In this document: one piece after another, positions 1 to 29,508 of the stretch
Position numbering within the stretch: the stretch's first letter is position 1
Layout: each line of letters starts with the position of its first letter
Origin: a virus
DNA length: 29,508 bases
IMG/VR virus record: IMGVR_UViG_3300035698_007354
Location: 1 to 29,508 of that record
Reading direction: 5' to 3' (one strand)
The notes under the pieces: model-generated
Told to the model about the DNA's origin: nothing
The model's database searches: none
What the model saw: the letters and a program-made list of their open reading frames with translations, nothing else
Position numbers and translations under genes: made by a program

Positions 1-107
1 AACTCCCCGGTGTAAATGTAATTAAGGCAAAAAATTGTAACATTTTCACCTAACAGTTTTGTGAATCCTTCACCTTCAATTTCCTGAACGTTTACCAGCT
101 TTTTCAT
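1..107 (-). CDS. Small conserved hypothetical protein, 3' end outside window
   Basis: Only the first 35 residues are present; the gene runs off the left edge. The protein begins MKKLVNVQEIEGEGFTKLLG and continues with a LNYIYTG stretch. A clear Shine-Dalgarno AAGGA lies just upstream of the ATG at 107. From memory it resembles the N-terminus of small proteins (roughly 80-100 aa) found on phages and integrative elements, with a pattern like LLGxxVTLFCxNYxYTG. No function is known to me for that family. It is the last visible gene of the leftward early operon. Confidence is good that it is a gene, low for any role. Confidence 0.6.
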   Translation of the reverse strand, partial: MKKLVNVQEIEGEGFTKLLGENVTIFCLNYIYTGE

Positions 108-124
108 ATTTTTCCTTATTTAAG

Positions 125-144
125 TGGTGGGGTAATTCCCACCA
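125..144. repeat. Short GC-rich hairpin
   Basis: TGGTGGG (125-131) and CCCACCA (138-144) form a perfect 7-bp stem around a 6-nt loop. It lies between the leftward gene ending at 246 and the start of the partial gene at 107, just upstream of that gene's ribosome binding site. No T-run follows on the minus strand, so it is not an obvious intrinsic terminator; it could shape the leader of the next gene. Confidence 0.45.
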
Positions 145-182
145 GGAAGCCGCCGACAGTATCAGCAGCAACCCGCTAGGAA

Positions 183-200
183 TTAGTCTAGCTTTGTCAT
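183..200 (-). other. Possible 5-codon mini-ORF with strong RBS
   Basis: On the minus strand a near-consensus Shine-Dalgarno (GGGAGGT, complement of 205-211) sits a few bases before ATG ACA AAG CTA GAC TAA, giving MTKLD. It lies in the 138-bp gap between two leftward genes, upstream of the hairpin at 125-144. An RBS this good with a stop after five codons could be a leader peptide or minigene, or the remnant of a lost gene. No attenuator pair is evident. Confidence 0.3.
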
Positions 201-245
201 TGGGACCTCCCTTATAGTTAAATGGTTAGATCACAAGACTACTCA

Positions 246-503
246 CTATCTTTTTATAAAGAGGATCTTTTCAAAGGCTTCAGTAATTGGGTGCTTGCTA
301 TAATATTCAAAACTATCAGACATCAACTCCAAAGCATTCACGGCTAAATCTGCAAGAGAAATACCTTCTGGAAACTCACCAAGTATTTCTATCATATACT
401 TGTTGACCAAAGCTTGGTGGTTCTTAGCGTTTATGTTAGCTCGGCTTTTATCATTTCGTTCTTTGATTGCGTTAAGTATCGCAACGTTTGATTGTGTTCC
501 CAT
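246..503 (-). CDS. Small early hypothetical protein (85 aa)
   Basis: The product is an 85-residue, mostly charged and helical protein beginning MGTQSNVAILNAIKERN, with no Cys, signal peptide or membrane segment. I do not recognise the family. The ATG at 503 is preceded by CTGGAG at good spacing, part of the ACTCAAACTGGAG element that also precedes the next two genes upstream. It is the third gene after the promoter at 1313-1340 and is probably cotranscribed with the HNH gene and the Cys-rich gene. Small size and position suggest an accessory early-phase role, but nothing in the sequence identifies it. Confidence 0.65.
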   Translation of the reverse strand: MGTQSNVAILNAIKERNDKSRANINAKNHQALVNKYMIEILGEFPEGISLADLAVNALELMSDSFEYYSKHPITEAFEKILFIKR

Positions 504-509
504 TACTTT

Positions 510-526
510 CTCCAGTTTGAGCTTTT
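510..526 (-). repeat. Leader element copy 1 (ACTCAAACTGG type)
   Basis: On the minus strand this reads AAAAGCTCAAACTGGAG and contains the SD of the 246-503 gene. Near-identical copies lie at 828-843 and 1249-1265, each directly upstream of a gene start, so this is a recurrent translation-initiation leader. Confidence 0.6.
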
Positions 527-529
527 ATT

Positions 530-820
530 TCATTTCACAGATTTGCTCAAAAGCTCTGATAACGAAGTTTGTTGTTCTGCTTTAAAAACTAGCTTTTGAA
601 ACTCAAGAAAAGTCATTCCGATAATTGTCTGAGGCTTATCCGTATGCTCTGGATAATACATTTTGTTAAAGCAGAAATCACATAAGTACCCGCCATCTTC
701 TTCATGAACTGCGCAATCATCACCACAAACACAGCATTCTTTTAAGTAACCTTCCCAATAAAATGTGTCTTCCATCTGGTCATAGTTTCTTTGGGCTTTT
801 TGAAAAAAATCATTAGCCAT
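530..820 (-). CDS. Small zinc-ribbon-like protein (96 aa)
   Basis: A 96-residue protein with two Cys pairs: CCVCGDDC around residues 29-36 and CDFC around 47-50. This arrangement (C-x2-C, about 10 residues, C-x2-C) fits a small zinc ribbon or knuckle. The N-terminal part is aromatic and acidic, the C-terminal part helical. The ATG at 820 is preceded by CTGGAGAT within the recurrent leader element. It follows the HNH gene with only a short gap. Zinc ribbons of this kind in early phage operons often bind nucleic acid or host proteins, but the specific role here is unknown. Confidence 0.7.
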   Translation of the reverse strand: MANDFFQKAQRNYDQMEDTFYWEGYLKECCVCGDDCAVHEEDGGYLCDFCFNKMYYPEHTDKPQTIIGMTFLEFQKLVFKAEQQTSLSELLSKSVK

Positions 821-827
821 TTTTAAT

Positions 828-843
828 CTCCAGTTTGAGTTTT
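828..843 (-). repeat. Leader element copy 2 (ACTCAAACTGG type)
   Basis: The minus-strand sequence AAACTCAAACTGGAG contains the SD of the 530-820 gene and overlaps the stop codon of the HNH gene upstream. The core is the same as in copies 1 and 3. Confidence 0.6.
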
Positions 844-1246
844 AGTTTATAGAGTTGATCACCTTGGCGACAGATCCTCTTTTTTCAATAAAATTTTGAG
901 CTTGCTTTAAGCACCCTTTCAGACTTCTCTTAGCACATTTTCTTACATGCCTTTCGATTGTGATTGTCTCTTTTCCCAAGTAAGAGCCTACTGACTTACA
1001 AAAAGACCTGACTGAACGATTACCTCTTGATGAATTACATTTTGAACAGCAAGTAACCAGATTTGATTCTTTGTTGTCTCCTCCCTTACTATGGGGTTTC
1101 AAATGGTCCAGGGTAAGTTTGATTCCATCCTCTATAGTAGCACCACAATAAGCACATGCCAGCCCATCTCTGAGGTAGATCGCCAATCTTTTCTTTTGTG
1201 TAATCCAATTCATACCTTGGTTCTTTTCTTTTCTACCAACCACCAA
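842..1246 (-). CDS. HNH endonuclease
   Basis: The protein carries a classical HNH signature. CAYCG supplies the first Cys pair, LTLDHLKPHSKGGDN is the beta-hairpin with the DH catalytic pair and the following His, NLVTCCSKCN is the second Cys pair with the helix Asn, and RG ends the motif. The enzyme should cleave DNA using one divalent metal, with a structural zinc held by the four Cys. The best RBS (GGGGG in the recurrent leader element) lies close before a TTG at 1246; an ATG at 1213 is the alternative, giving 123 aa with the domain intact. It is the first gene after the promoter at 1313-1340. It sits far from the terminase, so it may be a free-standing homing-type nuclease rather than a packaging partner. 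Confidence 0.9.
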   Translation of the reverse strand: MVVGRKEKNQGMNWITQKKRLAIYLRDGLACAYCGATIEDGIKLTLDHLKPHSKGGDNKESNLVTCCSKCNSSRGNRSVRSFCKSVGSYLGKETITIERHVRKCAKRSLKGCLKQAQNFIEKRGSVAKVINSIN

Positions 1247-1248
1247 TA

Positions 1249-1265
1249 CCCCCAGTTTGAGTTTT
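1249..1265 (-). repeat. Leader element copy 3 (ACTCAAACTGG type)
   Basis: The minus strand reads CAAAACTCAAACTGGGG directly before the TTG start at 1246. It differs from copies 1 and 2 mainly in GGAG becoming GGGG. It lies about 40-57 nt downstream of the predicted transcription start. Confidence 0.6.
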
Positions 1266-1312
1266 GTGAGTCATCACGTAGGATACCAACCCGTCTTGCG
1301 TCGTACGATTTA

Positions 1313-1340
1313 ATTATATCCCAAAAAAAGCTTTTGTAAA
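1313..1340 (-). promoter_or_regulatory. Sigma70-type promoter for HNH operon
   Basis: On the minus strand TTTACA (complement of 1335-1340) and a perfect TATAAT (complement of 1313-1318) are separated by 16 nt. Transcription would begin near 1306 and run left into the HNH endonuclease gene with a leader of about 60 nt. The flanks are strongly AT-rich. Together with the hairpin at 1477-1516, this suggests the 1587-6166 operon and the HNH operon are separate transcription units. Confidence 0.7.
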
Positions 1341-1476
1341 CACTTTTTTTAAATTATTTTTACAATAAACAACAAAAAAGCCCAGGATACTTGGTACTAC
1401 TGACTTTAGAGACTTTTTCAGTAAGAGGCATATAATTAGAAAAATTGATTCAGATCAACTACACTTTACTGATAAG

Positions 1477-1516
1477 CTGGGAAAACTGAATTATCACAGA
1501 ATTTTCAGTTTCCCAG
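1477..1516. repeat. Long imperfect hairpin with competing outer arm
   Basis: CTGGGAAAACTGAA (1477-1490) pairs with TTCAGTTTCCCAG (1504-1516): 13 bp with one bulged A and a 13-nt loop. The last bases of the right arm also belong to CAGTAAA (1514-1520), which can instead pair with TTTACTG (1466-1472), so two structures are mutually exclusive. It lies about 70 bp past the end of the 1587-1796 gene. It lacks a T-tract on either strand, so a plain intrinsic terminator is not certain. Confidence 0.55.
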
Positions 1517-1586
1517 TAAAACTGATTTTATTAAATTGGTACGGTTTTATCAAGTTCCGCTTAAAATCCCAATAGAAATTCAGAGT

Positions 1587-1796
1587 TCATTTTTCTAGGA
1601 GTTGCTTGAATTTTTCCTTATTTTCGTAGTACCATTTAACAATACATTTTGTTGGGTCGTCTGATTCCATAATCAATTTATGATTATCAACAAACTCTTG
1701 CATCGCACCTTCAAGTTCCTGGACTCGGAGGTGCAAACCTTCTATTTCAGTTTGACAATAATCCCAGTCAAGTTTTTTCTGTTTAGTCTTTTTCAT
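1587..1796 (-). CDS. Small early coiled-coil-like protein (69-72 aa)
   Basis: A short charged protein (MKKTKQKKLDWDYCQTEIEG at its start) with a heptad-like LHLRVQELEGAMQEF segment in the middle, suggesting a coiled coil. There is no membrane segment or known domain. The ATG at 1796 overlaps the TGA of the upstream gene as ATGA, pointing to translational coupling; an in-frame ATG at 1805 would add three residues. It is the last gene of the long early operon before the hairpin region. The function is not recognised. Confidence 0.6.
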   Translation of the reverse strand: MKKTKQKKLDWDYCQTEIEGLHLRVQELEGAMQEFVDNHKLIMESDDPTKCIVKWYYENKEKFKQLLEK

Positions 1797-2212
1797 TTCC
1801 CACATTCCCAGGGAGGTTTGATCACTTCAAGTATATCAAAACCAGCAGCATCAACCAAAGGCTGAAGCCGGTTCCATTCTTTGTTTTGGCCGTTTTTGTC
1901 TGCCATCTCTGATAGATCACGCAAATCTCTTCTGATCATGTCGTTAAGTGCTAATACTGAATGGTGTAGTGATTCCCAATTATTTTTATTAACCAGTTCT
2001 TCAACAGTCAAAATCTCCGGCTCTGCTCCGATGATTTCCCAATCATCTGCAATATAATGATCTTTATAAAGAGATTTTCCGCTACCTATCATTTTAACTT
2101 CAATACTTCCTGAAGCTATTTCGACAATTTCAAACCACGGCTCCAAATTAGATTTTATTCTACCAAGTTTATCGCCAGGACTAGCTTTTTCTATTGCATC
2201 AATTAGTTTCAT
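1793..2212 (-). CDS. Early protein with ADDWEII motif (possibly DUF2829-related)
   Basis: A 139-residue protein. The first 65 residues (MKLIDAIEKASPGDKLGRIK onward) look like a small beta domain ending in HYIADDWEIIGAEPE. The ADDWE ending is common in a broad group of small phage proteins that includes DUF2829, the family containing the Thoeris anti-defence protein Tad2. The usual middle part of that family is not obvious here, so the relation is weak. Residues from about 68 to 139 form a separate helical region (LTVEELVNKNN to ILEVIKPPW). A strong SD AAAGGAGAT precedes the ATG at 2212. It sits directly downstream of the structured element at 2232-2321 and is coupled to the next gene by ATGA. 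Confidence 0.65.
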   Translation of the reverse strand: MKLIDAIEKASPGDKLGRIKSNLEPWFEIVEIASGSIEVKMIGSGKSLYKDHYIADDWEIIGAEPEILTVEELVNKNNWESLHHSVLALNDMIRRDLRDLSEMADKNGQNKEWNRLQPLVDAAGFDILEVIKPPWECGK

Positions 2213-2231
2213 CTTTAATCTCCTTTAGGTT

Positions 2232-2321
2232 AAACAGCCAGTGCCCGCACCTGATACCAGATACACTTGGTATTTCCCTAATCCTGCGGCTAAACTTCTT
2301 TCCCTCAACACTGGCTGCTTT
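2232..2321 (-). ncRNA. Nested three-stem hairpin in operon gap (structured leader)
   Basis: The 122-bp gap between the DUF3850 gene and the next gene contains three properly nested inverted repeats. The outer arms are CAGCCAGTG (2235-2243) and CACTGGCTG (2309-2317), 9 bp, extendable by AAA/TTT past one bulge. The middle arms are CCGCA (2245-2249) and TGCGG (2285-2289). The inner arms are ATACCA (2254-2259) and TGGTAT (2268-2273) with an 8-nt loop. In the leftward transcript this long stem ends a few bases before the SD of the 1793-2212 gene, so it may control that gene or be a small stable RNA. A weak overlapping reading frame (2199-2405) also crosses the area; I favour RNA structure. Confidence 0.5.
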
Positions 2322-2334
2322 TGTGTATTTGTGG

Positions 2335-2577
2335 TTACCAGTTAAAAATACAATACCCAAGTTCCAAACCATATTTTCCACCATCCAAAACATAACGTAT
2401 TTCAACAGGTAGAAGTGACCTGCCAGTTTTCACACCTTCGACAACCTCTTCAAGATAAACCATATCACCCCTTTTAAAATCATGGTCATTCTTTCTAAGC
2501 TCAAACCTTTTTGTTCCTCGTTCGACCATCTGGTAATATTCTGTTTCTGTTTTTAAGTAATGGTGTTTTCTGCTCAT
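2335..2577 (-). CDS. DUF3850 (ASCH/PUA-like) protein
   Basis: The 80-residue protein matches the DUF3850 pattern throughout: H-x-LKT near the N-terminus, FELRKNDHDFKRGDMVYLEE in the middle, and a C-terminal IRYVLDGGKYGLELGY block. DUF3850 belongs to the ASCH/PUA-like superfamily, small beta-barrels believed to bind RNA or modified nucleotides; many phages encode one among their early genes. The length is normal for the family. The ATG at 2577 has AGGGGAT upstream. Its substrate cannot be read from the sequence. Confidence 0.85.
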   Translation of the reverse strand: MSRKHHYLKTETEYYQMVERGTKRFELRKNDHDFKRGDMVYLEEVVEGVKTGRSLLPVEIRYVLDGGKYGLELGYCIFNW

Positions 2578-2608
2578 CCTATCCCCTGTGTTATAGATGT
2601 GTTGTTGG

Positions 2609-2776
2609 TTAACGTCCTAAGCGGTTCTCTGCTGTCCAGAACCTCCATTCCTTGCCTGATTTTACCGCCATTCTTTCTTTCCTGTTATCATCAACCATCT
2701 TGACATATTTCCCAATAGAATGGTTGTAACCCATGTTCTCAATGACTTTGTATTTCTTTCCGTCTATTGTAACCAT
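2609..2776 (-). CDS. Small basic hypothetical protein (55 aa)
   Basis: A 55-residue ORF beginning MVTIDGKKYKVIENMGYNHS and ending in FWTAENRLGR. It is supported by context: its ATG shares one base with the TGA of the upstream gene (TGATG), it fills an otherwise empty 200-bp gap, and its composition is that of a compact beta protein (alternating VTI, KYKVI, KYVKMV, RMAVK, WRFW). I recognise no family. It is presumably translated by coupling with the 2776-3198 gene. Confidence 0.6.
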   Translation of the reverse strand: MVTIDGKKYKVIENMGYNHSIGKYVKMVDDNRKERMAVKSGKEWRFWTAENRLGR

Positions 2777-3198
2777 CACACCACCTTAGTTTTAACTGCA
2801 ATCAGGATCTGTTTTTCTTGATCCCAGATTGCGTGTTTGTTTTCGACTAGCCAGATCACTGCTGCGGCTAATCCACATGCCATATTTTCGTGATCTGGTA
2901 GGTCGTCAAACCATTCCAAGACTTCTCTGTCTAACCTGTTCAGTTGGTACATTTCAAAGTGATCATTCCATATAACTCTAAACCCTGCGTTGAACAACGC
3001 CCTTCCAAGCTCTGCAACGTCCGGGGCAGGAATTTGATCACATCCTTGATAATACTGTTGTTGATGGAATGTGGCTATGTTTCTTATACTCCAAGATCCA
3101 CCTGCATATAGCCAAACTTTTTCACATTCAAAAACAATCCCATTCTTAACAAACCATTCTGCCTGTTCAATGGGGCAGTGCTTCCATTCGTTGTTCAT
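2776..3198 (-). CDS. Hypothetical early protein (140 aa)
   Basis: I chose the ATG at 3198 because it has the SD AGAGGAGTT at ideal spacing; an in-frame extension to 3243 has no RBS. The protein is rich in Trp and aromatic residues (NNEWKHCPIEQAEWFVKNG near the start, FEMYQLNRLDREVLEWFDDL in the middle) and ends with a hydrophobic helix (LAAAVIWLVENKH). No catalytic motif is recognised. The stop overlaps the start of the 55-aa gene. It is part of the compact early operon downstream of the primase-helicase. Confidence 0.65.
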   Translation of the reverse strand: MNNEWKHCPIEQAEWFVKNGIVFECEKVWLYAGGSWSIRNIATFHQQQYYQGCDQIPAPDVAELGRALFNAGFRVIWNDHFEMYQLNRLDREVLEWFDDLPDHENMACGLAAAVIWLVENKHAIWDQEKQILIAVKTKVV

Positions 3199-3278
3199 AA
3201 CTCCTCTGGGTTTATTTTTCTTCCAGGTCTTAGATTTTACCAATCAAATCGATTTGCATATCGATACCGTATCCAAGA

Positions 3279-3548
3279 TTAAAAAACGCCGGGTGTTGTA
3301 TCTTCAAAACAGCTTTGAGCGTAGCGTTCCAGCAGGCTTTTAATGATGGGTTGACAGTTATTAATCGACCTGCATTTGCTTGTTCGTATTCGTTCCGCCA
3401 AAACAACCGGCTCCAAGGGCTCAAAAAAGTCTTGGTAAACCATTCCGTGTTTGCACTGATAGCACCGTAAGACAGTCATATCTCTTCGGGCACTGGCTAG
3501 TGTTTCAACGGTTGGTTTGTGTTTACACTCCTCACATTTATCACTCAT
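3279..3548 (-). CDS. Small Cys-pair protein, probably frameshifted
   Basis: The first 41 residues contain two Cys pairs, CEEC and CYQC, typical of a small zinc ribbon. After an in-phase T6 run (complement of 3423-3428) the frame continues with a low-complexity tail to 3279. The alternative frame reached by dropping one T reads LSPWSRLFWRNEYEQANAG, then NPSLKACWNATLKAVLKI and AFFNLGYGIDMQIDLI, ending at 3230. That looks far more like folded protein and would stop about 30 nt before the next start. I therefore suspect the true product is about 105 aa spanning 3230-3548, with a base error or real frameshift in the homopolymer. The start overlaps the upstream gene by 8 bp. Confidence 0.55.
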   Translation of the reverse strand: MSDKCEECKHKPTVETLASARRDMTVLRCYQCKHGMVYQDFFEPLEPVVLAERIRTSKCRSINNCQPIIKSLLERYAQSCFEDTTPGVF

Positions 3549-3792
3549 CTTTTGTTCCTGTATTAAAGATTGAGGAAAGTTTGTCCTTTAGTTTATCAAC
3601 TATGGACTTTGGGACATAAGCGCTAATTTTAACAACCCTGGATTGTTCCATTGGCTCATCGGTAGTCCCTATGGCATTATACTCACAACTGGCGGCCTGG
3701 ATAGCGTCTATTATATCGTACACATAGACATTGAAAGCATACCCATTTTCAAACTCAATGAAGTACCACCTTGGGCTTTGATTACCGTCCAT
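3541..3792 (-). CDS. Small hypothetical protein (83 aa)
   Basis: The protein begins MDGNQSPRWYFIEFENGYAF and continues with a strand-rich domain (FNVYVYDIIDAIQAA) followed by a helical C-terminus. The combination FIEFENGYAFNVYVYDIIDA suggests a small alpha/beta fold, with no known motif. The ATG at 3792 is preceded by GGGGGGAAAAG. It overlaps the 38-aa membrane ORF upstream by 11 bp and the Cys-rich ORF downstream by 8 bp, so it is embedded in a translationally coupled string. Confidence 0.65.
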   Translation of the reverse strand: MDGNQSPRWYFIEFENGYAFNVYVYDIIDAIQAASCEYNAIGTTDEPMEQSRVVKISAYVPKSIVDKLKDKLSSIFNTGTKDE

Positions 3793-3898
3793 CTTTTCCC
3801 CCCATAATTATGACTGCTAGAATTAGAATCATGTCCCTAATGGGAATACCAAATGAGTCTGCCTCTTTAATTATTAAGTCAGCTATATTACCCATCAT
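3782..3898 (-). CDS. Tiny membrane protein (38 aa)
   Basis: This 38-codon ORF starts at an ATG sharing one base with the primase-helicase stop (TAATG) and ends 11 bp inside the next gene. The product is MMGNIADLIIKEADSFGIPI followed by RDMILILAVIIMGGKDGR; the MILILAVIIMG stretch is a single short membrane segment with a basic C-terminus. The tight overlap on both sides supports it as a real gene. Such peptides in phage early operons often act on the host membrane or membrane-bound enzymes, but that is inference. Confidence 0.55.
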   Translation of the reverse strand: MMGNIADLIIKEADSFGIPIRDMILILAVIIMGGKDGR

Positions 3899-5934
3899 TA
3901 AAACTTACCAGCTACGACCTTCGACCCACCCTTCAACATGCTCTTCTTCCCGGCTTTTCTAAAGTGGTCGTTGATCTCATCACGTGTATTATGGGATGGT
4001 TCTAGCCAATATGCTTGGTTGCGCACGCAGAAGTACCTTCCAGGTGTAAATGGTGTACTTTGCGGAGGTCCGAGAACCTCCCCGTTGAACATCAACTTAA
4101 AATGAGGGCGCAAAGCCCTGGACATCCCAGACGCTGAAACTTTGGTTTGCTTGTCATCATGAGCAAGGTTGAACAGCTCCATCAATTCAGATGATTTGAA
4201 CATATCACGTTTATCAAGCTTACCAAGAATTGAAGCTGGGTCGAAGAGTAGCTGGTCAACCCACATTCCCAATGTTGATCTATTCTCCTCTATCATGATC
4301 TTCTTCGCCTCTGTCACATACGCACGCCCATATGGATCAAAATGCTCTGCAAGCTCGTATTCATACTTATAGTAGTAGAACAATGCAGCAGGCCCACTTA
4401 ACAGCATCCAATTATTAACATAATCCCTGAAGAACTTAGCCGTTAGTTTATGGTCTTTCATTTCATGAATAAACATACGTCTATCGTTGTCCTCTAAGAA
4501 AAAAGCGGTGGATCTGTTTGAGGTGAAGTAGAAGTTGATTCTATTATCGATGTAGTAAGCTTGCATGTACTTGCGGTTTACCCTGAGCTTATCACCAGTA
4601 ATCAGTTGCTTTAAGATATCAGCAGATACTCTGGACTTATCTGAACCAGTTATTTCTGACCCCATGATAAATTGTTTGTCGTAATACTCTGTGAAATCTG
4701 ATTGTAGGGATGACTCTGTGATCTCTTGAAAGTTAGCATCACCAAAAATGCGACCCAACGTCCCACCTATAAGTGTTTTACCAGTCCCAGTTGGTATGGA
4801 CCACAGCAGGCAGGCTTGGAAGAGTTTGATACCGGGTTGCTTAAACTGTATGGCAACCCATGACTCAAACCAGGATCTGGCTTTATCATCACCACCAAAG
4901 ACAGCATCCAATAGAGCCAACCATGGCGAGATATCACCTTTCTCTGGCAGCAGCCCCCACCCACCCCATGAGTTGTAATCACCGCTTGGTGTAAATTGCG
5001 GCTCACCAGGAGCGTATACCTTACTTCGTGCATCAGACCTATACTCCCACTCTTTCCACTTCTTTGCAGTTCTTTGCTCTTTTAATTTAGGTTTTCCAGA
5101 TTCGCTGACTAAGAACTCAGTGAAGAAGTGATTTGAATACCTGGAGTTGCACCAGTTGTCCATTGAATACATGAACCCGGTTTTATGCTCGATTACTTTA
5201 TCTATCTCATGGATGTAGGTGAATTTCTCATTCACATCATGCAGCGCTTTTGAGGAGCTATACTCTTTTGATAGATCAACCAAATCCTGGAAACTCTCCT
5301 TTCCAGCAGCCACAATGAAATCATCCAGGCCAGTATTCGGCATATTGGGCAAAGCTGGGAGGTAGGTGATGTGGGGTATGGCTCCTTTCTTTAATAGCAA
5401 TTTAGCTAATTGGCTCAGCGCCATGTGCACATTCGCATTGGTGGCTAGATCACTGTCAAAAACAAGGTAGACTTTCCGCTTTTCCCATGTAAATAGTTGA
5501 AAGTCTTCGATCTCTGCCAGTTTCTTTTTTTTGCTTTTCCAGTTCCACACGCCACCAAGGCCGATTGTGGGGAAGCCTTCTTTGCACGCTTTCGCTGCTT
5601 TGAATTCACCCTCTGTTATGAATAATGGTTTCTTGATATTATTCTTAATTTTTTTGAAGTTACAATTTGAGGGGAGGTAGAATCTAGGTGTGAACGAAGC
5701 TGGTTGTGTGTACCTTTGATTTTTCTTGAAACTAACTACTGGTTTACCAATGTACCTGATACGGTAAAACTCTGTTTTCTTTCCATTTATATCATGATAA
5801 TTAATTTTAAGTGCTTTTCTTTTCTCGAAATACGAAACTAACTCCTTCGCATTACTAATAGACTCAAAATTCAGAACACCAAAATCAGTTTTATTAAGCC
5901 CAGACTCATCGAGCTTCAGCAGAATCTCTTTCAT
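3898..5934 (-). CDS. Phage replication primase-helicase (Toprim/DUF3854 + SF3-type)
   Basis: A 678-residue replication protein. The N-terminal half has a Toprim-like module: PLFITEGEFKAAKA (Glu near residues 108-110), VYLVFDSD (160-162) and GLDDF (202-206), as in DUF3854. The C-terminal half is a D5/P4-type superfamily 3 helicase: Walker A PTGTGKT (381-387), an IMGSEITG Walker B-like segment (423-430), NFYFTSNRS (467-474) as motif C, and RRMFIHEM. It should unwind, and perhaps prime, phage DNA. I use the ATG at 5934, 25 bp after the preceding gene; an extension to 6018 would overlap that gene's coding end. It lies close to the repeat array at 6272-6644, the likely origin. Confidence 0.85.
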   Translation of the reverse strand: MKEILLKLDESGLNKTDFGVLNFESISNAKELVSYFEKRKALKINYHDINGKKTEFYRIRYIGKPVVSFKKNQRYTQPASFTPRFYLPSNCNFKKIKNNIKKPLFITEGEFKAAKACKEGFPTIGLGGVWNWKSKKKKLAEIEDFQLFTWEKRKVYLVFDSDLATNANVHMALSQLAKLLLKKGAIPHITYLPALPNMPNTGLDDFIVAAGKESFQDLVDLSKEYSSSKALHDVNEKFTYIHEIDKVIEHKTGFMYSMDNWCNSRYSNHFFTEFLVSESGKPKLKEQRTAKKWKEWEYRSDARSKVYAPGEPQFTPSGDYNSWGGWGLLPEKGDISPWLALLDAVFGGDDKARSWFESWVAIQFKQPGIKLFQACLLWSIPTGTGKTLIGGTLGRIFGDANFQEITESSLQSDFTEYYDKQFIMGSEITGSDKSRVSADILKQLITGDKLRVNRKYMQAYYIDNRINFYFTSNRSTAFFLEDNDRRMFIHEMKDHKLTAKFFRDYVNNWMLLSGPAALFYYYKYEYELAEHFDPYGRAYVTEAKKIMIEENRSTLGMWVDQLLFDPASILGKLDKRDMFKSSELMELFNLAHDDKQTKVSASGMSRALRPHFKLMFNGEVLGPPQSTPFTPGRYFCVRNQAYWLEPSHNTRDEINDHFRKAGKKSMLKGGSKVVAGKF

Positions 5935-5959
5935 TGAGACAAACCTAATTAAAATGTTA

Positions 5960-6166
5960 TTAGTGCAATTCTGGTTTGATAAGTTTGTGCTCTGATGCCC
6001 GGTTAAGAACTTTCTCAAATTTCTTTATGTAAGTTTTAACATGATATTCCAATATAGATTGAATTCTTGCGGAATCTGTCAACTTTGAAAGTTGATCGAG
6101 ATCGATTGAATCAAGTTGTGATTGTAAAAATTTAGCAGCTTCGACTCTCGGAGTAGCATTTTCCAT
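5960..6166 (-). CDS. First gene of early operon, small helical protein (68 aa)
   Basis: The protein begins MENATPRVEAAKFLQSQLDS and is highly helical and charged (LDQLSKLTDSARIQSILEYH, then VKTYIKKFEKVLNRA). It has no Cys and no membrane segment. The SD AGGGAAAA precedes the ATG at 6166. It is the first gene behind the promoter at 6223-6250 and directly precedes the primase-helicase, so it could be a replication accessory such as an initiator or loader cofactor, or a regulator. No family is recognised. Confidence 0.65.
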   Translation of the reverse strand: MENATPRVEAAKFLQSQLDSIDLDQLSKLTDSARIQSILEYHVKTYIKKFEKVLNRASEHKLIKPELH

Positions 6167-6222
6167 AGTTTTCCCTATTTAGTTTGTTTATGAGTAAAAA
6201 ATATGATTATTATAATAAGTAC

Positions 6223-6250
6223 ATTATACCTCTTTTTAAATAAAGTAAAC
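6223..6250 (-). promoter_or_regulatory. Sigma70-type promoter for the early operon
   Basis: On the minus strand GTTTAC (complement of 6245-6250) and a perfect TATAAT (complement of 6223-6228) are 16 nt apart. The predicted start is near 6215, about 50 nt before the 68-aa gene at 6166. The same GTTTAC and TATAAT words form the promoter at 1313-1340. The repeat array begins only about 20 bp upstream, so the array protein could control this promoter. Confidence 0.6.
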
Positions 6251-6271
6251 TAAAAAAAAATAAAAATAATC

Positions 6272-6644
6272 ATTTGTGTAATAGTGGGGTAAAATTGGGT
6301 GGTTTTTGGCCAAAATGAGAGGGTGTGTTTTTTTGGACAAATTTTTACTTTAGCCATTTTATCAAATTATTACACAAATCGTGAAAATTTGTGTAATAGA
6401 AAAAACGAGGTCTTTTCTTCAAAGATATCAGGTTTTTGGACTGAGGTCTAAAAAGATTATTACACATTATTACACAAAACCCCCCATTCTCTTTCCTTTT
6501 TATACCCCCCTCTATATTTTTTATAACTTTTAATACTAGTGTTATAAAGTGTAATAATAACATAGAAACCACCTAGAAGCCTAATATGAGGCTTTCCACT
6601 GCATTACACAAAATTTGAAAATTTGTGTAATTTATTACACAACC
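6272..6644. repeat. Array of nine TATTACACAAAT elements (iteron/operator-like)
   Basis: The 12-bp word ATTTGTGTAATA or its complement occurs at 6272-6283, 6368-6379 and 6387-6398 (exact), 6468-6479 and 6621-6632 (one mismatch), 6602-6613 and 6633-6644 (two), and 6458-6469 and 6549-6556 (partial). Copies at 6368 and 6387 face each other as a perfect inverted repeat with a 7-nt spacer; those at 6602 and 6621 are similarly opposed. A TTTTGGCCAAAA palindrome lies at 6304-6315. The array fills the non-coding stretch between the early and late operons next to the primase-helicase. This fits a replication origin with iterons or a cooperative operator. Confidence 0.8.
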
Positions 6645-6670
6645 GAAAACAGCCAGTTTTTAAATAAATC

Positions 6671-6699
6671 TTTACATTTACACCACATTAGTTTAGAGT
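6671..6699 (+). promoter_or_regulatory. Possible late-operon promoter
   Basis: TTTACA at 6671-6676 is followed after 17 nt by TAGAGT (6694-6699), a poor -10. It is the best-placed rightward candidate before the small terminase gene at 6727, but the match is weak and late genes may use a phage-activated promoter. Confidence 0.25.
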
Positions 6700-6726
6700 A
6701 AAAATGTATATTAAAAATGGGTGAAA

Positions 6727-7242
6727 ATGATTAGGTTCAGTAAAAAACGAATCAGGCTATTTTTAGAGTATTATCATAATGGGTATTCTGAAATCCCAGG
6801 TACCGCATTTGTTAAGGCTGGGTTTGTCAATTCATTAGAAGATTCTGGTTCCGCGTATCTCTATAATGAGCTTATGCAGATGCCGGTTGTTATTAAATCA
6901 ATTGCTAAGTACAATAGGGATCTGTCCAAAGCTCAAAAGCAACCACTAACAAGGCTTGAGAAACTTATTCATCTTTCAAATTTGGTGCGTGATAGTAGCC
7001 TTCTGTATATGAACAAAGAAGGTGATATTATTAGAAAAGATCCTAAAAGCATAGTCGCTGCGACAAAAGAACTAAATTTGATGGTGGGTGATTATGCGCA
7101 AGTTAAGAAGAGTATGGAGTTGACTGGAAAGGATGGTGAACCATTAGACGTTAAAGGCAATGTTACTGGTACAATCAAATTAGATCTTACTAAACTGACT
7201 GATGCCGAACTTAAACAAATTGACGACAATCTTGAAGGGTAG
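6727..7242 (+). CDS. terS: Terminase small subunit
   Basis: The 171-residue protein starts MIRFSKKRIRLFLEYYHNG and has an N-terminal helix-turn-helix-like region followed by long helices, as in small terminases that recognise the packaging site and load the large subunit. The strongest evidence is position: it directly precedes and overlaps the large terminase by 41 bp. The ATG at 6727 has GGGTG a few bases upstream; a GTG at 6721 is also in frame but has no SD. The C-terminal part (VKGNVTGTIKLDLTKLTDAELKQ) resembles the tail of Terminase_2-like small subunits. It is the first late gene. Confidence 0.75.
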   Translation: MIRFSKKRIRLFLEYYHNGYSEIPGTAFVKAGFVNSLEDSGSAYLYNELMQMPVVIKSIAKYNRDLSKAQKQPLTRLEKLIHLSNLVRDSSLLYMNKEGDIIRKDPKSIVAATKELNLMVGDYAQVKKSMELTGKDGEPLDVKGNVTGTIKLDLTKLTDAELKQIDDNLEG

Positions 7243-8749
7243 CAGTAACCTTCGTGATCTCTATGATATTGAGAGAGGTCGGGAAAGCTTACTCAGGTTT
7301 ATGATGCACACGCATCGAAATTACCGCCCACAATGGTTCCATAAAGCTATCTGCAATAAATGCGACCAAATACTCGCTCAAGGAAACCGCAACCTCATGA
7401 TCTTTATGCCACCACGCCATGGCAAGACGGAGATCATCTCGAGATACCTCCCCGCATATGTGTTAGGCAGATGGCCTAATGATTCAGTAATGGCAACCTC
7501 TTACGCAGCAGAATTAGCAGCTAAAAATAACAGAGATGTCCAACGTGTTATTGATAGTGATAAATTTAGGGATATCTTCCCGGATATTGGGCTGTTTGGC
7601 AAAAACATTCGTACCGTTGCTTATGGTACCTATATGCGTAATTCGGAGATGTTTGAGATCGTGAATCACCATGGATACTACAAATGCGCGGGTGTTGGTG
7701 GTGGTATTATGGGGATGGGGTTCAGTAAGCTCGGTATTATCGATGACCCGGTTAAGAACAGGGAAGAGGCAGAGTCCAAGACAACGCAGGATAAGGTTTT
7801 AGATTGGTATACATCCACCTTTTTGACAAGACGTGAGAAAGGTGCCTGTGTTGTTATCATTATGACTCGGTGGAATAAGAATGACCTTGCTGGAAAGCTC
7901 TTGGCTATCGAGCCAGATAAATGGGAGACCATGCACTTCCCAGCTATAATGTCAGGGCATTACGCTGATCGGCATGATAGTGATATACGAGTGGATGGTG
8001 AGGCACTGTGGCCTGAAAGCTATTCCGCTGAATTTCTGAGTCAGTTCCAAGGTAATAAGTATGAGTGGGATGCCTTATTCCAACAGATGCCAGTGGCTAG
8101 AGGTGGTAATATTGTCAACAGAGAATGGTTTGGGTTGGTTGATGACTACCCACATGAAGGTGAAGCAATCCGGTTTTGGGATTTGGCTGGAACACCGAAA
8201 GAAGTATCTAAGCGAAACGATCCAGATTTCACTGCAAGCGCCTTAGTAGTATACTATGGTGGAGACTATCATATTATTGATGTCACGCATCACAGAGAGA
8301 CACCTGCGGTAACATCTAAGATAATTTATGAGACAGCTGAGCGAGATCAAAAGCTTTTTCCAGATATCACTCAAGTTTGGGAGGAGGAGGGTGGTGCAAG
8401 CGGTAAATTCGTCACCAGCTTCTTCAATAAGTTGTTAGCTAAGTTTTTGCGTTATCCTTACAGGACTGACAAAGCAAAAGAGTGGTACGTTGATCGGTTG
8501 GCGAACAAAGTAGAGACTGGGAATGTCAAAGTTCTTAATAGGGACTGGCTACAATCGAAGTGTGACGGTTCTACGTTCTTTGACGAAGTTGAGGACTTCC
8601 CAAAAGGTAAGCATGATGATCGCCTGGATGTAGCTGCTAAAGCAGTTTTTCTGTTGGCTGAACGTGTTGGATCTGGTGAGTACCTGGAGGCAATGTACAC
8701 AGTTGACGGCATGGCAGATGCTTACGAAACGGAACAAGCCCTGTTTTAA
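7202..8749 (+). CDS. terL: Terminase large subunit
   Basis: A 515-residue packaging ATPase/nuclease. The ATPase domain has Walker A PPRHGKT (residues 70-76) and Walker B LGIIDDP (177-183) followed by the coupling region VIIMTRWNKNDLAGKL (218-233). The RNase H-like nuclease domain has RFWDLAGT with Asp327 and the late HDDRLD (471-476). The length is normal. It should cut and translocate phage DNA into the prohead through the portal encoded at 9722. The ATG at 7202 lies within terS and has no SD, so translation is probably coupled. Confidence 0.95.
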   Translation: MPNLNKLTTILKGSSNLRDLYDIERGRESLLRFMMHTHRNYRPQWFHKAICNKCDQILAQGNRNLMIFMPPRHGKTEIISRYLPAYVLGRWPNDSVMATSYAAELAAKNNRDVQRVIDSDKFRDIFPDIGLFGKNIRTVAYGTYMRNSEMFEIVNHHGYYKCAGVGGGIMGMGFSKLGIIDDPVKNREEAESKTTQDKVLDWYTSTFLTRREKGACVVIIMTRWNKNDLAGKLLAIEPDKWETMHFPAIMSGHYADRHDSDIRVDGEALWPESYSAEFLSQFQGNKYEWDALFQQMPVARGGNIVNREWFGLVDDYPHEGEAIRFWDLAGTPKEVSKRNDPDFTASALVVYYGGDYHIIDVTHHRETPAVTSKIIYETAERDQKLFPDITQVWEEEGGASGKFVTSFFNKLLAKFLRYPYRTDKAKEWYVDRLANKVETGNVKVLNRDWLQSKCDGSTFFDEVEDFPKGKHDDRLDVAAKAVFLLAERVGSGEYLEAMYTVDGMADAYETEQALF

Positions 8750-8759
8750 AAGGACACCG

Positions 8760-9149
8760 ATGGAAATCAAATGTTTTTTATTTCTTGATCAATTCACAGC
8801 GCCAATAAAGACTATAGTATTAGACTTACCTTTTGGTACTACTGATCAAGAAATACAGGAGCTGGCTGAAAAGAAGTTTAAGGTTGGGTTCAGGGTGGAG
8901 CTGGAAGACGTAAAAAACCCCCTACATCCGCCATATGATAAAGAACTTTCAGCTGATAATCCAGTTGTAAAACAAATCAGTGAGAGGAAGATTTTGGTTG
9001 GGGATCATGTTTTTAAAAGAAATGATATTATGGAAGCATGTGGGCTATCCAAAAATCAGTATACGTATCTGAAAATGGTTAAAGGGCATTCTATGGTAGA
9101 GATATATGAGTCTGGGATTGACCTGTACGATAGAAAGAGGGCTGGATGA
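8760..9149 (+). CDS. Hypothetical late protein (129 aa)
   Basis: The start at 8760 is chosen for AAAAGGA just upstream, 10 bp after the terminase stop. The protein begins MEIKCFLFLDQFTAPIKTIV and looks two-part: an N-terminal alpha/beta region, then a block (KILVGDHVFKRNDIMEACGL) that could be a small helix-turn-helix (NDIMEACGLSKNQYTYLKMV). No firm family. A 13-bp inverted repeat lies within the 5' part. The stop overlaps the next start as ATGA. Confidence 0.65.
   Translation: MEIKCFLFLDQFTAPIKTIVLDLPFGTTDQEIQELAEKKFKVGFRVELEDVKNPLHPPYDKELSADNPVVKQISERKILVGDHVFKRNDIMEACGLSKNQYTYLKMVKGHSMVEIYESGIDLYDRKRAG
8779..8855. repeat. 13-bp perfect inverted repeat in coding sequence
   Basis: TATTTCTTGATCA (8779-8791) and TGATCAAGAAATA (8843-8855) are perfect reverse complements separated by 51 bp, just inside the 5' end of the 8760 gene. 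It could form an mRNA stem near the start of this gene or bind a dimeric protein. Confidence 0.5.
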
Positions 9150-9337
9150 GATACTTAGTCTTCGCATATACTGATGGCCACCAAAAAGGCGGGGCAAGGG
9201 ATTTAATTTTTGGTTCTGAGAAGCTGTCGAATGCTGAGAAAGTGTGCCGTGATAATAATAAAGATAATAAGATGTCCCATGTATATGATACGGAATCTGG
9301 ATCGGTACTTACCTTTCGAGGGGGTTTAAATGAGTGA
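9146..9337 (+). CDS. Small hypothetical protein (63 aa)
   Basis: Starts MRYLVFAYTDGHQKGGARDL and continues with an alpha/beta composition typical of small phage ORFs (LSNAEKVCRDNNKDNKMSHV, then YDTESGSVLTF). It overlaps the upstream gene by ATGA and the downstream 52-aa ORF by 8 bp, and has GAGGG as SD. No known family or motif. It lies between terminase and portal, where phages often carry small accessory genes. Confidence 0.6.
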   Translation: MRYLVFAYTDGHQKGGARDLIFGSEKLSNAEKVCRDNNKDNKMSHVYDTESGSVLTFRGGLNE

Positions 9338-9488
9338 ATTATTTTTATCTTTTACTTATATACTAGCAATGGCTAATGGTGTGGTAATTTGGGAATATTT
9401 GGTAAAACCATATCTAATAACACCATTATTGAGCCGTAAGTCAAAAACAAAGGTGATAGTTGAGAAACGTTTATCGCATTTCAGCTAA
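9330..9488 (+). CDS. Small membrane protein (52 aa), possibly truncated by a stop
   Basis: ATG at 9330 follows a strong SD (GAGGGGG). The product begins MSELFLSFTYILAMANGVVI and has one N-terminal membrane segment followed by a basic cytoplasmic part (LLSRKSKTKVIVEKRLSHFS). The TAA at 9486-9488 is followed in the same frame by 22 more sense codons (DTQDKFEEVQNILKVMGAKQ and two more) to TAA at 9555-9557. That tail is amphipathic and looks protein-like, so the gene may have suffered a nonsense change from a 75-codon form. Function unknown. Confidence 0.5.
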   Translation: MSELFLSFTYILAMANGVVIWEYLVKPYLITPLLSRKSKTKVIVEKRLSHFS

Positions 9489-9564
9489 GATACACAGGAT
9501 AAGTTTGAAGAGGTGCAAAATATTTTAAAAGTGATGGGCGCAAAACAATATAATTAATTTTAAG

Positions 9565-9585
9565 CATTAGCTGGGTCTAATAATG
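9565..9585 (+). repeat. Duplicated translation-start region, copy 1
   Basis: A 21-bp sequence (CATTAGCTGGGTCTAATA followed by ATG) contains the start codon of the 49-aa ORF at 9583. A copy with a single mismatch lies at 9704-9724 and contains the start of the portal gene. Confidence 0.7.
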
Positions 9586-9732
9586 AACGACACTACGAGA
9601 AATGAGAATACTAAATGCTTAACATTAAATGAGTTAAAATTGTATTTGCTTTTTCAAGACTTATTTGATGAGTTTTGGGAAGTTTTTCAAAAAAGACCGC
9701 AAACATTAGCTGAGTCTAATAATGCTGAATAA
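9583..9732 (+). CDS. Small acidic ORF before portal (49 aa)
   Basis: The ORF begins MNDTTRNENTKCLTLNELKL and continues with a helical aromatic segment (YLLFQDLFDEFWEVFQKRPQ), ending 11 bp inside the portal gene. Its start lies in the first copy of the duplicated initiation sequence, and its last codons are encoded by the second copy. It could be a real small protein or mainly a coupling device that delivers ribosomes to the portal start. No family recognised. Confidence 0.45.
   Translation: MNDTTRNENTKCLTLNELKLYLLFQDLFDEFWEVFQKRPQTLAESNNAE
9704..9724 (+). repeat. Duplicated translation-start region, copy 2
   Basis: Same 21-bp sequence as 9565-9585 with one change (GCTGAG for GCTGGG). It ends with the ATG of the portal-MuF gene at 9722. 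The best SD-like part is GCTGAG, so initiation here may depend on coupling. Confidence 0.7.
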
Positions 9733-12265
9733 ATTTAGAGAAAATGTAGCCAGAATGATCTTCAAGTCTTCGCAAATGCAGACTGTGACAAAGACACCAC
9801 CAGAGAAGATGCAGGTGGAGGAGGCATGGTACAACGACAGTGACTTGCTGAGAATGATGGGCGGCTTCCAGGATTATAACCCAGATGAGTTGGTTGCCCA
9901 GAAAGGTCATACTATCTATCGTAAGATGATCCGGGATGCGCAGGTAAAGGCTGCTTATGATCTGCGGGTTAGTATTATCATTTCTAGAGGTTGGCGTTTC
10001 GACGTAAAGAACGATGATCAACAAGAGATGGCAGATATGTTTGAAGCCATGATCACCAACCATTTTGTTGGTACATGGATTCAGGGCATGAGATCAGTTC
10101 TGTTGGCAAAGGCACATGGTTTTTCGATCACTGAAAAGATATTTGATGTCGCTGAAATTGACAAAAAAACTCGGTGGGTGGTAAAGGCTTTAAAGCCCAA
10201 GCCATTTTATACTTTCACGTTCGACACGGATAACTTTGGTAACATTAAAAGAATTATTCAAAATGTCGATGGGTCTGAGATAGTAATCAGGCAGGAAAAA
10301 GTTGTCTTGATGATCAACCACCCAGAGCTCGATGCAATATGGGGTGAGTCTGACCTAAGAGCTGTGTACAGACCATATTGGGAAAAAGACATTACTTTAA
10401 AGCTCAAGAACATCTACTTAGAACGGCTGGCTGGTGGTTTTGTTATCGCCCAAGCACAGAAGGACGCACCGAACTTGGCCCCCGCTGAGAGAGCACACTT
10501 CGAGAAAGTGCTTTCACGCATTTCACAGAAGACAGCTATCAGAGCACCACAAGGATACGAAATTGATGTTAAGCACGGTCCTGCTACCTCCGCATTTGAT
10601 GACTCAGTTAGCTTCAACGATCAACAAATCCTTCGAGGTTTGTTGATACCTAATCTAATGGGTTTCGCAGATATGAAGAACGGCAGTCGGGCGCTTGGTG
10701 ATACCCAATTGGACGCGTTCATGATGACTGTCCAGGAGGAGGGTGACTACTTGGCAGATATAATGAACGAGCAGATATTCGCGCAGGTAGCATGGTGGAA
10801 TTTTGGTAGAAAAGACTTCCCACGGTTTTTGCTGGATGGGTACACAACTACTCAGAAACGAAAGATTGCAGAAACATGGAACACTGCTGTTAAGGATGGG
10901 ACGGTGATTAATACGTTCAAGGATGAGAATAGAACGAGAAAACTTCTACTGTACCCAGCTATTCAGGAGGATGAATGGGACGAGAACCAAACAAGCCCAT
11001 CTGCTCCAGTAATTGTTGAACCAGTAAATGATGGTACGAAAAAGCCAGATGATGAGAAGCCTTCTGAAGATGGGAAAGCACTTAAGCCAGGAGAAGAGAA
11101 GCCTGAAAAGAAACCTACAGAGAAACCAGCCCCTCAGAAACCAGAAGTGAAAGCAAGTGTGATCTTTCCTATTACGTTGGAGGATGGGAGCGTAATCGAA
11201 TCTATACTGGGTGTAAATACCAGAAACCAAGATGCAGTGGCAAAGGCTATCCAATTATCTTTTGAGAGTGGTGGTATTACGTTAGAAGATCAATATAAAC
11301 TATATGGACAAGTGCCAAAGGAAGTGTTCGCAGAAGAGGCTTTGTTTACGTCTAGGGTTAATTTTGTGGATATTGAAAACAAGCTGAACCAGAACGAAGA
11401 TCAGTTCGTAAAAGAGATGGGGCAGCTAACAATCACAATGCACCAAGAGTTGGAAGACCAACTTAAAAGTATCTATAAGGGATTACCAGAGGATAAGACA
11501 AAGGCTGTTGTGGTTAAAGCATCTGAAGGGTTGGCGTTACCATCAAAGATTAAGTCTGAGTTCAAGCAGACCGTAAAGAACAATCTGCGTAAAAACTACG
11601 AGCTTGGAAGAAATGAAGCCCAGTTATTGCTCAAGAAATCTCTGAAAGGCGATGTTGACTTAATAGAAAAAATGTCTGTCAAGATTAAGTTTGCAACGGG
11701 CTGGAAGAGGGTGTGCTCAGAACCGAATTGGACAGTGAAGCATTTCGTTGAAGGGTTGTTGTTAGAGTCAGCAGAGAAGTTCTTTGAAGAGGCAGCATTC
11801 AAGAATACTGCGGACATTAATGATGTGATGTTGGGAGCAGTCAGACAAGCCCTTACTGATGGGGTCACAAATGAAGAGTCCATTGAAGATATAATCAAGT
11901 CTTTTAGGGAGGCCATTCCAACTTTGATCGGTACACCTTCTAAGGATGGTACTATTTCCAAGAAGTCCGGCAAAGCAAGATTAGAGACTATTGCTCGCAC
12001 ATCGATATCCAATATCTTTACTCAAGCACAATTAGCCCTATACAATGACCCGGCATTAGGTGACTTTGTACAGGGCATGGAGTATAGCGCTGTTATGGAT
12101 AAGCGTACTACAGACACCTGTAATAGTCTTGATGGTAGACGCTATCCAAAGGATGATCCTATATGGTCCGGAATTACTCCGCCGAACCACTTCAACTGTC
12201 GCTCGGTACTTATCCCGATAACTCTTACAGATGGTGAGGTTAAGTATTCCGGAAAAAAGACATAA
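9722..12265 (+). CDS. Portal protein fused to MuF minor head protein
   Basis: An 847-residue fusion. Residues 1 to about 430 match Mu gp29-like portal proteins (DUF935): early IRDAQVKAAYDLRVSIIISR, then LMINHPELDAIWGESDLRAV and LLIPNLMGFADMKNGS. A Pro/Lys/Glu-rich linker follows at about 438-480. The C-terminal part is a Mu F/SPP1 gp7-like domain ending in the canonical block ARTSISNIFTQAQLALYND, DKRTTDTCNSLDGRRY (about 793-808) and PPNHFNCRSVL. In Mu these are separate genes. The portal forms the DNA channel and MuF proteins are carried in the capsid and can be ejected. The last codons before the stop form a -1 frameshift site leading into the metallopeptidase frame at 12259. Confidence 0.92.
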   Translation: MLNKFRENVARMIFKSSQMQTVTKTPPEKMQVEEAWYNDSDLLRMMGGFQDYNPDELVAQKGHTIYRKMIRDAQVKAAYDLRVSIIISRGWRFDVKNDDQQEMADMFEAMITNHFVGTWIQGMRSVLLAKAHGFSITEKIFDVAEIDKKTRWVVKALKPKPFYTFTFDTDNFGNIKRIIQNVDGSEIVIRQEKVVLMINHPELDAIWGESDLRAVYRPYWEKDITLKLKNIYLERLAGGFVIAQAQKDAPNLAPAERAHFEKVLSRISQKTAIRAPQGYEIDVKHGPATSAFDDSVSFNDQQILRGLLIPNLMGFADMKNGSRALGDTQLDAFMMTVQEEGDYLADIMNEQIFAQVAWWNFGRKDFPRFLLDGYTTTQKRKIAETWNTAVKDGTVINTFKDENRTRKLLLYPAIQEDEWDENQTSPSAPVIVEPVNDGTKKPDDEKPSEDGKALKPGEEKPEKKPTEKPAPQKPEVKASVIFPITLEDGSVIESILGVNTRNQDAVAKAIQLSFESGGITLEDQYKLYGQVPKEVFAEEALFTSRVNFVDIENKLNQNEDQFVKEMGQLTITMHQELEDQLKSIYKGLPEDKTKAVVVKASEGLALPSKIKSEFKQTVKNNLRKNYELGRNEAQLLLKKSLKGDVDLIEKMSVKIKFATGWKRVCSEPNWTVKHFVEGLLLESAEKFFEEAAFKNTADINDVMLGAVRQALTDGVTNEESIEDIIKSFREAIPTLIGTPSKDGTISKKSGKARLETIARTSISNIFTQAQLALYNDPALGDFVQGMEYSAVMDKRTTDTCNSLDGRRYPKDDPIWSGITPPNHFNCRSVLIPITLTDGEVKYSGKKT

Positions 12266-12292
12266 CCCCACCAGCAGAGGGATTTGGTGGGG
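12236..12292 (+). promoter_or_regulatory. Programmed -1 frameshift signal (portal-MuF to metallopeptidase)
   Basis: Zero-frame codons read GGA AAA AAG ACA TAA, giving the canonical heptamer A-AAA-AAG at 12253-12259. Downstream, after a 6-nt spacer (12260-12265) that includes the TAA stop, a perfect 8-bp GC-rich stem CCCCACCA (12266-12273) / TGGTGGGG (12285-12292) with an 11-nt loop follows. Upstream, GAGG at 12236-12239 could pair with 16S rRNA, as the SD-like stimulator does in E. coli dnaX. A -1 slip continues at GAC (12259) into the open frame encoding ITPPAEGFGGGK and the metallopeptidase. Confidence 0.85.
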
Positions 12293-13233
12293 GCAAAACT
12301 GAGGCAGTAGTCAAAAAGAATAAGCCAGTTAAACCAGTAAAAGATCCTAAGGTGCCGGTTGATCCTAAAGGGACACTGGATAAATTGGGCAAGGGTGAGA
12401 AAGTGAAACCGGATCTAGTTGATACAGGCGGTGGAAAGTTTGTTCCAGCTAAGTCAATAAAAGAAGCTACTGAGTACGCTAAAAAATACATTGCTAGGAA
12501 AGTTAACTTTGGTGAGATAGATTTGGAAGTTGCTAATGAGGTGAATGGTACTTTGAAGAAATTGATTACTGATAAAGGTAGGGCTAAGTTGGGTGGGTTG
12601 TTGTATGGCGGTGACAAATTAAGAGCGACTGCACAGGTGGATGGGGATAGAATAGTGATGTCACATTGGATGAAGAACAAAAAATTAATTGATGCCTCTT
12701 TTGGTGTAAATAGTGGAAGAGTTGGATTTATAAAAGATAGATTATCTGAGTACAGGGAAGAATTAAGGGATGGTGGCATTGATTGGCGCACGGATGCTTT
12801 GTATAAGAAAAAGAAAATTCGTTTCGATAAAGCAGTTCAGGAAACTAGGGACGCAAAAAATAGAAGGGAGTATGTGGCAAATAATGCTGGCAGTTTGATT
12901 ACACATGAGTTTGGGCATATACAAGAGAATAGGGCTGTTGCAAGAGCTTTGGATGGTATACCAGAGGGCAATATGGAGGAAATGATGGCAGCTATGCGGA
13001 AATTAAGGAAAGCGTCACCGGATAAACTTTTGAACGATAAAAAGGTAGCAGATACAATCAGTGTGTATGCCAGAACAAACGATTCAGAGCATTTGGCAGA
13101 AGCTTATGTGGCATGGAAGGAAGGTTTGGGAGACAGAGTGCATCCAGATGTTTTGGCGTGGGTTAAAAAATTAGATGCTGATGATATTGAAGCTGGGATT
13201 ACTCCTGCTGACCCTAAAGAGGAAATATTTTGA
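12259..13233 (+). CDS. LF-like zinc metallopeptidase extension of portal-MuF (by -1 frameshift)
   Basis: This frame is open from 12244 and joins the portal-MuF frame at the slippery site, giving a predicted fusion of about 1170 aa. After a linker (PPAEGFGGGK, then a Lys/Pro-rich repeat) comes a helical region and the zincin motif ITHEFGHIQEN (His at 12904 and 12916, about residues 1062 and 1066 of the fusion), then YARTNDSEHLAEAYVAW with the likely third ligand Glu at 13087. Both blocks recall anthrax lethal factor (HEFGH and YGRTNEAEFFAEAF). No good independent start exists: the GTG at 12352 lacks an SD and lies inside the linker. It is likely a protease carried with the capsid and delivered into the host; the substrate is unknown. 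Polymorphic effector domains behind MuF are known; joining by frameshift is what stands out. Confidence 0.8.
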   Translation, partial: DITPPAEGFGGGKTEAVVKKNKPVKPVKDPKVPVDPKGTLDKLGKGEKVKPDLVDTGGGKFVPAKSIKEATEYAKKYIARKVNFGEIDLEVANEVNGTLKKLITDKGRAKLGGLLYGGDKLRATAQVDGDRIVMSHWMKNKKLIDASFGVNSGRVGFIKDRLSEYREELRDGGIDWRTDALYKKKKIRFDKAVQETRDAKNRREYVANNAGSLITHEFGHIQENRAVARALDGIPEGNMEEMMAAMRKLRKASPDKLLNDKKVADTISVYARTNDSEHLAEAYVAWKEGLGDRVHPDVLAWVKKLDADDIEAGITPADPKEEIF

Positions 13234-13484
13234 AAAGTATACAGATACCGAGCCAGTGTTTCAATTGTAAAAATTATATGGGGGCTGGTTTGTGTTTTGG
13301 GTTTGATGAAAAAGATGGTGAAATACCATCGGTAATTTTTACAAATGAGTTTGTACATACAAAACATTTTCCAAAGGATGGTGGTGTTTTGTTTGACCCT
13401 ATTGATAAGGATATTTTGGGGATGGGTGAAATGTCATTAAAAAATAAAAGTCCGTTTAGGTTATCTGATAAGGATACTAAATGA
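13230..13484 (+). CDS. Small Cys-motif protein coupled to metallopeptidase (84 aa)
   Basis: The TTG at 13230 overlaps the metallopeptidase TGA (TTGA) and has AGAGG upstream, so translation is coupled. The protein has QCFNCKNY and a third Cys (GLCFGF) near the N-terminus, then IPSVIFTNEFVHTKHFP and GGVLFDPID. I recall a widespread family of small phage proteins near MuF/head genes with the pattern CxNCxxYxG, IPxxIxxGxxxHxxPxxxDxGxxFxP, of unknown function. The location invites the idea of an immunity or regulatory partner for the protease, or a minor head component; neither is proven. Confidence 0.7.
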   Translation: MKSIQIPSQCFNCKNYMGAGLCFGFDEKDGEIPSVIFTNEFVHTKHFPKDGGVLFDPIDKDILGMGEMSLKNKSPFRLSDKDTK

Positions 13485-14491
13485 TAATTAAATCCGATAT
13501 ATCTTTTGATTTTGACCCAGAAGGTGGGCATGCTAATTACCGGGCATATCGTGCCAAGCTGAATATTGAGGCCGCTGGTGCTCTGGAGACAGCAGCGGTT
13601 ACGGAAAACCCAGAAAAGATTTCAGAATTACGAGAACAGTTGCGAAACAACATATATGATAAGATCTATGGGTGTACTGAAAGTGTGTTAGTCAAGGCAT
13701 GCTCTCTTCTGAAGCTGTACGAACAATCTGATATGAAGGTCAGCGCAATATCTTTAGTCATTGAAGAAATTGAAACGATCTTAAAAGAGATGGGGGTAGT
13801 TTCAAAGTTTAAGTCAGGACTTCCTTTATTCATGGGAAGTAGTGATGGACTTGTGACCCAGCAACGTGGCGTTGTCTTTTCCAATAGTGGTGGTCAGGAG
13901 ATGCAGCTTGTTGGTCCGGTATCAGGTGTGGCAAGTGGCTCTGAAATCCAAACGCAACCAGTTGGGTACGATGCAATGACTAGGGTGCAGGCAATGATGG
14001 AGTATGAGCACCATGAAATACATGGTGGAAATCATTTTTATGTATCCAACTTCGATGATGATGTGGGAGATGAGGAACAATTGTTATTTGGTATGATTAC
14101 CCCAGCAGGGCTAAAAGAGATCCATATGTCTTTTGAGGTAGAAGGGTCAACGGAAACTCAATTTTTTGCTCGTGAAGGGGTTACGATTAATCCAGCATCG
14201 TTGGGGACAGCGGTAGTTCCTATTAACAATAATAGGAACAGTTTAAATCTGTCCGTTACTTCTGTATATGTGCAACCGTCTGTCTCTAACTCAGGAACAC
14301 AGATACTAGCGCAATCCAAGGGGAAGCAAGCAACAAACCCAACAAAAGCCAGTGCATTAGGTTCTGTTAGAAGAGACAGGGAGATTATATTAAAAGCGGA
14401 TACTCAGTACTTGTTTATCATCCAGTCTAAGGGTGCTGCTAATAATGTAAACTACAACCCACAATGGTATGAACACACAGATAAATCATAA
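13481..14491 (+). CDS. Capsid-associated structural protein (336 aa)
   Basis: The N-terminal 110 residues are helical (starting MIIKSDISFDFDPEGGHANY) and of unclear kinship. From about residue 165 the protein looks like a phage structural family that I recall from head modules: YEHHEIHGGNHFYVSNFD, then a jelly-roll-like strand-rich region with FAREGVTINPASLGTAV and NNNRNSL, ending NVNYNPQWYEH. Together with its place between the portal and protease genes, a decoration or head-fibre role is likely. The start overlaps the previous stop as ATGA. A perfect 10-bp hairpin is encoded within it (14216-14239). Confidence 0.65.
   Translation: MIIKSDISFDFDPEGGHANYRAYRAKLNIEAAGALETAAVTENPEKISELREQLRNNIYDKIYGCTESVLVKACSLLKLYEQSDMKVSAISLVIEEIETILKEMGVVSKFKSGLPLFMGSSDGLVTQQRGVVFSNSGGQEMQLVGPVSGVASGSEIQTQPVGYDAMTRVQAMMEYEHHEIHGGNHFYVSNFDDDVGDEEQLLFGMITPAGLKEIHMSFEVEGSTETQFFAREGVTINPASLGTAVVPINNNRNSLNLSVTSVYVQPSVSNSGTQILAQSKGKQATNPTKASALGSVRRDREIILKADTQYLFIIQSKGAANNVNYNPQWYEHTDKS
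14216..14239. repeat. 10-bp perfect hairpin inside CDS
   Basis: GTTCCTATTA (14216-14225) and TAATAGGAAC (14230-14239) surround the loop ACAA. It is within the coding region for PINNNRNS of the capsid-associated protein and might affect mRNA stability or elongation. Confidence 0.5.
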
Positions 14492-14501
14492 AGGATGAAT
14501 C

Positions 14502-15593
14502 ATGGCAGAAATGAAAGCAGTTGAGATTTTTGGTGTTGGGACTTGGAACGGGCAGAAGTTTGTCCAAGAAGATCTAACTGAAATTGTCAACAATACAAAT
14601 ACGCTGATGGCACAAGGGAAACACAAGCCACCCATCAAGTTGGGTCATTCAGATAAACAGATTTTAGGCCAAAATGACGGACAACCGGCATTGGGCTGGC
14701 CTAACAATTTTGTTGTGATTGGTGCTAAGATCACAGCAGACTTTGGTGATATGCCTGATATACTGTACAAGGCAATTGAAAAGAGATTATTCACACAAAT
14801 ATCAATTGAGATGGACCATATCAAGAATTTTGGTTGGTTCATTACAGCTGTCTCCGTGCTGGGGGCAGATCTACCGGCTGTGAAATCCTTAGAGGATTTG
14901 CAGACGTTTTTGGCTGATGCAGAAGTCTCTTCCAAGATAAACACCGCATCGGTTTTGCAATTTTCAGAACCACATTTCCTTAAACCATCACAAATTGGAG
15001 GAGAAAAAACGATGAGTGATACAAAGTATACTGATGCAGCGGGTGACGCTTTAGCAGCAGAAAATAAACGTCTTAAGGATGACGCAGAAGCGGCAAAAAC
15101 TGCTTTGGCGGATTCAAAAGATAAAGACGTGAAGTTGACTGATGCTGAGAAAGAGCTGGCGCAGTACAAAACAAAGGAAACAGAGAGATCTTTCACTGAG
15201 AAAAAGGAAGCGATTCTCAAGCAGTATAATGAGGATGCTAAGGCCGGGAAACTTGCCCCTGCAATCGTTGATAAGGTCACTGCCTACATTGATGGTCAAA
15301 AGGCCACATTCAGTGAAGGTACCGAACTGTTTCTGAGTCCTGAACTGGCCCAAGAGGTTGGTAAAGCTTACGCAGAAAAGCTTGATAAAAGTGAATCTGC
15401 AAGTGATGGTGGCAGGGAGTTGGATCAAGGGGAAACTCCTGATATGGCCCTGTCTCGTGAAATCGCTGTTGTTATGGCTGGTAATTCCGGCCTATCCTAT
15501 ATGGATGCAGATGCGATTGTCATGACCACCAAACCGAAAGTCTACGCAGACTACCAGGAATGGAGCAACAAAGTCGCAATGGGAGGTAACTAA
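14502..15593 (+). CDS. Prohead protease with C-terminal scaffold (Mu I-like)
   Basis: A 363-residue protein. Residues 1 to about 155 match Mu gpI-type phage proteases: WNGQKFVQEDLTEIVNNTN near the start, then HKPPIKLGHSDKQIL, where the His is the likely catalytic one, PALGWPNNF, and LFTQISIEM, which includes the conserved Ser region. The rest is a long charged helix (AGDALAAENKRLKDDAEAAK onward), typical of scaffold. The scaffold part also has its own in-frame start at 15012. Protease and scaffold act inside the prohead and are removed during maturation. SD AAAGGAT precedes the ATG at 14502. Confidence 0.88.
   Translation: MAEMKAVEIFGVGTWNGQKFVQEDLTEIVNNTNTLMAQGKHKPPIKLGHSDKQILGQNDGQPALGWPNNFVVIGAKITADFGDMPDILYKAIEKRLFTQISIEMDHIKNFGWFITAVSVLGADLPAVKSLEDLQTFLADAEVSSKINTASVLQFSEPHFLKPSQIGGEKTMSDTKYTDAAGDALAAENKRLKDDAEAAKTALADSKDKDVKLTDAEKELAQYKTKETERSFTEKKEAILKQYNEDAKAGKLAPAIVDKVTAYIDGQKATFSEGTELFLSPELAQEVGKAYAEKLDKSESASDGGRELDQGETPDMALSREIAVVMAGNSGLSYMDADAIVMTTKPKVYADYQEWSNKVAMGGN
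15012..15593 (+). CDS. Scaffold protein from internal in-frame start
   Basis: Within the protease gene a textbook SD, GGAGGAG (14997-15003), sits 8 nt before an in-frame ATG at 15012. The predicted 193-aa product starts MSDTKYTDAAGDALAAENKR and is the coiled-coil scaffold alone. This nested arrangement is known for lambda C/Nu3 and Mu I/Z. It would supply many scaffold copies per protease-bearing copy and share the same C-terminus, which likely binds capsid protein. Confidence 0.8.
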   Translation: MSDTKYTDAAGDALAAENKRLKDDAEAAKTALADSKDKDVKLTDAEKELAQYKTKETERSFTEKKEAILKQYNEDAKAGKLAPAIVDKVTAYIDGQKATFSEGTELFLSPELAQEVGKAYAEKLDKSESASDGGRELDQGETPDMALSREIAVVMAGNSGLSYMDADAIVMTTKPKVYADYQEWSNKVAMGGN

Positions 15594-16339
15594 TGTCTAT
15601 TCAGAATAACTACATCCCCTGGGCATTTGGAGCAGGTGAGGCGTTGAATGACGCTAAAAAGGGAACCGGTCATATTTACAAAGCAGTTTCTCAGGGGCAG
15701 GGAAAAATTGCCAATGATGGGAATACAGCTACCGGTATCTTGCAACAAGTGGCACCCAACTCTGGACATGTGACTCAGGGTTATATGGGTATCATGAAGT
15801 TCACCGCTGGTGCAGCCGTTAACTCAGCTGACCAGGAATTGACTGTAACAACCTCCGGGTACATGAAGCTTGCTGATGATGGTGACCGTGTCGTAGGTCG
15901 CACACTCGCAAGTGTTGGATCTGGTGCAGTTGGGTATGGTGTGTTTGATTTTTCCGCCCCTCGTTTGTTTGATAACAACGACGAAGTTTTTGACCTTGTG
16001 GGAACTACCGCACTGGTTGAGAATTACGCTGTTGATTTTTCAACAGGGGCAGAAGCGGACACAAGTAATGTGGCTGGTGGTATTGTCGTTAAGGCAGCTT
16101 CCTCAGGTGATACTGGTAAAGTAAAAGTTATGGGTAAAATGACTTTTATGGCTGGTGCCGGGGTAACTGCTGACACTTCATTGAAAGTCACAACAAATGG
16201 TTATATGCTTGATGCTGGTTCCGGTTACACGATTGTTGGTCGTGCCGTTGCTGCTGTAAGCTCTGGCCAGTCGGGGATTGGTAATTTCAATTTCGCCACT
16301 CCTCATTTCGCAACTAACTGCCTTGATGTCGGTATTTAA
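15593..16339 (+). CDS. Capsid cement/decoration protein with internal duplication
   Basis: The 248-residue protein is built of two similar Gly/Ala/Val-rich beta domains. GYMGIMKFTAGAAVNSADQE then LTVTTSGYM, VVGRTLASV and VFDFSAPRLF in the first correspond to VMGKMTFMAGAGVTADTSLK then VTTNGYM, IVGRAVAAV and NFNFATPHFA in the second. Each resembles the small cement proteins (DUF2190 type) usually found as a single domain. It sits between scaffold and major capsid genes, the usual place. Translation is from TAATG overlapping the protease stop with GGGAGG upstream. Confidence 0.8.
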   Translation: MSIQNNYIPWAFGAGEALNDAKKGTGHIYKAVSQGQGKIANDGNTATGILQQVAPNSGHVTQGYMGIMKFTAGAAVNSADQELTVTTSGYMKLADDGDRVVGRTLASVGSGAVGYGVFDFSAPRLFDNNDEVFDLVGTTALVENYAVDFSTGAEADTSNVAGGIVVKAASSGDTGKVKVMGKMTFMAGAGVTADTSLKVTTNGYMLDAGSGYTIVGRAVAAVSSGQSGIGNFNFATPHFATNCLDVGI

Positions 16340-16358
16340 TTCATAACAGGAGAATAAA

Positions 16359-17321
16359 ATGGGAGTTCCACAAGGTCAAGTTATTCATGTTGACCGCCAT
16401 TTGACCAACCTGGCTATGAACTACCGGCCAGAGGGTTTTATTGCGGATCAAATTTTTCCACTCGTTCGAGTGCCTAAACAATCGGATATGATCAAAACGT
16501 ACCTGAAGAATGATCTGTATACGATTGAGAATGACATTCGTGCACCGGGTGCTGAGGCAAATCAGATCAATTTTGAAGTCGGATCTGATAATTATTACTG
16601 CCGAAACTATGCACTCAAAGTACCAACCACGATTGAAGATCGTGTGAACGCTGATCCAATGTTTGTAAGAGACACTGAGCAAGGTCGTGTTCTGTTCATC
16701 CAAGATAAATTGCATCTTGGATGGGAAAATAGAACTTCATCCCAGCTTACGGCCTCTGCAAACGTCTCAACCGTTTTTACGGTGGGGTCTGCCTGGAATG
16801 ACTACACAAACTCCAGACCTTTGGAAGATGTGTGGACAGCCATGGATGAGCAAACTGATAGCACAGCTTATCGGCCCAACCATCATGCAGCTGGTGAGCA
16901 AGCTTGGAGAAGTTTTTCAAGAAACTCACAGGTGATTGATAAAGTAAATGGGACAGGTGTTTCTGGTGGTGGAAAAAACGCCACTAAGGAACAGGCCGCT
17001 CAATTGCTTGAGGCTGAAAAAGTTGTTGTTGGTGCTGCTTTTAAATCTACCGCTGAAGAAGGTCTGGACGCTGCACTTGTGCAGTTCTGGGCTGACAAGT
17101 GGTTGATGTACTATGCGCCCTTACGACCATCAATTGAAGTACCCTCGTTTGGGTACACCTTCAGATGGGCGGCTAAAGGGATTGCAAACATGACAGTTGA
17201 ACGTCATGCTTACAGCTCAACCAAAAAGTCAGATGAGATTGAAACCGGCTACTATCAGGATGAAAAAATCACTGACTCAACTCTGGGAACACTGATTGAC
17301 GGTGTCAATAGTTCTCAGTAA
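16359..17321 (+). CDS. Major capsid protein (HK97-fold, Mu/E-like)
   Basis: A 320-residue protein placed directly after protease-scaffold and cement genes. It begins MGVPQGQVIHVDRHLTNLAM and includes FIADQIFPLVRVPKQSD, a pattern common in major capsid proteins of the E/gpT-like group, and later ALKVPTTIEDRVNAD and a C-terminal IEVPSFGYTFRW block. The SD ACAGGAGAA precedes the ATG. The strong RBS and the hairpin after the gene fit high expression. No sign of an N-terminal delta domain, consistent with the separate scaffold. Confidence 0.85.
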   Translation: MGVPQGQVIHVDRHLTNLAMNYRPEGFIADQIFPLVRVPKQSDMIKTYLKNDLYTIENDIRAPGAEANQINFEVGSDNYYCRNYALKVPTTIEDRVNADPMFVRDTEQGRVLFIQDKLHLGWENRTSSQLTASANVSTVFTVGSAWNDYTNSRPLEDVWTAMDEQTDSTAYRPNHHAAGEQAWRSFSRNSQVIDKVNGTGVSGGGKNATKEQAAQLLEAEKVVVGAAFKSTAEEGLDAALVQFWADKWLMYYAPLRPSIEVPSFGYTFRWAAKGIANMTVERHAYSSTKKSDEIETGYYQDEKITDSTLGTLIDGVNSSQ

Positions 17322-17352
17322 TCTGAAATAAGAGATGGGTCTTAGATCCTTT

Positions 17353-17380
17353 GGAACCTGCAAACGCAGGTTCCTCTCTT
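17353..17380 (+). terminator. Hairpin after major capsid gene
   Basis: GGAACCTGC (17353-17361) and GCAGGTTCC (17366-17374) form a perfect 9-bp stem with an AAAC loop, followed by TCTCTTT. It lies 32 bp after the capsid stop. It resembles an intrinsic terminator with an imperfect T-run, so it may partly terminate or act as an mRNA 3' stabiliser that sets capsid expression above the downstream genes. Confidence 0.6.
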
Positions 17381-17398
17381 TATGAAAGGAGAAAGCAA

Positions 17399-17695
17399 AT
17401 GTCATTGACAGGCGTACCAAACAAATTCCCAGATGAGATTGAAACAGTAGTCGGGAAAGAAGTGGCTAGAATAAAGGCCCTGGAAGAAGAGAATGCAGCG
17501 CTCAAGATTGCTGCCATGGAGGATGGTGTTGGCTCAAATGAAATGAGTTTTCAAGGTTATTTTGATATGACCAGAAAAGACTTGCTTGCAGCTGCCCAGG
17601 AGATTGACCCAGAGGTAAAGAGTAATGCACCAACTGTGAACCTTTTGAAACTTTTGCATGAGAGTCACTTCAGTTCCAAAGAAGATGACGAATAA
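17399..17695 (+). CDS. Small acidic protein after capsid (98 aa), possible head protein
   Basis: The ATG at 17399 has AAAGGAG upstream; a longer frame from a TTG at 17351 would run through the hairpin and is rejected. The protein begins MSLTGVPNKFPDEIETVVGK and has a coiled-coil stretch (VARIKALEEENAALKIAAME), then a helical C-terminus ending in acidic SSKEDDE. Position and size suggest a head-completion or Rho-like N-terminal connector protein. No firm family. Confidence 0.65.
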   Translation: MSLTGVPNKFPDEIETVVGKEVARIKALEEENAALKIAAMEDGVGSNEMSFQGYFDMTRKDLLAAAQEIDPEVKSNAPTVNLLKLLHESHFSSKEDDE

Positions 17696-17709
17696 CATTT
17701 GAGGTAATT

Positions 17710-18750
17710 ATGAAGATACACATTTATACTAATAACGTTGCCGGTGGTTGGATGCCTGATGATATAGATCAGTTTTTAGGCGGCGGGGAAGAGGTAGTTG
17801 TGCTATTGGCAGAAGCGTTTGTCAGGGCTGGATATGCGGTAAACGTTTACCATAATACGCCAGAACCAGAGCTACTTTTTTCAGATTCTACAATTTTAGC
17901 AGTGGTCAAACCATCATATCCTGATACCCACCAGCGAAATGGGGTATTGTACCTACCGAGGGAAAAAGCCAACTTTGGTAAAGATCCTGAAAATGAAATC
18001 CTGATCACATGGAAAGACTCTACACCAATTGTACAAGGGGCCAGTGTCTTTCGTAATATCCACTTTTCCTCTGATGTCGAGGGTGCTTGGCCTATGAGCA
18101 GCTTGAATCACTTCGTCAACATGTCTAATTACCAACAGGCCAGAAACGTATTTGTCCCAGGAGATAAATCAGTCGTTTGCCCGTTGGGTGTTGACTTGGA
18201 ATCACTGGACAGTAACCGTGTTGATAAAATTCCAAACACAATGCTTTATTGTTCTAGTCCAGACAGGGGGTTAGTAAAACTGGTACAGGACTGGAAAGAG
18301 ATAAAAAAGTTTCATCCTGATTTACTGCTTAAAGTAGCTTACGGGTTCAAGAATTATGAAGCCAATGAGCGAAACGACCCAAGAGCAGGCCAGTGGAGAC
18401 TCAACCTTATCGATATGATGGATAAGGAAGATGGTATTGAATATCTTGGGCAGCTTACCAAAGATCAAATTGAGAAAGAGTATTGGAAAGCAGAATATTG
18501 GTGCCTGCCACTACAACGTCCTGATTCAGAACTGTTCTGCTTGAACGCTATCAAAGCTCGTTATTGTGAGTGTATCCCAGTAATTAATAAGGTTGGGGCA
18601 CTGAAGAACACAGTTGGTTCCTTTATCAACTATGTTGATTTCCTTACCGGCACTGGGTTACTAATAGTTGAAGAAGCCCAACACCACCCAGTAACTTGGG
18701 ATAAGGTTGTGGCTGATTACTGGTTGCCTTTATTCCGGGGGCCGGGCTAA
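17710..18750 (+). CDS. Glycosyltransferase, GT-B (GT4-like)
   Basis: The 346-residue protein has an N-terminal Rossmann-like half starting MKIHIYTNNVAGGWMPDDID with GGGEEVVVLLAEAFVRAGY, and a C-terminal half with TMLYCSSPDRGLVKLVQDW, the usual second-domain strand of GT4 enzymes. The DxPLQRPDSELFCLNAIKAR region is the sugar-nucleotide binding end (the E-x7-E position appears as SELFCLNAIKA). It likely transfers a sugar from a nucleotide donor. SD GAGGT at 17700. Placement straight behind capsid genes suggests virion glycosylation, though a host or lipid target is not excluded. Confidence 0.8.
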   Translation: MKIHIYTNNVAGGWMPDDIDQFLGGGEEVVVLLAEAFVRAGYAVNVYHNTPEPELLFSDSTILAVVKPSYPDTHQRNGVLYLPREKANFGKDPENEILITWKDSTPIVQGASVFRNIHFSSDVEGAWPMSSLNHFVNMSNYQQARNVFVPGDKSVVCPLGVDLESLDSNRVDKIPNTMLYCSSPDRGLVKLVQDWKEIKKFHPDLLLKVAYGFKNYEANERNDPRAGQWRLNLIDMMDKEDGIEYLGQLTKDQIEKEYWKAEYWCLPLQRPDSELFCLNAIKARYCECIPVINKVGALKNTVGSFINYVDFLTGTGLLIVEEAQHHPVTWDKVVADYWLPLFRGPG

Positions 18751-18908
18751 TGGGAAACACTTATGAAGTGTCGGTGTGGGAAAACCATTCTGATGGCATG
18801 TATGGATATCGAACAAAGTATGATGGAGAATCATTTTTGAAAGCTATTTATATGATGATAAAACTGAAACGTGCCGGTATTGGGTGCGTAAAATTTGAGT
18901 GGAGATAA
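18750..18908 (+). CDS. Small protein between glycosyltransferases (52 aa)
   Basis: The start overlaps the upstream stop (TAATG). The product begins MGNTYEVSVWENHSDGMYGY and ends GIGCVKFEWR. The pattern of an N-terminal strand, a YRTKYDGESFLKAIYMMIKL helix and a C-terminal strand is common in small phage ORFs. It is too short to be an enzyme. It lies between two glycosyltransferase genes and is followed within 3 bp by the next one, so it is in the same unit. Confidence 0.6.
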   Translation: MGNTYEVSVWENHSDGMYGYRTKYDGESFLKAIYMMIKLKRAGIGCVKFEWR

Positions 18909-18911
18909 AGT

Positions 18912-21900
18912 ATGAAAATTTTGATGTATGTAGCAGGGATGCCCTTTGACGGACACACATTACAAGAAATCCGGGATAAGAAAACCGGGCAGATTATAAA
19001 GACTTCGCAAGGGCTTGGCGGTTCCGAGACAATGGGTTATTACGTTGCCCGCGAACTGGCTAAGAGAGGGCATACGGTCTTTTGTTTTTGTAGAACTCCA
19101 GATGGGCAGTCAAAGTCAATCGATGGCGTTCAATACCTTCCCATCGGACATGTAACGCAACAGTTTCCGTTTGGTGAGAACTTTGAGAAGTACGCCTTGT
19201 CAGTACCACATGACTTGCTCTTGGGGCAGAGGCTACCAGCATTGTTCAGTAAGAACTATAATTCAAAGCTGAACTACTGGTGGACCCATGATCTTGCTTT
19301 ATTCCGTTACACACAACTTATTAACGCCCAGATATGGAATATTGACCGGGCGTTGGGTGTATCCCAATGGCACGCAAACCAAATTGAAGAGGTCTATGGT
19401 CTGGAAAAAGGCAGGGTCAACGTTTTGCCGAATGCAGTTGATGCATCTCTGTACGCTATTGAAAGGAATATTTCTCCAGATGAAAAAGGGGTCTTGCTTA
19501 AGATACAGCAGGCAGAGAGAAAAATAGCGTCAAAGAATATGGTGTACTCCAGCAGACCTGAGAGGGGCCTGGACATTCTGGTTAATCCTGGTGGTATTAT
19601 GGAACAGCTGCATAAAACACACCCTGGGATTACGCTGACAGTATGTGGGTACGATCATACAGTTGAGGAAATGAGGCCACTTTACCATGCACTATGGAAC
19701 AGGTGCCAACAGCTACCAAATGTACATCTTGCTGGACCACTATCAAAACAGGACTTGGCCACTCTTCAAACAAACAGTTGGTTGCATATTTACCCCAGCG
19801 AATTTGAAGAGACAAGCTGCATCACTGCGATGGAAGAAAGTTTCGCGGGTACTCCAATGCTTGCATGTAAGATTGGCGCACTACCTGAAACTCTGAAAGA
19901 TGGTGGTGTTTATTGGTGTGAAGAGAAGTCTCATGAAGCTATGATTCCTTCGTTCTTAACTTCGATTAAGTACCTTGCAACAAATGAGGGTAAGTGGAAA
20001 CAGCTGCATAAAAAGGCCCTGAAGAAGTCAGAACTTTTTACCATTGAGAACACTGTAGATGTTTTGGAGACCATGGTTGATGAGGACTTTACCAGGAAAA
20101 CAGAAGACAAACAACGTCTTTACAATCATCTGGTTTATTACTCTGATGCGAACGCAGCTAAGGTACTGGCAGAGCAGGAAGGTTTGGAGGTCGAAGACCT
20201 TAGCACTGAGTTCCCCACCTTCGAGAAAGAAGAAAAAGACACCGTTGGTTTCTATGACTCACAAGCTGATTACCATGTAAAGATTGAAAATAAGCACAAT
20301 CTTGGTAACCATGAAGTTCTTTTAAGTTTCCCAAGGATGAGACCAATAGTTGAGCTTTTGAAACGACTACCTACTGGCTCAAGGGTGTTGGATTATGGGT
20401 GTTGTGTAGGTCAGAATACTTTTGCATTAGCCCACACTTTACCGGACCTACAGTTTGATGGGTGTGATATTTCAGAAAATCAAATAAAGATAGGTAGGGG
20501 GTATGCGGAAGAAAACAAAGTACAAAATGTACGGCTTTTTCCATGCCAAAATCCTGGTGATTTGAGTTCTGAGGTAGATATTTATGATGCTGTTATTTGC
20601 TGTGAAGTTCTGGAACATGTCAACGACTACCACGGGTTTCTTACTGACCTGGAGAAGCTTTGTAAGATCGGTGGGCAGATGATTCTTTCAACACCTTTCG
20701 GGCCACATGATCGTACAGTTGAGAACAAAACCACGCCCATTGAGCATGTTCATCATTTTGAAGAGCAGGATATTCTTGATATTCTACCAACCAATGATCA
20801 GGAGAAGCACAACATTATCTATTCAAGAGATCCTGATAATAAATGGGGGGAGAAGTTGGGCAACCTGATCTGGAATTGGACAGTTGAAGAGTACGGAAAG
20901 ATTGGTAAGGTTGACTACTCCCGCAAATTTAAGTTCCAGAAACTCAGACAGTCAGTCTCTGTGTGCATGATTGTCGGCCCTGATGGTGACACGTTAGCCA
21001 AAGCGATCAAATCAGTTTTGACCTTTGCCGATGAACTGGTTATTGGTGTTGATGTTTCTGCATGGGAAGGCAAGGGAATGTGTAATGCTGAGAATATTGG
21101 TATAGCTTTTGGTGCTAAGACTTTCCGACTACCAGATAGCCCAAGAAATATAGGGTTTGATTACTGTCGTAATATGACCTTGGGGCTTGCTACAAAGGAC
21201 TGGATTGTCTGGATTGATGATGACGAAACTTTTCAATGGCCTGAGAATCTGCCGAAGTTCCTCAGGGACAACGAGTTTGATTCATACGCCATCCATCAGC
21301 ACCATTATACCGTTGAACCTCCTGGAGTGATGAAGACAGACCTACCATGTAGGGTGTTTAGAAACGGTAAAGGGATCATGTTTCACGGATTGGTCCATGA
21401 GCACCCGGAAACGTCTTTAAATGCTGGTGCTGGTAAGACATTCTTACTACTCCAGAATGAGGTTTGTATTGCTCATAACGGATACGATAATGAAGAGATC
21501 CGAAGGAACAGGTTTATGCGCAACTGGCCTTTGATGCAGAGAGACCGTAAAGAAAACCCAGACAGAATGCTTGGTAAATACCTGTGGATTAGGGATTTGG
21601 TACACATCAACCGGTTTGAGTTAGAGGCAAACGGGATGCAGGTCACGGATGAGATGGTCGCAAGGTCTAAAGAGGCTATTGTATCTTTTAGAAAGCTGTT
21701 GACTGATGATAAAACCGGTCGCCATGTAAGAGATTCTCTCGCCTATGTTTCTGAGTGTGTAAACATGGTCACGAACGGTGGTGGTTTCAACTTCAGGTTC
21801 TGTATTGATGTTATAACAAAAGGTGTTGGTGATGATTTTAACCAACAACCTACATTGATTCAGGGTGTTATGGAGAGTAAAGAAGACATTAATTTATTAA

Positions 21901-21959
21901 TTGAGAAGATGTTTTCTGAAAAAATTGATCCTCTTGAAAAAATTTCTAAATACCTATAG
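18912..21959 (+). CDS. Glycosyltransferase-methyltransferase-glycosyltransferase fusion
   Basis: A 1015-residue three-domain enzyme. Residues 1-400 are a GT-B/GT4 enzyme: GLGGSETMGYYVARELAKRG (34-53), VYSSRPERGLDIL (211-223) and HIYPSEFEETSCITAMEE (292-309). Residues about 445-640 are a class I SAM methyltransferase: motif I VLDYGCCVGQN (492-502), acidic GCDIS (517-521), VICCEVLEHVND (561-572). Residues 680-900 are a GT-A/GT2 domain: SVCMIVGPDGDTLAKAIKS (683-701), AFGAKTFRLPDSP and WIVWIDDDETF with the DDD motif (769-771). Together they could build and cap (methylate) a short glycan. SD GGAGAT. It lies in the head-tail gap of the late operon, so the likely acceptor is a virion protein. Confidence 0.88.
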   Translation: MKILMYVAGMPFDGHTLQEIRDKKTGQIIKTSQGLGGSETMGYYVARELAKRGHTVFCFCRTPDGQSKSIDGVQYLPIGHVTQQFPFGENFEKYALSVPHDLLLGQRLPALFSKNYNSKLNYWWTHDLALFRYTQLINAQIWNIDRALGVSQWHANQIEEVYGLEKGRVNVLPNAVDASLYAIERNISPDEKGVLLKIQQAERKIASKNMVYSSRPERGLDILVNPGGIMEQLHKTHPGITLTVCGYDHTVEEMRPLYHALWNRCQQLPNVHLAGPLSKQDLATLQTNSWLHIYPSEFEETSCITAMEESFAGTPMLACKIGALPETLKDGGVYWCEEKSHEAMIPSFLTSIKYLATNEGKWKQLHKKALKKSELFTIENTVDVLETMVDEDFTRKTEDKQRLYNHLVYYSDANAAKVLAEQEGLEVEDLSTEFPTFEKEEKDTVGFYDSQADYHVKIENKHNLGNHEVLLSFPRMRPIVELLKRLPTGSRVLDYGCCVGQNTFALAHTLPDLQFDGCDISENQIKIGRGYAEENKVQNVRLFPCQNPGDLSSEVDIYDAVICCEVLEHVNDYHGFLTDLEKLCKIGGQMILSTPFGPHDRTVENKTTPIEHVHHFEEQDILDILPTNDQEKHNIIYSRDPDNKWGEKLGNLIWNWTVEEYGKIGKVDYSRKFKFQKLRQSVSVCMIVGPDGDTLAKAIKSVLTFADELVIGVDVSAWEGKGMCNAENIGIAFGAKTFRLPDSPRNIGFDYCRNMTLGLATKDWIVWIDDDETFQWPENLPKFLRDNEFDSYAIHQHHYTVEPPGVMKTDLPCRVFRNGKGIMFHGLVHEHPETSLNAGAGKTFLLLQNEVCIAHNGYDNEEIRRNRFMRNWPLMQRDRKENPDRMLGKYLWIRDLVHINRFELEANGMQVTDEMVARSKEAIVSFRKLLTDDKTGRHVRDSLAYVSECVNMVTNGGGFNFRFCIDVITKGVGDDFNQQPTLIQGVMESKEDINLLIEKMFSEKIDPLEKISKYL

Positions 21960-21972
21960 TAGGGGGGTGTCT

Positions 21973-22302
21973 GTGGGATTGCTGAGCCAGATAAATGAGT
22001 TTTCAGGTTTGTTGACGTTTGTTTCTTTTGTTGGTGTTATTCTTTGGTTTGTGTTTGGTCTGAGAAGTTTGATTTTGGGGATCAAAGATGACTACACTGA
22101 TTATAAAATAGTGCATCAGTCCGATACTAACAAATTGAAAACAGTTGCATATGAGATAAAAGAAGAAATCAAGGTACAAGCAATACATCAAGAGTATATG
22201 AGAAGGATTTCAGAAGATTCCACAGCAGCAATCACCAAGATGAACACTCTTTTATCTCAGTTGTCTATAACACTGACTGAGATAAAAGATAAATTCAGAT
22301 GA
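21973..22302 (+). CDS. Membrane-anchored coiled-coil protein, likely lysis-related
   Basis: I choose the GTG at 21973, six nt after AGGGGGG; the frame is also open upstream but without SD. The 109-residue product starts MGLLSQINEFSGLLTFVSFV and has a single N-terminal membrane segment (FSGLLTFVSFVGVILWFVFG), followed by a long charged helical part (DDYTDYKIVHQSDTNKLKTV onward). This resembles Rz-like i-spanins or membrane-anchored coiled-coil proteins next to endolysins. It directly precedes the peptidoglycan peptidase. Its role as spanin or pinholin is inference. Confidence 0.6.
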   Translation: MGLLSQINEFSGLLTFVSFVGVILWFVFGLRSLILGIKDDYTDYKIVHQSDTNKLKTVAYEIKEEIKVQAIHQEYMRRISEDSTAAITKMNTLLSQLSITLTEIKDKFR

Positions 22303-22308
22303 GGACAT

Positions 22309-22761
22309 ATGAATAAGATTGATTGGTGTCTGGCAACAAATTTTAAAGAGACAGAGGCATGGGGTGATCCAGATGTGATGGATTACCAGATTATATGGCT
22401 GATGGCCAATATCCGTATGTCACTTCCAAGTAATTGCTGGATAAAGATACACAAAGGGGCAGCGGAACTCGGCACACATGATGCCAGCAAGTCAAAGCAT
22501 TATAAACGACCATGTCCAGTAACTGATTTTCATGTAGTTGGGTGCCATATTTTAGAGGCTGAAGAGCATATCATGAAGTACCTTCACAACTCTAAAATGA
22601 TCGATTACGTTGGAATCGGTATCTATCCACAATGGGTTTCTCCTGGGTTTCATATTGATATCCGTGGAGTTAGAGCAAGTTGGGCAAAGATCGATGATGC
22701 GTATGTAGGGTACAAACTGGGCGTTGAATACGCTCGTAACCATTTAAGCGGAAGAGGTTAG
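22309..22761 (+). CDS. Endolysin, M15-type peptidoglycan peptidase
   Basis: The 150-residue protein has the zinc-peptidase pattern of M15/DUF882-like endolysins: SKSKHYKRPCPVTDFHVVG with His64 and Asp73, and VGIGIYPQWVSPGFHIDIRG with His115 and Asp117, then VRASW. These are the ligands and catalytic residues of D-Ala carboxypeptidase/L-Ala-D-Glu endopeptidase-type enzymes. It should cleave peptidoglycan cross-links and serve in host lysis. No signal peptide is seen, so it needs a holin. SD GAGGA lies before the ATG. It sits between two membrane protein genes, as in a lysis cassette. Confidence 0.82.
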   Translation: MNKIDWCLATNFKETEAWGDPDVMDYQIIWLMANIRMSLPSNCWIKIHKGAAELGTHDASKSKHYKRPCPVTDFHVVGCHILEAEEHIMKYLHNSKMIDYVGIGIYPQWVSPGFHIDIRGVRASWAKIDDAYVGYKLGVEYARNHLSGRG

Positions 22762-22762
22762 T

Positions 22763-22942
22763 GTGACAACTGAGATTGTGGTAAAAGCGCATTGTGGAAA
22801 AAATAAAGAAGTGATTATTCAAGTTTATCGGGCTGGTAAACCGGAAAGTGGTGAAGTCATTCAAGATGGGGACATTTCAGAAGCCAATTATGTCTATGAT
22901 GATCTTGAAATTTCTGTTAAAGAAGTGGAAAAAAGGAGATAG
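22763..22942 (+). CDS. Small hypothetical protein (59 aa), GTG start
   Basis: The GTG at 22763 follows the endolysin stop by one base, with AGAGG a few bases upstream. The product begins VTTEIVVKAHCGKNKEVIIQ and is strand-rich and acidic (SGEVIQDGDISEANYVYDDL), ending KEVEKRR; its end overlaps the SD of the next gene. It has a small beta-protein composition. I do not recognise a family; the position suggests coupling with the lysis genes. Confidence 0.5.
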   Translation: MTTEIVVKAHCGKNKEVIIQVYRAGKPESGEVIQDGDISEANYVYDDLEISVKEVEKRR

Positions 22943-22943
22943 C

Positions 22944-23246
22944 ATGGATCTAATTATAGGGTACTTTGGGAATCAGGTTGTATCATGGGCTGCTGGTGGT
23001 GTTTTGGCAGTTATCATTGCATGGATTCTGAGGAGAGTACCAAATGATAGAATAAAAGAGGCTGTTGGAAAGTTCTTCTATGGCCTGGGTGTTGTTGTGA
23101 CATTGGGTTTATCAAAATGGAAGTATACTGCTGGTTTGTGGAATAAGACCATTGAGCCTTGGGTGATCGACCTGATTGATAATGTAGTTTCTGAAGGAGT
23201 ACAGCAATTCATTTTAGGGCTTAGATCAGATAATAGCTCTGAGTAA
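22944..23246 (+). CDS. Holin-like membrane protein (100 aa)
   Basis: The ATG at 22944 follows AAAAGGAGAT, and an upstream in-frame extension to 22848 has no RBS. The protein starts MDLIIGYFGNQVVSWAAGGV, has a hydrophobic segment VVSWAAGGVLAVIIAWIL, a short basic turn (RRVPNDRIKEA) and a second, weaker hydrophobic stretch (FYGLGVVVTLGLSK), then an acidic C-terminus. One or two membrane segments and proximity to the endolysin suggest a holin or antiholin, but the sequence is not diagnostic. Confidence 0.6.
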   Translation: MDLIIGYFGNQVVSWAAGGVLAVIIAWILRRVPNDRIKEAVGKFFYGLGVVVTLGLSKWKYTAGLWNKTIEPWVIDLIDNVVSEGVQQFILGLRSDNSSE

Positions 23247-23265
23247 CAAATATGAGAATAAAATT

Positions 23266-23943
23266 ATGAGATTATCAGAAGTACATCAAATCGAATTGAC
23301 TAGTAAGTGTAACCTGTCTTGCGTTTACTGTGTCCATCGAATTATGAAAAGGAAGAAAGAGAACATAACTCAAGAGACTTTCAAAAAGTCTCTTGAGTTA
23401 TGTAAATTGCTTTGGAGAATGGGTACACAAAAGGAATTGTGGCTGTATGGGCTTGGTGAAAGTTTAGTACACCCAGACTTTATGTCTTTTTGCGAGCTTG
23501 CAAGAAAAGAGCTGCCATTGCTGGATATTAAGGTATCAACAAATGGCGAGCTCCTAAAACAGGAGCATATTGATTGTATGGCCGATTGCGGCATAAAATT
23601 ACATATTAGCATGCACAGGCCGGATAAGCTGGGAGCAGCACCAAGAATGGCACAGGCAGCTGGTATTTTGGAATTTATTGGTTGTAACCCGGTTTTAGAG
23701 GCAAATGATTGGGCAGGTCAGGTAGAATGGCAGAAGTCAATGTGTACGAACACTTGTGGCTGGCTTGAGCTTGGTTGGTGTGTGGTGTATGCCAACGGAG
23801 ATATAACCACTTGTTGTGTAGACGCAGAGGGTGATGCCGTTGTAGGTAATGTAGAACAACCGATTACTGAGCTGGTTAATATCGAGATGAAACCATTTCA
23901 TCTTTGTGGTCCATGTAACTTAACAGTACCAGAGGGGATGTAA
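23266..23943 (+). CDS. Radical SAM enzyme with auxiliary-cluster Cys
   Basis: The 225-residue protein has the radical SAM cluster motif CNLSCVYC (Cys15, 19, 22), followed by ELWLYGLGESLVHPDF (a GGEP-like motif) and VSTNGELL, the standard early barrel elements. The C-terminal part has CTNTCGW, WCVVYANGDITTCC and LCGPC (Cys160, 164, 172, 183, 184, 214, 217), like a SPASM/Twitch auxiliary 4Fe-4S site with the usual YANGDITTCC pattern. At 225 aa it is shorter than typical SPASM enzymes. It should perform a radical modification, plausibly of a peptide or protein. It lies between lysis and neck genes in a phage that also encodes glycosyltransferases. A perfect 19-bp hairpin is embedded in it. Confidence 0.88.
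   Translation: MRLSEVHQIELTSKCNLSCVYCVHRIMKRKKENITQETFKKSLELCKLLWRMGTQKELWLYGLGESLVHPDFMSFCELARKELPLLDIKVSTNGELLKQEHIDCMADCGIKLHISMHRPDKLGAAPRMAQAAGILEFIGCNPVLEANDWAGQVEWQKSMCTNTCGWLELGWCVVYANGDITTCCVDAEGDAVVGNVEQPITELVNIEMKPFHLCGPCNLTVPEGM
23363..23403. repeat. Perfect 19-bp hairpin inside radical SAM gene
   Basis: ACATAACTCAAGAGACTTT (23363-23381) and its exact reverse complement (23385-23403) surround a 3-nt loop CAA. The 41 bp encode part of ENITQETFKKSLELC in frame and are fully inside the coding sequence. A 19-bp perfect stem this tight is not expected by chance in ordinary coding DNA. Confidence 0.85.
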
Positions 23944-24401
23944 TGACCATATTGTACGGCACAACAGACAACTTTTTACAGGTGTACTCTGCTGAAATTG
24001 CTGATATTACCAGCGAAGAAATACAGAATCAGTGGATGCCCTATGGTGCTTTGCGTGTAAATGAGAGACTTGGAAGGGTGTTCACTATACCTTTTTCAAG
24101 TAATAACCACACCGCAAGGGACCTGAGTGTTAAGTATGCCTATCTTGGGATATTACTCAGAACACGGAATATTGAAGACTCTAAAGAGCTAAAGGAGGAC
24201 TTGGACCTTAGAATTAAGGACATAGTTGACTCCAATGCACCAATGGTTTTGGACAGTGGTTTATCAATGTTTGCTGATGGTACAAGTACACTTTCTTCCT
24301 GGTCGAATACAAGTGACTATAAGCAGGTGTTTGATATGCGGGACGCAGAGTACCAAGAAATTGATCCAGACTTGTTGGATGATCTTTGGGATGAGGACTA
24401 A
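23943..24401 (+). CDS. Head-tail adaptor (gp36/gp6-like)
   Basis: The 152-residue protein starts MTILYGTTDNFLQVYSAEIA and has RVNERLGRVFTIPFSSNNHT followed by AYLGILLRTR, then a helical DLDLRIKDIVD part. I recall this helical adaptor pattern (PFSsNNhTAkDLs) from phage neck proteins near the portal connector. It is placed at the start of the neck-tail gene block, overlapping the radical SAM stop by TAATG with a strong SD (GAGGGGAT). Confidence 0.7.
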   Translation: MTILYGTTDNFLQVYSAEIADITSEEIQNQWMPYGALRVNERLGRVFTIPFSSNNHTARDLSVKYAYLGILLRTRNIEDSKELKEDLDLRIKDIVDSNAPMVLDSGLSMFADGTSTLSSWSNTSDYKQVFDMRDAEYQEIDPDLLDDLWDED

Positions 24402-24883
24402 TGGGAATAACTGTTTCCGGGCATCAGAAGATTATCAAGATGACAAAAGATGTCACCAAAGGGATTGCTAACATGAAACCTGCTAATCTTGCTGCTGCCA
24501 TTGAGTATGAAAAGTGGATTAAAAAGAATTTCCAAAAGAAAGGTGGTTTGCATGACAATAGTAGTTTGAAATGGAAGTCCTTGAAGGAATCCACTGTTAT
24601 TGCAAAAAAGAAAATAGGTCGGAATGCTAGTGACATACTGATCGGCAGAACTAGAAATCTGATGATGCGTTGGGAGATAACCTCAACTAATAAGTATGGT
24701 AGAATAAGATCATCAGTTGCTTATTCATCTATACATGAGAATGGGAATCGCAGGCGAAATATACCAAGGCGTAAGATATTCCCGGAATTAAAACAGGGAA
24801 TGAAGATTACAAAACCAGTGTACGCTTTATTTATGAACGGACTTATAAGGAAGTCAGGAACATCCACCACGTTTAAGAAATAG
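24401..24883 (+). CDS. Neck/virion morphogenesis protein (Mu G-like)
   Basis: A 160-residue basic protein beginning MGITVSGHQKIIKMTKDVTK. It has WKSLKESTVIAKKKIGRNA, DILIGRTRNLMMRW, VAYSSIHENG and RRNIPRRKIFPEL. This sequence pattern (W-x-x-L-x-x-S/T, L-x-x-T-x-x-L, Y-x-x-IHE-x-G, R-x-F) is characteristic of the phage virion morphogenesis/HK97 gp10-like neck family, which closes the head-tail junction. Translation overlaps the preceding gene by TAATG with GAGGA. Confidence 0.82.
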   Translation: MGITVSGHQKIIKMTKDVTKGIANMKPANLAAAIEYEKWIKKNFQKKGGLHDNSSLKWKSLKESTVIAKKKIGRNASDILIGRTRNLMMRWEITSTNKYGRIRSSVAYSSIHENGNRRRNIPRRKIFPELKQGMKITKPVYALFMNGLIRKSGTSTTFKK

Positions 24884-24889
24884 GTTGAT

Positions 24890-25342
24890 ATGCTGCACAC
24901 AAACTCAATAACGAATGCGGTCTATACCATTTTATCTAGTGATTCTACGATGGTGAATTGTGGGGTGCATCTTGATCTTTACGGAGACATGGAAGGCAAA
25001 GTTGGCCGTACTCCTTGGGTTGGGGTTGTTCCAGGCCCGTTTGGAATTGATACAGAGTACGAGCCAAGAAGGGCAAATATTCATTCTCCTTGGACAGCGG
25101 TCATAAACATCCCAGTAGTTATACAAACCACCGCACGCAGGAAGTTAGATGGGATGCAGAAGTTGGACGGTTTACAGGCAGTGGTGATGTCAGCGGTTAA
25201 TTGCGCCGAAAGTGGTCGCAGAACCCTAATGGGTACAGTTGACATTATTACTGGTTTTTCGGTTGTCGCTCTTGATAGAGAGACATTGGAGGGGCTGTTT
25301 TTTATGAGACAGTTCAATATTATCGCGGAAGTATTAACATAA
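24890..25342 (+). CDS. Tail terminator-like protein
   Basis: The 150-residue protein begins MLHTNSITNAVYTILSSDST and continues with an alpha/beta pattern: VHLDLYGDMEGKVGRTPWVG, VVPGPFGIDTEYEPRRANIH and IPVVIQTTARRKLDGMQKLD, ending with FFMRQFNIIAEV. This shape and position, after the neck protein and before the tail tube, fit tail terminator (gpU-like) proteins, which cap the tail at the head-proximal end. SD AGGTTG. Confidence 0.7.
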   Translation: MLHTNSITNAVYTILSSDSTMVNCGVHLDLYGDMEGKVGRTPWVGVVPGPFGIDTEYEPRRANIHSPWTAVINIPVVIQTTARRKLDGMQKLDGLQAVVMSAVNCAESGRRTLMGTVDIITGFSVVALDRETLEGLFFMRQFNIIAEVLT

Positions 25343-25345
25343 ATT

Positions 25346-25371
25346 GGAAGAGCAAAATGGAAGAGCAAAAT
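25346..25371 (+). repeat. Tandem 13-bp duplication containing RBS and start
   Basis: GGAAGAGCAAAAT occurs twice head to tail (25346-25358 and 25359-25371), so both SD-like GGAAGAG and ATG are duplicated. The first ATG (25357) opens the 71-aa gene; the second (25370) is out of frame and ends after 11 codons. Confidence 0.65.
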
Positions 25372-25572
25372 GTTAAGTGTATTTGGGTTGGACCTTCAGG
25401 AGTAAACCCTATTTTGGGATCAGTAGTACATGGTGAAGATAAGGACTTGTCAAAGTCTGACTTTGAATATTTCCTAAGTCGGGGCCTTGTGCAGCTTCCA
25501 AAAAGAGATGAAAAAGAAGCGGATTTGCCCAAAGAAAAAGAGCCTGTGAAGGCTGGTAGTAAGAAGAAATAA
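25357..25572 (+). CDS. Small pre-tube tail protein (71 aa)
   Basis: The protein starts MEEQNVKCIWVGPSGVNPIL and has a charged Lys/Glu-rich C-terminus (KRDEKEADLPKEKEPVKAGS). The short N-terminal beta core and position between tail terminator and tail tube recall small tail-associated ORFs (DUF2635/gp38-like) in Mu-type tails. It is preceded by GGAAGAG. Function is not established. Confidence 0.65.
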   Translation: MEEQNVKCIWVGPSGVNPILGSVVHGEDKDLSKSDFEYFLSRGLVQLPKRDEKEADLPKEKEPVKAGSKKK

Positions 25573-25596
25573 TCTTAAACAATAGGAGGCATAAAT

Positions 25597-26550
25597 ATGT
25601 CTGGCTATGGAATGAGGGGTCACGTAAGGATTCAGTGCCAAACAGCCTGGGACGGATCCTTGACGACCTCAATGGAAGCGTTTGCTGTGACCGAATCAGG
25701 CCTCTTAAAAGGGATTGAACAGGTACAGGAAGCGGGTATGTATGGGAGGTTTGCAGAATCCCCCTACCATGCCGGAAAACAGACGTTTGGCGGGGATATT
25801 ACACAAGAGGCTTCCCCAATTGGTATTGGTTATATTGCAAAAGCAGTGATTGGCAAAACCAGTACAACGTCTGGCACGAACTCACAGACACACATTTTTA
25901 AACCAGCCGCATCAGATTTTAGTTCTAATGCTGCATTGACACCAATGACCATTGAGCAACACCTGGATGTTGGTTCTGCGGCATTATTCTGGAATATGGT
26001 TGGAAACACCATGTCGTTTAATATCGCGAATGGTGAGTTGCTGTCTGTGACTGGTGGCTTTGTGGGTGGTAATTTTACTAAGATCGGAGCTGGTTCTCCA
26101 ACGTTCCCAACAGCAAAGCCGTTTAAGTGGGATCAAACATCCGCAAGTTTTAATGGATGGGCACTGGATGACTTGCTTGATTTGACTATTTCAATCAATA
26201 ATAATCTTGAGGCGAAGTACACGCTTCAGAATTGTTCTGTTCCCAAGAAGATAAAGCGAACAGGGTTCCAGACCATTGAACTGTCCGGGAATATGTTGTT
26301 TCAGACGCATTCCCTGTGGTTGAATTTTGAGAATCAAACAGAGATTCAATTCGTTGTCAACTTTGCGGGGCAGCAAGTACCAAACCAATTAACATTGGAT
26401 TTTCCAGCGTTAAGGCTGAAGTCGTATGAGCCAACTCTGAACGGGCAAGGAGTGATTGAAGCTAGTTTCACAGCTCAAGCTATGTACCATGCTAATTCAG
26501 CGACAGCAATGGCAATGACTCTGGTCAACACGGCGGAATATCCACCGTAA
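25597..26550 (+). CDS. Major tail tube protein
   Basis: A 317-residue protein, beginning MSGYGMRGHVRIQCQTAWDG. It has an alternating Ser/Thr/Gly beta pattern with FGGDITQEASPIGIGYI and TPMTIEQHLDVGSAALFW, then LTISINNNLEAKYTLQ and a C-terminal strand-rich domain. This is the pattern of siphovirus tail tube proteins (Phage_tube family). Its placement before the frameshifting chaperone and the tape measure supports it strongly. The SD AGGAGG is close to ideal, fitting a high-copy protein. Confidence 0.85.
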   Translation: MSGYGMRGHVRIQCQTAWDGSLTTSMEAFAVTESGLLKGIEQVQEAGMYGRFAESPYHAGKQTFGGDITQEASPIGIGYIAKAVIGKTSTTSGTNSQTHIFKPAASDFSSNAALTPMTIEQHLDVGSAALFWNMVGNTMSFNIANGELLSVTGGFVGGNFTKIGAGSPTFPTAKPFKWDQTSASFNGWALDDLLDLTISINNNLEAKYTLQNCSVPKKIKRTGFQTIELSGNMLFQTHSLWLNFENQTEIQFVVNFAGQQVPNQLTLDFPALRLKSYEPTLNGQGVIEASFTAQAMYHANSATAMAMTLVNTAEYPP

Positions 26551-26579
26551 TTTATGAACCTAACATATATGAGGTTACA

Positions 26580-27068
26580 ATGACATTTTTTGTAGATTTA
26601 AACTGGCAGGATTATGAAATCGAGAAGGAAGAACCGGCAATGAAAAATGGCAAGCCGGTTCTCCGGGATGGCTCAGCGGTGAAGAATGTGATTAGGACGG
26701 GGGTCAAGATGCAGATCAAGCCCCTGAACTATGAAGCTAATCAACAGATGTTGGCCTTTGCACAAAAACAAGCGACACCAGGAGAAGAGTTGTCTGAAGA
26801 CAATGTTGCCAAGAATCTGGAGCAGTCCATGGCGATGATGAATGATCCTGAGTTGCCCAATTTCATGAAGAGGATTTTACCACCGCATGTTAAGGACTTT
26901 TCAGGGGTGGAGATGATTGGGGAAGGGGAAACAGAAAGACGCGCCGCAACTATTCAGGACATCGTTGATAATGGGTGCTTCATGACTATATCCCTTGCCA
27001 TCTTTACCAAGCTTTCACAGATATCCAACATGACGGAGGAAAAGGGAAAACAATTAAAAAAGAAATAG
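26580..27068 (+). CDS. Tail assembly chaperone, short form (G-like)
   Basis: A 162-residue protein starting MTFFVDLNWQDYEIEKEEPA with a helical body (MLAFAQKQATPGEELSEDNV) and RAATIQDIVDNGCFMTISL near the C-terminus. It is placed between tail tube and tape measure, as lambda G is. The last codons, TTA AAA AAG AAA TAG, hold the slippery heptamer A-AAA-AAG. SD GAGGTT precedes the ATG. It should bind tape measure and tube subunits during tail assembly and be absent from the mature virion. Confidence 0.85.
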   Translation: MTFFVDLNWQDYEIEKEEPAMKNGKPVLRDGSAVKNVIRTGVKMQIKPLNYEANQQMLAFAQKQATPGEELSEDNVAKNLEQSMAMMNDPELPNFMKRILPPHVKDFSGVEMIGEGETERRAATIQDIVDNGCFMTISLAIFTKLSQISNMTEEKGKQLKKK

Positions 27069-27310
27069 CCCGGTTGATCAGAACACAATTAGTAGATGAG
27101 CCGGGAATCTACTTTGGGAAAACAGCCTTGCAATGGCTACAAGAATATCATCACTGTCACAATCCAGGCCTTACGGGTTTAATACAATGGTGTTTCCCAG
27201 ATGGACAACCACTATACCGCCAACCAAGATACGTTCCTGAGATTTTTGGGGTAATAACCGCCCAGATCGGTATACTCCAACGACAGAATAGTGCAGCACC
27301 AAAGACTTAG
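26580..27310 (+). CDS. Tail assembly chaperone, frameshift long form (GT-like)
   Basis: A -1 slip at AAG (27060-27062) continues at GAA (27062) and adds 82 residues (EIARLIRTQLVDEPGIYFGK onward) to the first 161, giving about 243 aa and ending at TAG 27308-27310. The extension is Trp/Tyr-rich (LQWLQEYHHCHNPGLTGLI, then WCFPDGQPLYRQPRYVPEIF), as expected for the T domain that binds the tube. Most long-tailed phages make such a G/GT pair by -1 frameshifting. The T frame has no independent RBS and no plausible start after the G stop. Confidence 0.85.
27035..27105 (+). promoter_or_regulatory. Programmed -1 frameshift signal (G to GT)
   Basis: The heptamer A-AAA-AAG lies at 27056-27062; the zero-frame stop TAG (27066-27068) is within a 6-nt spacer (27063-27068). 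Next comes a 7-bp stem (CCCGGTT at 27069-27075 with AGCCGGG at 27099-27105, one G-U pair). GGAGGA at 27035-27040 and AGGGA nearby are SD-like stimulators upstream. The layout is the same as at 12236-12292. Confidence 0.85.
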
Positions 27311-27334
27311 CTACTTTTATTGCTAAAAGTAGCT
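27309..27334 (+). repeat. 11-bp perfect hairpin before tape measure gene
   Basis: AGCTACTTTTA (27309-27319) and TAAAAGTAGCT (27324-27334) surround the loop TTGC. The stem begins at the stop of the GT reading frame and ends 34 bp before the tape measure start. No T-run follows, so a pure terminator is doubtful; it may stabilise the chaperone message or set tape measure translation. Confidence 0.6.
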
Positions 27335-27367
27335 ATAACCTAACCCCTACTATATATCTGGATCAAA

Positions 27368-29508
27368 ATGAGCAACAAAATAGAAACAGTAATCACTGCG
27401 AAAGATCAGGGGGCCAGTTCCACCTTCAAGGGCCTTGGCGCTAGTATTGTAGGGATGAACCAGGCCCTTGAGCTTGGTAGTAAGGCATTGAACGCAGTGA
27501 CTGACCCGTTTAAGGCTGTTATATCGGAGGGTATGGCGTTTACAAAACAGATGTCAGCCATACGATCCATCACATCTATAACAGAAAAGGATTTCAAGGC
27601 ACTATCGGATGAGGCGGAAAGAATAGGTGCAACTACGGGGTTCTCCTCAGTGCAAGCTGCTGAGGCAATGGAGGTCTTGAGGAGGACGGGCCAGGACACC
27701 GCAGCAGTAATGCAAACGACTGGACAAGCGATGGATTTCGCAGCCGCCCAAACGACTTCTTTAGCGGACGCAGCTAACACCACTGCTGTTCAGATGAATA
27801 TTTTCGCCAAGGATGGTTTGTCTGCAAAAGATGCTGTGGATACCATGAACAAAGGGCTTGGTGCTGCTGCTCAAAGTTTTCCACAATTACAAGGAGCCTT
27901 AAAGACAGCCGCACTTGGCGCATCTTCTCTGGGCATTAATTTTAAAGATCTGAACATTATAGTTGGTACTTTCGCTAATGTTGGTATGAAGGGTGAGATT
28001 GCTGGTACTGCAATCAAAATAGCCCTTAAACAGTTGGCAGCACCAACAGCAGCCGCACAAGCTGCCTTGGCTAAGTACGGGATAACGCTTGACCAGATCA
28101 ACCCAGCAAGCAACAAGTTCAAAGATATAATGGAGTTGATGAGGCAAAAACAAATTAGCTTCACTGACACTGTTGCAATATTTGGTGGTGAAGTAGGGCC
28201 AAGCCTGACTAAAGTGGTTAGTGGGGGTGCTGCTGCCTTTGATGACATGGCCAAGAAGATGGATGCTGCAAAAACTGCATCTCAGTCAGCAGCAGACCAA
28301 CTAAATAACCTAGATGGGGATGTTGCTATATTCAGTAGTGGTATGAGCGCATTGAAAAAGGCAGCATTTGACCCACTTGAAACAACTTTAAGGGATATTG
28401 TAAAAGGGGCCACGAAAGTTGTTACAGCATTCACCAAGTTTATAAAATCTGGGAAATCCGTATCAGCCATAACTAAGGCATTGGGCACTTTAAAGAAAGC
28501 TGTTGGTTATATACTTATTGGTATTGGTACCTTAATGATTGCTTTTGGTGAGATGGCTGGATCTACCGCTGTTTTGGGATATTATGAAAAGGTGGAGACT
28601 GCTTTTAATACTGTGAAAGAAGCCATCACAAAATTTATTGAAGAGTTTGTCAGGATTGTAAAGGAAAACCCAGCGGTTGAAAAAGTATTTGAATCTTTTA
28701 AAACTTTTGCGGGGGTTTTATTGAAGGTTCTTGGATCATTGGTAACAGTAGTTGGAACTGTGATAGGGAAACTTATTGGACTAGCCACATTGGCTTTGGG
28801 TCCGTTAGTTACAGCACTTGGTCCTGTTATTGGTATATTTTTAAAATTTGCTACTGAGGTGTTGGGTGGACTGGCCACTGGCCTTGGTAATGTGGATGCC
28901 TTCTTCAAGAATTTTACTGTAGCGAATATGCTCCAGGGCTTTAAAGACATGAAACAGTGGATCGATGACACTGTGGAGTCTTTAAAGTCGTTGTTACGAG
29001 AACTTGGTCTCATTCCAGATGCAAGTGAGGATGTCAGCGATGCTGCGGACGTTAAAAAAATATCAAATTATGGATCTGCTGTGGATTACGCAGCTGGTGC
29101 GTTAAAAGAATTGAAGAGTCAATCTGAAACAGCAGCGGACTCAACTGAAACTGTTGGTGGGACGCTCAGTTATGCACAACAAATGGCCAAAGGGTTTGAA
29201 GATCAGTTGATAAAAAACCCATTAGTTGGGGCTTTAAAACAAACCAGTGATATGTCTATCAGTGCTGGAGAAAGCACAAGAGATCTTGGCTTGGAAATGA
29301 TAAAGACTACAAAACAAGCGAAGAAATTAGAGGGCGCTCTTCCAACTGGATCTGGTGATGCTGGCGCTGTTTCCACATTTGCAGCTAGTGGTGGTGGTGG
29401 TTATGCTGCTGGAACAATTGGTGGTATTGGAAAAACATTATCTGCGGTATTTGATGATTTCAAAAAGGGCTTTAAATTTGTAATGAAGATCAGTTTTAAA
29501 GATATTGG
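27368..29508 (+). CDS. Tape measure protein (TP901 type), partial
   Basis: The gene begins at ATG 27368 with GGATC upstream and stays open to the window end, giving 713 codons of an incomplete gene. The start MSNKIETVITAKDQGASSTF is followed by the TP901-core pattern: MAFTKQMSAIRSIT, ATTGFSSVQAAEAMEVLRRT, VQMNIFAKDGLSAKDAVDTM, NFKDLNIIVGTFAN and SGAAAFDDMA-like GGAAAFDDM. From about residue 375 hydrophobic helices appear (AVGYILIGIGTLMIAFGEMA, LGPLVTALGPVIGIFLKFAT). It sets tail length and is ejected through the membrane. Its gene length beyond the window would predict tail length. Confidence 0.92.
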   Translation, partial: MSNKIETVITAKDQGASSTFKGLGASIVGMNQALELGSKALNAVTDPFKAVISEGMAFTKQMSAIRSITSITEKDFKALSDEAERIGATTGFSSVQAAEAMEVLRRTGQDTAAVMQTTGQAMDFAAAQTTSLADAANTTAVQMNIFAKDGLSAKDAVDTMNKGLGAAAQSFPQLQGALKTAALGASSLGINFKDLNIIVGTFANVGMKGEIAGTAIKIALKQLAAPTAAAQAALAKYGITLDQINPASNKFKDIMELMRQKQISFTDTVAIFGGEVGPSLTKVVSGGAAAFDDMAKKMDAAKTASQSAADQLNNLDGDVAIFSSGMSALKKAAFDPLETTLRDIVKGATKVVTAFTKFIKSGKSVSAITKALGTLKKAVGYILIGIGTLMIAFGEMAGSTAVLGYYEKVETAFNTVKEAITKFIEEFVRIVKENPAVEKVFESFKTFAGVLLKVLGSLVTVVGTVIGKLIGLATLALGPLVTALGPVIGIFLKFATEVLGGLATGLGNVDAFFKNFTVANMLQGFKDMKQWIDDTVESLKSLLRELGLIPDASEDVSDAADVKKISNYGSAVDYAAGALKELKSQSETAADSTETVGGTLSYAQQMAKGFEDQLIKNPLVGALKQTSDMSISAGESTRDLGLEMIKTTKQAKKLEGALPTGSGDAGAVSTFAASGGGGYAAGTIGGIGKTLSAVFDDFKKGFKFVMKISFKDI

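Follow-up and report, generated by a model that had tools for sequence, protein, structure and literature searches.

What would a phage do with three glycosyltransferase domains and a methyltransferase encoded behind its capsid genes? The question is raised by a 29.5-kb phage contig filed as a virus record, which was analysed over its whole length and is referred to here as the window. Phage virion glycosylation is documented in a few mycobacteriophages, and the late position of the genes had led the original prediction to propose the same activity for this phage. The first half of the late operon encodes a terminase, a portal/head morphogenesis protein, a protease, a two-domain cement/head-fibre-like protein (15593–16339; like all features given below, on the + strand), and the major capsid protein (MCP; 16359–17321), which belongs to phrog_1005 and has an HK97-like fold. 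The MCP gene is followed by a small protein gene that fills the interval before the glycosyltransferases (17405–17695), a GT4-like gene (17710–18750; 346 aa), a 52-aa gene (18750–18908), and a 1015-aa fusion (18912–21959), after which come small membrane/lysis-like genes, a radical-SAM gene, neck, and tail tube. The three predicted open reading frames and their tight spacing were recovered as claimed, with a 1-nt overlap between the GT4-like and 52-aa genes (TAATG) and a 3-nt gap between the 52-aa gene and the fusion, but of the good ribosome binding sites attributed to all three, only those of the GT4-like gene (GAGG) and the fusion (GGAG) are clear and purine-rich, the one before the 52-aa gene being of lower quality.

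Domain architecture of the fusion enzyme

The fusion consists of a GT4 domain (residues ~1–385), a class I SAM methyltransferase domain (~440–660), a SunS/GmaR-like GT2 domain (~672–850), and four long C-terminal helices predicted by AlphaFold2 (861–954), a region in which Pfam does not match TPR. The GT4 and methyltransferase domains score far over the Pfam cut-off, and the GT2 domain, which Pfam misses, is detected with PHROGs (4e-6) and by searching the PDB with a profile (2e-23), so that all three domain calls for the fusion are supported; the call made for the separate GT4-like gene fares less well, with a score under the Pfam cut-off and an EX7E motif in which a lysine (Lys282) takes the position of the second Glu. 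Profile searches recover homologues that run the full length and keep the domain order in dozens of IMG/VR contigs, with 27–56% identity to the window protein in a 54-row alignment. The GT4 GGSE, HD, and RPER motifs, methyltransferase motif I, and the GT2 DxD and HEHPE motifs are near-invariant at 40% mean identity, and both aspartates of the DxD motif (D769 and D771) are almost invariant across the alignment. Since full-length homologues recur at 30–56% identity and catalytic residues are conserved, the open reading frame is not a chance one, and its AlphaFold2 model has a pLDDT of 92.5 and a pTM of 0.90. Individual motifs are altered in a few lineages, methyltransferase motif I being degenerate in L006 and L117 and the second GT4 Glu missing in L005, L084, L107, and L117.

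The relatives of the GT2 domain are the most informative for function. In the PDB profile search, the leading matches are GmaR (2e-23), SunS (1.5e-22 and 3.8e-22), and ThuS (9e-19), with polysaccharide GT2s starting only at 3e-6, in a comparison for which few polypeptide GT2s have solved structures; SunS and ThuS are also among the top Foldseek matches. By profile, and for SunS and ThuS also by fold, the GT2 domain is placed near the polypeptide glycosyltransferases, and the profile scores set it well apart from the polysaccharide GT2s. GmaR is a flagellin glycosyltransferase, and SunS and ThuS are glycosin S-glycosyltransferases acting on a bacteriocin peptide; none of the three possesses the GT4 and methyltransferase domains found in the fusion. 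The many generic matches of the methyltransferase domain include a distant one to a D-glucose O-methyltransferase. Substrates are not readable from glycosyltransferase domains.

The fusion is absent from the collection of phage records searched. In 50,697 phage records, none has a single place covering 80% of the protein, a DNA-level search of phage records gives zero matches, and tblastn gives only partial domain matches. The literature searched, which leaves out most subscription papers, contains no description of a capsid-linked GT4–methyltransferase–GT2 fusion. Larger versions occur within the family: L171 has a 1355-aa form with two GT2 domains at +527 from the MCP, and in L016 (7578–12452) and L020, a single 1624-aa open reading frame in the virion operon joins a methyltransferase, a GT4 of the separate type, a further GT4, a methyltransferase, and a GT2.

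Linkage to the major capsid protein and mode of inheritance

The original prediction described the glycosyltransferase genes as inserted behind the capsid genes and suggested that co-variation with capsid proteins be examined. In a scan of IMG/VR by MCP patterns only, the fusion lies downstream in 73 of the best 80 loci; all 73 loci with at least 545 nt downstream of the MCP bear it, and the remaining seven run out at most 412 nt past the MCP. The first MCP alignment was built from fusion-bearing contigs, and the scan is thus biased to this clade, not to the neighbouring gene. Each of the 61 nonredundant loci that extend downstream for 4 kb or more has a complete three-domain open reading frame. 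In an MCP tree of 110 sequences less than 95% identical, the fusion is present in 89, absent in 12, and uninformative in 9, and three changes suffice to explain its distribution, as against a mean of 11.6 with shuffled labels. Fusion distances also correlate with MCP distances (Mantel r 0.68; 0/999 permutations). A second scan, for which the MCP set was more divergent, turned up loci without the fusion (L159, L163, L209, and L210), and named relatives without it include RDJL, KPP23, CRP-6, RHph_Y52, EZ-2018a, Kovu, Ottawa, and ValentiniPuff; in the Arthrobacter phages Ottawa and Kovu, the large open reading frame 3′ of the MCP gives no glycosyltransferase match.

Sporadic gain and loss, as expected of an accessory (moron-type) glycosyltransferase, is contradicted by the 73/73 informative MCP loci and the three changes on the tree. 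Retention in the MCP scan, the three-change tree, and the distance correlation together identify the fusion as a core gene that an uncultivated clade has inherited vertically. The word inserted is consequently wrong for the fusion, which is a near-universal component of the capsid operon of its clade, and seems to fit only the separate GT4-like gene, present in 14/89 fusion-bearing lineages, and the 52-aa gene, found in the window only among the relatives examined. In ten relatives of 40–46 kb, the fusion accounts for every GT4 found but one, a separate GT4-like gene.

A scan of bacterial genomes recovered six fusion loci, which come from MAGs of SAR324, Deltaproteobacteria, and Desulfobacterales. 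Five were checked for the MCP, which lies directly upstream of the fusion in four (L151, L153, L154, and L155) and was not detected in L152; both L152 and the sixth locus, L156, are short fragments of contigs. L153 is situated within a 982-kb contig, on which a search for a nearby integrase found the closest tyrosine recombinase ~100 kb away. Of 52 genomes of the same class, five harbour the fusion or sizeable portions of it. Host surface polysaccharide loci with an identical domain order, named in the original prediction as the finding that would count against a role on the virion, were also sought, and none was found in a search that was keyed on the GT4 part and reached only relatives close there. 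The fusion is as constant as the capsid gene over a large uncultivated clade, copies of which are present in MAGs of SAR324 and Deltaproteobacteria, and this constancy suggests that capsids bearing sugars are widespread in nature. In this lineage, virion glycosylation gives the impression of a core property, as opposed to an occasional extra.

Proposed virion glycosylation and competing explanations

Virion glycosylation remains the best reading of the locus, and three findings add weight to it: the linkage with the capsid gene, the polypeptide-glycosyltransferase-like GT2 domain, and the lack of host polysaccharide loci among the relatives reached. The fusion probably serves its clade as a core enzyme of virion glycosylation, passed on by vertical inheritance. 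From the polypeptide-type PDB relatives of the GT2 domain, we infer that this domain initiates on protein, that GT4 extends the glycan, and that the methyltransferase caps it, in that order and with the methyl group on the sugar. In such a pathway, the GT2 domain would attach the first sugar to a Ser/Thr (or Cys) residue in one of the virion proteins encoded by this late operon, most likely a capsid or cement protein, the GT4 domain would add a further sugar in a second step, and the methyltransferase would cap the short glycan by O-methylation. Because the three domains are fused, initiation, extension, and capping would reside on one polypeptide, and such an initiator, extender, and methylator with a predicted acceptor would offer protein glycan engineering a compact tool.

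The main rival is that the enzyme acts late in infection on a surface polysaccharide of the host, in superinfection exclusion or release. Many phage glycosyltransferases modify host surface polysaccharide, surface-polysaccharide loci commonly encode GT4, GT2, and methyltransferase domains alike, and the GT4 domain of the fusion is similar to MshA/PimA-like enzymes. Such genes, however, usually come and go easily, whereas retention here is complete through the MCP clade to ~40% identity; no flippase, polymerase, or membrane-anchored glycosyltransferase is seen beside the fusion in the window, and the GT2 domain is closest to the polypeptide enzymes, which leaves this explanation unlikely. Glycosylation of a protein outside the virion, such as a host receptor, flagellin, or pilin, has precedents in GmaR, which acts on flagellin, and SunS, which acts on a peptide, but the tight clade-wide linkage to the MCP and the common distance pattern point to a virion partner and make it improbable. 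Modification of phage DNA bases (hypermodification against restriction) is the least probable of the three, for although DNA-modifying phage glycosyltransferases are known and those encoded by large aquatic phages have been considered from this angle (PMC12619734), thymidylate synthase/hydroxymethylase-like genes, a usual source of a modifiable base and the only base-modifying genes that the survey covered, occur in just 2–3 of the ten relatives of 40–46 kb, the GT2 domain is of the polypeptide type, and the fusion gene lies in the capsid operon, distant from the replication genes.

Virion glycosylation in mycobacteriophages, encoded by Che8 gp108–110 and Corndog gp38, is the closest analogue. 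In Che8, the capsid and tail tube proteins are reported to be glycosylated C-terminally (PMC12619734; PMC12363180), and these proteins end in short Ser/Thr tails (…FNKTGS and …QYSDGS), as does the MCP of the window (…GVNSSQ). Che8 likewise encodes glycosyltransferases together with a methyltransferase, and gp108 is by Pfam a GT2–methyltransferase fusion, a precedent that tempers the earlier description of the window fusion as unusual in a phage. However, the Che8 glycosyltransferases match the GT2 and GT25 families and are encoded by separate genes at the opposite end of the genome from the MCP, whereas the window has one polypeptide behind the MCP, and gp108, gp109, and gp110 give no match to the fusion profiles. 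As judged from these comparisons, the fusion system would work like that of Che8 but is not a member of it, with no detectable enzyme homology and a different genomic placement. A further parallel is found in the unrelated podovirus ctKR88 (MW202524; L218, 3147–7307), which has GT2 and GT4 in one protein directly behind the MCP and further glycosyltransferases and methyltransferases at the same locus. Its MCP is a different one, its order is reversed (GT2–TPR–GT4), and its methyltransferases are separate, and because both the MCP and the domain order differ, capsid-adjacent fused glycosyltransferases probably arose more than once.

Candidate acceptors and accessory genes

The best single guess for the acceptor, put forward tentatively from sequence comparison, is the Ser/Thr tail of the MCP, which in the window comprises residues 316–320 (VNSSQ; 17304–17318). 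MCPs ending in [NTG]S[SAV], a motif defined post hoc after the pattern had been noticed in the sequences, account for 80/89 of those with the fusion and 1/12 of those without it, examples of the tail being VNSST, VTSSQ, GVGSAQ, and VTSV. The column of Ser318, three residues short of the C-terminus in the window, holds a serine in 81/85 fusion-bearing MCPs and is among the most conserved serines of the protein. The tail cannot serve as the acceptor in all lineages, since L001 and L003, the closest relatives of the window, lack the tail Ser and keep the fusion intact, and its association with the fusion may reflect common descent, as both are restricted to one clade. A fuller proposal, in which the trifunctional enzyme glycosylates the C-terminal Ser/Thr tail of the MCP as an obligatory step of virion biogenesis across a family-level clade and the radical-SAM protein tailors the glycan in some branches, is somewhat more doubtful than the tail as acceptor.

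Two rival acceptors were also inspected. The tail tube protein closes with a conserved TLVNT-like segment and shows no tail like that of the MCP, and the C-termini of the cement proteins, including that of the alternative candidate 5′ of the MCP, contain Ser, Thr, or Cys, but variably. The cement/head-fibre-like protein itself is built from one domain in tandem repeat, and in its relatives, both the number of domains and the number of gene copies vary between one and two.

The separate GT4-like and 52-aa genes are accessory. The 52-aa protein belongs to phrog_10015, a small phage protein family found in 71 phage records including Klebsiella, Gordonia, and Arthrobacter phages, and its gene is remote from any glycosyltransferase in both records inspected. 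A role as carrier or acceptor was rejected on account of this occurrence in unrelated phages, away from glycosyltransferases in those two records, and the protein is probably unrelated to the fusion enzyme.

The radical-SAM/SPASM protein (23266–23943; 225 aa) has a complete CxxxCxxC motif, and its closest solved relative is BtrN, a dehydrogenase acting on an aminocyclitol. Its gene is present in 9/49 informative lineages with three changes on the tree and lies between the MCP and the fusion in some of them; in L009, L014, L021, and L023, it occurs there twice, and this placement, often doubled, makes it a likely partner of the fusion. Oxidation of the glycan by this protein is a plausible guess by analogy, given the relationship to BtrN and the recurrence of the gene, sometimes between the MCP and the fusion. 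Together with the accessory GT4-like protein, it may provide extra glycan modification in some lineages. Between the fusion and the radical-SAM gene, a 150-aa protein (22309–22761) carries SKHY…DFH and GFHIDIRG motifs, resembles an M15-type peptidase by eye without a Pfam match, and is possibly the endolysin.
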